This document shows, piece by piece, positions 1-64,000 of a stretch of DNA of 64,000 nt. Under the pieces are notes generated by a model. That model saw only the letters and a program-made list of their open reading frames with translations. It did not search any database and had not been told where the DNA came from. The position numbers were made by a program, and so were the translations under genes. The stretch is from positions 1 through 64,000 of the forward strand of contig JAIQFY010000026.1 of the NCBI GenBank assembly GCA_020072965.1. Direction: 5' to 3'. Origin of the DNA: Terriglobia bacterium. GTDB taxonomy: Bacteria > Acidobacteriota > Terriglobia > JAIQFV01. Every line of letters begins with the position of its first letter. Within the stretch, counting starts at the first letter, position 1.

Positions 1-111
1 ATCGGGTTGAGCCTCGCGCCCGCAAACGGCGCCCCAAGAACTTTCCGCTGTTAACCGCACCACGAAAACTGTATATAGAAATCCGTCACCGGAATCAGTA
101 CCGAAAAAACC

Positions 112-158
112 CTTAACTTAGTGCCATTCGTGGCTGTCCCGAATGGCACCAAGTTAAG
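112..158. repeat. REP-like inverted repeat (19-bp arms, 9-nt loop)
   Basis: The left arm at 112-130 and the right arm at 140-158 match as reverse complements at 18 of 19 positions, around a 9-nt loop. The left arm reads CTTAACTTAGTGCCATTCG. A near-identical arm plus loop recurs at 520-547, and an inverted copy lies at 46148-46166. A folded element with dispersed half-copies is what REP-type palindromes look like, though its mobilising enzyme is not shown here. Confidence 0.75.
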
Positions 159-181
159 ATCGCTGTTGGAACAAGAGGCTC

Positions 182-495
182 CATCCCGCCGCGGCGGGAT
201 GTCTATATAAGCCCAGGGCATCGCCCTGGGTTTGTGGCCCATCCTGGACTGGGCAGGAACCCTGAAAGGGTTCTCTGGAAATTGACGGTTCGAGGTAAGC
301 CCACCGGGGCCGTCCCTGCGTCTGGCTCCGGCGAATGGCCGAGGGTTAATGCAACCCCCTCATTTGTACTGACTCCGCCTGGGAATCAGACACTAGGCGA
401 TGTTGTGGGGAACCCTTTCAGGGTTCGAGGAGTTCAAGAAGGATTTCACACCCAGGGCGTTGCCCTGGGCTGATGAAGGAATCCCTTTCAGGGAT
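182..495. repeat. Cluster of palindromes forming a larger inverted repeat
   Basis: A perfect 20-bp palindrome lies at 182-201. It is followed by a CCCAGGGC/GCCCTGGG hairpin (212-230) and a GAACCCT/AGGGTTC hairpin (257-273). The last two recur in reverse order and orientation at 410-426 and 451-469, and an ATCCCT/AGGGAT hairpin sits at 481-495. The blocks 211-273 and 408-470 are therefore imperfect reverse complements of each other. Related pieces occur near 44890-44930 and 45195-45256. No coding potential is apparent between the blocks. Confidence 0.7.
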
Positions 496-519
496 TTGAC
501 TAATTCAGACTGACAGGGC

Positions 520-547
520 CTTAACTGAGCGCCATTCGTGGCTGTCC
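520..547 (+). repeat. Half-copy of the 112-158 repeat
   Basis: The arm CTTAACTGAGCGCCATTCG is followed by the same TGGCTGTCC loop as at 131-139, but the second arm is missing. The arm is found inverted at 46148-46166 with the same 19 bases. Confidence 0.65.
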
Positions 548-761
548 CTTGTTGTTTTATTGGACTCGACGAACCGGTCAGACCAAGCTTATTCGACGTT
601 GCCGGAGAGGATGCCTGCGCCACACTGCATTCTCCGGCCTGATTGCATTTCATACATAGCCCTCCATTAAGTGTTTCATTCCGAGCCATTTGACAGGCCT
701 CTCCTTTCACTCTTCAAGATTAAGTAATTATTTTAGTTAAATTTGAAGAAAATTCGACGGT

Positions 762-776
762 TGGCACACCTGTTGC
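762..776 (+). promoter_or_regulatory. Sigma-54 (RpoN) -24/-12 promoter
   Basis: TGGCACACCTGTTGC matches the sigma-54 consensus TGGCACG-N4-TTGC at every fixed position except the seventh, with the GG and GC dinucleotides at the right spacing. Transcription would start near 787 and read into the small genes at 928, 1120 and 1545. Sigma-54 promoters need an enhancer-binding activator; no binding site or activator gene was recognised in the window. Confidence 0.7.
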
Positions 777-927
777 ATTTAAGTAAATGTGAGTTAGATA
801 TTTCGCAAATCGATGCTCTCAAACAAGGGACCAAATTCAAAGTTCGCTCACAGACAAGAAACAGGGGATCAGCACCGGAAAGCAGGAAGGTTGCCCACCT
901 TGAAAGGGCGAGAGGCGGAGGTCAGTC

Positions 928-1053
928 ATGTGCAGATGCGGAGATAAATGCCGGGTAGTTACAGATGCAAGATCGGGTTTCCAGTACCTGCTCTACTACT
1001 GCGATTGCCGCAAGTCGTGGATCAGCTTCAAGGTCCCTTCGCAACAGTCCTAA
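928..1053 (+). CDS. Very small Cys-rich protein (41 aa), zinc-knuckle-like
   Basis: This 41-residue protein begins at an ATG that has GGAGG six bases upstream. It starts MCRCGDKC and has a second pair of cysteines at C25 and C27, giving C2, C4, C8, C25 and C27, a plausible metal-binding set. Two tyrosine-rich strands and a W31 could form a small ribbon fold. It is the first gene after the sigma-54 promoter at 762 and lies 66 bases before the next gene. No family is recognised. The call rests on the ribosome-binding site, the promoter and the Cys pattern. Confidence 0.5.
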   Translation: MCRCGDKCRVVTDARSGFQYLLYYCDCRKSWISFKVPSQQS

Positions 1054-1119
1054 ATGGAATTCTGGGGCCCAGCTAAAAAGTCCAGACTTGACACGAAGCT
1101 CAATCAAGGAGACAAAGTT

Positions 1120-1410
1120 ATGTTTGGCATCGTACGGCCGAAAGGTTTGAACGTTCCCGTCAGTTTTCAAACTTCCCCGTCCTCTCTGGAGCATGTTATT
1201 CGCCTCGCCCTGTCCCAATCCACGGTCGTTGTTTCAGATCGAACTTCAAAGAGGCAGCTGTCGCGCCTGCGTAGAAAGGCACTCCATGCCATGCACCGGG
1301 GTGGCGAAGATCAGGTAAGAGATGCCGGGAGAGAGGTTGCTTCTTTCCTCAGGCAATTCGACCCCAGACTGACCACCAAGCTCGCCAGCTTGTGTGGAGA
1401 TGAGGTTTAG
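1120..1410 (+). CDS. Small hypothetical protein (96 aa)
   Basis: The start is the ATG at 1120, which has AAGGAG eight bases upstream; an earlier in-frame ATG at 1054 lacks such a site. The product is basic and predicted helical, with an Arg/Lys-rich middle (around SKRQLSRLRRKALHAMHRG) and no signal peptide or membrane segment. It lies between two Cys-rich small genes and probably shares their transcript. I do not recognise a family; a small nucleic-acid-binding or regulatory role is only a guess from the charge. Confidence 0.5.
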   Translation: MFGIVRPKGLNVPVSFQTSPSSLEHVIRLALSQSTVVVSDRTSKRQLSRLRRKALHAMHRGGEDQVRDAGREVASFLRQFDPRLTTKLASLCGDEV

Positions 1411-1544
1411 TCCTGAAGAAATCAAATGCACTTTCCTAATGGCGGCGACGGGCGTTTGTGGAAACCGCTTGCCATAACGTTAAGTTCAAACACGGCACAA
1501 CAACCCGGAGCGCCTTAGCCGGGTAGCGAAAAGGAGCAAAACCA

Positions 1545-1730
1545 ATGGCTGAGAAAAAGATTTCAAAAACGGCACGCGCCAGCATGGCCAACCGGGAAAT
1601 CACCCGTTACTTTAAACCATGTCCTCAGTGCGGGCAGGGGATGGTGGCGACCAAGTTCGTCAAGTCATCCGAGCGCGCCGGCGGGATGTACTGGGTGTGC
1701 GATCAGGACGATTTCGCGCAACGCACATAA
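1545..1730 (+). CDS. Small zinc-ribbon-like protein (61 aa)
   Basis: The ATG at 1545 has AAAGGAG ten bases upstream. The 61-residue protein has a basic N-terminus, then a CPQCG knuckle at about residues 26-30 and a lone cysteine in YWVCDQDD near residue 52. Two knuckle cysteines plus a later Cys and nearby polar residues suggest a degenerate or dimeric zinc ribbon. It is the third small gene downstream of the sigma-54 promoter. The function is unknown. Confidence 0.6.
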   Translation: MAEKKISKTARASMANREITRYFKPCPQCGQGMVATKFVKSSERAGGMYWVCDQDDFAQRT

Positions 1731-1764
1731 AGCTTCAAAGGGCCTTTAGAAGACAGGGGGTCCT

Positions 1765-1778
1765 CTCCACCGGTGGAG
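1765..1778. repeat. Short perfect palindrome after the small-gene cluster
   Basis: CTCCACCGGTGGAG is a perfect 14-nt palindrome 35 bases past the stop of the 1545 gene. It is not followed by a run of T on either strand, so an intrinsic terminator is not supported; an operator or chance palindrome is equally possible. Confidence 0.3.
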
Positions 1779-1872
1779 GGCCCAGGTTGACAACTTTGCT
1801 GGCATCACCGTTGGCTAACACCTTCGTATCGACCACAAATGAGCCGGTCATCCTCTCCAGAAGTTCCACCCT

Positions 1873-2416
1873 TCATGCCCTCGCGGCAGCAGACTCAGCA
1901 ACACGTAGTACGAGCTTGCCGCGCGTATGCCCTCCCATACCCAATTGGAACGCCCTTGGCGGGTCGGCGAGCGGCAGGACCTCCTCAACAACCGGATGAA
2001 GCTGGCCGCTGTCGATCAGGCGCCCGATCTCCATCAACTGGGCGCGACTCGGCCCGCGCGTGATCAAGAGTTTTCGGCTTCAGTGCCAGGTTAGTCGCCT
2101 GCACGGCGATATACTCGGCGGCGGCCCCGTCTCGCGGAAAGTCCGTAAGCCCGTAAACCTCATCGCCCACCTTGATTCTTGTCGCTTCAGCTCCCAGTGC
2201 CTCCACGACCCCTGAAAGCTCGTGGCCCGGAATGCTGGGAATCCGTTCTGATCCATCTGGATGTTCATACGTCGCCGACCAGGTGAGCTCCGCCGGCGTA
2301 ATCCCAGTCGCATAAACGCGAACGAGCGCGTCCCCGGTCCCGAGTTGCGGGACAGGTGCGTTTTCATAAACCAATTGTTTCGGACCCCCTCGCGAGTGAA
2401 TGCGAATGGCCTTCAT
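1873..2416 (-). pseudogene. Zinc-type alcohol dehydrogenase / quinone oxidoreductase, internally deleted
   Basis: The gene starts at ATG 2416 with GGAGG upstream. About 113 codons give the GroES-like N-terminal half of a medium-chain dehydrogenase, including GHELSGVVEALG and VGDEVYG. The reading then jumps straight to the C-terminal end of the same family (EIGRLIDSG to GHTRGKLVLRV) in a different frame, ending at 1873. The whole Rossmann nucleotide-binding half, roughly 150-180 residues, is missing. The result cannot be an active enzyme. An assembly collapse is the main alternative to a true deletion. Confidence 0.8.
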
Positions 2417-2777
2417 GACCCCGCCTCCACTTCCAGATTTTGTCGCCGAGTTGGGATGTTCCTCTTGATCATTTTGAAATTTCACAATCAATACCTCCGA
2501 TCCGATTTCAGTATTTTGAATGAAGTGCCGATGGGCAAGGGCTGATTGGCTTAAATGAGATTTGGAACGGGGAAATTCTCGAGAGTCGACTCCTATGCGT
2601 CGTGTCCCCACTCGTTCCATGGGTTTGGTTTCGATCCAGCCGCAAGGGCACTGGGATTGCGACGGGATTAGACCCGAATTGTGAAAAAGAAATATACCGC
2701 CAAGGCGGGAAGTTCGCAAAGGTTAGCTGGAAGGAGAGGGTTCAAAATCTGCGGTTTGAAAAGGCGGCCCGCTTCTC
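2417..2777. other. Intergenic, no gene seen
   Basis: This stretch lies between the end of the receptor gene at 2778 and the start of the dehydrogenase remnant. Short ORFs run through it on both strands but none has a ribosome-binding site or recognisable domain. No terminator hairpin with a T-run was seen. Confidence 0.5.
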
Positions 2778-5312
2778 TCACCATACAATATCAAAATCTG
2801 CACCATAGAAACGGTAAAGATCACTGAAGAATTGCCCGAACTGCGGCGAGGCAAAGTTGTTTTGCACATCCCGGGGATTAAAATGGTTGGTCAGATTGAA
2901 GACCTTGCCGGTGATCTTCGCCCGGTATTTTCTCCACACCCTGAATTCTTTTGAGACGGCGAGGTCGAGGGCAATGAATGAGGGGAAGCGGGTGCTGTCG
3001 GCGTTGCGGATGCCAATAAAATTCTGATTTTCATCGACCACGGAATAAGGGAAGCCACGTCGTGCTTCAAAGATCGGGGACAGGGTCAAATCCCAAGGTA
3101 TGTGGAAGACCCCCCAGGAGATGAATCTCTGCGGAGTGTCAAACGGAAGATTCGAAAACTGGTTCGGCCGAAGGAGGGGGATGGGGGTATTTCCGTAAAA
3201 CGCATTGAAATTGTTCAAGTCGCCCTGTGCCCTGCTCTGTACAAACGAGGTCGTAAGCATGTCGTTCTTGCGGAACTTGAATTCCATAATGGTATCGAAC
3301 TCATAATAGCGGCCCTGTCCCCGGTTGCTTAGAACCGTGGCGGGTTCGTTCGACGAGAGGAAGCCCGGCTCCACCAGAAACAATCGTTTTGAATAACTCT
3401 TCAGGAAATTCAAACGGATTTTGGCCCACGGCAGGGGATTGTGATCGAATTCAATATTCCAGCTGATGTTGTAAGGAGTGAAGCTGAAATCAGGATTTTC
3501 CTTTAGTTCCGTCGATCGCCCGTGGGGCCCCACGTCAACAATGATGTTTTGAAACAATTGCGATGGACCCAGCGGGGTCAGGCCATCGGGTCCGAAGAGG
3601 GTCACCACTCGATTTTGCTGCTGCTGGAAGTTAGTTGCATTCAGGGGGACCTTGTCATAGAACAGTCCGAACCCCCCCCGCAAGATGGTCTTGCCATTCT
3701 TGAAGGGGGAAAAGGCAAAACCGGCGCGTGGGGCAACATTGACCGCGTCGGCAATAGTTTGGTTGTTGTATCGAAGCCCCAAGTCAAGCTGGAGGCGGGG
3801 ATGAATCAGCCATTGATCCTGGAAGAACGCTGCAAACTCTGTATTGGACTGACTCAAATTCCCAGGTCCAACAAACTGATCTTGCTCCGCAAGGGTTGCA
3901 TCCAATCGCAAAACCTCGACGGGCAGTGAGCGGGAGAACCCGGTATACCGTGAGTAGGTCACCCCTCCGCCGTACTTTAATTGATGGGTGCCCCAGGCCT
4001 TTTTAGGAGCCATGGTGTAAACCAGGAGCGTCTCCAATCGGTCACTGAATCGATTCTGGACGTTGAAGTAATTCCCACTGGATGTTTGAGGTTGCAGAAC
4101 CATCGGCTGCAACCCCTGGCCCCAGACGTAAGCGTCGAAGTTGGTAAACTGGATCAGCCCCGTGAGCAGCCCTCCTGACTTGGTGCTGAAATTGTCAGTG
4201 GCATTGAGAGAATATCCACGTTGGCGGAAATTTGGCGTGACCTCCTGCGGATTGAAATGATTCAGGTTCAGGAAGTTTTTTGTTTCCGGGAAAAAATTAA
4301 GACTCGTAGTCAGAATATTACGGTCGGAAAGTGTGAAGTCGAACCGGGAATAGGAATTGAATGCCTCCGTTTTCATTTCATTATCCGGAAAGGTCAGGCC
4401 ACGGACCGGGGACTTGATGATGTCATATTCGAAGCTCTGAGCCCAACTGATCCGGTCTTTCAGCAAAGGCCCTCCAAAAGAGAGCCGGGGGGTATCGTCG
4501 GCAATTCCGACGATTTTTCCTCCCTTGATCCGCGGGCTGGGCAAAAAATCACTCAAAGAAAAATCCCATTTTGGCCCTGCGGGTTTGGTTTCCACGGTGG
4601 TAACTCCGCCGGAAAACCGGCCATATTCCGACAGATAAGGACTCTTAAAAACCTGGACTGATTCCACGGCATCGATAGGGATATTAACGACAAAGTTCCC
4701 GGTGACAGGATCACTGGACACCGCCTGATTCACCAAAATAGTGCTCTGTGATTCCTGTCCACCCTTGATGCTGATTTTCCCATCCGTAGTTCGAATTACT
4801 CCCGGGATGATCGGCAAAGTCTCTTCAATTTTCTTGACCTTGAGCGGTATCGTCTCAATGGTCTTTTCGGTAATCTTCCCGGCCGTGGGGCTCGATCCCA
4901 CCGCCACTTCGCTGGTAGGCTCTTCTGTGACCGTGATCTCCTGAGTCATCGTGATTTTCGGGACCATTAACACATCAAGTTCCGCAACAGTGTCCGTTTT
5001 TATCTCCACATGATCCTGGGTCAACACCTCAAAACCTTCTTTGGAAAAGCGGACTTGATATACCCCTGTCGGCAGCAGCTCAAAAATGAATTTCCCTTTT
5101 TCGTTGGAGTTAAGCGATTTGAGGACGGTTGCAAACTGATCGTGCGAGACTTCCACCTTGGCGTCAACCACGGGCTTGGAATTCGCATCGATCAAGGTGC
5201 CGGATATCGATCCATACTTGGGAGCCGTGGGGGGTTGGCCCAGAAGGGAAAGTGAAGGCGACAGGATGCACAAGACGAGAGCGATACTTCGAAGCGTGGA
5301 ATCCAAATTCAT
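2778..5312 (-). CDS. TonB-dependent receptor with carboxypeptidase-regulatory-like domain (Oar-like)
   Basis: This outer-membrane transport protein is 844 residues from the chosen ATG at 5312. That start gives a signal peptide directly (MNLDSTLRS, then a hydrophobic stretch to about residue 26); an upstream in-frame start would add 27 residues before it. Residues of about 32-110 form a carboxypeptidase-regulatory-like beta-sandwich (GSISGTLIDANSKPV), followed by a plug domain (ITVTEEP, VESVQVFKSPYLSEYGRFSGG) and a beta-barrel ending in DFDIVW, an aromatic terminus suited to BAM insertion. The substrate is unknown. The family is strongly expanded in Acidobacteriota. The gene has no partner on its strand. 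Confidence 0.88.
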   Translation of the reverse strand: MNLDSTLRSIALVLCILSPSLSLLGQPPTAPKYGSISGTLIDANSKPVVDAKVEVSHDQFATVLKSLNSNEKGKFIFELLPTGVYQVRFSKEGFEVLTQDHVEIKTDTVAELDVLMVPKITMTQEITVTEEPTSEVAVGSSPTAGKITEKTIETIPLKVKKIEETLPIIPGVIRTTDGKISIKGGQESQSTILVNQAVSSDPVTGNFVVNIPIDAVESVQVFKSPYLSEYGRFSGGVTTVETKPAGPKWDFSLSDFLPSPRIKGGKIVGIADDTPRLSFGGPLLKDRISWAQSFEYDIIKSPVRGLTFPDNEMKTEAFNSYSRFDFTLSDRNILTTSLNFFPETKNFLNLNHFNPQEVTPNFRQRGYSLNATDNFSTKSGGLLTGLIQFTNFDAYVWGQGLQPMVLQPQTSSGNYFNVQNRFSDRLETLLVYTMAPKKAWGTHQLKYGGGVTYSRYTGFSRSLPVEVLRLDATLAEQDQFVGPGNLSQSNTEFAAFFQDQWLIHPRLQLDLGLRYNNQTIADAVNVAPRAGFAFSPFKNGKTILRGGFGLFYDKVPLNATNFQQQQNRVVTLFGPDGLTPLGPSQLFQNIIVDVGPHGRSTELKENPDFSFTPYNISWNIEFDHNPLPWAKIRLNFLKSYSKRLFLVEPGFLSSNEPATVLSNRGQGRYYEFDTIMEFKFRKNDMLTTSFVQSRAQGDLNNFNAFYGNTPIPLLRPNQFSNLPFDTPQRFISWGVFHIPWDLTLSPIFEARRGFPYSVVDENQNFIGIRNADSTRFPSFIALDLAVSKEFRVWRKYRAKITGKVFNLTNHFNPRDVQNNFASPQFGQFFSDLYRFYGADFDIVW

Positions 5313-5851
5313 CAGGTTACTCTTTGTCACGCGATGATCAAGTCCTTTAGACGGAGAGATATTCAGCCTCCTTCCCAACCGCCTATTATACACGATATCC
5401 CCTCATCCGGGAATGCATTCAATCACACATCTTCAAAGCCACATGGGAGCCGCCCCTCACACCCACTCCCCTGTCAGTTGACCGCCAAATCTCATCCGCA
5501 TCGAGGGTTTTCCAGTTGCAAATCTTTTTGTTAGATGTGACAGGTCCTCCACAGGTTTACTCCCTTGATTATTCTTGGACGTCGGCGCAGAATAATGGAT
5601 GATAAGCGGCAAGCGTGTAATTTTTTGTTTCTTTTCGCATTAATCTGACGCGAACTATGAGCGGCCCGGGGGTTCCGGGTCGCATGAACAAATTCAGAGG
5701 TCCCGTCGAGGCGGGATCGCTTTGAGGACATAACAAGAAACCACGCCTTTGGGCTGGCCGGGCGAACCAATCACGACCTGGCGCCCCCGAACCGGCGCTC
5801 GTTCCGGTTCAGTTCACTACATCAGCAAGCTAGTCGGGAAGGAACCTAACC
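5313..5851. other. Divergent intergenic region, no gene seen
   Basis: About 540 bases separate the divergently transcribed receptor and Usp genes, so the promoters of both must lie here. No convincing -35/-10 pair was identified. ORFs across it look like chance reading frames. Confidence 0.5.
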
Positions 5852-6718
5852 ATGTCGCAATTCGGACTGAGGACAATTCTCTGCCCGGTGGATTTTAGTG
5901 ATCTTTCTGCCTTGGCCTTGAAGTACGCTGCGGACTTCAGGAAGTGCTCGGGAGGGGATCTCTTGATCTTATTCGCAAACCCGTTTCTTCCTCCCCCACA
6001 ACTGACTGGTCCCCAGATTGACCAACTTGCAGAAGCTTGGAAGGAATCCAAGCGCTCGACCGAGCAGTACCTGGCTTCCTTTGTGGAAAAGCAACTGGGA
6101 GAAGATGGAACGGGAATCGAGTTGATCGTCGTCGAATCCCCGCCGGTCAACGCCATTGTGGAGACAGCGGGATTGCGTTCGGTCGAATTAATCGTTATGG
6201 GAACGCACGGGCAGGGCGGTGAGACCCGCATGTTGTTGGGATCGGTGGCGGAACGCGTGTTGCGGGAATCAGGCTGTCCGGTGCTTACAGTTCGCCTTAA
6301 GAAGGGAGAGACCAACTCCCCGGCTGCTATTCGAAATATCCTGGTTCCCATTAATTTTTCTGTGGTATCGAGGATGGCCCTGGTTTCGGCGGCACGCATT
6401 GCAGAGTGTTTCGGAGCCTCGGTGTCGGTCCTGCGGGCCATCGAGCCATTCGAAGAGCCCTGTGATGAAGCTGATGAGATGACTCGGCTTCAGGCCTGGA
6501 TCCCTCCTGAGACCCGGAAGAAATGCGAGATTCAAGAATTTGTGATCAAAGGAGAAGGAGCTGAAAAAATAGTTTCCTTTGCCGAGGAGGAAAAGATCGA
6601 TTTGATTGTTCTCGGCGCCCAACACCGAAAATTCTTTGATTCCACCATTGTGGGCACGACGACACTCCGGGTGGTGCGACATGCCCCCTGCCCCGTGTTC
6701 ACACTCATTCGTAAGTAA
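5852..6718 (+). CDS. Universal stress protein, tandem UspA domains
   Basis: The 288-residue cytoplasmic protein holds two Usp domains, about 1-150 and 160-288. The first keeps the ATP-binding signature G-x2-G-x9-G-S in GTHGQGGETRMLLGS and ends with CPVLTVR. The second has the parallel region GAQHRKFFDSTIVGTTT and ends CPVFTLIR, but its first glycine pattern is altered, so it may not bind nucleotide. The ATG at 5852 is preceded by GGAAGGA. UspA proteins aid survival under starvation or oxidative stress. It stands alone on the plus strand. Confidence 0.93.
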   Translation: MSQFGLRTILCPVDFSDLSALALKYAADFRKCSGGDLLILFANPFLPPPQLTGPQIDQLAEAWKESKRSTEQYLASFVEKQLGEDGTGIELIVVESPPVNAIVETAGLRSVELIVMGTHGQGGETRMLLGSVAERVLRESGCPVLTVRLKKGETNSPAAIRNILVPINFSVVSRMALVSAARIAECFGASVSVLRAIEPFEEPCDEADEMTRLQAWIPPETRKKCEIQEFVIKGEGAEKIVSFAEEEKIDLIVLGAQHRKFFDSTIVGTTTLRVVRHAPCPVFTLIRK

Positions 6719-6923
6719 AAAGGTTTGATCTGAGAGGATGATCCTCCGGGACCGCGTGTTTTCCGTGGCCGGTATGAGTTATCGTGCTCCCGGGTAACTC
6801 CTGATTTTCTTGCCGACGGGCTCCAGCCCATCTGTTATCATTCTTCACCATCCCCGGTTATTCAGGGTCAGATTGTCTCCAGGAAGCGAGAAGGGGGACG
6901 AGGCCCTCATTTGAAAGGGAACC

Positions 6924-7742
6924 ATGCATCGATCCGCGGGGAAAAGGATCATCATCACGGGAGGGACTTCGGGAATCGGAGCTGCCCTGGTTTGGGAATT
7001 CGCCCAACGCGGTGCGCACGTGGGGACTCTGGCGCGGCGTGAGCCTGAACTTCAAATGCTCTGCCAAGAGTTGCGGAACCGTTTTCCCCGACAGATTTTC
7101 TGTTGCCACCCGGCGGACGTTCGAAAAGAAGACGAGCTTGAAGCCGCGATGGACGCGCTGACCCATCAACTCGGCGGCCTGGACATCGCCATTGCCAATA
7201 GTGGCATAGGAGAAAGAAAAAGCGCTTTCAGTTCCCACCATTGGGAGATTGCCCGGGAGACGCTGTCGGTGAATGTCCTGGGCGCAATCCATACCCTTGA
7301 AATCGCGAAGAATTACTTTCTGAATCACCACCAGGCAGGGCAACTAGTGGGGATGAGTTCGGTGGCAGCAGTCCGCGGCTTTCCCAAGAGCGCCGCTTAT
7401 TGCACCTCGAAAGCTGCCCTGGCGATGTACCTTGAAGCAATTCGAGGTGAGCTTGCCGGCGGCGGCATTGACGTTATTTCTGTTCATCCGGGTTTCATCC
7501 GAACGCCTTTGACGGCCCAGGTTCGAACCATGCCGTGGTTGATGGATGCTGAACCCGCGGCGCGTCGAATCGCCCGGGCCATTGAAGTCCGGAAGAAGCG
7601 GTACGTCTTTCCTGCACCCATGCATGTGGTTTACTGGTTTTTGAAACATCTCCCGGATCGTCTGTACGATTACGGGTGCACCGGCCGCGGAGGCGCTCGC
7701 CGGAAGATCGGCTTGAAGACACCGGGCGGTGGAGTGAAATGA
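6924..7742 (+). CDS. SDR-family NAD(P)-dependent oxidoreductase
   Basis: This 272-residue enzyme is a classical short-chain dehydrogenase. It has the cofactor-binding TGGTSGIG at residues 12-19, the NSG motif near 92-94, the catalytic serines at 145-146 (MSSVAAVRG), and the Y159-x3-K163 pair in YCTSK. The C-terminal part (VVYWFLKHLPDRLYDYG) resembles membrane-peripheral lipid or steroid SDRs, but the substrate cannot be set. The start at ATG 6924 has a weak AAGGGAA upstream. The gene sits 190 bases before an iron-sulfur oxidoreductase gene on the same strand. Confidence 0.92.
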   Translation: MHRSAGKRIIITGGTSGIGAALVWEFAQRGAHVGTLARREPELQMLCQELRNRFPRQIFCCHPADVRKEDELEAAMDALTHQLGGLDIAIANSGIGERKSAFSSHHWEIARETLSVNVLGAIHTLEIAKNYFLNHHQAGQLVGMSSVAAVRGFPKSAAYCTSKAALAMYLEAIRGELAGGGIDVISVHPGFIRTPLTAQVRTMPWLMDAEPAARRIARAIEVRKKRYVFPAPMHVVYWFLKHLPDRLYDYGCTGRGGARRKIGLKTPGGGVK

Positions 7743-7932
7743 GTCCGTTCGGCCGCCGCGGGGGCTGTCCTGACCCAGGGGAACAGGCCGGTTTGGGGCA
7801 GGGCGGGACAGGCAAACATCACGCACGTGTCGCCGGGCCCGCTGTCGCCCAACTCGAGTCGCCGCCCTGTCAGGCTCATCCCGATCCGTCGAAGAAAGTC
7901 TGATTCAAAAAATCCGGAAAAGGATCCGCGCA

Positions 7933-9996
7933 ATGACCCCACTGATCTTTGCCGTGGTTGTCGTGGTTGCTCTGGGATATTTTTCCCGCACCGTGTATTA
8001 CCGTGTTCGTCTTCTGTTGGCCGCTCGTCCGGTCGGCCGCATGGACCATCCCGCTCAGCGGATCAAAGCGGTCTTGCTTTACGCGTTTGGCCAGAAGAAA
8101 TTTGTGGTGGGGGAGCAGCCCGCGGGCTGGATGCATTTTTTTATCTTCTGGGGATTCCTCGTTCTCGGCTTGCAGATTGTCACGATGTTCGGACGTGTCT
8201 TTTCTCCGCATTTTTTTATCCCGGGGTTATCGCCTTCAGGACTGGGCGGCCCTTTCCTATTGGTCCGCGACATCATGGAGGTCGTGGTGATCGTGGCTGT
8301 CCTGGTGGGGCTGTACCGCTGGGAAATCTCCCATCCACGCCGTCTCCAGGGATTCCAGCCGGCGGAATCCCGGCTGGCCGCCCAATCCCATTGGGAAGGT
8401 CCGCTGATTCTGCTGTTCATCTTTGCCATCATGGCAGGGGGTCTTTTGTATGACGGCGGCCGGCTCTTGTATTTGGCAGGCGACCGCTGGGTGGAAGCCG
8501 AGCGGCGATGGGAACCGGTCAGTGCGATGGTCAGCACGTATGTGCTGGCTCCTCTGGGAGTCCGCTGGGCCAGGGTAATCAGCGAAGGGGCATGGTGGGT
8601 TCACAACCTGGTCGTATTGGTTTTTCTGAATCTCCTCCCGCGCTCCAAACATTTCCATATCGTCACTTCGATTCCAAATGTGTTTTTTCGCAAGCTTGAG
8701 CCTGCCGGGGCATTGAGCAAAATGGAGCTGGAGAGTTCCGAGACCTTTGGCACTTCTCATATTGACCAGTTTACCTGGAAGCAGGACCTCGACATGTTTA
8801 GCTGCACGGAGTGTGGCCGCTGCACGTCTCACTGCCCCGCGACAATGAGCGGGAAAGCGCTAGCCCCGCGGCAGCTTCTTCTCGATCTGCGGGACTACCT
8901 TTACGAGAATCAACGCGGGATGATTGAGAAGAAGCGGGCAGCGAAAGAGGGGCCTGTCGGAGAGAACATTGTCGGCGAGAGGTTGATCCACGATGAGGTG
9001 CTCTGGGCCTGCACGACCTGCCGCGCCTGCGAGGAGGCCTGCCCGGTGCTCATTGAGTACGTGGACAAGATCGTGGACATGCGGCGCCACCTCGTCCAGG
9101 ATGAAGCCCGATTCCCCCCGGAAATCATCCGGACTTTTAATGGGATGGAGACGCATAGCAATCCCTGGGGCTTAGGCTCGCATAAACGGGCCGATTGGGC
9201 GGAGGGCCTTGATGTCCCTCTAATTTCGCAGCATCCCGAGGCGGAATACCTCTACTTTGTCGGATGTGCCGGGGCGTTTGATGATCGGAACAAGAAGGTC
9301 ACCGTCGCGTTTACCAGGATTTTGAAGATGGCCGGGGTCAGCTTTGCCATCCTCGGCACCGAGGAACCGTGCAATGGGGAGACGGCAAGACGCTTGGGGA
9401 ATGAATACCTGTTTCAGAATATGGTGGAACACGCCATCGGGATTTTCGATAAGTATGGGGTGAAAAAGATCCTCGTCAACTGTCCGCACTGTTTCAACAC
9501 CTTCAAAAATGAGTATCCCCAATTTGGTGGACACTATGAGGTGATCCATGCCGCGGAGTTGATCTCTCAACTCATCGAGAAAGGCAAACTCAAGCTCGGT
9601 CAAGAGCCATCCAAACTCCAGCGGGTGACCTATCATGACTCCTGCTATTACGGGCGCTACAATGAGATCTACGCTTCTCCGCGGGAGATTCTCGCTCAGG
9701 TCCCCGGCACAAGCCTGCAGGAAATGGAGCAACACAAACACACGGGAATGTGCTGCGGCGGCGGAGGAGGATGGATGTGGATGGAGGAACCCCAGGATAA
9801 ACGGGTGAGCCATCTGCGCGTAGACCAGGCCCTGGAAACTCACCCTGACGCTGTGGCGGTATCCTGCCCGTTTTGCATGATCATGCTCAGTGACGGCCTG
9901 AAAGCCAGGAACGCTGAGGAAACTGTGCAGATGCTCGATGTGGTCGAAATCGTGGAGGGTGCTTTGAGTCAGGGAGAGCCCCCGGAAAGCGCATGA
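7933..9996 (+). CDS. Membrane haem/iron-sulfur oxidoreductase, EtfAB:menaquinone oxidoreductase-like (HdrD-type CCG protein)
   Basis: The 687-residue protein has an N-terminal NarI-like cytochrome b membrane domain (about residues 1-240, several hydrophobic helices), two 4Fe-4S motifs (CTECGRCTSHCP at 291-302 and CTTCRACEEACP at 360-371), and two CCG cysteine-rich domains in the C-terminal half, the last ending in a CCGGGGGW motif. This order matches membrane oxidoreductases that pass electrons from electron-transfer flavoprotein to menaquinone in beta-oxidation (EMO family). That role is inferred from architecture; a glycolate or lactate oxidase subunit is a less fitting alternative. No etfAB or acyl-CoA dehydrogenase gene is in the window. 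AAGGA precedes ATG 7933. Confidence 0.88.
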   Translation: MTPLIFAVVVVVALGYFSRTVYYRVRLLLAARPVGRMDHPAQRIKAVLLYAFGQKKFVVGEQPAGWMHFFIFWGFLVLGLQIVTMFGRVFSPHFFIPGLSPSGLGGPFLLVRDIMEVVVIVAVLVGLYRWEISHPRRLQGFQPAESRLAAQSHWEGPLILLFIFAIMAGGLLYDGGRLLYLAGDRWVEAERRWEPVSAMVSTYVLAPLGVRWARVISEGAWWVHNLVVLVFLNLLPRSKHFHIVTSIPNVFFRKLEPAGALSKMELESSETFGTSHIDQFTWKQDLDMFSCTECGRCTSHCPATMSGKALAPRQLLLDLRDYLYENQRGMIEKKRAAKEGPVGENIVGERLIHDEVLWACTTCRACEEACPVLIEYVDKIVDMRRHLVQDEARFPPEIIRTFNGMETHSNPWGLGSHKRADWAEGLDVPLISQHPEAEYLYFVGCAGAFDDRNKKVTVAFTRILKMAGVSFAILGTEEPCNGETARRLGNEYLFQNMVEHAIGIFDKYGVKKILVNCPHCFNTFKNEYPQFGGHYEVIHAAELISQLIEKGKLKLGQEPSKLQRVTYHDSCYYGRYNEIYASPREILAQVPGTSLQEMEQHKHTGMCCGGGGGWMWMEEPQDKRVSHLRVDQALETHPDAVAVSCPFCMIMLSDGLKARNAEETVQMLDVVEIVEGALSQGEPPESA

Positions 9997-10452
9997 GGTC
10001 GGGTCTGTGGAGGATGAGTCACTCTAATTTATCATTCTCAATAAATTTTGGTGCGAATGAACCAAGATCATGTGTCATTGGCTCGCGAAGGGTCTTACCA
10101 TCTGCGCAGGGCGGAGGTGGGAGGGTTATGGCACGGGCCGATCGCAGCACGGGCCGACCTCTACTAATCGGTCTGCAAAATCTGAAATTTCAAATTTGAG
10201 ATTGGAAACTTAGCGGTGCCACAGAAGCTGATCAGCCACGACGAGGGAAGCCAGAGCGGCTCAACGAGGTGAATCTCACGCTCCCGATTAGTTTTCCTGG
10301 GTTTCTCAGAGGAGAGTGTGAAGTCTTTCTCTGCTCATATCAGAACGAAGCTACGACTTCGAATCCCGGGTTAAATTCAGGTTGAACCGATTGTTGGACT
10401 GGCGGGGAAAAGGGAGATTCAATATTCCGATCGTGACATCACATCGAGCACT
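9997..10452. other. Convergent intergenic region, no gene seen
   Basis: This lies between two genes that end toward each other. It contains the AT-rich string AAATTTGAGATT at 10192-10203, which recurs in the same orientation at 12631-12642 on the other side of the next gene. No intrinsic terminator with a T-run was found. Confidence 0.45.
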
Positions 10453-12456
10453 TCAGCGCTTCGCGGCTTTCTTCAGGGTTTCCTCCAATCGATCATCAAT
10501 ATCCTTCAATTCCCTGTAACTGTATAAGTCGGGATTGAAATCCAGCCCGTGTTCCAGCCGCAAATGGCGGATCAACGTCAGCTTTTTCGGCTCCTCCGTC
10601 ACACCATCCTGGACCTGCGCCGGTCGTCGATTCGCAGGCACCTTGATGGTCGACCCCACTGATGTTTCCATCGGCCGCACTTCCCCGGGAGAGGGTTTCG
10701 CGATTGCTCGAGGAGAGTTGGATAGTTGATTTGGCTTTGCGGGGGTGGGAAACCTCGATCCTTCCGATGCCGGCGTCCGCGTCGGCTGGGCCGGGCGGAC
10801 GGATGGAGGCGTCGACTTCTGTTCGGATTCGCGGAAAGAGGGGGCGGGACGGGCGGATTCGACCGTTGAGGGCCCCGGTTGGACATTCCTCAAAACCCCA
10901 ATCATTAAATAGACTGCCAGCAACATTAGAACCGGGACAGCGATGTAAAGACTCCTTGAAAGGAATTCTGTTGACAGGGACAAACTGAGCCTGGGAGAGG
11001 GTACGATGTTAGTGAATGGAAGTTTCTGATTCTGCCTGAGCGGAAGGGGTTTTTCCGAGCCGATGATTTCTTTCGGCGCCTGAGTGGATTGAGAGAAGGG
11101 GATCGGATGCTCGGTCGAACTCTGCGGGGTCCTTTCACCCGAGATGGAAGCATCCACGCTTTGACCTCCCATCCGCTCCTCAACCGTGGGTTCGATCCGC
11201 TGTAACCTGCTTGCAGACTCCCTTGCGTTCCCCTCGGCCTGTCTGCGCCGCTGCAAGTCCGATGACTCCTGGCCTTCGCGGGGCCTGTCCTTTCTTTCCC
11301 GCGTTTCCTCATAAAATGCCTGGAGGCGAGAGCTTGAGCCTTCGTGTTTCGGGGGTTGACGATATGTGGCCGACGATGTCTCATTCGACCTTGATTGGAG
11401 AGGGGGGACATAGCCCTCTTGCTGCCCTGCGGTCCCCCATGATCGGGATATCCTGCGAGGAGTGACCGGATAGATTCCCTCAAAGAAAGATTCGACCCCG
11501 AGGGGATCATTCTCCTGGTCATGCTCTCGGATCGAACTCGGTGAGGACAACTCATGTTCGAAGGGAACCCCGGCCCTCTTTGACTTGATGCCTGCTTCGG
11601 TTCCGGGCTCCTGGGTCCCGGGTTGGCTTCCCCAAAGCATCTGTGCCGCACCGTGAAGAGTGCTCTCGGCATGGGCCGGACTCTTTGCTATCTGAATCGG
11701 AGGAGGAGGTTCCGGCACGATGATTCGCTCAAAAAGTTCGGAGAGATTTTTTTCAGACAAGGCAGGCATTACATCTTCAGTCTCATCCGGCGGATTCAAA
11801 CCCACATCCCGTGCTGAAGGGTGGTTCGAGGAGGAGATAATGGGTGCCTCAATTTCGTAGGGAGGCGGCTCCTTAATGACCTCCACCAGGGGATTGTTAT
11901 ACCGTTTCTCCAAAATGGCGCAATCCCTTTCCGACAGTCCATTCCTGATCGCTTCGCGGATCACTCTCTCCAGCAGGCTTTTGAAGCCCATCCACCCTAA
12001 CGCCCTTCTGAAATAAACAACTTCGCCAGGTGCGGGAAGGACCGTTCGAGGGTTGATGTTCAGGAAGACACGCAATCCAGAATGCGAAGTAAATTCCGCT
12101 TGGAAGGCGTCGCTGCTAACCTCGAGAATGTACTCGAGGAAAAGAATCTTAAAGAATAGGACCGGATCACCTTCCGAGGATTGAGGGCGAAGGTCATAAA
12201 GGCTGAAAAAGGGCTGGGTGATGGCGCGAAAATCACATGCAGAGGTGAGCCGCTCGAAAAACCCCGTCGGAACGCAAACCCGCACTGCCTGTGCTGACCG
12301 TCGTTCAGGTTGGGAAGGATGGGGTCTCGGAGTCACGGTCGCCTCATTCGCTATGACCCGATGGTAAGGGCAGGGAGAGACTTTGTCAAGGTTGTGACCG
12401 TTTCTTAGGCGTGAATCCAAAGGTTCAATCTCGGCAAACGTTTCAGTTATCAACAC
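10453..12456 (-). CDS. Membrane-anchored protein with transposase-like (DUF772-type) N-terminal domain
   Basis: The 667-residue product begins at GTG 12456; later starts are possible because the first 40 residues are poorly conserved in appearance. Residues of about 62-175 resemble the N-terminal helical domain of IS5/IS1182 transposases: an FFERL...AIT start, a DPVLFFKILFLEYIL helix, SGLRVFLNINP, then FRRALGW and a long helix. No DDE catalytic domain follows. Instead there is a 320-residue Pro/Ser/Glu-rich disordered stretch, one membrane helix at about 503-525 (LYIAVPVLMLLAVYLMIGVL), a second disordered linker, and a short helical tail rich in charge. It looks like a domesticated DNA-binding or oligomerisation domain tied to the inner membrane. 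The function is unknown. Confidence 0.75.
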   Translation of the reverse strand: MLITETFAEIEPLDSRLRNGHNLDKVSPCPYHRVIANEATVTPRPHPSQPERRSAQAVRVCVPTGFFERLTSACDFRAITQPFFSLYDLRPQSSEGDPVLFFKILFLEYILEVSSDAFQAEFTSHSGLRVFLNINPRTVLPAPGEVVYFRRALGWMGFKSLLERVIREAIRNGLSERDCAILEKRYNNPLVEVIKEPPPYEIEAPIISSSNHPSARDVGLNPPDETEDVMPALSEKNLSELFERIIVPEPPPPIQIAKSPAHAESTLHGAAQMLWGSQPGTQEPGTEAGIKSKRAGVPFEHELSSPSSIREHDQENDPLGVESFFEGIYPVTPRRISRSWGTAGQQEGYVPPLQSRSNETSSATYRQPPKHEGSSSRLQAFYEETRERKDRPREGQESSDLQRRRQAEGNARESASRLQRIEPTVEERMGGQSVDASISGERTPQSSTEHPIPFSQSTQAPKEIIGSEKPLPLRQNQKLPFTNIVPSPRLSLSLSTEFLSRSLYIAVPVLMLLAVYLMIGVLRNVQPGPSTVESARPAPSFRESEQKSTPPSVRPAQPTRTPASEGSRFPTPAKPNQLSNSPRAIAKPSPGEVRPMETSVGSTIKVPANRRPAQVQDGVTEEPKKLTLIRHLRLEHGLDFNPDLYSYRELKDIDDRLEETLKKAAKR

Positions 12457-12467
12457 CGGCCAGGAGG

Positions 12468-12491
12468 ATTTAGGGCGGGCTCGCCCTAAAT
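12468..12491 (-). promoter_or_regulatory. Hairpin just upstream of the 10453-12456 gene
   Basis: ATTTAGGGCG and CGCCCTAAAT form a perfect 10-bp stem around a 4-nt loop. It lies 12-35 bases before the GTG start, where it could fold in the mRNA leader over the ribosome-binding region or serve as an operator. No similar sequence was noticed at other genes. Confidence 0.4.
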
Positions 12492-12997
12492 GGGAATGTC
12501 TTCAAGATTGCCCCTCTCCCCCCGGAAGTACGCTATCGGGCGTACATTCAAGGGGTTAAGGCTGATCTGGGTTCCTTGATCGTGGCTGTTCGTCTTCTCT
12601 GTCACTGCTCAGTTCCCGACCTCTAATTTGAAATTTGAGATTTTGCCAGCCGATCGAGGGAAGGCTTGGGCCTCCGCCGTGGTCGCTTGGTGCGCTTGCC
12701 TCGCCTCCCTCTCTATGAATTTCTCTAAGTTCTCAAAGTCAAGATTTTCGAAAGCCCCGATCTCACGGGGGTCCTTCGGATCTGCTGATGAAACTAAACA
12801 GGAACCATCTTTTTAGAAATTGGATCTCTTCGGGTTTAAATTGGACGGTCCTGGTTTTAGATGTTGGGCGGGTTGAGAGGGATTTAAATTTCGGAAACCA
12901 GGTTTCTGAGGGAGTGCGCTTTCGGGGGGCAATTGAAGCGGAACCAATCTTTCCGGGTTCCGCTTCAGTATTGCCACGATTCGATTGGACCGAGGTT
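12492..12997. other. Intergenic, no gene seen
   Basis: About 500 bases lie between two minus-strand genes. The AAATTTGAGATT string shared with 10192-10203 is at 12631-12642, and a GTACGC/GCGTAC hairpin lies near 12517. The long plus-strand ORF that starts here runs antisense through the DsbA-like gene and has no domain. Confidence 0.45.
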
Positions 12998-13978
12998 CTA
13001 GTTGGGGCTCTTTTTCAACTCTTCCTCGATCACTCTTTGGAAGGAGCTGAAGGGCTGCGCGCCGGGGAGCTGACGTCCGTTAATGACAAAACCCGGAGTC
13101 CCGGTAATGCCGAGGGACTGTGCCTCGGACATGTCCGCTTTGATCTGCGGCAGCGTCAGCTTGTTGTCATAGCACTCCTCAAATTTCTTGGCGTCGATCT
13201 GCGTCTTTGCAACATATTCAAGGGCCTTGGCTTTGACGTTGTCGGCGGTAATGGAGGACTGGTTTTCAAAGAAATTGCGGTAAAGCACCCAGAACGCGTC
13301 ATTGTTCTGCCGATTGACGCAGAGACCGGCGATAGCGGCACTCTCGGCCCACGGATGAATTGGAAGAGGGAGGTTCTTGTACACCAGCTTTACTTTATCT
13401 CCAAATTGCTTCATGACATCGTTCTCGACAGTGCGATAAGCCTGGCTGCAATACGGGCACTGAAAATCAGAGTACTCCACGATGGTCACCTTGGCATTCT
13501 TGTTGCCACTGATTGGCGCATTTGCCGTGTTAATCCTCTCCATATTTTCAGCGAAGGGGTCTTTTGAGAGGTCAAGGATCTGTCCGACGATTGCGAATTT
13601 ATTGTCGGGGGTTACCAGAACATCGAGGCGGTTTGAGTTTGGACCATTCTTAAACTCAATCGTCACCGAATCCAGCCCGCTCATCTTAGAAGCGGTTCTT
13701 CCTACGACCGAGATGTCGGTATTGGGGGGTATTTTGCTCGTGAACGCATTCTGGATGGTATCAATGAGTCGCTGATTCGCTTTATCCACTGGCGACGGAG
13801 CCGCCGGGGGAGTCGACAGATCTTTGGCCTCCGGTTTTTTAGGGGTTTCTGTGGGAGGTTTGCCAGGAGTCGTGGCCTGTTGGCCCGCCGCCATCAGCGG
13901 AACTGAGAGGGCAAGGATCACCGCACAAGTCAGAACCCGCGCTATAAGGGAAGGATCTTTTCGAAATCCATTATTCAT
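12998..13978 (-). CDS. DsbA-like thioredoxin-fold protein (DsbA/Com1 family)
   Basis: The 326-residue exported protein starts at ATG 13978; a TTG eight codons earlier is an alternative. A signal peptide covers about residues 1-31, then a Pro/Thr-rich linker and a small N-terminal domain. The C-terminal thioredoxin domain has the CPYC redox pair (C174, C177) in EYSDFQCPYC and the cis-proline loop GTPGFVING. These features fit a periplasmic disulfide oxidase or isomerase. The next upstream gene encodes Skp, so both may serve envelope protein folding. The gap to skp is about 120 bases. Confidence 0.92.
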   Translation of the reverse strand: MNNGFRKDPSLIARVLTCAVILALSVPLMAAGQQATTPGKPPTETPKKPEAKDLSTPPAAPSPVDKANQRLIDTIQNAFTSKIPPNTDISVVGRTASKMSGLDSVTIEFKNGPNSNRLDVLVTPDNKFAIVGQILDLSKDPFAENMERINTANAPISGNKNAKVTIVEYSDFQCPYCSQAYRTVENDVMKQFGDKVKLVYKNLPLPIHPWAESAAIAGLCVNRQNNDAFWVLYRNFFENQSSITADNVKAKALEYVAKTQIDAKKFEECYDNKLTLPQIKADMSEAQSLGITGTPGFVINGRQLPGAQPFSSFQRVIEEELKKSPN

Positions 13979-14099
13979 AAAATTTGACCTGATTCCTTTC
14001 AATGGCCCACTGATCTCTTCGATTCATCAGGGGAGCCTTAGGTTGTTATCGTCCGTGCTACTTCTCCACCCTTTGACCGTCGGAAGGATGCAGCGCCCG

Positions 14100-14684
14100 C
14101 TACTTTTTCGGTGTAGCGGGGGCGGCCGGCTTTGGCGCCGAAGCGGATGAGGATTGGGCATCAAATCGGCGGACGATCTCTGTTGTTATATCTGTAGTAG
14201 GGCTGAAGTAAAGCACACCGCCCTGGGCGGAGGAGCTATCAATCACGAGGGAGAAGTTTTGCTCGGCGGCATAGGATTGGATAACCCTCAAGATCTTGTT
14301 TCCGATGGTGTTGATTGTCTCGTCCTGGAGCTGCTTGAACTCGTTGCCCGCATCCTCACCGGCGCGAGTCAACTCTTTTTGCTTGGCATCGATAAGCTTT
14401 GACTTTTGTGTCTGAGCTTCTTCGCTGAGGTTCTTTTCCTGCCTCTTCAATTCAGCTGTCAGGTCTTCGATTTCCTTCTTTTTCTTTTCAAGCTCAGCGG
14501 CCTTGGCGTCGTACTTGGTTTTCAATGTATCCGCCGCTTTCTTGCCCTCGACGGACTCGAGGATGGCGGTCTGCATGTTAATCACGCCTACGCGTGAGGC
14601 GTTGGAAGCCTGCGCGAAAACAAGCGAAGCACACAAAAGTCCCATCATTCCAAGAAATGTTCCAGCAACAATTCTAATCTTCAT
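14100..14684 (-). CDS. OmpH/Skp-family periplasmic chaperone
   Basis: The start ATG 14684 has GAGGAG five bases upstream, which rules out a longer ORF beginning at 14738. The 194-residue protein has a signal peptide (to about residue 25), the conserved strand VGVINMQTAILES, a long Lys/Glu-rich coiled coil of roughly residues 45-115 that forms the tentacles of the Skp trimer, and a C-terminal beta region. It ends in an Ala/Pro/Lys tail. Skp holds unfolded outer-membrane proteins in the periplasm. A bamA or lpxD neighbour, common elsewhere, is absent. Confidence 0.9.
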   Translation of the reverse strand: MKIRIVAGTFLGMMGLLCASLVFAQASNASRVGVINMQTAILESVEGKKAADTLKTKYDAKAAELEKKKKEIEDLTAELKRQEKNLSEEAQTQKSKLIDAKQKELTRAGEDAGNEFKQLQDETINTIGNKILRVIQSYAAEQNFSLVIDSSSAQGGVLYFSPTTDITTEIVRRFDAQSSSASAPKPAAPATPKK

Positions 14685-14927
14685 TGAATCTCCTCGATAT
14701 GGATTGCTCTTGACCCTTATGCACCGATCGCGGGTCAACTAAGCTTCGCTGCGCCTTTGGGTCGGGGTGGGGCAGAGGGCGAATTCAGGCAACGCGAGCG
14801 TGGGGGTCAATTTCCTGGCCCGCGTCCATCAACCGCTTGGACCCTTCCGGTTTAAGCTTTGACTTGTGCGGGCGGCAATGACAGCAAACATAAGCCCGCC
14901 TGCAAAAACCATGCATCATAAAACACA

Positions 14928-16403
14928 TCATTCGTTTAAGTCAACCCACACACTTTTGGTCTGCGTGTACAGGTCGAGCGCCTGCATGCCGAGTTCGCGT
15001 CCGAATCCCGATTGTTTGTACCCCCCAAAAGGCATGGAGGGATCATAGACATTGTAGGTGTTGATCCAAACAGTTCCGGCCTTCAACTCCCGGGCAGCGC
15101 GATGCGCTTTCTTGATATCGCGCGTCCATACCGCGGCGGCCAACCCGTACATGGTCTCATTGGCCTGTCTCAAGCCATCGTTGACATCTTTGAAAGAGAG
15201 GGTGGCGAGTACAGGGCCAAAAATCTCTTCCCGCGCAATCGTCATGTCAGGAAGAACCCGGTCAAAAATCGTCGGCTGGAGAAAACTGCCCTTCCCATTG
15301 ACCTGCGCCCGTTCGCCGCCGGTGACCAGGTGTCCTCCTTCATTCTTTCCCGATTCGATATAGCGCAGCACCGAGTTCAATTGACCCTCGCTGACCAAGG
15401 CTCCCAATCGGGTCTTGGGGTCGAGGGGATCTGCCGGCTGCAATTTCTTCGTTCGGGCGATGAGCTTCTCCATGAGCTGATCATGGACAGACTCTTCGAC
15501 GAAGAGGCGGGAGCCGGCGGCACAGACCTCGCCCTTCCCGTAAAAAATGCCCAGATAAGCGCCTCGGGCGGCGGCGTCCAGGTCTGCATCAGCGAAGACG
15601 ATATTGGGCGATTTTCCACCGAGTTCAAGCGAGACTCTCTTCACCGTACCGGCTGCTTTACGCATCACCTCACGTCCCACTTCGGTGGAGCCGGTGAAAG
15701 CGATCTTATCTACACCCGTGTGTTCAACCAGGGCATCACCCACGGTTGCGCCTTTGCCGGTAATCACATTGAATACGCCAGGAGGAACTCCGGCTTCCTG
15801 TGCAATCGACGCCAGTTTGAGTGCCGTCAGGGGTGTCAGAGAAGCAGGCTTGTGAATGACTGTGTTACCCGCCGCCAGCGCCGGCGCGATCTTCCAGCTC
15901 GCCAGAAGGAGCGGAAAATTCCAGGGAGTAATCGCCGCGACAACGCCCACCGGTTCCCGCAGGGTGTAATTGAAATAGTTGCCTTTTGCGGGAATCGTCT
16001 CGCCAAGGATTTTCGTCGCCCACCCGGCGTAATATTGGAACACCTCAACCACCATCGGCATATCCACATAGCGCGATTCAAAGATGGGTTTGCCGTTGTC
16101 CAGGGTTTCGAGTCGCGCAAACTCGTCGATATTTTTCTCAATCAGGTCGGCCATCTTCCAGAGCAACCGGCCCCGGTCAGCAGCACTCATCTTATTCCAG
16201 GCGCTTCCGCGCTCATCGAAGGCCTGGCGCGCCGCAGCCACCGCGGCGTCCACGTCCTCTTTCTCAGCCGAGGCGATGGTGGCGATGACTTCGTCCGTGG
16301 CCGGATTAATCGTGTTGAAGGTCTTTCCCCCCGCGCCATCGCGCCATTCACCGGCGATGAAGAGTTTCTGGGCTTGAATTGCAGGGACCGAAGCTGTGCT
16401 CAT
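14928..16403 (-). CDS. NAD(P)+-dependent aldehyde dehydrogenase
   Basis: The 491-residue cytosolic enzyme oxidises an aldehyde to its acid. Catalytic residues are in place: N162 in PWNFP, K185 in HKPAS, E260 in LELGGKSPN and the nucleophile C294 in GEVCAAGSR. The sequence PFGGYKQSGFGRE near the C-terminus is typical of the ALDH1/2 and betaine-aldehyde group. ATG 16403 follows AAGGAG; the ORF extends 25 codons upstream without a better site. The true substrate cannot be read from the sequence, and neighbours give no hint. Confidence 0.94.
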   Translation of the reverse strand: MSTASVPAIQAQKLFIAGEWRDGAGGKTFNTINPATDEVIATIASAEKEDVDAAVAAARQAFDERGSAWNKMSAADRGRLLWKMADLIEKNIDEFARLETLDNGKPIFESRYVDMPMVVEVFQYYAGWATKILGETIPAKGNYFNYTLREPVGVVAAITPWNFPLLLASWKIAPALAAGNTVIHKPASLTPLTALKLASIAQEAGVPPGVFNVITGKGATVGDALVEHTGVDKIAFTGSTEVGREVMRKAAGTVKRVSLELGGKSPNIVFADADLDAAARGAYLGIFYGKGEVCAAGSRLFVEESVHDQLMEKLIARTKKLQPADPLDPKTRLGALVSEGQLNSVLRYIESGKNEGGHLVTGGERAQVNGKGSFLQPTIFDRVLPDMTIAREEIFGPVLATLSFKDVNDGLRQANETMYGLAAAVWTRDIKKAHRAARELKAGTVWINTYNVYDPSMPFGGYKQSGFGRELGMQALDLYTQTKSVWVDLNE

Positions 16404-16674
16404 GAGAGGCTCCTTTATGACTGTGGAATTCTGCGTGAATTCGATTGGATCTGCATTATACCATTGGATATTGGGCACTGCACGGGCGGGAGAGAGTACC
16501 GATTAGAATGAAAGATGAGACAGCCCGTACTGGGGTGAATTGACCATGTGATGATAGTCTCCCCTCATTCCTCCCTGCTCCCGAGGTGAACAGGGCCCGG
16601 GGGGGACAGGAGCAATGAGGAAATCGAGACTCCCTCCAATAAGCCAAATTCTTGTCTCGCTTGAATTCTCCTCT

Positions 16675-17556
16675 CTAACGATCGGATGGTGTCGTGGTCT
16701 TAACCTCCGAAGCTTCTTGTCGGTCCTCCCCCGCCGCGCGATGGCGTTGGAGTAGAAAATGCAGCAAGAACATGAACGCGAGAACGCCTCCGAAGGTACA
16801 GACGATTGTGGCACCCGTGGGCAGGTCGAGTTCAACCGAAAAATACACCCCCAGGGCGGAAACCAGCGTCCCCATTGTCCACCCAACGACCAGGCGTCGC
16901 CCAATCCGGTCCGCGAACAACATGGCGCCAACAGAGGGTACAATCAGATAGCAGAAAACCAGCAGCACCCCCGCAATGGCCACAGAGGAAGTGACGACGA
17001 ATCCGAAGGAGGCGTAGAACAGAAAATCCCAGAGGCGAGTTGAAATGCCTTGGGCTTCTGCGGTTCGAGGATTGATCGAAATCAGCAAGAACTTTTTCCG
17101 GAAGACAAAGTGGAATAAACCAATCGCCCCATAGAGCAGCGCTGTCTTGCCGACCTCCCGACCCGAGACCGCTAGAATGTTCCCGACGAGCATGTCCTTA
17201 AGGTGCTCGGTCTCTCCGGTAGCCTTGCTCATGGCCAGGATGGCGGCAGCAGAGGCGACAGCGTAGGCAATCCCGATGATGGCTTCCTGCGGGATGCGTG
17301 CATGTCGCACCCGAAGAAGCGAGAATATAGCCGCCCCCAGAAACGTGAAAGCCAGGCCGAGCCAGTAGGCCCCTGTTCCATGAGGGTCCATCCCCATCAG
17401 GATAGCTACTGTAGCCCCAAGCGCTGCAATCTGGGCCAAGGCGAGGTCAACGAAAATGACCCCGCGCTCGACGACGTGCACGCCCAGATAAGCGTGGATG
17501 CCTGTCAAAATCAAACTCGCCAGAAACGGCATTAACAAGAATGGAAGGATTTCCAT
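16675..17556 (-). CDS. Metal ABC transporter permease (ZnuB/MntB family)
   Basis: This 293-residue inner-membrane protein has the eight or so hydrophobic helices and motifs of the ABC-3 family, including VVERGVIFVDLALAQIAALG near residues 29-48 and a late region with VGWTMGTLVSALGVYFS. It moves Zn(II), Mn(II) or a related ion inward with a binding protein and an ATPase. The binding-protein gene is 18 bases upstream in the same operon. No ATPase gene of this family is next to it, so the energising subunit must be encoded elsewhere. Confidence 0.92.
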   Translation of the reverse strand: MEILPFLLMPFLASLILTGIHAYLGVHVVERGVIFVDLALAQIAALGATVAILMGMDPHGTGAYWLGLAFTFLGAAIFSLLRVRHARIPQEAIIGIAYAVASAAAILAMSKATGETEHLKDMLVGNILAVSGREVGKTALLYGAIGLFHFVFRKKFLLISINPRTAEAQGISTRLWDFLFYASFGFVVTSSVAIAGVLLVFCYLIVPSVGAMLFADRIGRRLVVGWTMGTLVSALGVYFSVELDLPTGATIVCTFGGVLAFMFLLHFLLQRHRAAGEDRQEASEVKTTTPSDR

Positions 17557-17574
17557 GGGACCTCCTCGATAGTC

Positions 17575-18525
17575 CTATTGGGCCGCCTTAAACGCCTTCG
17601 TAAGTAACGCCACATCGTAATCGAAGAGTTTGAAGTAATCGGTCACTTCCTTCTCACCTCCGACCGACGGCAACAGGACGACCACCTGGGCTCCGGTCTG
17701 ACTCGCAATACTTTTGGGCGTCTTCAGATCGAAATACGGTTCCACCAGGATCACCTTTACATTCTCGCGGCGCATCATCCCAATCAGGTCCAGCGTATGG
17801 CCGGGGCTAGGCGGGATACCCGGCCGCGGCTCCACGTAGTTGACCACATTCAGGCCGAACCGCTTCGTGAAGTTGGGCCAGGAGCGGTGATAGGTGATCA
17901 CGTTGCGGCCGCGAAACGGCTTCATTTGATCGTCCCAGTTCTTCTCCGCCACGGTGAGGCGCCGGCTGAACGACTGGAAGCGTTGCTCGAAAAAAACCTT
18001 GTCTTCAGGTCTTATTTCCGCCAGCTTCTGCTGAATTCCGCGGGCGATGCGGCGGCCGTTTTCCGGTTCGAGCCAGTAGTGCGGATTCCCCAGGGGATGC
18101 ACATCACCCATGGCCCGCGTGACCGTGCCCGTGGGAATCTCCAGGATTTCCGCGAACTGGGATGCATCCAGGTACCCAGGGGCTCCGACTTGAATGCGGG
18201 GGTTGCCCGACTGCGTGATGAGCGGCGGCAGCCAGCCGATTTCCAGTTGAAGTCCCACCACGATGAGCAAGTCGGCCTTGCGCAGTTTCAACAGGAAGCT
18301 GGGCTTGGCCTCCACATAGTGCGGATCCTGATATCCGCGGGCGATCGATTCCACTTCAATGTGGTCGCCCCCCACCTCTTCCGCAAGCGCCGCCATGTCT
18401 GTCGTCGCCGTGACGATCTTCAATTTCGCGGCAGCTTGCGCCGGGGTGGAAAAGAGCAGTGATAGCGTCACCGCTACGACGAGTATCAAAAATACGAGGT
18501 GAAACCGACTGATTTGTTGGATCAT
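17575..18525 (-). CDS. Metal ABC transporter substrate-binding protein (ZnuA/cluster A-I)
   Basis: The 316-residue protein starts with a signal peptide (about 1-31) and is a cluster A-I metal-binding protein. Expected ligand sites are visible: H in DPHYVEAKP, H in MGDVHPLGNPHYW, H in TYHRSWPNF and the acidic EPYFD near the C-terminus. There is no long His-rich loop, which many zinc-specific ZnuA proteins carry, so Mn or Zn cannot be chosen. It lies 8 bases after the outer-membrane gene and 18 before the permease. Confidence 0.92.
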   Translation of the reverse strand: MIQQISRFHLVFLILVVAVTLSLLFSTPAQAAAKLKIVTATTDMAALAEEVGGDHIEVESIARGYQDPHYVEAKPSFLLKLRKADLLIVVGLQLEIGWLPPLITQSGNPRIQVGAPGYLDASQFAEILEIPTGTVTRAMGDVHPLGNPHYWLEPENGRRIARGIQQKLAEIRPEDKVFFEQRFQSFSRRLTVAEKNWDDQMKPFRGRNVITYHRSWPNFTKRFGLNVVNYVEPRPGIPPSPGHTLDLIGMMRRENVKVILVEPYFDLKTPKSIASQTGAQVVVLLPSVGGEKEVTDYFKLFDYDVALLTKAFKAAQ

Positions 18526-18533
18526 GGGGTCTC

Positions 18534-19823
18534 CTAGAATGGGTGGGCGCCATGCGCCCCAATAGAAAATTGAAGTTGAAAACGTAACTCATTCCCGTCG
18601 CGGCCTTCGGCATAGTGGGCAAACCGATATTGTCCGCGGATTTGACTGAACTCACTGGGCCAGTAGGTCAGGATGGTTGAAAACCCGCTGTCAATCAGAT
18701 TCGCATTGTTTGACCGGCCAGAGCGATCATAACGCCCTCCGATAAACCATCGCCTTGCAAGTTGATAGTCGCCGGAAGTGTAAAGGCCAAAGGCTCGCTG
18801 GACGTTTCCTGTCTGTTGCCGCTGGCTCCAAATGAGTTCAGTGCGTCCCACGAAGGAATGATAGATGGCCCGTCGCAATGGCTTCCAGTGCACAGTGGCG
18901 TCCATTCCATAAAGTTGGGTGAGGAATCCACTACCCAACTCATTGTGACCCCGGGCATAAGACAGTCCCAGATCCAAGTTTGTGGATTCGGTCAGGTCGC
19001 GGTACCCTCGAAGGTGTCCCACCAGACTGACATCCCGATTTCGGCTGGATTTAAAGACATCGGCGGAATCCCCGCGGAAGACCTGCATTGTTCCTTCCAG
19101 AAGAATATCCCTGGGTGCGGGAAGAATCCGGGTCACAGAAAGACCCGCGTCGTTAATTCCATCTTCACCTCCCACAAGACTCCCCGTAACCAGGGGCCGA
19201 TCGGTCCAGGGCAAGACGTGGTTGTGCAAGGTATTCACCTTGCCGAAGGCCGCACGCATCTTACCGGCTCTGACGATCAGTCCTGCGGGCAATGAGGTGA
19301 AGGTTAAGAATCCTTCTTCGAGGTTCACACCTTCCTCGCCGAATGAAAAGAAGAAATCGGCACGCGCGTAGGGATCGACGATGGCCTGAAACCCCACCTC
19401 GGATTCGTGCATCTCCAGTGTGGGGACCGGGTTCAAGGGATTCCTGCCGATGGAACCGAGGAAGTCGCCAATAACACTAATGTCGGGGTTCAGTGCCTTT
19501 GCGGCGGCGCTAGAACCTCCATAGACGGGAATCTGGCCCGCGGATTCTCCGGGCAGAGTAGGCGTTGTCGGAACAGCCTGTGGAGTCGGTGGTAACTGAG
19601 TTGGCGGGGGCTCCTGCGCCTCACCTCCTTGCAGCACGGGCGCCGCCGGGACGTTTCGAGCCACCGCGGCCAGGGTGGCCTTGAGTTCTTTGATCTCTGA
19701 CTCCAAGGCCTTGATTCGCTCTTCGTTGGCCTTCAGCCGTTCTTGGATGTCGTCTTTGGGTTGCGCCCAGAGCATTGTCGAGGCGAGCAAGGTCAGGCAG
19801 GCGAAAACCTTGAGTAGTCGCAT
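18534..19823 (-). CDS. Outer-membrane beta-barrel (porin-like) protein of the metal-uptake operon
   Basis: ATG 19823 follows GGAGG at a six-base gap. The 429-residue protein has a signal peptide (to about residue 21), a coiled coil (DIQERLKANEERIKALESEI), a Pro/Gln/Thr-rich linker and then alternating polar/aromatic strands of a beta-barrel ending in FQLQFSIGAHGAHPF. It lacks a TonB box or plug. As the first gene of an operon with a metal-binding protein and permease, it probably lets the ion through the outer membrane. The family name is not certain. Confidence 0.8.
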   Translation of the reverse strand: MRLLKVFACLTLLASTMLWAQPKDDIQERLKANEERIKALESEIKELKATLAAVARNVPAAPVLQGGEAQEPPPTQLPPTPQAVPTTPTLPGESAGQIPVYGGSSAAAKALNPDISVIGDFLGSIGRNPLNPVPTLEMHESEVGFQAIVDPYARADFFFSFGEEGVNLEEGFLTFTSLPAGLIVRAGKMRAAFGKVNTLHNHVLPWTDRPLVTGSLVGGEDGINDAGLSVTRILPAPRDILLEGTMQVFRGDSADVFKSSRNRDVSLVGHLRGYRDLTESTNLDLGLSYARGHNELGSGFLTQLYGMDATVHWKPLRRAIYHSFVGRTELIWSQRQQTGNVQRAFGLYTSGDYQLARRWFIGGRYDRSGRSNNANLIDSGFSTILTYWPSEFSQIRGQYRFAHYAEGRDGNELRFQLQFSIGAHGAHPF

Positions 19824-19882
19824 GGCACCCTCCAAGTAGTACTTAAAGAATTGTGAGGTGGAATTCGCACGGGTGAGCCGTG

Positions 19883-19902
19883 TCGCTACTTTAAAGTAGT
19901 GA
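19883..19902. promoter_or_regulatory. Candidate metal-regulator operator upstream of the metal-uptake operon
   Basis: CTACTTTAAAGTAG (19886-19899) is a perfect 14-nt palindrome, and the match extends to 20 nt with one mismatched pair. It lies 60 bases upstream of the first gene of the metal operon, at promoter distance. Metal-uptake operons are normally repressed by Fur/Zur or DtxR/MntR dimers at such sites; which family binds here is not known from the sequence. Confidence 0.5.
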
Positions 19903-20641
19903 AAAAGGATCCACTAGCAGAACGGAGGGGCGCGTCCATGCGTGACAGCCGGTGCGTGGGAACGGAAGCCACCGGGCAAGGACGCAAGCGACAAGGAGAT
20001 TGCCGGGGCAGGCTCGGGAGCAGAAAAGTGGGCGGGGGGACCGGCAGCGAGATGCCGGGTGGCCCCACAAGTCATGCAGAGGAGAGCGCTCTGAACAGGG
20101 GAATGCGATCGTCGGCCGAGTTCATGAACAGCGGTCGTCAGAGGAACCCGTCCCTCCATTTCATGGCGATGCAGCGTAATGACACAAAGCAAATTGAGCT
20201 GCATCAACAACAGAAAACAGGAAGTAACCCGCTTAGGAGGTCGGTGCTTCAAGCGTTTACTCGCCATTTGTCCATTTTATCAAAGCTGTTTGACGTTGTC
20301 ACAAGGTACCGAGATTCAAGAATACGCGCCGGTTGACAGCGATGCGATGGGCGGGCTCTCACCGCCTCATGTTTCACCTTATATGGGAGGGCCGCCAGCT
20401 GACCTCCGTGCCCCTCAAACACTGGAATTATGCCGTGAAGGAGGGATACACCACAGGCACGCGATTGATACGGGGCTATTCGATTACAGGGTGTCCCAAG
20501 AAAGTGGCCATCTTGTCTGTGGCCCACAGAGCCTTCGTTGTATGAGAAATAAACCGTAAAAAATAGGGCAATCCCCCGTCGGGGGACAGTCCCCATTTCT
20601 TCCATGATCGCCCGCGAGGCAGTTCTCTCCAGTACCGTGGT
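19903..20641. other. 740-bp region without a recognised gene
   Basis: The first 200 bases are GC-rich and fold locally (for example a CCGGCA/TGCCGG hairpin at 20041-20058), but they do not match the conserved boxes of the cobalamin, cyclic-di-GMP, SAM or molybdenum-cofactor riboswitches that I checked by eye. Overlapping ORFs in several frames have no domains. An unrecognised structured RNA is possible. Confidence 0.4.
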
Positions 20642-23233
20642 TTAGAAGTGAAAGCCCAGTTCGAGCGCTTCGGTGCGCGGCGTGACGAAGTGCGTGCCGC
20701 TGAACGTAGACAAGTAGTTGTACAGTGCGGTCTTATTCATCAGGTTGATCACCGTAAAGCGCAAACTCCACTTATGCCGGTCACCGTGGAAGAGGTTGTC
20801 AACTCCTACTGCCACGTCAAACAGATTCCGCCCTTTGATGCGAGGAGGATTGTGGTCATCGTCCTCGGTTCCAGGCGTCGGGATGTTGACCAGCGTCGAT
20901 CCGTAGGCGGACGGCGCGCAACTTGTCAACGGCGCGGCCAGTGTCGGGAACACGTTTCCGCAGAAAAGCCCAGCCTGAATCTGCTGGTCTGGTGTCAGGA
21001 CGGTGAGGTCAACCGGAGTGGTCGTATCGGTGGCGAAGGGTACTGCGCCGGCCACAAGGCCGCTGTCATAACGCCAATTGAAGCCGATCCAAGGGCCGGT
21101 ACCCTTCCACTGATACTGGACGTGCGTGCTCTGCTGGAACGCCTGATCGTGATCGATGCGAAAGACTCCTGGTGGGGGCGGCTCGTTGAAAATCAGACCG
21201 CCTGCCCCCGGAGGAAAAAACCGGCTGCGCGAGGTTCCTAGGACGGTCACCAATGACAGCCCGTGGAAGTTCGGCATGCTCACGCGCACCGCAACGCCGT
21301 CGATCTTTGACTTTGTCCATTGGACGGGAAAGGTCAGGGGTGTGCTGAACAAAACGCCAAAGTCATAATCGGGTGTGGTGTATTTCCAATAATAATCTGC
21401 GGCCACCACGAGGTGTTTTCCGAACGCCTGCTCGAGCCCCGCGTTGAACAGATTGCGATAACCTGGCTTGGGAGGTATGGCGCCACCCCCGGGGCCGCCC
21501 AATCCACCAATTCCCGTCGAACTGGAAAGCAGCAGGTTCTCGTTGTACGGCGTCACAATGGCTCGCGCATAGCCCAGGCGCAGCAGTGTGTTGGTTTTTT
21601 TGATGTTGTAAGCGAGGGCAAGGCGCGGTTCCGGCGCCGAAGCGCTGGTGAGTCCGCGGTAGAAGTCGCCGCGGAGGCCCAGATTAAAGGTCCAATTCCT
21701 GACCGTAATTGCGTCTTGAACGTACAGGGAAGACTCTTTAATGTCAGTGTGATCGTTGAACGTCAGCAGGCTGCCGGCGCGAGATAGGTCGAACGGCAGG
21801 AGCCCTGGCAAGAAAGCGTTATTTGCAGTGTCCCCCGGGTTAACAGTTGAACATTGGGTGGGATCGGCCGGGGTTGAGCTCGAGTCCGGCCCACCTGAGG
21901 GAAGCAGGCATGGCGCGTTGAACGTCGGGTCTGTAAGGCCCAAACTGAACTTCTCGTTCAGGAACCAGTGTTGGAATTGCACACCCACCTTGATGTTGTG
22001 CGCACCCTTCACGTAACTGAGATCAGAGCGCACCCCGAGGTTGGTGAGATGCCTGTTTTGCGCGAGCGTCGCGGGCAGGTCTGAGAAGGCATCCGCGCTC
22101 GGATAATAGTGATAGCGATCCTGGCGCACGAAAGCGTTCACCGTCAGGACCGTATTCGTATTGAATATGTGCGTCCATGCGGGCGCGAAATTAAACGTGT
22201 TGATGAGCGCTCGCTGGTCCTGCCCTGCGGCTGCCTGATCGAATTGATTTGGCTGTTGGAACCAGGAGCGAGCATAGTTCAGGTTCACGTGAAAGGTGTC
22301 TTGCGTGCTAGGCTGAAAATCCACGCGGTCGAAAATATTTTCGGAGTTTCCTTTGGCGTGGATCACCTTGAACTCAGGGGGATCGAGAAAGCGGCCCGAC
22401 TGGAGCCCGTTCAAGGTTATAAAGTTTCCCCAGCGCTGGCTGCCGACGGCGAAGTTGAAGCCAACATTACTCGTCCCGAACGAACCATACGAAGCGTTCA
22501 CGTCGCCTGTCGGGCGCAGGTTAAGGCCCGAGCGTGTCGTCACGTTGACGATCAAAGTCGTCTTGTCGCCATACTCGGCCGGAGGAATCCCGTTTACGGC
22601 TTCAAGAGATTGCACCGACCCCACCGGTATCTGGTTGGAGAAGGACTTGCTTTGCTGATCAGTGATGGGCTGCCCGTCTACCGAGAAGGCGTTTTCTTGA
22701 TGCTCCCCCAGGCCGTGCATGAAGCCGTTGGAATCGGCGGCCACGCCCGGAGTCGCAAATGTGATCAGAGAGCTGATTGAGGACGAGGTGCTTTCCAACG
22801 GCATCTTCGAAAACAGGTTGCGATCCACATCCGTGTGGGCCGTCGGGTCATTCTCGATCAAGTCTCCCGCCACGCCTTGGACTGTGATCGACGTTTCCGC
22901 CGATGCCAACTTTAGGTTCACTTCGAGATTCACCGTCACCAGCGAGCGCACATCGATATCCTGAGTGTACGATGCGAAACCAGATGCCGTCACCAGCAGG
23001 CGATACGGATTGAATGGTATGGTCGTGAAGCGAAATTTCCCTTCTCTGTCGGTGGTTACGCTTCGGTCAAAATGACTTACCGGATTGTGAATTTCGACCG
23101 TGGCGTTTGGTACGACACCCCCCGAAGGATCTTTGACAACGCCCTCGAGGGTGCCTGAAGACTGTGCCCAAGAACCAAGGGTCACGAAAACGAGCCCAAT
23201 GGAAAATGTAAAAAAAAGAATCTGCTTCCGCAT
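20642..23233 (-). CDS. TonB-dependent receptor with carboxypeptidase-regulatory-like domain, metal-cluster associated
   Basis: The start ATG 23233 has GGAG seven bases upstream. The 863-residue protein has a signal peptide (about 1-24), a regulatory-like domain (GTLEGVVKDPSGGVVPNATVEI), a plug (residues about 110-230, with VQSLEAVNGIPPAEYGDKTTLIVNVTT seen in part) and a beta-barrel ending ELGFHF, the C-terminal aromatic BAM signal. It would import a substrate powered by TonB. A DUF2946-like gene lies 112 bases upstream and CzcCBA further up on the same strand, which hints at a metal or metal-chelate substrate. Confidence 0.88.
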   Translation of the reverse strand: MRKQILFFTFSIGLVFVTLGSWAQSSGTLEGVVKDPSGGVVPNATVEIHNPVSHFDRSVTTDREGKFRFTTIPFNPYRLLVTASGFASYTQDIDVRSLVTVNLEVNLKLASAETSITVQGVAGDLIENDPTAHTDVDRNLFSKMPLESTSSSISSLITFATPGVAADSNGFMHGLGEHQENAFSVDGQPITDQQSKSFSNQIPVGSVQSLEAVNGIPPAEYGDKTTLIVNVTTRSGLNLRPTGDVNASYGSFGTSNVGFNFAVGSQRWGNFITLNGLQSGRFLDPPEFKVIHAKGNSENIFDRVDFQPSTQDTFHVNLNYARSWFQQPNQFDQAAAGQDQRALINTFNFAPAWTHIFNTNTVLTVNAFVRQDRYHYYPSADAFSDLPATLAQNRHLTNLGVRSDLSYVKGAHNIKVGVQFQHWFLNEKFSLGLTDPTFNAPCLLPSGGPDSSSTPADPTQCSTVNPGDTANNAFLPGLLPFDLSRAGSLLTFNDHTDIKESSLYVQDAITVRNWTFNLGLRGDFYRGLTSASAPEPRLALAYNIKKTNTLLRLGYARAIVTPYNENLLLSSSTGIGGLGGPGGGAIPPKPGYRNLFNAGLEQAFGKHLVVAADYYWKYTTPDYDFGVLFSTPLTFPVQWTKSKIDGVAVRVSMPNFHGLSLVTVLGTSRSRFFPPGAGGLIFNEPPPPGVFRIDHDQAFQQSTHVQYQWKGTGPWIGFNWRYDSGLVAGAVPFATDTTTPVDLTVLTPDQQIQAGLFCGNVFPTLAAPLTSCAPSAYGSTLVNIPTPGTEDDDHNPPRIKGRNLFDVAVGVDNLFHGDRHKWSLRFTVINLMNKTALYNYLSTFSGTHFVTPRTEALELGFHF

Positions 23234-23345
23234 ATGAAATCTCCAATCCAATCATCAAAAGATGATGTGTGGATACGGCTCTCGAATGAAGGCGCCTGGC
23301 GCTTTTCATTTGAGGCTGCGTTGAATAGAGTCAAAATGGAATCGA

Positions 23346-23690
23346 TCAGAGATTCAAGGGAGGGGGCCCACGGGTGGTATGGGAGAAAACAAAGAGGGCG
23401 GAGGGTCCTTCCGCCTCGGGCTCCTGCGGCGTCAACACCTCGGGAATTCGGATTTTGAGAAAGGTTTGGACTGCCGCAAGGCTGTGATACGTCTGTCCAG
23501 TCCGGCATAACCCGCAGTCCGAGTGAGGTGTAGGGGAGGTTGCTGACGTTGTACTGCTAAACGCCGTGTGTTGGGATCGGAACAAACTCGGAAAGTGCAG
23601 GTAATAGTGAGCATCTAGCGCAAACTGCACAACCACAACCTGCGCAATGAGTGCTCCGATCAGCAGCCTGCCTCTGTGCTTTGATTTCAT
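23346..23690 (-). CDS. Small exported CxxC protein, DUF2946-like
   Basis: From ATG 23690 this is 114 residues with an N-terminal hydrophobic helix (LLIGALIAQVVVVQFAL), a CGLC pair near residue 60 and a C-terminal TTRGPPPL. A CxxC in the middle and a terminal RGPP are the pattern of DUF2946 proteins, which often sit beside copper-related TonB receptors. The ribosome-binding site is weak, and a longer frame extends upstream. A second protein of the same design is at 29672. It is probably co-transcribed with the receptor at 20642. Confidence 0.6.
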   Translation of the reverse strand: MKSKHRGRLLIGALIAQVVVVQFALDAHYYLHFPSLFRSQHTAFSSTTSATSPTPHSDCGLCRTGQTYHSLAAVQTFLKIRIPEVLTPQEPEAEGPSALFVFSHTTRGPPPLNL

Positions 23691-23874
23691 AGTTACCCAA
23701 ACAGGCCAGAAGAAACGTGTGGATGCCACCACACGAAAAAAAACAGCGTCAATGACAACGTCCCTGATCCTGGATTTCAAGTCAGGACATCTACCCATAG
23801 GCCAGGTTAATGGGTAGTAAGATCTCAATTCTCCACCCGGATCTGCTGGCAGCAAATCCTGATTCACTCCCCCT

Positions 23875-26800
23875 TCAAACCTTCAGCACATCATCCTTGC
23901 GGGCGACGAGGGCATACAGAACAGGGGCAAGAAAGATGGACAGAAGCAGGCGCGAGATCATCCCCCCGACGATGACGATGGCAAACGGCTTCTGCGAATC
24001 GCTGCCGATCCCAGTCGACATGGCGGCAGGAAGAAGGCCGAAGCAGGCAACCAGCGCGGTCATCAGAATGGGGCGAAGTCTCAGAAGGGAAGCCTCGTAG
24101 GTCGCCGTGAGGGGGTCCTTCCCTTCGAGGCGAAGCTTGTTGATGAAGGAGTAAAGAATCACGCTGGTTTGGACGGCGACACCCATCAGGGCGACAAATC
24201 CCAGCCCCGAGGAAACGCTGAAGTCCGTTCCCGTCAACTTGAGGGCCAGCAAGCCCCCCACTGGTTGGGTGACGAGCACGCTGAACATGATGATAAAGGG
24301 AAATTTCATATTGCCGTAGAGGGCAAAAAGAATGAGCAGAATAATGAGCACCGTCAGAGGAACTATGATTTTCATCTGAGAACGCGCTGCCAGATACTCC
24401 TTATACTCACCTCCCCAATCGAAGGAATATCCGATGGGAAGCTTGACCTGCTGGTCCACTTTCTTTCGCGCTTCTCCGATGGCGCTGGCGAGATCCCGGC
24501 CCTCCACGCTGAACTGAATCCCGACATAACGCGAATTCGATTCGCGGTAGATGAAAGACGCCCCGTTACTGACTTGAATGTCAGCAAACTGACTCAACGG
24601 GAGGTGCTGGCCGTCGGGGGTGGCGATCAGCAGGTTTTTAATGGCTTCCATGTTTTCCCGGAACGGCTCCTGCATCCGCACAACCAGATCAAATTGACGT
24701 TCTCCCTGGATGACCTGGGTGGCGGCCTTTCCCCCAATCGCCGTCTCGATCAGGGTGTTGATGTCGCCGACATTGAGCCCGTAACGCGCGATCTTGTCCC
24801 GGTCGGGCACGATGAGGAGGCTGGGTTGACCAAGCTCCTGCACGATGCTGATATGGGTTATACCGGGCACATTGGAAATGATCCGCTTGACCTCCTTGGC
24901 TTTATCCTCGAGAGTGGCAAGATCGGTGCCAAAGATCTTTACCGCCAGAGCACTCTTCAGTCCGGTTTCAGCCTCGTCCACGGCGTCCTCAGCCGGTTGC
25001 GTGTAATTAAAGATGACCCCTGGAAAGGCGGACAGTTTTTCCTGGATGGCATTAATCAGTTTCGGCTTGGTTCGAATTTCACCGTGCCAGGATGAGTCAT
25101 CGTAGGGTTTCAAGCCGACGTAAAATTCATTGTTGAAGAACCCGATGGGGTCTGTGCCATCGTCCGGCCGACCCAGCTCGTTGGCAACCGTGGTGACCTG
25201 CGGGAAGCTCATTAGGATATTTCGGATTTGGGGCGCCAGCTTTGCCGCTTCGTCAAAGGAAATTGTGTAGGGCGTTGTAGCCCGGACCCACAAAGCGCCT
25301 TCGTCCAGATGAGGCATGAACTCCGCACCGATGAATGGGACCAGCAGCAGGGACGCTCCAAAAATTCCCACGCAGATCAAGGTGGTGACGGCACGATGCC
25401 TCAGACACCAGCCCAGCGCCACTCCGTAGGAATTCCGAATGCGTTCGTAGATCCTCACGTCCGGCTCCTTGATATGCTTCCTCAGAAGGAAGGCACAAAG
25501 GACGGGAAGCAATGTCAGCGAACAGATCAATGACCCCACCAGGGCAAAAGTCATTGTATCGGCCATCGGTTGAAACAGCCTTCCGGCGGGCCCGGTCAGC
25601 GCGTAAATGGGTAGATATCCGGCAATGATCACGGCAATCGCATAGAAGATCGGACGTTCCACATCCCGCGCCGCCGCGCGGATGACGTCGACAAGGTGGT
25701 ACTCCTGTTCACGGCGCGCCGCGAGTTCGCGAAAGATGTTCTCCACCATGACCACCGCCCCATCGACGATGATGCCAAAGTCAATCGCGCCGATCGAAAG
25801 CAGGTTGGCCGGAATGTGCTTCCAGTCAAGACAGATGAATGAAAACAAGAGGGAGAAGGGGATGGTCACGGCCACAATCAACGCGGTGCGAACGCTGAAT
25901 AGCAGCAGACCCAGGATGACCAGGACCAGCGCCATGCCCAGCAGGAGGTTTTTTTCCACCGTGCGGGTTGTTTCCTCGATCAAATAGTGCCGGTCGTAAA
26001 AGGGGGCGACCTTCACATCCGGGGGGAGCACGTTTTTGTTCAAGTCTTCAGTCACTTGTTCTACCTTGTCGAGAACCACCTGCGCCTGCTCTCCCACCCG
26101 CATGAGAATCACACCCTCCACCGCATCGTCCTGCTTCATGAAGCCGAACTGGCCCAATCGCACGGCATGGCCGATCTCGACCCTGCCCACGTCCCGGACA
26201 TAGGTGGGAACTCCGTTGTGTGTCGCGATGACGATGTTTCCGATGTCCTGAGGGGTTTTTAGCAGGCCCAGGCCCCGGACATAGAAAAACTGTCCCCCGG
26301 ACGAAAAGAACCCTCCCCCCGCGTTGGCGTTGTTATTGCCCAGCTGCTGGACAACCTGGGGGAGTGTGACGTTGTACGAGAGAAGCTTGTTCGGATCCAG
26401 CAGGACGTGGTACTGCATCGTGGTCCCGCCAAATCCTGAATCGTCGGCAACACCCTGGATGGCACGATAATGCCGCTCCACCACCCAGTCCTCAAAGGTC
26501 TTCAACTCCTGAGGCGTTCGGTCGGGACTCTGGAGGACATATCGATAAATCAATCCACTCGGGCTGAATAGGGGGGCGAGGGCGGGCTGTATTCCCGCCG
26601 GCACCTGGGCGTTGGGGAGTCTTTCGAACGACTGCTCGCGCACAAAGTAGGGATCCGTATCGTATTGGAAGTTCATTTGGACTGAGGACAGTCCATACAG
26701 GGAGATTGAGCGCAGCGCCTGTAACTGCGGGATGCCATTCATCTCCAATTCAATCGGGATGGTGATGAGGCGCTCCACCTCTTCGGCGGCGTGGCCGGGC

Positions 26801-26958
26801 CATTGCGTGATGATTTGCACGTGTGGGGGTGAAAGATCGGGGTACGCATCAATAGGCAGCTTCTGAAATGAAATTATCCCCCAGATCATTAGGAAGAACA
26901 TGGTCATGATGATGAGGAATCGCTGGGAGAGCGCGAAAGAGACAAGGCGATTGATCAT
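23875..26958 (-). CDS. czcA: Heavy-metal efflux RND transporter, CzcA/CusA family
   Basis: The 1027-residue inner-membrane pump starts at ATG 26958 (MINRLVSFALSQR), the usual family start; a TTG 14 codons upstream is an alternative. It has 12 expected membrane helices in two halves with large periplasmic loops. The fourth helix carries DFGIIVDGAVVMVEN, the DFG-x3-D pattern of divalent-cation (Co/Zn/Cd/Ni) HME-RND pumps rather than the Cu/Ag type. With CzcB and CzcC it would expel metal from the periplasm across the outer membrane. It is the third gene of the czcCBA operon. Confidence 0.93.
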   Translation of the reverse strand: MINRLVSFALSQRFLIIMTMFFLMIWGIISFQKLPIDAYPDLSPPHVQIITQWPGHAAEEVERLITIPIELEMNGIPQLQALRSISLYGLSSVQMNFQYDTDPYFVREQSFERLPNAQVPAGIQPALAPLFSPSGLIYRYVLQSPDRTPQELKTFEDWVVERHYRAIQGVADDSGFGGTTMQYHVLLDPNKLLSYNVTLPQVVQQLGNNNANAGGGFFSSGGQFFYVRGLGLLKTPQDIGNIVIATHNGVPTYVRDVGRVEIGHAVRLGQFGFMKQDDAVEGVILMRVGEQAQVVLDKVEQVTEDLNKNVLPPDVKVAPFYDRHYLIEETTRTVEKNLLLGMALVLVILGLLLFSVRTALIVAVTIPFSLLFSFICLDWKHIPANLLSIGAIDFGIIVDGAVVMVENIFRELAARREQEYHLVDVIRAAARDVERPIFYAIAVIIAGYLPIYALTGPAGRLFQPMADTMTFALVGSLICSLTLLPVLCAFLLRKHIKEPDVRIYERIRNSYGVALGWCLRHRAVTTLICVGIFGASLLLVPFIGAEFMPHLDEGALWVRATTPYTISFDEAAKLAPQIRNILMSFPQVTTVANELGRPDDGTDPIGFFNNEFYVGLKPYDDSSWHGEIRTKPKLINAIQEKLSAFPGVIFNYTQPAEDAVDEAETGLKSALAVKIFGTDLATLEDKAKEVKRIISNVPGITHISIVQELGQPSLLIVPDRDKIARYGLNVGDINTLIETAIGGKAATQVIQGERQFDLVVRMQEPFRENMEAIKNLLIATPDGQHLPLSQFADIQVSNGASFIYRESNSRYVGIQFSVEGRDLASAIGEARKKVDQQVKLPIGYSFDWGGEYKEYLAARSQMKIIVPLTVLIILLILFALYGNMKFPFIIMFSVLVTQPVGGLLALKLTGTDFSVSSGLGFVALMGVAVQTSVILYSFINKLRLEGKDPLTATYEASLLRLRPILMTALVACFGLLPAAMSTGIGSDSQKPFAIVIVGGMISRLLLSIFLAPVLYALVARKDDVLKV

Positions 26959-27051
26959 AAGGATGTTTTCGGAGCGCGGAGACCCTGGCCATCCTGGCAA
27001 ACCGCGGACCCGGCCCTGGTTGAAGCACCCGGCGCTCCCACGAGACCTTCC

Positions 27052-28263
27052 TTAACGCTGATAGCTGTTGGCAAACTGCAGGAAGAGGCTTCCCGCCGAC
27101 ACGATCTTCTCCCCCTCTTTCAATCCGTTCGTTATTTCGACTTGGTTTCTCTGTTGCGTCCCGATCGTGATCAGTCGTTGGGCAAACTTGTCGGCCTCCG
27201 CCTGGAGGTACACAAAGGGCTGGTTGTCGGCATTGTACAAGACCGCGGAGGCGGGCAGGACGAGCACATCCTTCCTGGTCTGGGTGTGGATGACGACGTC
27301 CATGAAAAGGTCCTTCTTCAGAAGCCCTTTCGGGTTGCTCGTCACAATACGGACGGGGGTCGTGCGGGTCGCGGGATCCACCATCGCCCCGATGTAAGAA
27401 ATGACTCCATGAAAGACTTCGGGGATGGCTGCGCTGGTTTCCTCCACAACATCCCCCACTCGGACAGTGCTCAAGTCCTTCTCATAAATATGCCCCTGGA
27501 CCCACACCGTCGACAAATTGCTGATCAGAAAACAGGTGGTGGCGCCCGCCTGGATCAGTTGTCCGGGAAAGACAAGTTTTTGAACTACCATTCCGCCGAT
27601 GGGAGATCGAACGGCAAGTTGAGGACTGATGGAGACGCCCTGTTTTTCGCCTTCCTCGATTTCCTTCTGGGTAATCCCGAATATCCTCAACGCCTGTAGA
27701 GTCGTTTGCACCTGTGTCGCGGCGTCGTTATAGTCGGCCTGGGCGCCCTCGAAATCCTTTTGCGCAATGGCGTGATGGTCCAATAAGTCCCGGCTCCGGT
27801 TCAGGGTCAATGTGGCCAAATTCAAACGGTTATGCGCCACCCGATAGGCTGCGAAGGCGGTCGTGATGTCCGGGCTTGAAACCTCGAGGAGCGGCTGTCC
27901 CGCTTTGACATAGGTTCCGGTGTCCACCAGGATTCGAGTAATGGGTCCGCTTACCTGGGCGATCGCCTGGGTGGTATGGTCATTATCCCAATCGACAGTT
28001 CCGGTGGTGTGAATGGTGAGAGCCCATGTGGTCTTCTGAACCGGGAGGATTTGAAGATGGGGGAGTTGATTCGTCGGAACGACAAACAGGCTCGCTTCAT
28101 TATTCTCAGGCTCATGGCTCGCGGGACGGGTCGCTTCTTTCGATGTGCTGCAGGAGGAGGCAATGATCGCCAGAAGTCCGGAGAGCAGAAGAGCCAGGCC
28201 GCGGCATCTTCCGGGGAGAATGCTCTGTAGTTCAGCGAAGTTTCTTTGTTGAGGGTTTGTCAT
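27052..28263 (-). CDS. czcB: RND efflux periplasmic adaptor, CzcB family
   Basis: This 403-residue membrane-fusion protein links the pump to the outer-membrane channel. It has an N-terminal signal with a lipobox-like ASSC near residue 38, so it may be a lipoprotein, then the biotinyl-lipoyl halves, an alpha-hairpin (LNLATLTLNRSRDLLDHHAI) and the beta-barrel and membrane-proximal domains. Its ATG overlaps the czcC stop by four bases (ATGA), so the two are translationally coupled. No His-rich metal-binding tail is present. Confidence 0.92.
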   Translation of the reverse strand: MTNPQQRNFAELQSILPGRCRGLALLLSGLLAIIASSCSTSKEATRPASHEPENNEASLFVVPTNQLPHLQILPVQKTTWALTIHTTGTVDWDNDHTTQAIAQVSGPITRILVDTGTYVKAGQPLLEVSSPDITTAFAAYRVAHNRLNLATLTLNRSRDLLDHHAIAQKDFEGAQADYNDAATQVQTTLQALRIFGITQKEIEEGEKQGVSISPQLAVRSPIGGMVVQKLVFPGQLIQAGATTCFLISNLSTVWVQGHIYEKDLSTVRVGDVVEETSAAIPEVFHGVISYIGAMVDPATRTTPVRIVTSNPKGLLKKDLFMDVVIHTQTRKDVLVLPASAVLYNADNQPFVYLQAEADKFAQRLITIGTQQRNQVEITNGLKEGEKIVSAGSLFLQFANSYQR

Positions 28264-29561
28264 TGCAACACCTGCTTTCCCACCACCAGGTTGATTTGTT
28301 CGGCGCTCAACATAAAAGCCGAGAGGGCCTGACGATAGGCGAGCTGGATGGCGCGGTAGCTGCGTTCCGCGTCGAGCAGATCAATCAGGCTGGTGGCTCC
28401 TTTGCGATAAGCGTAATTGCTGATTTCACGCGATTGTGTGGCCTGCTCCAGGTAGCCCGATTCATAGAGCGAGACGATGTGATCACTCGTCTTGAAACTG
28501 GAATAGGCGTTCACAACATCAGTGAGCACACTGACGCGCGTTGCCTCTTGGGACTGCTCGGCCTGCCGTCGAGCGACCTTGCTGCGCGCTATCTCGCCCT
28601 GGTTGCGATCATGAATGGGGAGATCGATGGAAAAGCCAAACCCGACTCCATTGACCGGTCCGTTGCGCTTGTACTCCCATTCGCCGGTGAGATCACGGGC
28701 CCGGTTGCCGTAAGCCAATGCGACCGTGTCGTCCGCGAGCTTGACGGCACTTTGGGCCGCCTGAAAATCGGGGCGCAGAAGTAACGCCTGCCGGGCGAGC
28801 TCATCCGGTCCGAGAGTGTACTTCTTGTGGCCCAGTTCACCCAGCACATCAAAATCTTCGGTCACCGTCTCGTACCCGAGCAGTTGCCTTAGAGCGGCCT
28901 TGCTCTGAAGGAGTGCCAGTTCCGCGCCCGAGACGTCCTGTTCGAGCTGGAGTTTTTGCAGGGCGATCTTCAGGTAATCCGCCTCGGAGATGTCCCCGGC
29001 GTCCAGGCGGCTCTTGTTGATCGCGACCACCTCGGAGAAGTCTTTCAGATCCTCGTTCGAGAATTGGAGATTGGATCTTGCAAGCAACACGTTGACAAAT
29101 GTCTGTGCCACTTGAAATTTCAGCTGGCGTTCGAAATCGGTGACGCCTTTAGAAGCGAGGTCAGTCGAATCCTGGGCCACCAGGATCCGTTTTTTCCGTT
29201 TCCCGCCACGCTCAAAGGTGTAGCTGATCGACTGGAGGAACTCCTGGTTGGTCCGAACATTGTCCCAGGTCAGCTGGCTGGGATCGAATATCGGAAAATC
29301 CTCATTCGTGGTGGTGTACACGAGATTCGGCTTCAACGACGCCGTGATTTCGTTCGCTTTTGACTGGTCGATGTTCAGGCGTTGCGCCCGCATCGACTGG
29401 TTGTGTTCCAACGCGAGCTGGATGGCCTCGCTTATTGCGATAACTTTATGCGGCCTTGGTGGGACAGAAGGCGAAGGCGGCTGTGCCCAAAGAGGCCTAT
29501 AGAACAGAAAGAGGCCGGGTATCAAAACCAAGACCCTGAGGCGGTTTGCCCATGGAATCAT
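28260..29561 (-). CDS. czcC: TolC-family outer-membrane efflux protein, CzcC-like
   Basis: The start ATG 29561 has AAGGAG nine bases upstream. The 433-residue protein has a signal peptide (about 1-27) and two TolC repeats of long amphipathic helices and short barrel strands; AIQLALEHNQSMRAQRLNIDQSKA is a typical first helix start and RRKGATSLIDLLDAER-like sequence closes the second. It trimerises as the exit duct for the CzcAB pump. It is the first of the three operon genes, and a DUF2946-like gene lies 110 bases upstream. Confidence 0.92.
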   Translation of the reverse strand: MIPWANRLRVLVLIPGLFLFYRPLWAQPPSPSVPPRPHKVIAISEAIQLALEHNQSMRAQRLNIDQSKANEITASLKPNLVYTTTNEDFPIFDPSQLTWDNVRTNQEFLQSISYTFERGGKRKKRILVAQDSTDLASKGVTDFERQLKFQVAQTFVNVLLARSNLQFSNEDLKDFSEVVAINKSRLDAGDISEADYLKIALQKLQLEQDVSGAELALLQSKAALRQLLGYETVTEDFDVLGELGHKKYTLGPDELARQALLLRPDFQAAQSAVKLADDTVALAYGNRARDLTGEWEYKRNGPVNGVGFGFSIDLPIHDRNQGEIARSKVARRQAEQSQEATRVSVLTDVVNAYSSFKTSDHIVSLYESGYLEQATQSREISNYAYRKGATSLIDLLDAERSYRAIQLAYRQALSAFMLSAEQINLVVGKQVLQ

Positions 29562-29671
29562 GGACGGGTTCTCCTTGCAGAGGCATTGCATTGGCAATGG
29601 TTTTACTGCAAGCGGTTTACACATCTTGCAGTCAAGAATCGTTTGGTTCCGAATCAGCGAGAATCAGGGAG

Positions 29672-30106
29672 TTAAGCCGCGAACAGGCGAGGAGGACCCC
29701 GTTTTTGCGTGGCCAGGCATAAATCCAGGAATGGAATAACCCGATGGGAAGGTGTCAGCAGCAGGGAATTCACCAGGGAAGGGCTGACAAGTTGAACTAT
29801 CGTCACTTGCTTGATCAGCGATTGCGACCAGGCGCAGGCAAGACAAATGCCGTCACTCTGGGTTGCACCTGTACCACGAAGGCTGGAAAGTGAGGAGTGA
29901 GAGTAAACAATAGACCCAAATGCCCCCGGTGAACCGGAAATCGCGGATGCACTCTGAGTCAGATCACGTTCCTGTTGAATCAGGCAGGTGTGCTCCTGGG
30001 AAAGCGCGAAGGAAAAGAACGAGAAAGCGCAAAGCACAACGATGGAGATTAACCGCAGCTCCCTGCGGTGCAAGATCTTCGTCGTCGCTCTTGTCGATAG
30101 TCTCAT
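29672..30106 (-). CDS. Small exported CxxC protein, DUF2946-like (second copy)
   Basis: The 144-residue protein has a basic N-terminus, a hydrophobic helix (LISIVVLCAFSFFSFAL), a CLAC pair near residue 93 and ends KRGPPRLFAA. The layout matches the 23346 gene: membrane helix, central CxxC, terminal RGPP. It precedes czcC on the same strand and may be the first gene of the efflux operon. The ATG at 30106 lacks a clear ribosome-binding site, so the start is uncertain. A role in periplasmic metal handling is inferred only from position. Confidence 0.55.
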   Translation of the reverse strand: MRLSTRATTKILHRRELRLISIVVLCAFSFFSFALSQEHTCLIQQERDLTQSASAISGSPGAFGSIVYSHSSLSSLRGTGATQSDGICLACAWSQSLIKQVTIVQLVSPSLVNSLLLTPSHRVIPFLDLCLATQKRGPPRLFAA

Positions 30107-30245
30107 TCGGGAGGCGCCATTCTATCAGAATGGAATTCTGAATATCAACCTCTATTCACAACAGGATGTTGATTCGGAATGGACGGGTTGGGTTGCTTGG
30201 GGTTCCATCTACCCGGCGGGTTGAGGCGGTGCGGGAGGGATGTTT

Positions 30246-30254
30246 TGTTATAAT
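30246..30254 (+). promoter_or_regulatory. Extended -10 promoter element upstream of the permease pair
   Basis: TGTTATAAT fits the extended -10 form TGnTATAAT with a perfect TATAAT. No good -35 hexamer is at the normal distance, which extended -10 promoters can do without. It would give a leader of about 155 bases before the gene at 30417. Confidence 0.45.
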
Positions 30255-30300
30255 GCCCGCTCGGGCATAATGCCCGGGTTTAGTGCCCTGAATACAGGGC
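30253..30300 (+). repeat. Two hairpins in the permease leader
   Basis: ATGCCCG/CGGGCAT (30253-30268) and GCCCTG/CAGGGC (30285-30300) form perfect stems of 7 and 6 bp. They would lie at the 5' end of the transcript from the extended -10 element, but their palette also resembles the window's dispersed palindromes. Confidence 0.4.
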
Positions 30301-30416
30301 TGCGGATTCTCGTCAATGCCAAGCGGCGGCCTGCTCCAGGACTCCGAATCTTCAATCTTGTTGACGGTGTGAAGGGCTCCGCCGGGTATCCAAATCTCAG
30401 CTGAAGCGCGGGACTT

Positions 30417-31337
30417 ATGTTGCTCATTTTTCTTCGACGTTTTCTTTTCATGGGGCTCAGCATCTTCATTGTCGTCACCTTTATTTTTCTCCTCGTTCAC
30501 CTCGTTCCTGGCGACCCTGTTCTTCAAATGTTGGGGGAAGGAGCTCAGCCCGCCGATGTCGAACAACTTCGGCACGCGCTGGGGCTGGATCAGCCCGTGT
30601 ACGTCCAGTATTTTCATTACGTGCACAATCTGTTACGCGGCAACCTCGGGACTTCATTCCGGTATCAGGAACCGGTCCTGAGAACCCTCCTCAGGCGGTA
30701 TCCTGCAACTATGGAACTGAGCCTGGCGAGCCTGTTGCTCGCCTTATTGTTCTCCATCCCGGCGGGCGTTCAAGCTGCTGTCAAATCGAATACAGGGCAG
30801 GATCGGTGGATCAGTTTTTTCTCGCTCTTGGGGCTTTCACTTCCCAACTTTGCCCTGGGCCCTCTGCTGATACTTCTTTTTTCAATACAGTTGATGTGGT
30901 TCCCCGTCTCTGGTATCGGTGGCCTGAGACATCTCGTGCTTCCAGCAGTCACCCTCGGTCTCGGGTTGGCAGCGGTGACGACTCGAATGGTCCGCTCCGC
31001 CATGCTCGAGGAACTCAGCCAGGATTATCTCCGGACCGCCTTATCAAAAGGATTGTCGCGACGTACGGTCCTCTACAAGCATGCATTGAAGAACTCCCTG
31101 ATTCCGATTGTCACGGTCGTGGGACTGCAATTTGGAAACCTGCTAGCAGGGACCTTTGTCACCGAATCCATTTTTTCCTGGCCCGGCATTGGCCGACTCA
31201 CGCTTCAGGCCATCCAGTTCCGTGATTATCCTTTGGTTCAGGGATGCATCCTGGCGATCGCGGTCACTTACATTGGGGTAAACTTCCTGACCGACCTGGC
31301 CTATCTGCTTGTCGATCCACGCATTCGAATGGAATGA
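30417..31337 (+). CDS. ABC transporter permease, DppB/OppB family
   Basis: The 306-residue inner-membrane protein has an N-terminal helix (FMGLSIFIVVTFIFLLVHL) and the family's HLVPGDPV motif, five further helices and the cytoplasmic EAA loop (DYLRTALSKGLSRRTVLYKHALKNS). With DppC it would import peptides, nickel or related solutes. The next gene overlaps its stop by four bases. No binding protein or ATPase gene adjoins, so the rest of the importer is unlinked. The ATG at 30417 has only a poor ribosome-binding site. Confidence 0.92.
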   Translation: MLLIFLRRFLFMGLSIFIVVTFIFLLVHLVPGDPVLQMLGEGAQPADVEQLRHALGLDQPVYVQYFHYVHNLLRGNLGTSFRYQEPVLRTLLRRYPATMELSLASLLLALLFSIPAGVQAAVKSNTGQDRWISFFSLLGLSLPNFALGPLLILLFSIQLMWFPVSGIGGLRHLVLPAVTLGLGLAAVTTRMVRSAMLEELSQDYLRTALSKGLSRRTVLYKHALKNSLIPIVTVVGLQFGNLLAGTFVTESIFSWPGIGRLTLQAIQFRDYPLVQGCILAIAVTYIGVNFLTDLAYLLVDPRIRME

Positions 31338-32170
31338 TGTTTCTTCGTGTGATGTTTCAAAACAACAGGCTCGCTCTATTCAGCGCAGGGTTTGTCGTGC
31401 TGCTGATCGTCGTGGCGGTATTCGCGGGGTGGATCTCGCCGTACGATCCGGCGGTTCAAGACCTGGCAAGCCGCCTCAATGGGCCCTCGAACGCCCATTG
31501 GCTGGGCAGTGACGAGTTGGGCCGTGACGTTCTGTCCCGTGTGATCTATGGGACTCGCATCTCAATTACGGTCAGCGTGGCGGTCATGTTGGTGTCTTTT
31601 CTGATTGGGTGTTATCTCGGAGCCATCGGAGGATATTTCAACGGTTCGCTCGACCAGATTTTGAATATCGTTCTGATCAACAGTTTTATGGCCTTTCCAG
31701 GGGTCCTTCTGGCAATCGCCTTTATCGCCTTCTTAGGACCGGGGCTGTCGCGATTGATCCTGGCGCTCTGCCTGATCGGATGGATCGGATTTGCCCGTCT
31801 CGCGCGCGGACAGTTTCTGAAGACAAGGGAGATGGATTTCGTCACAGCCGCCCGGGCTTCGGGGGCCTCCAGTGCGCGCGTAATTCTAATTCATATGGTT
31901 CCCAATACGATTCAGCCAATAGTGGTCCAGGCTTGCCTGGGCATGGCGAACACCATCCTCGCCGAGGCCACCCTTAGCTTTCTGGGACTCGGTGTCCCTC
32001 CTCCCGCACCCAGTTGGGGCTCCATGTTGAGTGACGGCCGCATCCATCTGTTTGATGCGCCCCATCTGGTCGTCTTTCCTGCGGCTGCAGTCATGCTGGC
32101 GGTCCTGGCATTCAATTTTCTCGGCGACGCGTTGCGCGATTTCTTTGACACCAGGGGGCCGAAGCTGTAG
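31334..32170 (+). CDS. ABC transporter permease, DppC/OppC family
   Basis: The start ATG 31334 overlaps the dppB-type stop (ATGA), indicating coupling; a much longer ORF upstream is a shadow of that gene. The 278-residue protein has an N-terminal helix, the motif WLGSDELGRDVLSRVIYGTR and the EAA loop around EMDFVTAARASGASSARVI, all standard for DppC. It ends with ALRDFFDTRGPKL. It forms the permease dimer with the preceding product. Confidence 0.93.
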   Translation: MMFLRVMFQNNRLALFSAGFVVLLIVVAVFAGWISPYDPAVQDLASRLNGPSNAHWLGSDELGRDVLSRVIYGTRISITVSVAVMLVSFLIGCYLGAIGGYFNGSLDQILNIVLINSFMAFPGVLLAIAFIAFLGPGLSRLILALCLIGWIGFARLARGQFLKTREMDFVTAARASGASSARVILIHMVPNTIQPIVVQACLGMANTILAEATLSFLGLGVPPPAPSWGSMLSDGRIHLFDAPHLVVFPAAAVMLAVLAFNFLGDALRDFFDTRGPKL

Positions 32171-32327
32171 CTCTTCCCTCTTTAATATCCAGGTTCAGAC
32201 AACTTCAGTTTGTTGAAGGACATCTATTTGAAGCAGCCTTTGCGTAGGCGTGACTGCAACCCTCCGGAAGTGATGGCTGGTTCCTTCTGGACCGCCAGGC
32301 CGCAAAAAATCCACTGCAGCCTGAAGG

Positions 32328-32356
32328 TTGTCTTTTTCACAAAAGTCCAGTATAAT
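32328..32356 (+). promoter_or_regulatory. Sigma-70-type promoter of the MsbA-like gene
   Basis: A -35 TTGTCT at 32328-32333 and a perfect -10 TATAAT at 32351-32356 are separated by 17 bases. Transcription would start near 32363, which excludes the GTG at 32359 as start codon and supports ATG 32386. Confidence 0.65.
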
Positions 32357-32385
32357 GAGTGGTTTTTATTAACCTGTCTCGAAGC

Positions 32386-34212
32386 ATGCAAAACGACACC
32401 CGAAAACTGTTACATTACGTCCGCACGTATCTGGCAATATTCTTGCTAGCCGTGGTGCTGATGGCTGCAGTCGGCGCCTTTGAAGGCCTGGTCCCGATCA
32501 CGTTGAAGATCGTCTTTGATAAGATCCTTACCCCCACTCCTGTCACCTCAGCTCTTCCCCTTCCCCTGATTCACAAGACCGTGGATTTCATTTACCTGAT
32601 TCCGCTGAGGAGCTACTCGTTATGGCTGGGCGTTGCTCTTTTCATTGTGGGGACCGCCCTGGGCAAGGCCCTATGTGACTATTCTGGGAATTACCTGATC
32701 AGTTTTGTGGGTCAGTCGGTGGTGATGAATCTAAGGAACGACCTGTATAAGAAGATTCTCAACCAACCCGCCTCGTTCTTTCATGGGAATTCGACCGGCC
32801 GGCTCATCTCTCGGGTTACCAATGATATTGAGAAAATTCAGAATGCTGCCTCCACCGTGATGGCAGACGCCCTGCGCCAGACTTTTACCTTAGTGGCAAT
32901 GATCTGTGTGCTGGTCACCCTGAACTGGCTGTTGGCTCTCGTGGCGATGCTCCTGGCACCCCTGGTGGCGCTCCCTTCAGTGAAATTCGGACGGAAGATC
33001 CGCCGCACCACGCGCTCGAGCCAGGACAATATGGCCGACATTTCAAACATTCTCCTTGAGACAATTACCGGCATACGGATTGTGAAGGCCTTCGTCATGG
33101 AGCGGTTCGAATTTCTCAAGTTTAAGGAAGCCAGCCGGAGATTGCTGCATTTGAACTTGAAATGGGTGCGTGTACAATCCCTTTCGTCCCCTTTAATGGA
33201 AGTCCTGGGAGCGGTCGTCATTGGCGGGTTGTTGTATTATGCACAGACGGAGATCCATTCCGGGAGGATGAATACAGGAACGTTTATTGCGTTCATGTTC
33301 GCCCTGTTCAAAATGTATGACCCGGTCCGGCGAATGAGCGGGATTAATAATGCGTTTCAGCAGGCCATGGGGTCCACTTCCCGCGTGTTTGAGTTTTTGG
33401 AATTGCCGGAGGAGAAGGCGGATGACACCAATGCCCGCCCCCTGGTTGAATTCCGGGATCAGATCATTTTTGACAGGGTGAGTTTCAGCTACGACCACGA
33501 GGGGCCGATTCTAAAGGACGTTTCTCTGACCGTGAAAAAGGGAGAAGTGGCTGCCGTCGTCGGCTCGAGCGGCTCCGGAAAGACGACGTTGCTTAATCTG
33601 ATTCCCCGGTTCTTCGAGGTGTCTGGAGGGCACATCCTGGTGGATGGAAGTGACATCCGGGAGTTCACGAGGGAGTCGCTCCGGGCCCATATCGGCATCG
33701 TCACCCAGGAGACGATCCTGTTCAACGACACCGTACGCAACAACATTGCCTACGGCCGTCCTCAAACCCGGCAGGAAGACATCGAACAAGCCGCCCGCGC
33801 GGCGTTGGCCCACGATTTTATCATGCAAATGCCAAAGGGCTACGATACGGTCATCGGGGAGCGGGGGCAGCGGCTCTCCGGCGGGGAGCGTCAGAGAATT
33901 GCGATCGCGAGGGCGATTCTGAAAAACCCCCCGATTCTGATCCTGGATGAGGCTACTTCAGCACTCGACTCGGAATCAGAGCTGTACGTCCAACGCGCTT
34001 TGGGAAATCTGATGAAAGGGCGAACGGTATTTGTCATCGCCCATCGGCTGTCCACCGTCAGGAGTGCCGACAAGATTGTGGTATTACAAGACGGCCAGGT
34101 TCAGGAAGTCGGGACCCATCAGGACCTCTTGGATCATGGCGGAGTCTACCAGCGTCTCTATGAGATTCAGTTTGCGGAGTCGGATTTCGCTCCTTGGGTA
34201 GAGGCAAGTTGA
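32386..34212 (+). CDS. msbA: ABC exporter, MsbA-type (fused membrane and ATPase domains)
   Basis: The 608-residue half-transporter has an N-terminal six-helix exporter domain (about 1-330) and a nucleotide-binding domain with Walker A GSSGSGKTT, signature LSGGERQR, Walker B ILILDEATSALD and the H-loop AHRLSTV. This is the layout of MsbA, which flips lipid A core or other lipids at the inner membrane; other lipid or drug exporters share it. The promoter sits 30 bases upstream. The assignment to MsbA itself is by general likeness. Confidence 0.88.
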   Translation: MQNDTRKLLHYVRTYLAIFLLAVVLMAAVGAFEGLVPITLKIVFDKILTPTPVTSALPLPLIHKTVDFIYLIPLRSYSLWLGVALFIVGTALGKALCDYSGNYLISFVGQSVVMNLRNDLYKKILNQPASFFHGNSTGRLISRVTNDIEKIQNAASTVMADALRQTFTLVAMICVLVTLNWLLALVAMLLAPLVALPSVKFGRKIRRTTRSSQDNMADISNILLETITGIRIVKAFVMERFEFLKFKEASRRLLHLNLKWVRVQSLSSPLMEVLGAVVIGGLLYYAQTEIHSGRMNTGTFIAFMFALFKMYDPVRRMSGINNAFQQAMGSTSRVFEFLELPEEKADDTNARPLVEFRDQIIFDRVSFSYDHEGPILKDVSLTVKKGEVAAVVGSSGSGKTTLLNLIPRFFEVSGGHILVDGSDIREFTRESLRAHIGIVTQETILFNDTVRNNIAYGRPQTRQEDIEQAARAALAHDFIMQMPKGYDTVIGERGQRLSGGERQRIAIARAILKNPPILILDEATSALDSESELYVQRALGNLMKGRTVFVIAHRLSTVRSADKIVVLQDGQVQEVGTHQDLLDHGGVYQRLYEIQFAESDFAPWVEAS

Positions 34213-34217
34213 ATGAG

Positions 34218-34452
34218 GCAGCTGTCAGCGATCAGCGATCAGCTGTCAGCTATCAGCTGTCAGCCATCAGCCATCAGCTATCAGCTATCAACCTGGAAGG
34301 CGGGTTTCGCTGGAAGCCCATAATCGTTGCAAAGGCCCAGTCGCATTTTTCTTCAAAGAAGGTTACTAAAGAACTGAAAGCTGATCGCTGACTGCTGATG
34401 GCTGACAGCTGACTGCTGATGGCTGACAGCTGATAGCTAAAAGCTGACAGCT
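34218..34452. repeat. Inverted pair of degenerate AGCTGA-type tandem repeats
   Basis: Positions 34218-34290 hold tandem variants of CAGCTATCAGC/CAGCGATCAGC, and 34373-34452 hold the reverse-complement kind (GCTGATGGCTGACAGCTGA). The two arrays face each other across about 80 bases, so the transcript or single strand can fold into a long stem. Reading frames here give low-complexity Ser/Ala/Ile/Gln repeats and are not real genes. Such arrays are seen between genes in several soil-bacterial genomes; their function is unknown. Confidence 0.8.
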
Positions 34453-34470
34453 TCTCCCAGGAACCGACCA

Positions 34471-35373
34471 ATGATTCTCAGCATGACCGGGTTTGGGCAA
34501 GGGCAGGTCAAGGGTGGTGATTTTGTCATCACCATCAGCTTGAAATCTGTCAATCATCGTCATTTTGATGCCACGTTCAGGATGCCGCAGGAATTGCAGC
34601 CATTCGAGAATGAGTTGAAAAACCTCCTTAAAGAAAAGCTCATCCGGGGAGCGATCATTGTCAATGTGATCATGGACAGCGCGGGGGAGGTGCCGATAAG
34701 GATCAATGCACCTTTGGCCGCCGCCTATCTTCGCGCCGCCAACGAGATTAAAGACAAGTTCAATATCAACAGCGAGCTGAACCTGGATTCGATTCTCCGG
34801 TTGCCCAACGTGGTCACCTTCGGAAACGGCGACCTGGCGAGTAATGAACAGTTGAAGGAGAAGTTCCACGCGGCCCTTGAACAGGCGCTCGAAAAGGCCG
34901 TTTCTGAAATGCTGACGATGCGAAGCCTCGAAGGAAAGCAGCTGGAGAACGATGTCCGGGGGAGGACTGGTGTCATTGGACAACACGTGGACGCCATCGA
35001 GAAGGCCTTGGAATCGAATGTCCAGGCAATATTCGACAAGCTGAAAGATGAAGTCATGCGACTCACGCAGTCGGCCAGCCTGGATCCCGCTCGATTGGCG
35101 CAGGAGGTGGCCTATCTGGCGGAGAAAAGTGACGTTACCGAGGAAGTGACGCGGCTCAAGAGTCACGTCAAGCAGTTCCTGGCGATGCTGGACGGCGAGG
35201 GGGAGATTGGGAAGCGGCTCGATTTTCTCCTCCAGGAGATGCACCGGGAGGCGAACACGATCCTTTCGAAGACTACCAGTGCCTTCGGCGGGGCCCGGGA
35301 CGCCAGCGATCGCGCCCTCGAAATCAAGGCGGAGATTGAAAAATTGCGCGAGCAAGTCCAGAATGTCGTCTAA
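34471..35373 (+). CDS. yicC: YicC-family protein (YicC/YloC endoribonuclease)
   Basis: The 300-residue protein begins MILSMTGFGQGQ, the near-invariant family start, and ends with the conserved C-terminal domain (QEMHREANTILSKTTSAF and EIKAEIEKLREQVQN). YicC/YloC proteins are reported endoribonucleases acting on small or structured RNAs. It is the first gene of a run with gmk, rpoZ and coaBC, a common order in bacteria. An AGGA lies upstream of ATG 34471, directly after the inverted repeat array. Confidence 0.94.
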   Translation: MILSMTGFGQGQVKGGDFVITISLKSVNHRHFDATFRMPQELQPFENELKNLLKEKLIRGAIIVNVIMDSAGEVPIRINAPLAAAYLRAANEIKDKFNINSELNLDSILRLPNVVTFGNGDLASNEQLKEKFHAALEQALEKAVSEMLTMRSLEGKQLENDVRGRTGVIGQHVDAIEKALESNVQAIFDKLKDEVMRLTQSASLDPARLAQEVAYLAEKSDVTEEVTRLKSHVKQFLAMLDGEGEIGKRLDFLLQEMHREANTILSKTTSAFGGARDASDRALEIKAEIEKLREQVQNVV

Positions 35374-35416
35374 TCCGGAACGAGTTGCAGGGCAGCCTGA
35401 TCGGGGTGAGGTCACA

Positions 35417-36052
35417 GTGGATGAGAAGAATTCAGGAGTTCTTTTTATCGTCTCAGCCCCCTCGGGATCGGGAAAGTCGACGCTGGTCAGGCGGGTTTTG
35501 AAGGATGTGGGCCACTTGCGTTTTTCCATTTCTCATACGACCCGGCCCTCACGTCCCGACGAGCAGCAGGGCGTCGATTATTTCTTTGTGACGCGTGACG
35601 AATTCGAGGGGATGATCCGGGAGGGAAAGTTCGTCGAACATGCGGTCGTCTACGGCAACTATTACGGAACCAGCTGGGAGGCGATCGAGGCCGTCCGGTC
35701 GTCCGGCGACGACGTCATCCTGGACATCGATGTGCAGGGTGCCGCACAAGTGAAGCAACGTTTTGGAAGGGAAGCGCCATCCATTTTTGTACTCCCTCCC
35801 TCCTTTCAGAGCCTGGAACAGCGGTTACGCGGACGGAGCTCGGATGGTGATGAGGTGATTCGTGAACGTCTAAGTCGGGCCCGGCAGGAAATCCAGGAGT
35901 ACAAGAAATACGATTACGTGATTATCAACGACGAAATCAACCGCGCCACTGACGCGCTCCGGTCCATCATTGTCGCTTATCGAGCCTGTCAGTCGCGCTT
36001 GGAGAAACAGATTGAGAATATTCTTCATACGTTTGGAGGCAATCCAGAATGA
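35417..36052 (+). CDS. gmk: Guanylate kinase
   Basis: The enzyme phosphorylates GMP to GDP. It has the P-loop SAPSGSGKST near its start, the GMP-binding TTRPSRPDEQQGVDYFFV region, and the YGTSWEAIE and DIDVQGA motifs. I chose GTG 35417 because GAGG precedes it by five bases and gives a normal 211-residue length; ATG 35363, overlapping the yicC end, would add 18 residues without a ribosome-binding site. It overlaps rpoZ by four bases. Confidence 0.94.
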   Translation: MDEKNSGVLFIVSAPSGSGKSTLVRRVLKDVGHLRFSISHTTRPSRPDEQQGVDYFFVTRDEFEGMIREGKFVEHAVVYGNYYGTSWEAIEAVRSSGDDVILDIDVQGAAQVKQRFGREAPSIFVLPPSFQSLEQRLRGRSSDGDEVIRERLSRARQEIQEYKKYDYVIINDEINRATDALRSIIVAYRACQSRLEKQIENILHTFGGNPE

Positions 36053-36273
36053 TTAAGCTTCCACCCGGAGTGGACAGCAAATTTCGGTATGTTCTGCTCG
36101 CCGCAAAGCGGGCGCGTCAGTTGCAGAGTGGGAGCCCTCCGCTCATGCCGGCCACAGGCAAGAAGCCTACGCGCACGGCCCGTGAAGAGCTGGAAACACG
36201 CGCGTTGAAATTTGAGATTCTTCCTCCCCCCGACGAGGAGGAAGAGGTAAGCGAAAAAAAGAAGAAAAAGTAG
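36049..36273 (+). CDS. rpoZ: DNA-directed RNA polymerase omega subunit
   Basis: The 74-residue protein has the omega core (SKFRYVLLAAKRARQLQSG) that binds the beta-prime subunit, and a family-typical EELETRALKFEI helix near its end, followed by an acidic stretch and a Lys tail. The start ATG 36049 overlaps the gmk stop, so translation is coupled. The gmk-rpoZ-coaBC order is widely conserved. Confidence 0.92.
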   Translation: MIKLPPGVDSKFRYVLLAAKRARQLQSGSPPLMPATGKKPTRTAREELETRALKFEILPPPDEEEEVSEKKKKK

Positions 36274-36331
36274 TTTCCGCCTCTCTTGACCGGTGGGTCA
36301 GGCAGAGGGCAGCCGGAAGGCGAGTTGACAA

Positions 36332-37534
36332 ATGAAGGTCGCGCTGGGAGTGACAGGGTGTATTGCTGCGTACAAGGCGGCGGAATTGCTCCGGCAGCTG
36401 CAGCAACGGCACCTCGAGGTGCAAGTCGTGATGACCCGTCATGCCCAGGAATTCATTGCACCTCTGACCTTTGCGGCCCTTTCCGGACAGAAGGTCATTA
36501 CGGAGATGTTCGATCGCTCCGGAACTGCTTCGTCCAACGTTGAATCGGCCATTGAACATATCGCCGTGGCCCAATCGATCGACCTGCTGCTGGTGGCGCC
36601 GGCGACGGCCGACATCCTGGGGAAATTCGCCCACGGGGTGGCCGATGACTTCCTTTCGACGCTCTATCTGGCCACGAAGGCCCCGGTCGTTATCGCTCCC
36701 GCAATGAATTGCGAGATGTGGGACCATCCTGCGGTCCGGGAAAATGTGGCCACCCTCCAGGCTCGCGGGGTGCGGGTGGTCGAGCCGGAGGAGGGTTATT
36801 TGGCGTGTGGGATGGTGGGACAGGGACGGCTCGCCGCAAATGATAAAATCCTCGAAGCCGTTTGCGAGACGCTGGGGTTAGTGGACGATTTCGTCGGCGA
36901 GACGATCCTTATCACCGCGGGACCGACCCAGGAGGATATTGATCCCGTCCGATACATCACCAATCGATCGTCGGGCAAAATGGGTTATGCGCTCGCTGAG
37001 GAAGCGTTGCGTCGGGGGGCGCAGGTGGTCCTGGTGAGCGGCCCTACCGCCCTCAAGCCTCCCTCGGGAGTGGAATTCGTCCCCGTGCGAACCGCTGCCG
37101 AAATGGGAGCGGCGGTCAAAAAACACTTTAAGAATTCGACAATTGTCATCAAGGCGGCGGCGGTCGCGGATATCCGACCCGCCCATCCGAGCGCTTCAAA
37201 GATCAAAAAGGAAAAACTCCCCGCCGCCATTGCCTTGGAACCGACCGAGGATATTCTGGCCTCCCTCGGCAGATCGAAGGATGGAAAATTTCTCGTCGGG
37301 TTCGCCGCCGAAACGGGCCTGACCCCGGAGGGGACACGGCAGAAACTGAAATCGAAAAACCTGGATCTTCTCGTCGCCAACGACTTGAACGAGGTAGGTG
37401 CCGGGTTCGACGTCGACACCAATCATGTTCAGTTGTTCCGCCTGGATGGTTCTGTAAGGGATGTTCCCCTGATGGCGAAGGCCAGAGTGGCCGGGAAGAT
37501 TCTCGACGAGATCAATCACTTGCGGAAACGATGA
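36332..37534 (+). CDS. coaBC: Bifunctional phosphopantothenoylcysteine decarboxylase / synthetase
   Basis: This 400-residue enzyme performs two coenzyme A steps: joining cysteine to 4-phosphopantothenate (CoaB) and decarboxylating the product (CoaC). The N-terminal flavoprotein half has the APAMNCEMW motif and the active-site cysteine in EEGYLACGMVGQGRL. The C-terminal half has the CoaB motif DPVRYITNRSSGKMG and the AAVADIRP segment. It follows rpoZ after 58 bases. Confidence 0.95.
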   Translation: MKVALGVTGCIAAYKAAELLRQLQQRHLEVQVVMTRHAQEFIAPLTFAALSGQKVITEMFDRSGTASSNVESAIEHIAVAQSIDLLLVAPATADILGKFAHGVADDFLSTLYLATKAPVVIAPAMNCEMWDHPAVRENVATLQARGVRVVEPEEGYLACGMVGQGRLAANDKILEAVCETLGLVDDFVGETILITAGPTQEDIDPVRYITNRSSGKMGYALAEEALRRGAQVVLVSGPTALKPPSGVEFVPVRTAAEMGAAVKKHFKNSTIVIKAAAVADIRPAHPSASKIKKEKLPAAIALEPTEDILASLGRSKDGKFLVGFAAETGLTPEGTRQKLKSKNLDLLVANDLNEVGAGFDVDTNHVQLFRLDGSVRDVPLMAKARVAGKILDEINHLRKR

Positions 37535-37582
37535 CAGGAGACGCTGCCCCGATTTAACCCGGGATCTGAATCTAATACTCCA

Positions 37583-38395
37583 TTGAGCCCATCGAAGTCC
37601 ATCAAAGAGATCCTCGAGTATTTCAGGGAGATCGGGGTCAGCGAACTCAGCGCCGACCGGATCCACAGGCATAGGGGCGATGTGACCCCGGACACTGACC
37701 CCCTTCGCGATACGAACCTGGTTCTACCACAAATTTCCCCTGATGTGCAGCCGACGTCCCCTGGGTTGTTGGCCAGCCCGGTTATCCCTCCTCAAACCCG
37801 TTCCTTGTTTTCACCTGTGCAACCCTCAAGCCGGGAAGAAACCCTCGAAGAAATCCGCTCCGACCTCGGCGACTGCCAGCGATGCAAGCTGGCGCCGCTG
37901 CGGAAGCATATTGTGTTTGGCACAGGACACCCTCGGGCCGCACTGATGTTTGTGGGAGAGGCGCCGGGAGCCGATGAAGATGAACAGGGACTGCCCTTCG
38001 TGGGACGCGCCGGCCAGCTGCTGACCCGGATCATTGAAGCGATCAGTCTCAAGCGCGAAGATGTATACATCTGCAATGTCATCAAGTGCCGGCCTCCGGA
38101 GAACCGCGCTCCCGAGCGGGATGAAATCGACTCCTGCGAGCCGTTTTTGAGACGGCAGATCGAATCGGTCAGGCCCAAGGTCATCGTGTGCCTGGGCTCC
38201 CCCGCCATGCAGACCTTACTCAAAATAAAGACCGGGATAACGCAGATTCGGGGTCAATGGTTGGATTACGACGGGATCAAGCTGATGGCGACCTTTCACC
38301 CCGCATACTGCTTGCGCTGGCCTGACAAAAAACGCGAAGTGTGGGAAGACATGAAGAAGGTGCGAGAGTATCTGAGATTTGTGAATGCCCTGTAG
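37583..38395 (+). CDS. Family 4 uracil-DNA glycosylase (4Fe-4S)
   Basis: The 270-residue enzyme removes uracil from DNA. Motif A is [20 protein letters not shown] and motif B is HPAYCLR near residue 239. The four iron-sulfur cysteines fit C98, C101, C169 and C185. The first 90 residues are a Pro-rich linker with an N-terminal helix, longer than minimal family members. TTG 37583 is the apparent start; no ATG gives a full protein. It lies 48 bases after coaBC on the same strand. Confidence 0.92.
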
Positions 38396-38506
38396 ACACG
38401 CCTTGAAGGGGCGTCCGCGCTCCCCCGGCCCGACCTTGAGCTTCTGCCGGCCCACCTTACTGCATCTTGGCGGTTCGGCTTCATGTCTATTCCTATTTGA
38501 CTCAAA

Positions 38507-40681
38507 ATGAAATCGCGCGCAGACATCTACTTTCAATCCTCCGTGAATCTCCTTCTTGCGGTCGGCTTCTTCACCCTGGCGTCGACGGGCAAAGTGGACC
38601 TTCCCTCCATCCTGGGTTTTTCCCTGGCGTACGCGGCATATTTGTATCTCGGCTTGAAAGGACGAGCCCTCCTCTTCGAGGCCGATCGCGTGTCTTTCTT
38701 CTCCAAGGTCTACATCGCGGTTTTTCTTCTGGATATGTGGTGGCTTTCCAAGTCCTTTGTGGATGCCGCTATTCACCTCCTCATCTTCATTCAAATTCTG
38801 AAGTTTTTCTCCGAAAAGAAGGACAAGGATTATTTCTATTTGATTGGGATTGCCTTCATGGAATTGTTGGCTGCGGCCGCCATGACCATTAATGCATCAT
38901 TTTTCGTTGCTTTCCTTGTCTTTTTGACGCTGGTCATTTCTACCCTGACCAGCTTTGAAATCAAACGTTCCCAGCAAAGCCTGAGTACTTCGGCCCCTCA
39001 ACAACTCAAGGAGGGAAGCAACCACTCTGGGGCGGCCAACATGGGAACCCGTCGTTTGTACGGGGCCTTGGCCGCAGCCTCAGCGACACTGAGCATCGGA
39101 ATTGTCGCCACGGCAGTGTTTTTTTTCTTTGCTCTCCCTCGCGTCGGAGCAGGTTTTTTCAGCCGCTTGAACGCTCCCGTGCAGTCCCTGACGGGATTCT
39201 CCACCTCGGTTCAGTTTGGCGCGGTCGGCTCTTTGAAGAGGAATATGACAATCGTGATGCGGGTGCAGGTGGAGGGAGATCCCCGCCAGTTTGAAGGGGT
39301 CAAGTGGCGAGGCATCGCGTTAAACGGGTTCATGGGAAACTCCTGGCGCCGGACTTTTCAAATTGATTCGGGAAGGTTGCCACGGGATGCCGGCGGCAAT
39401 TATCAAGTTCTCCCGGAACAAATCCCTCCGCCCCACCGACTCGTCCGTTATCGGGTTCTCCTCGAACCCATCTCATCAGAGGTGATGTTTGCGGCAGCTC
39501 GGGCCCGGGCCATCCAGACCCAGGCCCAGGTGCGGGTGGACAAGGGCGATTCATTTACGACGACGTACCATCCATATTCCCGAATTCGTTATGACGTCGT
39601 CTCAGATATTGGTTCCCCTCCGGCTTCAACCCTCCGCAATACGGGTACGGAATATCCCCCGGAATTTGTGCAGGATTACCTGGATCTCCCTGCGGTCGAC
39701 ACCCGGATTTCTGAATTGGCCATGAAAATTACACGGGCGGACACGAACAGCTACGATCGCGCTCGGAGTGTGGAGCGTTACTTAAGGGAGAATTTTGGAT
39801 ACACCCTGGATTTGCCTGCGGTGCAGGAACAAGACCCGATCGCTCAATTCTTGTTCGAGACCCGTCGGGGGCACTGTGAGTACTTTGCGACTTCAATGGC
39901 GATCCTGTTGCGGACCCTTGGAATCCCCTCTCGCGTCATCAATGGCTTTCAAACCGGCGAGTACAATGCAGTCGGAAAGGATTTTATTGTTCGTCAGGCG
40001 GATGCGCACAGTTGGGTCGAGGTGTTCTTCCCAGGATATGGCTGGGTGGCGTTCGATCCTACCCCCGCGGTGGCGCCGCCCAAACAGTCTGCTGCCTGGA
40101 TCACCTTGAATCATTATCTCGATGCCTTGGAATTGTTCTGGATCAATTGGATCGTGGGGTATGACGCCTTTCGTCAGGTCACTCTGTTTCAGGGTCTCCA
40201 GCGCAGGACCCTCTTATTCAAAAACGGCATGGAACAATCGTGGTCAGCTTGGACCACCGCCGCCACGAATTATCTGCAGAAGACCTTTTTCTCGGCTCAA
40301 TCATTTCCCGGACAACCGGGCTTCTGGGCCCATCGGGAACAAGAATTTCTCTGGGGAGGAGGGGGCCTGCTGGCCCTTCTCGGGTCATGGGGGCTGTGGC
40401 GACTGGTCTGCCGTCGCCGGCTGGTGCGTTCGCCTCACCCCCATCTGGTCACGGAAACTTTTTCTCAGTGGTTACGGACTCTCGCGCGGCACGGGTTCCA
40501 TCGCCGCCCATGCCAGACCCCCCTGGAATTTTCGCAGTCAATCAATGACGCACAGATTCGTGCGGCGGCGATAGAAATCGCCACGCTCTACAATGCTCTA
40601 CGGTATGACCCGTCCCGCCTGAACGCTCAAACGTACCTTTCTTTTAGGACGAGACTCCATTTCGAAATTAGCAACCTGTGA
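38507..40681 (+). CDS. TgpA-like membrane transglutaminase (DUF3488 plus transglutaminase core)
   Basis: The 724-residue protein has a multi-helix N-terminal DUF3488 membrane region (about 1-210), a periplasmic transglutaminase-like domain and a further membrane helix near residue 620. The catalytic triad is visible: Cys in RRGHCEYFATSM, His in DAHSWVEVFF and Asp in AFDPTPA. The C-terminal helical tail (DUF4129-like) follows the last helix. Such proteins usually stand with MoxR and DUF58 genes; neither is adjacent here. The physiological substrate is unknown. Confidence 0.9.
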   Translation: MKSRADIYFQSSVNLLLAVGFFTLASTGKVDLPSILGFSLAYAAYLYLGLKGRALLFEADRVSFFSKVYIAVFLLDMWWLSKSFVDAAIHLLIFIQILKFFSEKKDKDYFYLIGIAFMELLAAAAMTINASFFVAFLVFLTLVISTLTSFEIKRSQQSLSTSAPQQLKEGSNHSGAANMGTRRLYGALAAASATLSIGIVATAVFFFFALPRVGAGFFSRLNAPVQSLTGFSTSVQFGAVGSLKRNMTIVMRVQVEGDPRQFEGVKWRGIALNGFMGNSWRRTFQIDSGRLPRDAGGNYQVLPEQIPPPHRLVRYRVLLEPISSEVMFAAARARAIQTQAQVRVDKGDSFTTTYHPYSRIRYDVVSDIGSPPASTLRNTGTEYPPEFVQDYLDLPAVDTRISELAMKITRADTNSYDRARSVERYLRENFGYTLDLPAVQEQDPIAQFLFETRRGHCEYFATSMAILLRTLGIPSRVINGFQTGEYNAVGKDFIVRQADAHSWVEVFFPGYGWVAFDPTPAVAPPKQSAAWITLNHYLDALELFWINWIVGYDAFRQVTLFQGLQRRTLLFKNGMEQSWSAWTTAATNYLQKTFFSAQSFPGQPGFWAHREQEFLWGGGGLLALLGSWGLWRLVCRRRLVRSPHPHLVTETFSQWLRTLARHGFHRRPCQTPLEFSQSINDAQIRAAAIEIATLYNALRYDPSRLNAQTYLSFRTRLHFEISNL

Positions 40682-40753
40682 AAGGCAGGATCCGAAAAAC
40701 TTGATACAATGTATGCAGCCCGTCGATTCTTTCGGGCGGTAGGGGGAGGATTC

Positions 40754-41701
40754 ATGGCTTGGACTGGGATCTTGATGGTGATGCTGATGATTCTGTGGTT
40801 CGCGCTCCGTTATGCGCGGATGGAGAAAAAAAGGCCTTGGCCGATTTATGGCCTTCTGGGCCTCCTCGTCATTCTTGCGGCGGAGGGACTGCTTTGGATG
40901 AAAGTGTATTTTGTCGTCCATTACTTCACCCCGCTGGTGTGGTCGGGTTATATCCTGGTGGCGGATGCGGCAGTGTATCGGCTGACGTCTCGCTCCCGCC
41001 TCCATGACTCCCCGGGAAATTTCTTGTGGCTGGCGCTGTGGTCGATCCCGCTCTGGCTGGTGTTTGAAGCCTACAATCTCCACCTCAGGAACTGGTCCTA
41101 CTTGAATCTTCCTCAGGATATGTTTCTGAGATATGTTGGATACGGCTGGGCCTTCGCAACCATCTGGCCGGCGCTGTTTGAGACGACAGATCTGCTGAAT
41201 GCCCTCGAGATTTTCGAACCTTCCCCGGAAGCTGGTTCTGCCGTCCCCTCCAGCCGCCTCCTGGTCGGCAGTCTCCTAATTGGATGGGCCATGCTGGTCT
41301 TTCCTTTGATGGTTCCACAACCGGCGGCTTCGTACCTTTTTGGCTCTGTTTGGCTGGGGATGATTTTTGCCTTGGACCCAATCAACTATTGGCTGGGCCG
41401 GCGATCGCTGTGGCGAGAGTGGTTGAGAGGCCACCGGCGGGAGATCTACTCCATGCTGCTGGCAGGCTTGTTCTGCGGTTTTCTGTGGGAATTCTGGAAT
41501 TATTGGGCGATTGCCCGATGGAGGTACGTCTTCCCAATCATGCAGGGGGCGAAGATCTTTGAAATGCCGCTTGCGGGATATCTTGGATTTCCGCCATTTT
41601 GCGTCGAGTGTTTCGTGATGTTTGAATTCGTCAACTTCCGGGCCGGGAAATCGCGAGAAAAAAAGACCTCCCTGATGCAGTCGTACTTCGTTGATTCATA
41701 G
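40754..41701 (+). CDS. Multi-pass membrane protein of unknown function
   Basis: I place the start at ATG 40754, where GGGGAGG lies just upstream; an ATG 45 bases earlier lacks this. The 315-residue product has about eight hydrophobic helices, with Trp-rich segments such as LWEFWNYWAIARWRYVFP near the C-terminus and a charged cytoplasmic tail. It shares an orientation with the preceding TgpA-like gene after about 70 bases. No family is recognised with confidence; transport or lipid modification is possible. Confidence 0.75.
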   Translation: MAWTGILMVMLMILWFALRYARMEKKRPWPIYGLLGLLVILAAEGLLWMKVYFVVHYFTPLVWSGYILVADAAVYRLTSRSRLHDSPGNFLWLALWSIPLWLVFEAYNLHLRNWSYLNLPQDMFLRYVGYGWAFATIWPALFETTDLLNALEIFEPSPEAGSAVPSSRLLVGSLLIGWAMLVFPLMVPQPAASYLFGSVWLGMIFALDPINYWLGRRSLWREWLRGHRREIYSMLLAGLFCGFLWEFWNYWAIARWRYVFPIMQGAKIFEMPLAGYLGFPPFCVECFVMFEFVNFRAGKSREKKTSLMQSYFVDS

Positions 41702-41765
41702 GACCAGCGCAGAAGATGATGGGTGCAATTCTCCGCCCACAGGTAATCCATTGGAGGTGTCCCTC

Positions 41766-41803
41766 TTCTGAACTCTGACTTCAGACATCCGACTTCTGAC
41801 TTC
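41766..41803. repeat. Degenerate TCTGACTTC repeats
   Basis: TCTGACTTC occurs at 41774-41782 and 41795-41803 with related GACTTC copies between. It is a short low-complexity intergenic repeat of the same general style as the array at 34218. Confidence 0.45.
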
Positions 41804-41897
41804 ACTTGCCTGGCCAGCATCGTCTCCAAGAGTTGAACTATTTCTGCACAGATTAGGCTTGTTAGAATCTAGTGGCCCCGCAACGCGATCCTGCTTG

Positions 41898-42950
41898 ATG
41901 CGAAGAAAACTTTTTGTCAGTATTTATTTGGTCCTGCTCGGGATTCTTGGCATATCCTTCCTCCTCCCTTCAAAGATCGTCATCGAACCGGATCGAATTG
42001 ATCTTCCGGCGGACGGTATTTCCCGGACTCCTGTTCGCCTTCAGGTGCAGATGCCGGTCGTGCGCCGAATATTTTTCCCCCATCCGAAGATCACGACTCA
42101 AGTCATCCAAGGCGCTGATTTCGTCAACCTGTTTCCAACCGACGAGGTCCGGTTGAGAGATCACGGGGTCTCCTACTTCGTCAAGTCCAGGGCCGCCGAA
42201 GGAGAAGCGGTGATCCGCTTTAAAGTGCACAACACGCCGGCCGGAGAATTGCGTGTGTTCACCCATACCGTTAACAGCGATTCGAACCAGGATGGGTTCC
42301 CGGACTCCTTCCAGCTCACCTCCTTCACCGACCGGGAGAATTTTCGTCACGCTTTCGCTTTCATCGCGGACCTCCAAGTGAGTCGGACGAGCCCGGAATG
42401 GCCGGTGGGAGAACATCATGCGGCGGGACTTGTATGCTTTGCCGTACGGGAAGCATTGCGCGGGCACTCGGAGACATGGCAGAGACGATTCGGCGCATCC
42501 ATGGCGGTCCCGTCGGTCGAGAAATACAGTTTTCCGATGACTCCCTTGGGCGAAAAGATCTTTCGGACGCAAGGGGGGGCTTACCTTCCCACAGACCTGG
42601 CGAATGGGTTCTTCTCCGATTGTGTCAACGTGGCCACGATGAGGGAATTCAATGTCACCTTCACGGGGAGAGACCGGAGCCGCGCCCAGAAAGGTGATCT
42701 GCTTTTCTTTTCAATACCCGGGGCCCTGAATTTCCCTGATCTGGTCATGATATTTCTGAAGGACAGCTCTATCCAGTCTTCGGGATATCAGGACAACGTG
42801 GTGTATTACCGGGAGAGTGCCCAGGCGGGGGAGGGAACGGTGATAGAATCGCGACTGGGCTTGCTCGAGCGGGATCCTGATCCGCGCCTGCGGCCAATTG
42901 AGTCGAATAAATTCTTTTTGGGATTCTTTCGGCTAAAGGTCCTCTATTAG
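41898..42950 (+). CDS. DUF1175-family exported protein
   Basis: From ATG 41898 the protein is 350 residues. An N-terminal membrane helix (LFVSIYLVLLGILGISFLL) anchors or exports it, a beta-rich domain follows, then the DUF1175 region beginning at SDSNQDGFPDSFQLTS and including DCVNVATMREF and GDLLFFS. The DGFPDS phrase may be a calcium-binding loop. In other bacteria DUF1175 proteins (YfaT) sit near alpha-2-macroglobulin-like genes; none is here. The function is unknown. The ribosome-binding site is poor. Confidence 0.75.
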   Translation: MRRKLFVSIYLVLLGILGISFLLPSKIVIEPDRIDLPADGISRTPVRLQVQMPVVRRIFFPHPKITTQVIQGADFVNLFPTDEVRLRDHGVSYFVKSRAAEGEAVIRFKVHNTPAGELRVFTHTVNSDSNQDGFPDSFQLTSFTDRENFRHAFAFIADLQVSRTSPEWPVGEHHAAGLVCFAVREALRGHSETWQRRFGASMAVPSVEKYSFPMTPLGEKIFRTQGGAYLPTDLANGFFSDCVNVATMREFNVTFTGRDRSRAQKGDLLFFSIPGALNFPDLVMIFLKDSSIQSSGYQDNVVYYRESAQAGEGTVIESRLGLLERDPDPRLRPIESNKFFLGFFRLKVLY

Positions 42951-42995
42951 AGGCTCACTTTTGAGATTGGGCACCACCGAGCCGCTGAGTTCTTA

Positions 42996-44084
42996 TTACA
43001 TAACTACTGCGGGAACACTAGGTTGTTTGAAGTTCGAAATGCTGATTTGTGCGGCGAGTTGCTCGGCCACTCGCGTAAAGACTTTCGAAAGGTCAGACTC
43101 GGGTTGCGCGATCGTGATGGGCAATCCCGTGTCGCCGCCCTCACGAATCGAAACGTCCAGAGGGATTTCGCCCAGAAATGGCACGTCAAATTTCTCGCTA
43201 GCTTTCCTGGCTCCGCCGTGTGAAAAAATGTCACTCCGGTGATGACATTGGGGACAGAGAAAGTAGCTCATGTTCTCCACCACCCCCAGGATGTCCACCT
43301 TCATCTGCTTAAACATCATAATCGCCTTGCGGGCGTCCTGGAGCGCCACATCCTGCGGCGTGGACACCACAACTGCGCCGGTCAGGGGCACCGACTGCAC
43401 CAACGTCAGTTGAACGTCGCCCGTTCCCGGCGGCAAATCCACCATAAGATAATCGAGTTCTCCCCAGCTCACCTGATTGAGGAACTGCTGGATCGCACTG
43501 TGGAGCATGGGCCCGCGCCAGATGACCGGCGTATCGCCGCGGTTGAAGAACCCCATGGAAATGACCTTCAATCCATGTTTGATGACCGGAACGACGCGCT
43601 CGTTTTGAACGATGGGCTGCTCCGTGATTCCCAGCATCAATGGGATGTTGGGGCCATAGATATCACCATCCATCAAGCCCACCCGGGCGCCCATCTTGGC
43701 CAACGAAATGGCGAGATTGGCAGCGACCGTGGATTTTCCAACACCGCCTTTGCCACTCCCCACGACAAGGATGTTGCTGATGCCTGCAATGGCCCGCTTT
43801 TCAGGGATGCCCTGCGTGGCCACCACTTTGGCATCCATTTGGACATTGACCTGGGTAACTCCCGGGAGGGCGGACACCACGGCCTTCGCCTCGTCCCGCA
43901 TTTTGTCGCGGACTGGACAAGCGGGGGTCGTGAGCACGATCTTGAACGCCACCTGTCCACCGCAGATCTTGAGTTCTTGAACGAATCCGAGAGTGACAAT
44001 ATCGCGGTGCAGATCCGGATCAGTGATCGTCTTCAGCGCATTGAGGACCGCTGATTCAGTGACTTGGGTACTCTGGTCTTCCAT
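42996..44084 (-). CDS. apbC: Iron-sulfur cluster carrier protein Mrp/ApbC
   Basis: This 362-residue P-loop ATPase carries and transfers 4Fe-4S clusters. The N-terminal MIP18-like domain (about 1-95) is followed by the deviant Walker A GSGKGGVGKST, the motif DLPPGTGD, and a CxxC (FLCPQC) near residue 275 that binds the bridging cluster. ATG 44084 has GGGAG at a good distance. It is convergent with the preceding DUF1175 gene. Confidence 0.94.
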   Translation of the reverse strand: MEDQSTQVTESAVLNALKTITDPDLHRDIVTLGFVQELKICGGQVAFKIVLTTPACPVRDKMRDEAKAVVSALPGVTQVNVQMDAKVVATQGIPEKRAIAGISNILVVGSGKGGVGKSTVAANLAISLAKMGARVGLMDGDIYGPNIPLMLGITEQPIVQNERVVPVIKHGLKVISMGFFNRGDTPVIWRGPMLHSAIQQFLNQVSWGELDYLMVDLPPGTGDVQLTLVQSVPLTGAVVVSTPQDVALQDARKAIMMFKQMKVDILGVVENMSYFLCPQCHHRSDIFSHGGARKASEKFDVPFLGEIPLDVSIREGGDTGLPITIAQPESDLSKVFTRVAEQLAAQISISNFKQPSVPAVVM

Positions 44085-44534
44085 GGCAACTCCCTATGGG
44101 TCGATACACAAGGTTTAAGCGCAACCTTGATTTTCCCTGCTGGCGATTGAGGTGTGGTGAAATAAATGCCATTTTAATGTAGTTTCCACGGGAATGCAAT
44201 TGCCCGCCGTGAGTTTTCTTACAGGGAGCATGAATCCAACAACTGGGCTCGAGGGAGCACAAATGGCACACCGGGTAGTTTCTGCCCAACAGGATTGCCA
44301 CACAGTCGGCCGCATGCTCGCGCGTGGATCATACAAAATCCCTGGCCAGAGGGCAGAAAATTGGGGGATTGATTTTCAGGGGATCAATTTCTCCTTTCTA
44401 CTGAGGATGAGAGAATATAGTGACCGGAAAGAGTCCGAATCGCGGAATCATTGGGCCTCGCGGCTCTGCCGCTCATTATTGTGGAAAGGCTCGGCCTTTC
44501 CAGCTGACCCAAAGCTATTGATCCCCTCTTGAGC
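44085..44534. other. 450-bp intergenic region, no gene seen
   Basis: This precedes the repeat-rich accessory segment and should contain the apbC promoter. No coding region, hairpin or familiar promoter was picked out. Confidence 0.45.
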
Positions 44535-44579
44535 CGCTAAAGCCCGCCGTCCCGCCTCGCGGGACGGCGGGCTTTAGCG
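44535..44579. repeat. Perfect 21-bp inverted repeat with 3-nt loop
   Basis: The arm CGCTAAAGCCCGCCGTCCCGC at 44535-44555, read here without its outermost base as GCTAAAGCCCGCCGTCCCGC, is matched exactly by its reverse complement up to 44579, around CTC. It has no T-run on either side. It heads a series of hairpins and looks like a mobile palindrome rather than a terminator. Confidence 0.75.
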
Positions 44580-44610
44580 ATGCAAGGAAAAAAGAAAAAG
44601 AAGGCTCGCC

Positions 44611-44646
44611 ACGGTAAGCCACAGGCTTACCGTCCCGCAAAGCGGG
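44611..44646. repeat. Two adjacent hairpins
   Basis: ACGGTAAGCC/GGCTTACCGT (44611-44633) has a 10-bp perfect stem, and CCCGC/GCGGG (44634-44646) follows directly with an AAA loop. They belong to the same hairpin-rich stretch. Confidence 0.6.
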
Positions 44647-44916
44647 AAGCAGCAGAGCAGCACAGCGTGCCCGAACTCCTCCAAGAGTGTCACTATATTT
44701 GATCATCATCAATGATTGGAGTGCTGCGATGCCCGTGTCCCTCGCTGCGCCTCTAATTTTTTGGCGCTTCCGGAAATGGTGTGCGTAAAATGCGAACCCA
44801 CCACCGCGGGTTCGAGGAGCAAGCACCGAGAACCCCGAGCCCGTACGTATTCAATTCTCAACACCCCGGGTGACTGGTCCGCAGCGCCCCTGCCCTGAAA
44901 GGGCAACCTTCAACAG

Positions 44917-45215
44917 CCCAGGGCAGCGCCCCATAAGCGTTAACCTACGACCGGAGTAATGAGCGGTCCATAATCCCTCCGGCGGAAGCCGGGGGATGGT
45001 TCAGGTACAGCCTACGGCAGCGATCCCATTTTCATTATCTCCCCCCCATCCCGCGAAGCGGGATGGGGGGGCTGGAGTTTATTTTTGGAGCCTGTGTTTG
45101 TGGGTTGTACTTGAACTTTCCCCCAGCTTCCGCTGAGGGGATTCGACAGAACCGTCCTCCTCCCCCTTTAAAATCAATCCTCTTTAGGTTAACGCGTATG
45201 GGGCAGCGCCCTGGG
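44917..45215. mobile_element. MITE-like segment bounded by 30-bp inverted repeats
   Basis: The 30 bases at 44917-44946 and those at 45186-45215 are reverse complements at 26 of 30 positions (outer core CCCAGGGC, inner core GCGTTAACCT). The enclosed 240 bases are non-coding and include the hairpin at 45041-45071. Size and structure suit a miniature inverted-repeat element, but no flanking target duplication was established. Confidence 0.45.
45041..45071. repeat. 14-bp perfect hairpin inside the MITE-like segment
   Basis: CCCCCCCATCCCGC and its exact reverse complement enclose a GAA loop. The C-run/G-run arms make a very stable stem. The CATCCCGC core recalls the 182-201 palindrome at the window start. 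Confidence 0.6.
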
Positions 45216-45425
45216 GCGACACCTCGCAGGGGCCCCCAAACCCTGTAAGGGTTTTCTACAGGCGCAATTTCGGGACGGCCCTGCGAGGGCCCGGGACGCT
45301 CAACATGGCCGATCGCCGATGCGTTGTCCCTGGCGGAGACTGGGTTGACGGGCTCCCCTGTGACGTGATTTCGGAGAACAACGCCGTCCCACAGATACCC
45401 TTCATCCTATCCGACCCCGTGCGTC

Positions 45426-45758
45426 TTATTTCGTTTTTCTGCGCGGCCGCGTTGAATAGCCGGTTTTACTAGATTCCTTGATCAAGCGCACCTGGAGTTT
45501 GTACCCGAGCGCTGCGGCGTAGCGCTGGAGGGTTGCGATGGACGGGGAATGTCTTGCCTCGGCCGATTCGAGACGGGACACGGCGGATTGGGTGGTGCCG
45601 ATTCGAGTGGCGACCTCCGCTTGACTGAGGCCGGCTTCTGCTCGGGCCTTCAGAATGTCGTCCAGAAATGCAAATTCGTCGGCCAAGCGATCATATTCGC
45701 GACGAACCTTGGGGCGCGCCAGCGCCCGCCTTTTGAAATCTTTAAAACTTTTCCGCAT
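45426..45758 (-). CDS. higA: HigA-type antitoxin, XRE-family helix-turn-helix
   Basis: The 110-residue protein has an N-terminal helix and a central XRE domain (LSQAEVATRIGTTQSAVSRLE), followed by the family's LQRYAAALGYKLQVRL strand. It should bind both its own promoter and the HigB toxin. ATG 45758 has AGAGG close upstream and overlaps the end of the toxin gene by 17 bases, the normal toxin-first HigBA order. The toxin partner is interrupted, so this antitoxin may be an orphan. Confidence 0.88.
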   Translation of the reverse strand: MRKSFKDFKRRALARPKVRREYDRLADEFAFLDDILKARAEAGLSQAEVATRIGTTQSAVSRLESAEARHSPSIATLQRYAAALGYKLQVRLIKESSKTGYSTRPRRKTK

Positions 45759-46077
45759 CGGTCACCTCTTTCATCCGCTTTCGGGCGATATTCAGTTCTC
45801 TCTTAGGAATTTTCTCCGACTTCTTCGTGAACTGATGAAGCATCACAATCCGACGGCCCACCAGCGTGCAATACAAGACCCGCGCAATGCCTTCGGCGGC
45901 CTTGAGACGAAGCTCGAAAAGCCCCCCGCCCAGAGCTCGGGTGTGAGGCATCCCCAGATCAGGCCCATAGATCTCCATCCGTTCCGCCTACCGCAGGAAT
46001 CGGGCGACAAACCCGGTCGGCAATTGGAGTATCTCATCCTGAAGTGCAGCACGATGGAATGTGATTTGCCAGTTCAC
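45742..46077 (-). pseudogene. higB: HigB/RelE-type toxin interrupted by an in-frame amber codon
   Basis: Reading from GTG 46077 gives MNWQITFHRAALQDEILQL and then PTGFVARFLR, a stop TAG at 45988-45990 (codon 30), and without any frame change AERMEIYGPDLGMPHTR to KEVTDAEKF at 45742. The joined 110-residue product is a complete phage Gp49-like/HigB toxin, which in related proteins tends to have Gln at that spot (CAG to TAG is one change). A shorter in-frame start after the stop (45978) would lack the N-terminal helices. Inactivation would leave the antitoxin unneeded. Confidence 0.8.
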
Positions 46078-46136
46078 CGGAAGAGCATAGCAAATATGCT
46101 ATATACGAACAAGAGGATTGCTGGTGCCTGATTGTT

Positions 46137-46261
46137 GGTGCCTGACCCGAATGGCGCTCAGTTAAGAAATTGAGATGGAAATTGATCCGCTTCCCCGCCG
46201 CGGTGGGGGAAGTCTTCAATGGCCCAGGGTTGGCCGCCTTGGCGCAAAAGGGGTCAGGCAC
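46137..46261. repeat. Short element between inverted GGTGCCTGACCC motifs
   Basis: GGTGCCTGACCC at 46137-46148 faces GGGGTCAGGCAC at 46250-46261. The 19-base arm of the 112-158 repeat lies inside, at 46148-46166. A third copy of the motif, GGTGCCTGACCCC, is at 47388-47400. The related GGGTCAGGCTTC bounds the transposase remnant at 60791, which links these to REP/RAYT elements. Positions 46262-46582 hold further CCCAGGG fragments and no gene. Confidence 0.5.
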
Positions 46262-46582
46262 GAATGGTGCTTCCTTAAAGAACTTGACTGTTGATGGGTC
46301 CTTTTCCCCGAAGGGGAAGTCTTCAATAGCCCAGGGTTGGCCGCCTTGCGGCCTACCCTGCGTGGGGATCACCCAAAGAGAGGAAGGAACTCTGAAGGAG
46401 TTCCTTCCTCTTGAGGATCTGGGTCCGATCCCGCCCAAATAGAAGCAAAAACACCTCCTCCAGCGCCACCCTGCGCGCTGATTGCGACGGTCAAAATCGT
46501 CATTTCTGGGAAAAGGTTACCTCCGTTCTTGTCCTGACCAAGCCTGACGTTCGTGTCAATCTCTCCATCCCTCAACACAAAG

Positions 46583-46873
46583 TCAGGCGATCTTTAATTC
46601 CTTTCGGACTTCCTCGGCGACCCACTGGCGGACCAGGGTTTGGTAAGGAATGCCCTTTCGCGTGGCGACCTTTTTGACCGAGATGAGATAGAGCGGGTCG
46701 ATTTTGATCGTGACATTCCGCAGACGCCTCTTCCGCTTTCCCAAGAGGATGTCCCGCCGGAGGGCCTGATCAAGACTCAGGGGAACATCCTTCTCAATCA
46801 TTTTCCCCAGAATGCCCTGTTTATCGTAAAACTCGCGGTCCGTGATTCTCTTCTTTGACGCTTTGACCTTCAT
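46583..46873 (-). CDS. BrnA/CopG-like antitoxin
   Basis: The 96-residue protein is basic and ends in a ribbon-helix-helix-like segment (NVTIKIDPLYLISVKKVA, then GIPYQTLVRQWVAEEVRK). Such RHH proteins bind DNA as dimers and neutralise the cognate toxin with their N-terminal half. ATG 46873 has GGGAG upstream. It follows the BrnT-like gene by 21 bases on the same strand, the usual toxin-then-antitoxin order of BrnTA. The operator at 47181 is its probable target. Confidence 0.85.
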   Translation of the reverse strand: MKVKASKKRITDREFYDKQGILGKMIEKDVPLSLDQALRRDILLGKRKRRLRNVTIKIDPLYLISVKKVATRKGIPYQTLVRQWVAEEVRKELKIA

Positions 46874-46894
46874 GTGTCCATCTCCCTTCGGGCA

Positions 46895-47167
46895 TCACCG
46901 GCGATGTTTCCGCCAGTACCTGATTTCAGCCGGCTCCATGTCCCACCCCGTTATGACTCTGGCCAGGCAGCTTTTCTTCAGAGCAAACACGATCGTGAGG
47001 TATCGCCCTTCCTGGGTCGGTCCCATCGCCACGTAGTGCCCTTTCTTGGTCTTTCGAAATATCGGCTTATACGCAAACACCTCTTCTGCCTCCTCGGGCT
47101 TGACTCCATGGCCCAGCTCAAGATGCAGCACATTGCCCTCATCCCATTCAAAGTCCTTGATCTTCAA
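46895..47167 (-). CDS. BrnT-family toxin
   Basis: The 90-residue protein starts at TTG 47167, which has GGAGG seven bases upstream. Family marks are FEWDEGN at the start, EEAEEVF, GPTQEGRYLTIVF and an Arg-rich end (YWRKHRR). BrnT is a RelE-like ribonuclease fold that blocks translation. The typical HGV segment after the first strand is present (LGHGVKPEEAEEVF). The gene and its antitoxin are driven by the promoter at 47189-47216. Confidence 0.85.
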   Translation of the reverse strand: MKIKDFEWDEGNVLHLELGHGVKPEEAEEVFAYKPIFRKTKKGHYVAMGPTQEGRYLTIVFALKKSCLARVITGWDMEPAEIRYWRKHRR

Positions 47168-47180
47168 GGAATGGCCTCCG

Positions 47181-47216
47181 AGTAATACATTGTATTACTA
47201 TTGGCCTGAAAGTCAA
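47181..47216 (-). promoter_or_regulatory. Promoter and palindromic operator of the BrnTA module
   Basis: On the minus strand a -35 TTGACT (47211-47216) and a -10 TACAAT (47189-47194) are 16 bases apart. The -10 lies within AGTAATACATTGTATTACT (47181-47199), a perfect 9-bp inverted repeat around one central base. The site ends next to the ribosome-binding GGAGG. A ribbon-helix-helix antitoxin or toxin-antitoxin complex binding here would shut off its own transcription. Confidence 0.7.
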
Positions 47217-47640
47217 GGCATCTGAACGGCGTGGGGCGAAGAAATCAAGAAGGATTGGCGCTGCGATGGATCACGGACCGACAATCTTGAACTCCTGGCC
47301 GCCGTGGCGGGTTGAACCGAGAACTTTGAACTGGTTCTTATTCTGCGTCATCCGCGAAATCTGCGGATGAATCAGATGTCGAATGTCGGTGCCTGACCCC
47401 CTCGAGACCCCCTCGATCATAATTTAACTCCGTAGGAGTGGCATTCGCCGCGGCGAATAGAACCGAGCGCCACTCCATTACCCTTCCGGGGGTTGAGCCC
47501 CGGAGGGGTGCCGGATAAATTGCTGAATCCGTTCCTTTAGATTTTCACCGGCCTGAAACTGCAGAAATTCGGACGAGGGGGGACCATTACTGCGGGACTG
47601 TCGCCATCCGGAAATCCCAAAGCAGCCCAATGGAGTAGCT
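47217..47640. other. Intergenic with repeat fragments
   Basis: This holds GGTGCCTGACCCC at 47388-47400, a GTGGCATTCGCC fragment related to the 112-158 repeat, and no recognised gene. Confidence 0.45.
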
Positions 47641-47979
47641 TTGGAGAAACTGGCGAGTTCCCATGGATGGAAGATTCAGACTGAGACGAAGGATTTCAAA
47701 AAAAACGAATACGAGAGGGTCGGCCGTGTATACGTCGAGCGATTAGAGGACACGATTGTGGATTGTGTGAAGGAGTGGGCTTTTGCCGATGCCTTTGCCT
47801 CGCTTCAACAGCATTATAAGAAAGTCGATTGGGATAAAATCTCACGTCGGTATTGGGAGCGTTTGTCGGGGAGCAACGTTCGTGTGGGGTCGGTCTTGCT
47901 GACGCAGGAATTTACGGAATTGGATAAGAAAAATGTCTTGAAAAAACTGGCCAAGCTTCGGGAAGGATGGAAGAAATAG
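47641..47979 (+). CDS. Possible hypothetical protein (112 aa)
   Basis: A TTG start at 47641 follows GGAG. The product is charged and predicted helical (VGRVYVERLEDTIVDCVKEWAFADAF, then DKISRRYWERLSG shown only in part). It has no signal, membrane segment or recognised domain. It may be a real cassette-like gene or the tail of a decayed one. No neighbour suggests a role. Confidence 0.35.
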   Translation: MEKLASSHGWKIQTETKDFKKNEYERVGRVYVERLEDTIVDCVKEWAFADAFASLQQHYKKVDWDKISRRYWERLSGSNVRVGSVLLTQEFTELDKKNVLKKLAKLREGWKK

Positions 47980-48579
47980 GTTCGGGTGTGCATCCGCGCG
48001 GAGGTTGTTCCGAACAGGAAAGGGCTTAGGAAAGGAGTGGCTCTCACAATTCAACAAGCTTATTCTTTGATTTTTGAGACCTGGCACCATGGCATTTGTT
48101 GTCGCGCTCGGATTCCGGCATTCGGAATTGTCCATAAGTCGGGATCTGACCCTCCCCAACTCTGATTAAGAGTTCCTAGTAGGCCTGAAATCAACAACTT
48201 ACACAGAACGTCACATCGCGTCACCGTGGTTCACAAAGCGTTACGAATCAAGGCTTGCTGGCTGTTCACAAACGATGGCGTGACTCTCTGGGACGCTCCA
48301 GAGCGCCCCGTGGTGGTCACCCAGGGTGGTCACCTTGCTTTCTCCCCTAGAGTTACTTCACAGCCTCACATATCCCACCCGAGTTCCTACGCTCCGTTCC
48401 GACCGTCCCCAGGCAACTGCATTCCACTTTACAATCCCCAAAGAACGCGCTAATTTTCATTCGGCGCGCCGCAGTTTAGTTCAACCTGGTTTTGTCCACC
48501 ATGCCCCCACCACCGCTCTTCTCGCTCTATGACGACATACTGGATAAAACCCTATTCATAAGGTACATCACCCTTACCC
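47980..48579. other. 600-bp intergenic region, no gene seen
   Basis: The decamer GGTGGTCACC occurs twice close together near 48311-48335. No domain-bearing frame was found on either strand. It forms the left edge of the island that holds the restriction locus. Confidence 0.4.
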
Positions 48580-49338
48580 ATGGCAGACGAAATCACATTG
48601 GAAGTTTTGTTCCAACTTCAAGATCGAGCAGCAAAGTACAATTGGGAGAACTCTCTAATCGTTCAAAAGCGACTTGCCTTTGTCAGCGAAGCGATCACAC
48701 TTGCCGCGACGGTTCTGAGCTCGATGCGCTTTTACGATCACAAGCAACATAGCCTGCGGGTGCTCGGAACGGACGCCGTTTCCAGCATCGTGACCAGCGT
48801 GCGTGTTGGCCTATGGGGCAATTTGCCTGAGAGCACGGCTCTTCTGAGGTCAGCTTTGGAAACATCGTCGATCCTAGCCACTCTCGTTGTATCCCAGGAG
48901 TATGAAGCGTTTACCGCTGAGCTGGGAACGGAGAGAATGCGAAGGTACAGTTATAAGAATGCTGTCTCGCGACTTGGCGACCTTGGATCCAAGATTGACT
49001 ACCTTTGGGGACGGTTATCGAACATCGGCGCTCATAGCACCGGTACGCGCATGAAATTTGAGAGTTATCAACTAAATGGCGAAGCCCATGACCGGCTCGG
49101 AGCGGCACTCGAGCTGGGAACCGCAGAGCTTGCGCTCTACTACGCACCAGATGTGTGTCTGCATCTTCTGGAATCATTCTCGACCGCATACTCACAGGAC
49201 TCCGCAAACTTTCCTGAGCCGGAGCGGTTGACCAAACTCAGGGCGAGCTTCCGTGACGATATAAGTAGGAACGTCAAAAGCGGACTGCCTGACCTAGTGC
49301 CCCAGCCGACGCCCGCCAAAGGCGAAGGGCGCAGCTGA
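48580..49338 (+). CDS. Helical protein, DUF5677/HEPN-like
   Basis: The 252-residue protein is nearly all alpha-helical. A long first region is followed by LPESTALLRSALETSSILATL and, at 142-153, YLWGRLSNIGAHS, the kind of Y-x-LS-x-H pattern found in DUF5677 and other HEPN-like proteins. The strict R-x4-H ribonuclease motif is not clear. The C-terminal tail (PQPTPAKGEGRS) is encoded by a folded, attC-like sequence, which is usual for cassette genes. It lies 66 bases before hsdM. Its role is unknown; defence or abortive infection is inferred from the setting. Confidence 0.65.
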   Translation: MADEITLEVLFQLQDRAAKYNWENSLIVQKRLAFVSEAITLAATVLSSMRFYDHKQHSLRVLGTDAVSSIVTSVRVGLWGNLPESTALLRSALETSSILATLVVSQEYEAFTAELGTERMRRYSYKNAVSRLGDLGSKIDYLWGRLSNIGAHSTGTRMKFESYQLNGEAHDRLGAALELGTAELALYYAPDVCLHLLESFSTAYSQDSANFPEPERLTKLRASFRDDISRNVKSGLPDLVPQPTPAKGEGRS

Positions 49339-49357
49339 GTCTGACAGCGTTATACAG
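49283..49357 (+). other. attC-like folded site at the end of the 48580 gene
   Basis: The left part CCAGCCGACGCCC pairs imperfectly with GGGCGCAGCTGAG, around a small GCC/GGC hairpin, and the right end reads GCGTTATAC, close to the integron core site GCGTTRRRY. The gene stop falls inside, as in many cassettes. A covariance-model search is needed to confirm. Confidence 0.35.
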
Positions 49358-49404
49358 CAAGAACGTCAGTAGTTATTTCCCGTACCTCATCAGTTAGGTA
49401 TTGA

Positions 49405-51867
49405 ATGGCAATTAAGAAATCCGAACTTTACTCCTCCCTTTGGCAAAGCTGCGACGAGCTGCGCGGCGGCATGGATGCGTCGCAATACAAGGACTACGTG
49501 CTGGTCCTTCTGTTCGTCAAATATGTCTCCGACAAGTATGCCGGCCAGAGGGATGCACTGGTCGTCGTTCCCAAGGGTGGCAGCTTCGCTGACATGGTGG
49601 CGCTCAAGGGAGACAAGGAGATCGGCGATAAGATCAACAAGATTATCGGCAAGCTGGCAGAGGCTAATGACCTCAAGGGTGTGATTGATGTCGCGGACTT
49701 CAACGACGACGACAAGCTGGGCAGGGGCAAGGAGATGGTTGACCGCCTCTCCAACCTTGTATCCATCTTCGACAACCCTTCGCTCGACTTCAGCAGCAAT
49801 CGCGTCGAAGGAGACGACCTCCTTGGCGACGCTTACGAATATCTGATGCGGCATTTCGCTACCGAGTCGGGCAAGAGCAAGGGACAATTCTACACCCCAG
49901 CCGAGGTCTCCCGCATCATGGCGAAGGTGATCGGCATCGGGAGCGCCACCCGGAGCGATCAGAACATCTACGACCCCACGTGCGGCTCCGGTTCGTTGTT
50001 GCTCAAGGCTCACGACGAAGCCAAGGGCCAGACCGGCCTTGACCTGGCCGTTTATGGACAGGAAATGGACAACGCCACCGCTGCCTTGGCCCGTATGAAC
50101 ATGATCCTCCACGAGTGCCCATCGGCAGAAATCTGGAAGGACAACACGCTTTCCACCCCGCACTTCAAGCAGACAGACGGCAGCCTCAAGACATTCGATT
50201 TCGTGGTCGCCAACGTCCCATTTTCCAACAAGGCATGGAGCAGCGGCTTCGATCCGGCCAACGACCTGTTCCACCGCTTCGACTTTGGCATCCCGCCCAA
50301 GAAGAACGGCGACTATGCCTTCCTCCTCCACCTTCTCGCCTCGCTCAAGAGCACCGGCAAAGGCGCGATCATTCTCCCTCACGGCGTCCTCTTCCGTGGC
50401 GGAGCGGAGTCCACCATCCGCCGCGAATTCGTCCGCCGCGGCTACATCAAGGGCATCATCGGCCTCCCAACCAATCTCTTTTACGGCACGGGCATCCCCG
50501 CCTGCATCCTCGTGCTGGACAAGGAAAACGCCGCCACTCCCAAGGGCATCTTCATGATCGACGCCTCCAAGGGCTTCATCAAGGACGGCAACAAGAACCG
50601 CCTCCGCGCGCAGGACATCCACAAGATCGTGGACACCTTCACGCGCATCGTTGAAATCCCTCGCTACTCGCGCATGGTGTCGCTGGCGGAGATCAGCGAC
50701 CCGAAGAACGACTACAACCTCAACCTCCCGCGCTACATCGACAGCACCGAGCCGGAGGATTTGCAGGACATTGACGCCCATCTGCGTGGCGGCATCCCGG
50801 ACCGCGACATTGACGCGCTCGAATGCTACTGGCAGGTCATCCCCAGCGTGCGCGCCGCCCTGTTCAAAAAGGGGGACCGCCCAGGCTACAGCCAGCTCAA
50901 GGTTGACGTCGCGGACATCAAGGCCATCATCTTCGGCCACGCGGAGTTCACCGCCTTCAACCAATCCGTGACGAAGCTGTTCGCGAAATGGAAAGCGGCC
51001 AACACCCCGCGCCTGAAAGGCATCGCCAAGGGCGGCAAACCCAAGACCCTCATCGAAACCCTCTCTGAGGACCTGCTCGACACCTTCGAGAGAGCCCCGC
51101 TGCTTGACGCTTACGACATATATCAACACCTGATGGACTACTGGGGTGAGACCATGCAGGACGACGTGTACATGATCTTAAGCGACGGCTGGCGCGAGGC
51201 CGCCGAGCCCCGGCTCATCATTGAGGACAAGAACAAGAAGACGAAAGAGAAACCCGATTTCACTTTTGGCAAGCTCAAGTATAAAGCCGAGCTGATCCCG
51301 ACCGCACTGGTCATCGCCCGTTACTTTGCCGCCGAGCAGGCGGCCATCGAGAAACTGGAATCCGGGGTCGCGGCCACCGAGCAGGCGATGGAAGAAATGG
51401 CCGAGGAACACAGCGGCGAGGAAGGACTGCTGGAGGCGGCCAAGAACGACAAGGACAAACTCACCAAGGCATCGGTCGCGGCGCGGCTGAAGGAAATCAA
51501 GGGCGACGCGGATTCTGGCGAAGAGCGCAAGGTGCTGGATGACTACCTCGCCCTCATCGAAAAAGGAGCGGCCACCGGCGCAATGGTCAAAGACGCGCAG
51601 GACGCGTTGCTGGCCAAAGTCGCGGCGAAGTATGGCAAGCTCACCGAGGACGAGATCAAGACGCTGGTGGTCGATGACAAATGGCTGGCCACGCTCGCTG
51701 CCGTCGTGCAGGGCGAACTGGACCGTGTGTCGCAGACGCTCACCGGGCGCATCCGCCAACTGGCCGAACGCTATGCCACCCCGCTGCCGTGGCTCATCGA
51801 CGACGTGGCGATGCTCGCTGCCCGCGTGGATGAACACCTAAAGAAGATGGGGGCGGTATGGAAGTGA
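49405..51867 (+). CDS. hsdM: Type I restriction-modification DNA methyltransferase subunit
   Basis: The 820-residue protein has the helical HsdM N-terminal domain (about 1-140) and an adenine-N6 methyltransferase domain with the S-adenosylmethionine motif DPTCGSGS at 190-197. The catalytic motif reads NVPF (270-273) instead of the usual NPPF. A C-terminal extension of some 300 residues, rich in charged helices, makes it longer than the common 500-residue HsdM. It overlaps hsdS by ten bases. The start ATG 49405 has no strong ribosome-binding site. Confidence 0.92.
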   Translation: MAIKKSELYSSLWQSCDELRGGMDASQYKDYVLVLLFVKYVSDKYAGQRDALVVVPKGGSFADMVALKGDKEIGDKINKIIGKLAEANDLKGVIDVADFNDDDKLGRGKEMVDRLSNLVSIFDNPSLDFSSNRVEGDDLLGDAYEYLMRHFATESGKSKGQFYTPAEVSRIMAKVIGIGSATRSDQNIYDPTCGSGSLLLKAHDEAKGQTGLDLAVYGQEMDNATAALARMNMILHECPSAEIWKDNTLSTPHFKQTDGSLKTFDFVVANVPFSNKAWSSGFDPANDLFHRFDFGIPPKKNGDYAFLLHLLASLKSTGKGAIILPHGVLFRGGAESTIRREFVRRGYIKGIIGLPTNLFYGTGIPACILVLDKENAATPKGIFMIDASKGFIKDGNKNRLRAQDIHKIVDTFTRIVEIPRYSRMVSLAEISDPKNDYNLNLPRYIDSTEPEDLQDIDAHLRGGIPDRDIDALECYWQVIPSVRAALFKKGDRPGYSQLKVDVADIKAIIFGHAEFTAFNQSVTKLFAKWKAANTPRLKGIAKGGKPKTLIETLSEDLLDTFERAPLLDAYDIYQHLMDYWGETMQDDVYMILSDGWREAAEPRLIIEDKNKKTKEKPDFTFGKLKYKAELIPTALVIARYFAAEQAAIEKLESGVAATEQAMEEMAEEHSGEEGLLEAAKNDKDKLTKASVAARLKEIKGDADSGEERKVLDDYLALIEKGAATGAMVKDAQDALLAKVAAKYGKLTEDEIKTLVVDDKWLATLAAVVQGELDRVSQTLTGRIRQLAERYATPLPWLIDDVAMLAARVDEHLKKMGAVWK

Positions 51868-53090
51868 AGCCGGGCTACAAGCAGACCGAGGTGGGGGTGA
51901 TTCCAGAGGAGTGGGAGGTTAAGACTCTGAAAAGCCTCAACTTCGACATCTCCGATGGAAACTATTCCAGCAAGTATCCAAGTGCATCAGACTTTCGACC
52001 AATCGGCGTACCATTTATTAGAGCAAACAACATCCACAACATGGGGATACTCGCTGACGACATGCGTTTCATATCGCAAGACCAGCATCGAGAGCTTTTG
52101 AAAGGACATCTAAAAAAGAACGATGTGCTAATAACAACGCGAGGTGACATTGGACAAGTAGCACTTGTTCCGGAGAGACATGTGGATTCCAACATTAACG
52201 CACAGCTCGTCCGCATGAACACGAGCAATCAAAGCGTTGACCATCGGTTCTTCGCCTACTCGCTGTTGTCCAAAGCTTCTCAGAAGCAGCTAGGCAACCT
52301 ACAGACTGGAAGTGCGTTGAAACAACTTCCAGTAGGTAAGCTTATCCAGTTGCGATTGGTTCTTCCGACTCTCCCCGAACAAGGTGCCATCGCGGGGGCG
52401 TTGAGCGATGTGGATGCGCTGATCGGGGCGCTGGACCAGCTGATCACCAAGAAGCGTGACATCAAACACGCCGCCATGCAGCAGCTCCTTACCGGAAAGA
52501 GACGCCTCCCCGGCTTCCACGGCAAGTGGGAGGTAAAGCGGTTCGGTGAAGTGGCAACGCCACGAAAGGAAACAGTCGATCCGCGGCGAAGGGGAGTCCA
52601 AGAGTTCTGCATTGAATTGGAGCACATCGAACCAGCGACCGGCAAGCTACTTGGAAGCACCAGCACAAGGGTAAACTCTTCTCTCAAGTCCGCGTTCCGC
52701 GAGCACGACGTTCTGTTTGGAAAGCTCCGCGCCTACCTGCGGAAATACTGGTTGGCTGATCGTTCGGGAGTCTGTTCAACCGAGATTTGGGTGTTCATGC
52801 CCAATGCCCGAGTGGTCACGGGTAGCTACCTTTTCCAACTCATCAAGGGGGACCAGTTCGTTGAGGCGGCCAGCACGGCTTACGGCACGCATATGCCCCG
52901 TTGCGATTGGAACGTCGTGAAGAACTTCGAATTTCGGCTCCCGGCAATCGCCGAACAAACCGCCATCGCCGAAGTGCTGTCGGACATGGACGCGGAGATT
53001 TCAGCGTTGGAGCAGCGACGCGACAAGACCCGTGCCCTCAAGCAGGGCATGATGCAGGAATTGCTCACTGGCAGAATCCGATTGATTTGA
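51858..53090 (+). CDS. hsdS: Type I restriction-modification specificity subunit
   Basis: The 410-residue protein has two target-recognition domains, each followed by a conserved helix: EQGAIAGALSDVDALIGALD with KHAAMQQLLTGKRRL mid-protein and EQTAIAEVLSDMDAEISALE with KQGMMQELLTGRIRL at the end. These repeats set the spacing of the bipartite DNA target. The first domain begins IPEEWEVKTLKSL. ATG 51858 lies within the hsdM end, so translation is coupled. Confidence 0.93.
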   Translation: MEVKPGYKQTEVGVIPEEWEVKTLKSLNFDISDGNYSSKYPSASDFRPIGVPFIRANNIHNMGILADDMRFISQDQHRELLKGHLKKNDVLITTRGDIGQVALVPERHVDSNINAQLVRMNTSNQSVDHRFFAYSLLSKASQKQLGNLQTGSALKQLPVGKLIQLRLVLPTLPEQGAIAGALSDVDALIGALDQLITKKRDIKHAAMQQLLTGKRRLPGFHGKWEVKRFGEVATPRKETVDPRRRGVQEFCIELEHIEPATGKLLGSTSTRVNSSLKSAFREHDVLFGKLRAYLRKYWLADRSGVCSTEIWVFMPNARVVTGSYLFQLIKGDQFVEAASTAYGTHMPRCDWNVVKNFEFRLPAIAEQTAIAEVLSDMDAEISALEQRRDKTRALKQGMMQELLTGRIRLI

Positions 53091-53092
53091 CC

Positions 53093-53632
53093 ATGCCTTA
53101 CACGATTGAAGAACACCAACACCGTCTTGCCGCATGGGATGCGGGAAGGTCTGCCTCGGTCAAGGGTTGCCGGTTCAAGGTTTATCAAGCCAAAGCCATT
53201 CTTGAGGCCTGCGGTTTCAACGCGGCGTTCTCACGCACGGAACATTTGCCAAGCCCGGAGAATATTGACCAGACACACGAGAGGTGGCGGAAAGCCATCA
53301 TCGAAGCGGCCAACCAACAGGGATTAAACTTTACGCATGGCGTGGCCGCCAAGCTCATCAACTGCTATCTCAAGGTTCGCTTTGTCTGCGCCGGGCAGCA
53401 TGAGCATGAGGGCGTGAAGTGTCTGCATCCGCCGATTGACGAGGTGCTGCTGAGAGATCTTGCAGCACAGAATGTGGGCGGGTTCAGAGACCAATGGCGA
53501 AAGTTCCGTCAGGGACGCTGGTCGAGATTTGATTCCGCCACATACCAGAGCGTGATTGACTATGTTCGGCGATCTTTGCCGCCAGGTGAACCACTCTGGA
53601 AGATCGAAGAGCATTGGGAAGGGCATCAGTGA
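53093..53632 (+). CDS. Conserved-looking hypothetical protein between hsdS and hsdR
   Basis: The 179-residue product starts at ATG 53093, two bases after the hsdS stop, and its stop overlaps the hsdR start (GTGA). It is mostly helical, with notable segments GCRFKVYQAKAILEACGF, NFTHGVAAKLINCYLK and PLWKIEEHWEG. It has no signal or membrane helix. The tight coupling on both sides suggests a part in the restriction system, for example controlling HsdR. I recognise no domain. Confidence 0.8.
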   Translation: MPYTIEEHQHRLAAWDAGRSASVKGCRFKVYQAKAILEACGFNAAFSRTEHLPSPENIDQTHERWRKAIIEAANQQGLNFTHGVAAKLINCYLKVRFVCAGQHEHEGVKCLHPPIDEVLLRDLAAQNVGGFRDQWRKFRQGRWSRFDSATYQSVIDYVRRSLPPGEPLWKIEEHWEGHQ

Positions 53633-56600
53633 GCAAAGTCGGCCAGGTCGAAAAGAAAACCCAGCAGCGCGTGGTGAAACTCCTCCATGACACGCTGGGT
53701 TATGCTTACCTCGGCAACTGGGAGGAGCGGGAGGATAACCGCAACATCGAACCTGAACTGTTGCGCCGCTGGCTGAAGCAGCAGGGCCACACCGACGCTC
53801 TTATCGGCAAGGTGCTTTACCAATTGCAGAAGGCGGCGGGAGACACCAGTAAAAGCCTTTACGACCGCAACCACGCCGTGTATGGAATGCTCCGCTACGG
53901 CGTGAAGGTGCGGCCCGATGTGGGCGAGAACACTGTCACCGCTTGGCTGGTGGACTGGAAGCAACCGAAGAACAACGACTTTGCCTTCGCTGAGGAAGTG
54001 ACCGTAACTGCGCCCAACGCCAAGGCGTATGGAAAACGGCCGGACATAGTGCTTTACGTGAACGGCATCGCGCTCGGCGCGCTGGAGTTGAAGCGCTCGA
54101 CCGTGTCCGTCGCCGAGGGCATTCGACAGAACCTTGACAACCAGAAGAAGGAATTCATCGAGCACTTCTTCTCGACTGTGCAGTGGGTGATGGCTGGCAA
54201 CGACACAGAGGGGCTGCGGTACGGCACAATTCAGACTCCGGAGAAGTATTACCTGACGTGGAAAGAGGACGGCCCCGGTGACAATCCACTCGACAAGTCG
54301 CTCATGCAGGTTTGCGCCAAAGCCCGCTTCTTGGAGTTCATCCATGATTTCATTGTCTTCGATGCCGGCATCAAGAAGCTTTGCCGCCACCACCAATACT
54401 TCGGCGTCCGTGCCGCCCAAGACTATGTGAACCGTCGAGAAGGCGGCATTATCTGGCACTCGCAGGGGACAGGAAAGAGCCTAGTCATGGTGTGGCTGGC
54501 CAAATGGATTCGGGAGCATGTCACGGATGCACGGGTGCTCATCGTCACCGACCGGACGGAATTGGATGAGCAAATTGAAGGGGTATTCAAGGGTGTCTAT
54601 GAAGACATCTGCCGGACCAAGAGCGGGGTGGATTTAATCGCTCAACTCAACGCGACGAAGCCGTGGCTGCTCTGTTCGCTGGTTCACAAGTTCGGCGCGA
54701 GAGAAGGAGCTGAGGACGACATCGACGCTGCCGAGTTCATCAAACAGATGAAGCAGGCGATGCCGCCAGACTTTCGACCCAAGGGCAACCTTTTCGTCTT
54801 CGTGGATGAGTGCCACCGCACACAATCCGGCAAGTTGCACGAGGCGATGAAGGGCATCCTGCCCGATGCGGTGTTCATCGGCTTTACCGGCACGCCACTG
54901 CTCAAGGCGGACAAACAGAAGAGCATCGAAGTGTTTGGCCGCTACATCCACACCTATAGGTTCGACGAAGCGGTCAGGGACCGCGTAATCCTGGATCTGC
55001 GGTACGAGGCGCGTGACATTGACCAGAGCCTCACCTCTCAAGCAAAGATAGATCAGTGGTTTGAAGCCAAAACCAGAGGGCTGACAAACCTCGCAAAGGC
55101 ACAGCTCAAGCAGCGTTGGGGCACGATGCAGAAGGTTCTGTCGAGCCGATCACGGCTGGAAAAGATCGTCGGCGACATCATGATGGATATGGCAACCCGT
55201 GACCGCTTGGTAAGCGGGCGCGGCAACGCTCTCCTCGTCTCCGGCAGCATCTACGAAGCGTGCAAGTTTTACGAACTGTTCAATAAGACCGACCTCAAGG
55301 GCAAATGCGCCATCGTAACCTCCTACGCACCCACAACGACAGACATCAAGGGAGAGGAAAGCGGCGAGGGCGAAACCGACAACATCGAAAAATACAACAT
55401 TTACCGCCAGATGTTGGCTGACTGGTTCAACGAACCGCCAGAAACGGTAGTAAACAAGGTCGAAACCTTCGAGAAGGCGGTAAAGAAGAAATTTGTCAAA
55501 GAGCCGGGCCAGATTAAACTTCTCATTGTGGTCGACAAGCTTCTGACCGGGTTCGATGCGCCCCCAGCCACGTACCTTTACATTGATAAACAAATGCGTG
55601 ACCACGGCCTGTTCCAAGCCATCTGCCGGGTGAACCGGCTGGACGGCGACGACAAAGAGTACGGCTATATCGTCGACTACAAGGATCTCTTCAAGAGCTT
55701 GGAAGAGTCGGTCCGCGATTACACGTCTGGCGCGTTTGACAGGTACGACAAGGAAGACGTGGCCGGGGTGCTGGAAGACCGGCTCGCCAAGGCCCGCGAG
55801 CGGTTGGAGGAGACTTTAGAGGCTGTGCGCGCGTTGTGTGAACCAGTTGAACCGCCAAAGGACTCCGCGGCCTATCTCCGGTATTTTTGTGCCCGGGACT
55901 CCGGCAATGCGGAGCAGCTAAAGGACAACGAATCTGCCCGCCTCTCGCTCTACAAGCATGTTGCGGCACTGGTGCGCGCCTATGCGAACCTCGCCACCGA
56001 ATTTGAGGCGGCCGGCTATACTGCCGAGCGGGCTACCGCCATTAAGGCTGAGGTGGATCACTTCGAGAAGGTTCGCAACGAGGTGAAGCTAGCAAGCGGA
56101 GACTACATCGACCTCAAGATGTATGAGCCGGCCATGCGGCACTTGATCGACAGCTACATCCGCGCTGAAGAGAGTGAGAAGATCTCAGCATTCGATGACA
56201 TGACACTCGTCCAACTCATCGTCGAACGTGGCGCGGATGCGGTGCAGGCACTGCCGGAAGGCATCCGCAAGAACAAGGAAGCTGTGGCGGAGACGATAGA
56301 AAACAACGTCCGCAGATTGATCATCGATGAGCAGCCAATCAATCCGAAGTATTACGAGAAGATGTCTGAACTGCTCGATGCTCTGATTGTAAAGCGCAAG
56401 CAGGAGGTGCTCGATTACAGGGACTATTTGGAAAGGATTGTTGACCTCACGAAGAAGGTGAAAAACCCCACAACAGGCGGATCGTACCCGCAGTCGCTGA
56501 ACACGCCTGCCAAGCGCGCGTTGTACGACAACCTAATGAAGGACGAGACACTGGCACTTCAAGTGGATCGGGCCGTGCGTGACGGCCGGCAGGATGACTG

Positions 56601-56718
56601 GCGCGCTAATTCAGTCAAGATCAAGAAGGTGAAGATTGCGATCAAGGCGGTTCTGAACGACGACCAAACGCTCAGCGACCAAATTCTGGAATTGGTGAAG
56701 AATCAGAATGAATACTGA
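53629..56718 (+). CDS. hsdR: Type I restriction endonuclease subunit
   Basis: The 1029-residue motor-nuclease starts at GTG 53629, overlapping the previous stop by four bases. The N-terminal PD-(D/E)xK nuclease has D139 in KRPDIVLY and ELK at 153-155. The Snf2-like translocase has Walker A SQGTGKS (278-284), Walker B/DEAD VDECH (392-396) and motif III FTGTPL. A C-terminal helical domain would bind HsdM and HsdS. It cuts unmethylated DNA at a distance after ATP-driven tracking. Confidence 0.94.
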   Translation: MSKVGQVEKKTQQRVVKLLHDTLGYAYLGNWEEREDNRNIEPELLRRWLKQQGHTDALIGKVLYQLQKAAGDTSKSLYDRNHAVYGMLRYGVKVRPDVGENTVTAWLVDWKQPKNNDFAFAEEVTVTAPNAKAYGKRPDIVLYVNGIALGALELKRSTVSVAEGIRQNLDNQKKEFIEHFFSTVQWVMAGNDTEGLRYGTIQTPEKYYLTWKEDGPGDNPLDKSLMQVCAKARFLEFIHDFIVFDAGIKKLCRHHQYFGVRAAQDYVNRREGGIIWHSQGTGKSLVMVWLAKWIREHVTDARVLIVTDRTELDEQIEGVFKGVYEDICRTKSGVDLIAQLNATKPWLLCSLVHKFGAREGAEDDIDAAEFIKQMKQAMPPDFRPKGNLFVFVDECHRTQSGKLHEAMKGILPDAVFIGFTGTPLLKADKQKSIEVFGRYIHTYRFDEAVRDRVILDLRYEARDIDQSLTSQAKIDQWFEAKTRGLTNLAKAQLKQRWGTMQKVLSSRSRLEKIVGDIMMDMATRDRLVSGRGNALLVSGSIYEACKFYELFNKTDLKGKCAIVTSYAPTTTDIKGEESGEGETDNIEKYNIYRQMLADWFNEPPETVVNKVETFEKAVKKKFVKEPGQIKLLIVVDKLLTGFDAPPATYLYIDKQMRDHGLFQAICRVNRLDGDDKEYGYIVDYKDLFKSLEESVRDYTSGAFDRYDKEDVAGVLEDRLAKARERLEETLEAVRALCEPVEPPKDSAAYLRYFCARDSGNAEQLKDNESARLSLYKHVAALVRAYANLATEFEAAGYTAERATAIKAEVDHFEKVRNEVKLASGDYIDLKMYEPAMRHLIDSYIRAEESEKISAFDDMTLVQLIVERGADAVQALPEGIRKNKEAVAETIENNVRRLIIDEQPINPKYYEKMSELLDALIVKRKQEVLDYRDYLERIVDLTKKVKNPTTGGSYPQSLNTPAKRALYDNLMKDETLALQVDRAVRDGRQDDWRANSVKIKKVKIAIKAVLNDDQTLSDQILELVKNQNEY

Positions 56719-57436
56719 AAAGCATCGGATCACTGTGAATGGCCTGAGTGTGGAGGTGGTTCACAAGACCATCAAGAACCTGCACCTGGGGGTTTACCCA
56801 CCGCGTGGCCGGGTGCGCGTTGCTGTCCCAATGCAAGTGAGCGACAATGCAGTACGGCTTGCAGTAGTCGGCAAGCTCGGCTGGATCAAACGCCAGCGGG
56901 CGAGATTTGAAACCCAGCCACGCCAGTCTCGGCGCGAGATGGTCAGCGGTGAGAGCCACTATTTTCTTGGGCAACGTTATCGTCTCCGAGTCGTCAGCCA
57001 CGATGGCCCACCCGAAGTCCTGGTGCGCAACAAGTCCACCATTGAGCTTCATGTGCGACGTGGAACCAATGCCCGACATCGCGAGATGGTGTTGCAACGG
57101 TGGTATCGGCGACAATTGAAGGAACTCATCCCAGCACTGCTGGAGAAATGGCAAACGATCTTAGGGGTTGAGGTAGCTGCCTGGGGCATCAAAAGGATGA
57201 AAACCAAGTGGGGTAGCTGCAACATGAATGCTGGTCGGATTTGGGTAAACCTTGAACTCGCCAAAAAGCCCGTACAATGCCTTGAGTATATCGTCGTCCA
57301 CGAACTCGTTCATCTCATCGAGCGTCATCATAGCGACCGCTTTATCTCGATCATGGATCACCACCTGCCCCAATGGCGGCTGCATCGAGATGAACTGAAC
57401 CGCCTGCCGTTGGGCCATGCGACGTGGGAGTATTGA
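56708..57436 (+). CDS. YgjP-like M48-type metallopeptidase (DUF45) linked to the restriction locus
   Basis: The 242-residue protein has the DUF45/YgjP layout: an N-terminal beta region, KRMKTKWGSCN, and the zinc motif HELVHLIERHHSDRF near residues 197-211 (H-E-x2-H). It overlaps the hsdR end by 11 bases and is therefore part of the operon. Such genes are often found beside type I systems; a proteolytic role in controlling HsdR is inferred, not shown. Confidence 0.9.
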   Translation: MNTEKHRITVNGLSVEVVHKTIKNLHLGVYPPRGRVRVAVPMQVSDNAVRLAVVGKLGWIKRQRARFETQPRQSRREMVSGESHYFLGQRYRLRVVSHDGPPEVLVRNKSTIELHVRRGTNARHREMVLQRWYRRQLKELIPALLEKWQTILGVEVAAWGIKRMKTKWGSCNMNAGRIWVNLELAKKPVQCLEYIVVHELVHLIERHHSDRFISIMDHHLPQWRLHRDELNRLPLGHATWEY

Positions 57437-57566
57437 TCAAGATCGTTGAAGCGGCTGCCAGGGAGGCCTCCAAGACAAGACGGTCCAACCGACAAGCGAT
57501 GAGTTCGCCAATGGGTGAAATCCTAGTCGTTATGCTTAGAATAAGCCAGCGTGAGAAAGGGGATGT

Positions 57567-58226
57567 GTGGAGAAAGTTAAGCTGACAGGCAACCAACGGC
57601 GCTTGGTCAGTGAAGTGAGGCAACTCCTGGCAACTCTCATGCTCGATCCTGACGCCATTATTGCCGACGAGGATGTTGACGGACGCACGCCTCGTTTGGA
57701 GCTTGCTAAGGACCAGATCATCCGCAGTGCCGTGATCCTCAAGTATGTCTTAATGGATGAATATCTCAGCGCGGTCATCTGCTGGCACTACTTCGGCAAG
57801 AAACGAAGCTTTCCGCGACTATGGAGAACAAAGCGATTCAAGTCATTCAATTACTTCATTCTCGAAAGGCTGTACCTTCTTCAAAAGCTGGATCTCGTCA
57901 AGAGCATCCATACCATTCCCAAGTACGTATCCGCGGATCTCGCGGCATTAAACGATCTTCGGAATGGCATAGCACACTCTTTTTTCCCTCAGAATCGCAA
58001 GCGGAAGCCTGAATGGAAGGCGAAGAGCATCTTCACAGACGGTGGGTTCGAGCGGTTTCTCGAAGACATGCAGGAACTCTCCGACTTCTTCGTCTACCGC
58101 TTTTGGGTCGGGTCGCCGGAGGACATCAGCGCTAGGCCGAAAGTCAGCACGCAAGGGACGGAAACGAATGGCGGGTGGGCGCCTGAGCGGACAGTCTGGG
58201 CCAGGCGAGGCCCAGCTGCCAGCTAG
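57567..58226 (+). CDS. HEPN-like protein with R-x4-H motif
   Basis: The start is GTG 57567, 130 bases after the metallopeptidase. The 219-residue helical protein has R132-N-G-I-A-H137 in LNDLRNGIAHSFF, the catalytic signature of HEPN ribonucleases. The upstream helices (YLLQKLDLVKSIHTIPKY) fit a HEPN bundle. Its last 35 residues are low-complexity and encoded by GC-rich folded sequence, perhaps a cassette end. A cytoplasmic RNase toxin or defence effector is inferred; there is no antitoxin gene partner in view. Confidence 0.65.
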   Translation: MEKVKLTGNQRRLVSEVRQLLATLMLDPDAIIADEDVDGRTPRLELAKDQIIRSAVILKYVLMDEYLSAVICWHYFGKKRSFPRLWRTKRFKSFNYFILERLYLLQKLDLVKSIHTIPKYVSADLAALNDLRNGIAHSFFPQNRKRKPEWKAKSIFTDGGFERFLEDMQELSDFFVYRFWVGSPEDISARPKVSTQGTETNGGWAPERTVWARRGPAAS

Positions 58227-58464
58227 CGTGTTACGCGACGCTGCGCCTTCATAAGGAAGAAGGCTTTGACGATCCTTTCCACCGTTTTGTCTAGGCATAG
58301 ATATTCGGGACTCGCGAGTACCAAACATCGATCACGTTGACAAAACTTCGGCTCGAGCTGGAAAGGCCGAACACAACCCCCGGGAATTGCCTCTCATTCA
58401 TCGCGAGTAACGTATTCTGTCTTGTGTTGAGTTTACCATCTTTCATGAAACCAAAGGACTATGG

Positions 58465-58719
58465 ATGAGAACAGTAAAGAGGCAGGAACCCCAAAGTGGT
58501 TTTCAAGTTACTTGGCTAAACCGCTCCGGTCAGCGACCATTACGCCAGAATTCACTGCAGTTTGAATGTGAATCTGATGCGTTGAAGTTCGCATTCCGAC
58601 TGGCGTCGTCGAAAAGCAATTCAAGAGCCACGGTCCAGATAAAAGTTGGAACGGCGTGGAAGTTGGTCTTGGGCTTCACGTCTCCCACTTTCGAATCTTC
58701 TCGCGAACACACTAATTAA
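58465..58719 (+). CDS. Small protein of an unnamed family (paralogue at 61902)
   Basis: The 84-residue product begins MRTVK at the second of two close ATGs. Shared segments with the 61902 gene are VTWLNRS, FECESDALKFAFRLA and VQIKVGTAWKLVLGFTS. It is likely a compact alpha/beta protein. No known domain is recognised. Two copies in the same island suggest that it matters in this cassette-like setting. Confidence 0.6.
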   Translation: MRTVKRQEPQSGFQVTWLNRSGQRPLRQNSLQFECESDALKFAFRLASSKSNSRATVQIKVGTAWKLVLGFTSPTFESSREHTN

Positions 58720-58754
58720 TTTCGTCCCCCTGCCTTGTGGAGGAAAATCCGGAT

Positions 58755-59747
58755 ATGCCCTTTGAGCCAGTTGATGACATCCCAAATATCGATGAAGTCT
58801 CACTTAATGCGAAGACAATTGATGGCATGATGAGAGGTCTAGTTAGACTATTTGTAACTGCGCTCAGGAATCAGTATGGAGTTGATGAAATCCTGAAGGA
58901 ACTTCTGAGCGATATATTATTCATCTTCCTTATTTCGCACACGAGCATTCGCGCGATCGTAGATAGGGCCCTTAGAAAAACCGAGCATCCATTAATTGCT
59001 GATGCAATGTCGCTTACAAGGGAACAGGTCGAAAAGCTATTTGTCATCGCGCTCCTATTAGATAATCCGAACAAATGGATTACGCAGTATTTGAGGAATT
59101 CATGGAGAAGCAATTACGAGGATTACCTGCTTGCAAAAGATGAGCTTCAAAAGAATCTAATGTTTCAAGAATATATTAATAAGCATTGGCCAGAAGGAAT
59201 TGAGAAAATGAGAAGATTGCCCAATCGAAGAGGCAGGGGTTCCAAGTTAATTGTTTCCTCCTTTGCCATGAGGGCGGTCAAGTACAAATTCAATAACCCG
59301 GACAGCCCAAAGCCGACATGGTTCAAACGCAGCGGGTCCGTCAGGGATTATCTCGATAGTTATTTTCAATTTCCGACTCCTGGAAAGGCGATACGAAAAA
59401 TAAGAAATCCTAATATTCAATGTTTCCTCAGGCGATGGTACAAGGAATATCAGTTCCTCTGTGGGTACTCCCATGTGGCTCTTGGAAAACTGGGTCTATA
59501 CGGAATGAGCAAATCCAAGGATTTCTGGACATCGGAAAAACTTGGAATCATGGCCAAAAGAAAAGCTGATGACGCCATTATATTAAGCTACACTGCTACT
59601 GCAAGTTCATGTGTGCTTGTGATGGCGATCTTGTCGAATCAATTCGGAGAGAAATCGAATCTACAATCGTTTTGGAAAGCTCTTATCGCCTTTTCGTTGT
59701 TTGCCAAAGCCGTCTGGAAAATTATGCCGGAGAAACTGTTAGAGTAA
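58755..59747 (+). CDS. Helical protein, possibly DUF5677-like, AT-rich gene
   Basis: The 330-residue protein starts at ATG 58755, preceded by GGAGG; a GTG at 58737 is the alternative. It has a hydrophobic helix near residue 50 (LLSDILFIFLISH), a basic middle and WYKEYQFLCGYSHVALG, which resembles the Y-x2-(L)-x-H segment of DUF5677/HEPN-like proteins, without a clear R-x4-H. A second hydrophobic stretch near the C-terminus could be a membrane helix. Base composition is visibly more AT-rich than the neighbours, a sign of transfer. Confidence 0.6.
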   Translation: MPFEPVDDIPNIDEVSLNAKTIDGMMRGLVRLFVTALRNQYGVDEILKELLSDILFIFLISHTSIRAIVDRALRKTEHPLIADAMSLTREQVEKLFVIALLLDNPNKWITQYLRNSWRSNYEDYLLAKDELQKNLMFQEYINKHWPEGIEKMRRLPNRRGRGSKLIVSSFAMRAVKYKFNNPDSPKPTWFKRSGSVRDYLDSYFQFPTPGKAIRKIRNPNIQCFLRRWYKEYQFLCGYSHVALGKLGLYGMSKSKDFWTSEKLGIMAKRKADDAIILSYTATASSCVLVMAILSNQFGEKSNLQSFWKALIAFSLFAKAVWKIMPEKLLE

Positions 59748-59768
59748 AAGACGAGGATATGGCGTGGC

Positions 59769-59830
59769 CGGCGCCTCCACCCGCGGCGCTGGAGAGCGCT
59801 GCCGCGTCACGCGCGGTTCTTCATGGGGCC
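59769..59830 (+). other. attC-like folded site between two HEPN-type genes
   Basis: The GC-rich stretch shares TCCACCCG and AGCGCTGCCG, in the same order and near-equal spacing, with the site at 60695-60770. It lies between the stop of one single-gene unit and the start of the next. The right end is degenerate and lacks a clear GTTRRRY. Confidence 0.35.
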
Positions 59831-59855
59831 AACGTACTTGCCAAAGGGAATCTCT

Positions 59856-60698
59856 ATGAATCTACCAAAACGAACTGATTTGCCTTATTTCACGTACGGG
59901 CTTTTTAAGTCCACCGAACCGGCCCATAAACAGGTTGCTCCCTTCCTCGAAAAAAGCCCTGCGCGGACAAATGTGAAGGGCTCTATCTTCATTCGAGATG
60001 GCCTACCCCTGCTTCGCGTTGGTGGGAGTGAGCAGGTTATCGGGGAGCTCCTTTACTTCAGGCAACGGTACCGCGACGAAGCCTATGGCGTAATTTCAAG
60101 GTTCGAGCCGCGAGAACATTATCTATGGGGCAAAGTTTTCGTCGAAGGTAAGACTGTTTTGGCGAATTGCCTTGTTGGTCGACAGATGACAGAGGGTAAT
60201 CCCTCACAGTTTGAGGCAAATGAGTGGGGTTATAAAAACGATCCAGTTTTTACTGAGGGTCTCAAGGTAGTGGCTGACATTTCGAAGGAATATGCATCCA
60301 CTGAGTTTCAAAACGATCCGGCGCACACTTTTGATTGGGAACGCTTGTTTCTGCTACAGGCTGCGTACCTATTACTTTGGTCCGCCATCGAGCGATACAC
60401 AGCCTTGGCGTACGGCCCTGACCTTGGCCCTAACGAGAGGGTGAATTGCCTTGGAATTGACGCGGCATTTCAAGGTGCTCTCAAAACCGTGGTCTCACGT
60501 ACCGGTGAGGTGGTCGATTCGCGCGATCCAGCAGCCCGAAAGAGACTTGATCCCCAGGATCCAAAGGCGTCGATCCAGTACTACTATCGTGTTAGGAGCA
60601 ACCTTTCTCATAGAGGGAAAGGCGCATACAAAGATGGCGAGATCATACGCAGATCGTTACTTGAGCTTCAAGACATCTTTAATAAGATGCTCAAGTGA
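59856..60698 (+). CDS. HEPN-domain protein with R-x4-H motif
   Basis: From ATG 59856, after AAGGGAA, the protein is 280 residues. The N-terminal half looks like a beta-rich domain; the C-terminal half is helical and holds R247-S-N-L-S-H252 in YYYRVRSNLSHRGKG, a classic HEPN active-site pattern close to Apea-type HEPN proteins. A mixed substrate-sensing plus RNase effector is plausible. It is flanked by attC-like sequences at 59769 and 60695. Confidence 0.7.
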   Translation: MNLPKRTDLPYFTYGLFKSTEPAHKQVAPFLEKSPARTNVKGSIFIRDGLPLLRVGGSEQVIGELLYFRQRYRDEAYGVISRFEPREHYLWGKVFVEGKTVLANCLVGRQMTEGNPSQFEANEWGYKNDPVFTEGLKVVADISKEYASTEFQNDPAHTFDWERLFLLQAAYLLLWSAIERYTALAYGPDLGPNERVNCLGIDAAFQGALKTVVSRTGEVVDSRDPAARKRLDPQDPKASIQYYYRVRSNLSHRGKGAYKDGEIIRRSLLELQDIFNKMLK

Positions 60699-60770
60699 AC
60701 AACCTCGCCAACCCGGCGTCCACCCGAGCAGCGCAGGACAGCGCTGCCGGTAACGCGTTGATCGTTAGGC
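60695..60770 (+). other. attC-like site
   Basis: The site starts at the end of the HEPN gene and ends in GTTAGGC (60764-60770), an exact integron R-prime core. A perfect 7-bp central hairpin GCAGCGC/GCGCTGC is present, and CCAACCCGGCGTCCACC pairs loosely with GGTAACGCGTTGATC. Length of about 76 bases fits attC. This is the best of the candidate sites. Confidence 0.5.
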
Positions 60771-60790
60771 GGCAATTCGACGGAATTTTG

Positions 60791-61064
60791 GGGTCAGGCT
60801 TCTCCAATTACACAATTAGAGCCGATCGGTCAGAGAAGCCTCAGTGCAAGGGGAGGGGGACTGGTGCTTTCTCCTGGTGTTATTCCTGGCGTGGGAGTGC
60901 TGCGGACTCACCCTGAAAGAGTTGGGCCAGAAGGCAGAGGGACTGAGGCTTACCACCACGGCGAGGCGCTGCGCCGGTTTCAGCAGTGGATGAAGAGGAA
61001 TGGCGACTTGGCTACCCGCTTCGCTTAAGCCGTCTCCACTTTGTGGAATGTGGAAGCCTGACCC
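60791..61064 (+). pseudogene. Remnant of REP-associated (Y1/RAYT) transposase between inverted repeats
   Basis: GGGTCAGGCTTC (60791-60802) and GAAGCCTGACCC (61053-61064) are perfect 12-bp inverted repeats. Next to the left one is a CTCCAATT/AATTAGAG hairpin. Between them, frame +3 at about 60900 gives GLTLKELGQKAEGLRLTTTA and, after a one-base frame change, EALRRFQQWMKRNGDLATRFA ending at 61028. This resembles the DnaA-like C-terminal tail seen in many IS200-like REP transposases. The catalytic HUH domain is gone. Confidence 0.4.
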
Positions 61065-61201
61065 TAGGAATGCTCATTCCTTGTCCGAGAGCTGGATGCG
61101 GGAAATCCGCCCGTCCAGTTCGATGAGCGGGATGTGGAAACGGAGCATGGCCGAGCTAGTGAGGCACCGGCAGACGAAAGGGCCGGACACAGATAGGCTC
61201 T

Positions 61202-61295
61202 GCCTAAACCACCGCGCCACATCTCGACTCTACCCCGGCCGGTGCGAAGAACAAGGGCGCCGGACGGGTGACGCGCTTTCTCCGTTCGTCAGCCC
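61202..61295 (+). other. attC-like site upstream of the 61322 gene
   Basis: GCCTAAACC (61202) resembles the left core GCCTAAC, and GGGTGACGCGC with GTTCGTCAGC (about 61286-61295) resembles a right end. The middle (CCCCGGCCGG) can fold. The next gene starts 27 bases later, the usual spacing of a cassette gene. Confidence 0.3.
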
Positions 61296-61321
61296 ATACA
61301 CATGTTGAGGTGAACACCTCG

Positions 61322-61816
61322 ATGAATGACACAAAAGACACTAAACCATCTGATCAGACGATACACCCGCAGCCTATATATGCATATCTCACCCCGCTGG
61401 CCTTTCACAATTACTCGACACAGTACTTGACCGTGGCCCGTGCTGCCCGCGGTGAATCAGGATTTTCGCCTGTGCCGTATTATCTCTACTGCCGATCGCT
61501 TGAGCTGAGCATGAAGGCGTACCTCCTCGCTAAAGGCGTCGAGAAGACGGAGCTCAAGAAAAGGTCACTTGGACATGACCTGAATCAAATTCTGGGGAAA
61601 GGGGAGACTCTCGGCTTGGGTACTCTTGTAAAGCTGACCGACGAGGAACGCCGCGAGGTTTCAAAGGCCAACGTATATTACGTACACAAAGAGTTCGAGT
61701 ATGCCAATGTGCTCAAGACAGTTCAAAGTTATCCGGGTCTCCCGGACCTGGGGATTCTTGATGTGCTGGCGAACCGCCTCTTGACCGCAGTGCACCCGAT
61801 TTGCCTTTCTGCCTAA
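61322..61816 (+). CDS. HEPN-family helical protein (164 aa)
   Basis: The start ATG 61322 has GAGGTG nine bases upstream. The 164-residue protein has YYLYCRSLELSMKAYLLAKG followed by LGHDLNQIL, the helix pair typical of HEPN-domain proteins that bind nucleotidyltransferases or sense RNA. No R-x4-H is evident, so catalysis is uncertain. The stop codon lies inside GCCTAAC, the left core of an attC-like site, a hallmark of cassette genes. Confidence 0.65.
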   Translation: MNDTKDTKPSDQTIHPQPIYAYLTPLAFHNYSTQYLTVARAARGESGFSPVPYYLYCRSLELSMKAYLLAKGVEKTELKKRSLGHDLNQILGKGETLGLGTLVKLTDEERREVSKANVYYVHKEFEYANVLKTVQSYPGLPDLGILDVLANRLLTAVHPICLSA

Positions 61817-61862
61817 CAGCCCGCATGCACCTGACCCGCAATGGGGAGCGCCATGCGTGCTT
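61813..61862 (+). other. Half attC-like site after the 61322 gene
   Basis: It begins with an exact GCCTAAC and continues CAGCCCGCATGCACCTGACC, then a partly complementary CCATGCGTGC. No GTTRRRY right core follows, so it may be truncated. Confidence 0.35.
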
Positions 61863-61901
61863 CAGTTTGGGATCTCAGAATACAATCACAAGAGCAAGCA
61901 T

Positions 61902-62135
61902 ATGAGAACGAAAGAAATGATCAGTGATTATCGCGTCAAATGGTTGAACCGTTCAAAGGGGAATACTCTCACCTCTGATACAAGAGAGTTTGATAGTGAT
62001 CTTGACGCGCTGAGGTTTGCGCACGAGTTAGCGCCATTCAGCGGCAACGCCTAGATCACTGTTCAAACAAAAGTTGGAAAGGATTGGAATTTGGTGTTGG
62101 GCTTTACCTCCGCACAATCATTCACTGGAGAGTAA
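61902..62135 (+). pseudogene. Paralogue of the 58465 small protein, interrupted by TAG
   Basis: MRTKEMISDYRVKWLNRS and FDSDLDALRFAHELAPFSG are followed by TAG at 62052-62054, then in the same frame ITVQTKVGKDWNLVLGFTS to a stop at 62135. The post-stop part matches the end of the 58465 protein (VQIKVGTAWKLVLGFTS), so the ancestral gene was continuous and about 77 codons long. The intact copy at 58465 has no stop there. The first 50 residues might still be made. Confidence 0.7.
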
Positions 62136-62656
62136 TTGTGAAATATTTCCTCATTATTGCGTTTGGGTGGCGTTTGTGATATTCATCGCACAGTTTCAAG
62201 GGATAGCATGCTTGGGGTTGTGGCCTCAATTCACTCGACGTGCTCAAACCAATTCGCACACGAATTCTGACCACGAGTTCCTCCAAATTCTCCCCTCCTA
62301 GACCAATCTGAATCGCTGGCTGCTGTTGAGCGAAGGCATCGGACGCGGAGGTGTTTTGGCAGCATACTTCGAATGATCGTGGTGCTGCGCGCCGGACGGG
62401 TAGCGAACCAGTACAGACAGCGAATCGAGCGCTCAGAAGTGATCCCCTAGGGACAAGCGTCAGCGTACAGGCAGGTTGGAGGCGAGAAACACACCACGGC
62501 CGAGAACGGTTCGCATGACGTGGCGATTTAAAGATTGATGATGAACCATGGCGGCAGTCCAGTCGCCAAGGGTAACGAGGGCGAACGACACACGGGGTGC
62601 TATTCAGTGCTCGCGCATCGAACCAAAGTGAGGACCCCAAGAAAGGAGACACCAAA
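62136..62656. other. 520-bp intergenic region, no gene seen
   Basis: It marks the right edge of the accessory island before the propeller gene. Overlapping ORFs on both strands have no domain and no ribosome-binding site. No attC-like end was found here. Confidence 0.4.
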
Positions 62657-64000
62657 ATGGGTTTCCAAAAGCCGGTGTGGATCGAGCAGGGCCCCGGCCC
62701 GCTGGCGATACCAATGGGTAATTACAACAAATCTGCCGGCGCCATTCAAGCGGTCGTCGTGGATCCTGTGACGCCGAATCGGGTCTTCGTGGCGACAGTT
62801 GGCGGTGGCATCTGGATGTCGAACAACGCTCTTGCGGCGGTTGATCCGAGCTGGCTCCCGTTGACTGATCATTCTCCGTCGTTGACGATGTCGACGCTGG
62901 CGATGAGCCCGTTGGATCAGAATCGAAATACGCTCTATGCGGGATCGGGGCGCACCACGCACGGCCTACCGCTGGTGGGGCCGGCCGGGGGGCCGCTGTT
63001 CGGGATGTTAAAGACGGTGGACGGCGGGACAACCTGGAACGAGATCGGGCGGAACGTGTTTCAAGGGAAATTTGTGGCGAGGATCCTGCCCGTCAATGCG
63101 AAAACGAAACAGGGCGATCTGGTGCTGGCGGCCACTTTGGAAGGGGGGCTCCACATTAGTCCGGATGGTGGGGCGACGTGGGGTCTTTCGAATGCGGTAA
63201 ACGCTCCCGTGACGGATGTGGCGGCGGACCCAGCGAAGTCCATGAGAGTGTACGTCGCGGCCACGCAGCGCGTGTTCCGTAGTGAAGATGCAGCGGACAA
63301 GGACTGGCACGACATCACTCCCGGTGATTGGTGGAACCTGCCGGGGTGGTCGACAATCCGTTTCACCGTGAGTCCTAGCACCGACTTGAAGGGCAACCAC
63401 TGGCTCTATGCCAGTGCGACCGGCGCCGCAGGCAACGTGAGCATTCTCTTTACTCCGGATCAGGGTACGAATTGGTATCCGGTGGGGATGCCTCCCGACA
63501 ATTCCATTGCCGGCTCGCCCATGGCGGTCAGCCCGCTGAGGCCGGACGCTTTGTTTAACGTCACGGATGCGGGCAGTCCCAATAATTGGATGGCGATTGT
63601 CTCGCCAGGGCATGCTACACAGTGGACGCTGGTAGAGAGTCAAGGCGCCAACGGAACTGGGCCGCATACCGACGCGCGCGACTGCGTTTTCGTGCCGGAC
63701 GGCAGCGTCCTGTACGAGACGAATGACGGGGGGATTTTCCGGCTAGTGAATCCGCACGGACTGCAGAACCTGCCGCCCCGAAAGTGGAGCGAGGCGGTGG
63801 GGAACATTCGAGTCGCGGAGTTTATTGCAATCGCCTATGATTCGGTGAACCATGTTCTGTTTGGGGCGACGCAGGACAACGCGATTCCGCAACAGACGGT
63901 TCAAGGTGGGCTGGATTGGGAAATCAACGAAGAACCTTGGGGCGACGGTTTCGAGGTGGGAGTCGACGTATCGAGCGTTCAGGGCGCAGCGATCCACTAT
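62657..64000 (+). CDS. BNR/Asp-box beta-propeller protein, partial at the window edge
   Basis: The frame is open for 448 codons from ATG 62657, which has AAGGAG eight bases upstream, to the window end. Repeated Asp-box motifs (TVDGGTTW, SPDGGATW, TPDQGTNW) show a sortilin/BNR-like multi-bladed propeller of the kind found in large secreted or periplasmic proteins. Each blade has a VVVDPVTPNRVFVAT-like strand before it. There is no clear signal peptide at the N-terminus (MGFQKPVWIEQGPG), so secretion is uncertain. The full length and any further domains lie outside the window. Confidence 0.85.
   Translation, partial: MGFQKPVWIEQGPGPLAIPMGNYNKSAGAIQAVVVDPVTPNRVFVATVGGGIWMSNNALAAVDPSWLPLTDHSPSLTMSTLAMSPLDQNRNTLYAGSGRTTHGLPLVGPAGGPLFGMLKTVDGGTTWNEIGRNVFQGKFVARILPVNAKTKQGDLVLAATLEGGLHISPDGGATWGLSNAVNAPVTDVAADPAKSMRVYVAATQRVFRSEDAADKDWHDITPGDWWNLPGWSTIRFTVSPSTDLKGNHWLYASATGAAGNVSILFTPDQGTNWYPVGMPPDNSIAGSPMAVSPLRPDALFNVTDAGSPNNWMAIVSPGHATQWTLVESQGANGTGPHTDARDCVFVPDGSVLYETNDGGIFRLVNPHGLQNLPPRKWSEAVGNIRVAEFIAIAYDSVNHVLFGATQDNAIPQQTVQGGLDWEINEEPWGDGFEVGVDVSSVQGAAIHY

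Follow-up and report, generated by a model that had tools for sequence, protein, structure and literature searches.

How does the N-terminal domain of an insertion sequence transposase come to stand at the head of a membrane protein, and what might it do there? The question is raised by a gene in a 64,000-nucleotide stretch from Terriglobia bacterium (GCA_020072965.1, contig JAIQFY010000026.1, positions 1-64,000, forward strand), called here the window. The gene is real and is present, with gene order unchanged, in all three family genomes searched. The orthologue in G001, a genome of the same genus, is 67% identical to the window protein, and that in G002, from a sister genus, is 34% identical overall and 58% identical in the N-terminal domain; the G002 contig belongs to a Terriglobia MAG. 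The three orthologues are open frames of 614-663 amino acids, and these three sequences are the whole basis for what is said of the family below.

The open frame at 10453-12456 (-) has 667 codons when counted from an upstream GTG at 12456, the start assumed in an earlier sequence-only reading of the locus. The G001 and G002 orthologues begin at a GTG matching GTG 12336, which is residue 41 of that longer frame. Upstream of the matching GTG, the frame is broken by one TGA in G001 and by two stops in G002, and the pattern TTGACA-N17-TAxxAT lies just upstream of it, at an equivalent position, in all three orthologues. Because of the stops in both orthologues and the conserved promoter in between, GTG 12336 is taken as the true start, and the protein is therefore 627 residues long; judged from the frame, the first 40 codons of the longer version are non-coding. 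The parts of the gene are as follows.

10453..12336, minus strand: the gene with its corrected start, GTG at 12336, stop at 10455-10453, 627 amino acids
12361..12389, minus strand: sigma-70-like promoter TTGACA-N17-TACCAT, 10 of 12 consensus positions, no other found in the region
11887..12288, minus strand: DUF772-like domain (N-terminal domain of IS1182/IS5 transposases), residues 17-150, seven predicted helices
11899..11916, minus strand: ILEKRY, residues 141-146, the same in every family member
10981..11886, minus strand: low-complexity linker, residues 151-452, net acidic, presumably disordered, pLDDT mostly under 50
11632..11646, minus strand: linker motif AQ(M/L)LW, residues 231-235, kept in all three orthologues
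11491..11508, minus strand: linker motif DPLG(V/I)E, residues 277-282, kept in all three orthologues
10891..10947, minus strand: single transmembrane helix, core residues 464-482, model helix 454-485
10603..10881, minus strand: Pro/Ser/Thr-rich linker, residues 486-578, presumed periplasmic, 19% Pro and 22% Ser+Thr
10456..10602, minus strand: predicted C-terminal helical hairpin tail, residues 579-627, 49 residues, pLDDT 83-93

DUF772 is the sole Pfam match of the window protein, with residues 57-124 colinear to profile positions 6-73 of 74. The window copy scores E 0.19-0.22 as a whole protein and 0.019 as the domain alone (12-15 bits), under the curated cut-off of 23.1 bits for this model (PF05598). 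That the window copy by itself is under the cut-off could suggest a helical bundle of other descent whose likeness to DUF772 is convergent, as could the behavior of a transposase profile built from Terriglobia only, largely from one subgroup, which separates just the G002 member from shuffled sequences. Convergence nevertheless seems improbable. The G002 domain is above the cut-off, at 3e-6 and 27.6 bits (23.9 bits at full length), and DUF772 matched none of eight shuffled domains. Every member of the family is matched by the models DUF772, IS1182 (best 1.8e-5), and IS5_4 (best 4.4e-5), and a tblastn search of 72,556 plasmids (7.3 Gb) with the G002 domain as query returned annotated IS1182 transposases as its top matches (E 2e-4 and 4e-4), so that several independent models and tblastn agree, in register, from one end of the domain to the other. 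Against DUF772 transposases of Terriglobia, hhalign reports 89% and E 2e-6 for an alignment of 109 columns. As far as such comparisons go, the N-terminal ~130 residues are homologous to DUF772 as it occurs in IS1182/IS5 transposases, and the sequence-only reading holds in the main; the DUF772-type domain it proposed for this region now occupies residues 17-150.

In the IS1182 alignment, similarity extends to the first catalytic motif and then stops. At that point E143, within ILEKRY, aligns with the Asp of the VVDS motif of IS1182 transposases, which we take to be the first catalytic Asp of DDE transposases, giving an apparent Asp to Glu replacement in which the equivalence of the columns comes from the alignment only. 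Neither DDE_Tnp_1 nor DDE_Tnp_1_6 matches any of the three family proteins, in keeping with the earlier claim that the DDE domain is absent, while both IS1182 comparators have them, as the nearest transposases do. The full-length IS1182/IS5 equivalog model NF033551 (270 bits) is reached with only 16-21 bits, over positions ~39-138 of 488. The likeness to IS1182/IS5 transposases, built of DUF772 (PF05598) plus DDE_Tnp_1 or DDE_Tnp_1_6, is thus one of the N-terminal part, colinear to the first catalytic motif; the present protein differs in its Glu, in having no DDE domain, in its added linker, membrane helix, and tail, and in being neither multicopy nor mobile. R36, P37, F77, and R96 (domain-alignment numbering) are among the positions at which the family and 21 transposases never vary, so some conserved Arg is retained; the HSTFSKNR-type motif of transposases is mostly lost in the family, its Arg excepted.

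AlphaFold predicts an identical set of seven helices for the domain whether it is given only the three orthologues or an alignment of 24 rows that includes transposases (pLDDT 86 and pTM 0.83 for the latter). A search of the PDB returned no fold match and no solved DUF772 relative. Its all-helical matches were weak (best Z 4.5-4.7, globin-like), as were those of Foldseek (E about 0.8 or worse), and both sets were judged uninformative. Since there is no solved relative or fold match, the fold does not inform on DNA binding. The domain has a net charge of -1 to +3 and a pI of 5.8-9.2, neutral to mildly basic, which is not decisive either because the DUF772 domains of true transposases span a similar range (pI 5.4-10.5). 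DNA binding by the domain is plausible.

The sequence-only reading had also described a disordered region, a membrane helix, and a helical tail, and each has its counterpart here, as ~300 and ~90 low-complexity residues on either side of the helix and a tail in which two helices are predicted. The transmembrane segment has a hydropathy of 2.5-2.8 in all three orthologues, with no second such segment. Near the start of this helix, in the pattern YIxVPxL, all three have a Pro. Flanking charge is +1 to +3 on the N side and 0 to +1 on the C side, a small difference that weakly favors an N-inside/C-outside topology. Identity to the G001 and G002 orthologues is 56% and 21% in the linker of residues 151-452, and 88% and 49% in the tail.

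Selection follows the same partition. In comparisons of the window with G001 by the NG86 method, dN/dS is 0.08 in the N-terminal domain, 0.10 in the membrane segment, and 0.07 in the tail, as low as in the neighboring genes (about 0.05-0.17), against 0.44 and 0.39 in the linkers of residues 151-452 and 486-578; with dS at 0.6-1.1 over the gene these ratios are rough, yet the parts of this one gene stand in clear contrast. Purifying selection is strong on the domain, the membrane helix, and the tail, and is relaxed on both linkers. In view of this contrast, the gene is a working one in which the structured ends both matter. The truncated transposase domain is the one feature in favor of a decaying insertion sequence remnant, read through by chance, and that explanation is hardly credible here: it is refuted by the selection pattern, with the structured parts at 0.07-0.10, and opposed by three open orthologues that conserve start, promoter, membrane helix, and tail.

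The gene is single copy and syntenic in the three genomes. Names of neighboring genes are our reading of their translations. One flank carries genes for an aldehyde dehydrogenase, a Skp/OmpH-like protein, and a DsbA-like protein in all three genomes, and in the window and G001 it continues into Zn ABC-type genes; the opposite flank has, in all three, an Fe-S oxidoreductase, an SDR, and a universal stress protein. At 12998-14738 (-) in the window, just upstream of the gene, the DsbA-like (thioredoxin-fold) gene adjoins the Skp/OmpH-like gene, an arrangement seen in all three genomes. Relatives of the Fe-S neighbor outside the family are only ~34-39% identical, and the locus therefore cannot be traced outward to other families.

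The gene was not found in the other 296 genomes searched of the class Terriglobia (Acidobacteriota), and a search with the N-terminal domain in 396 genomes of the phylum gave no credible match beyond the window. The protein matched nothing in plasmids, PADLOC, or viral contigs, and in PHROGs one family member had a weak transposase match only (0.011). The same fusion was sought elsewhere in Acidobacteriota and none was found outside the bacterium's own family; one match was rejected as sitting in an unrelated gene (G077) and another because its locus is dominated by a long TonB-receptor-like ORF (L014). We also scanned 250 genomes of the class with PF05598 and inspected weak or long-frame matches for fusions of DUF772 without DDE. 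No inspected match resembled the protein described here: one was a long transposase-like ORF (L068), one a false and apparently unrelated match (L071), and one a transposase fragment whose frame continues into a threonine-dehydrogenase-like gene (L066). In this last case (L066:214-1917 (-), genome G112), a DUF772-type transposase fragment is in frame with an L-threonine dehydrogenase-like gene, and is probably an insertion sequence remnant just upstream of it. A tail-only search of 329 class genomes gave weak matches to RND pumps, DNA ligase, FliG-like, and other unrelated proteins, which were rejected; they have a short Y-x-Y-x-E-L-K-D stretch in common, judged to be chance.

An origin can be proposed on these grounds. 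In the family ancestor, an IS1182/IS5-type transposase gene would have been truncated directly after its first catalytic motif, and the 5' portion left would have come to encode the N-terminus of a membrane protein with a single pass. This fusion would then have become fixed in the chromosome, with envelope-protein genes on one side and the Fe-S oxidoreductase gene on the other. The protein is most likely bitopic in the inner membrane, N-inside/C-outside. Its cytoplasmic transposase-derived domain, on a flexible tether of ~300 residues, may bind specific DNA, or with lower probability a protein partner. In the periplasm, a Pro-rich stalk would carry the helical hairpin, which may sense or dock to an envelope partner. 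The sequence-only reading had suggested a domesticated DNA-binding module tethered to the membrane, and of this the transposase origin, the anchor, vertical inheritance, and purifying selection stand. A DNA-binding module of transposase origin, tethered at the membrane, is our best explanation of the whole, held tentatively and at somewhat under an even chance. It is also possible, if on balance doubtful, that in one Acidobacteriota family the end-binding module of a transposase, having lost the catalytic domain, became a membrane-tethered DNA-binding protein that links the chromosome to an envelope signal or position.

The example of CadC, which is integrated in the membrane and can both find its DNA site and be localized by it (PMC6320335), makes such an arrangement physically reasonable. 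The likeness to one-component regulators of the ToxR/CadC type (PMC6320335) includes the one membrane helix, found in all three orthologues, and presumably a cytoplasmic N-terminal domain that may bind DNA and a periplasmic C-terminus. The N-terminal domain here is instead transposase-derived, the tether is 300 residues long, and a small helical tail takes the place of a folded sensor; no Pfam or NCBIfam match to the winged-helix Trans_reg_C, the N-terminal DNA-binding domain of ToxR/CadC regulators, is found in the protein.

The domain may alternatively have lost DNA binding and serve now for oligomerization or partner binding, in an envelope scaffold that would bridge a cytoplasmic complex and the periplasm, with AQxLW and DPLGxE as docking peptides. 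The neutral charge of the domain and the two conserved linker motifs would suit such a role, as would a tail selected as strongly as the domain and the fact that, in all three genomes, a DsbA-like thiol oxidoreductase and a Skp/OmpH-like protein are encoded alongside. Against it, charge fails to set the domain apart from real transposase domains, and adjacency is weak evidence because the gene has its own promoter. We regard the scaffold as a substantial possibility that falls short of an even chance; it and DNA binding are nearly tied in weight. RodZ-type bitopic proteins have a similar outline of cytoplasmic helical domain, one membrane helix, and periplasmic tail, but profile search finds no homology of the present protein to them.

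The known cases of transposase domestication in bacteria are mainly ones that reuse the catalytic or nuclease part. The present protein lacks the catalytic part; of the transposase only the DUF772 domain is kept, under strong selection, as part of a membrane protein. Recruitment of mobile-element proteins by prokaryotes is itself well known (PMC8987985), and Cas1, derived from casposases, is a comparable case of a transposase part recruited to a host function under purifying selection (reviewed in PMC8987985); the present protein discards the catalytic part rather than reusing it, and the product is a membrane protein. A narrow search of titles and abstracts in the DUF772 literature, like the families we scanned, gave no description of DUF772 alone on a membrane protein. 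Many insertion sequences carry DUF772, and a copy standing clean and by itself is a chance to ask what the domain binds.

Two kinds of repeat lie near the gene. A perfect hairpin was at first placed just before the start codon; the hairpin exists, in near-perfect form, but not beside the real start.

12469..12490, no strand: near-perfect palindrome TTTAGGGCGGGCTCGCCCTAAA, upstream of the promoter and outside the gene

With the start at 12336, it is 133 bases upstream of the start, past the promoter. It occurs once in the genome and has no counterpart at the G001 or G002 orthologues. Inverted repeats of ~94 bp, at 10167-10260 and 12561-12654 and 78% complementary, bracket the gene, as the terminal repeats of a mobile element would bracket its cargo. 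That the gene is such cargo is nonetheless very unlikely, since the repeat is a dispersed family with 37 matches in the window genome and 17 in G001. The G001 locus has only a 24-bp piece of it, on one side, and the repeat is not found in G002, though the gene and its neighbors are in place in all three genomes. The cargo view is largely refuted: these are not terminal repeats of the gene, and the gene does not require them. The dispersed repeat has a palindromic core with consensus ATCTGAAATTTCAAATTTGAGAT plus as many as ~100 additional bases, and is possibly a REP/MITE-like family of the genus.
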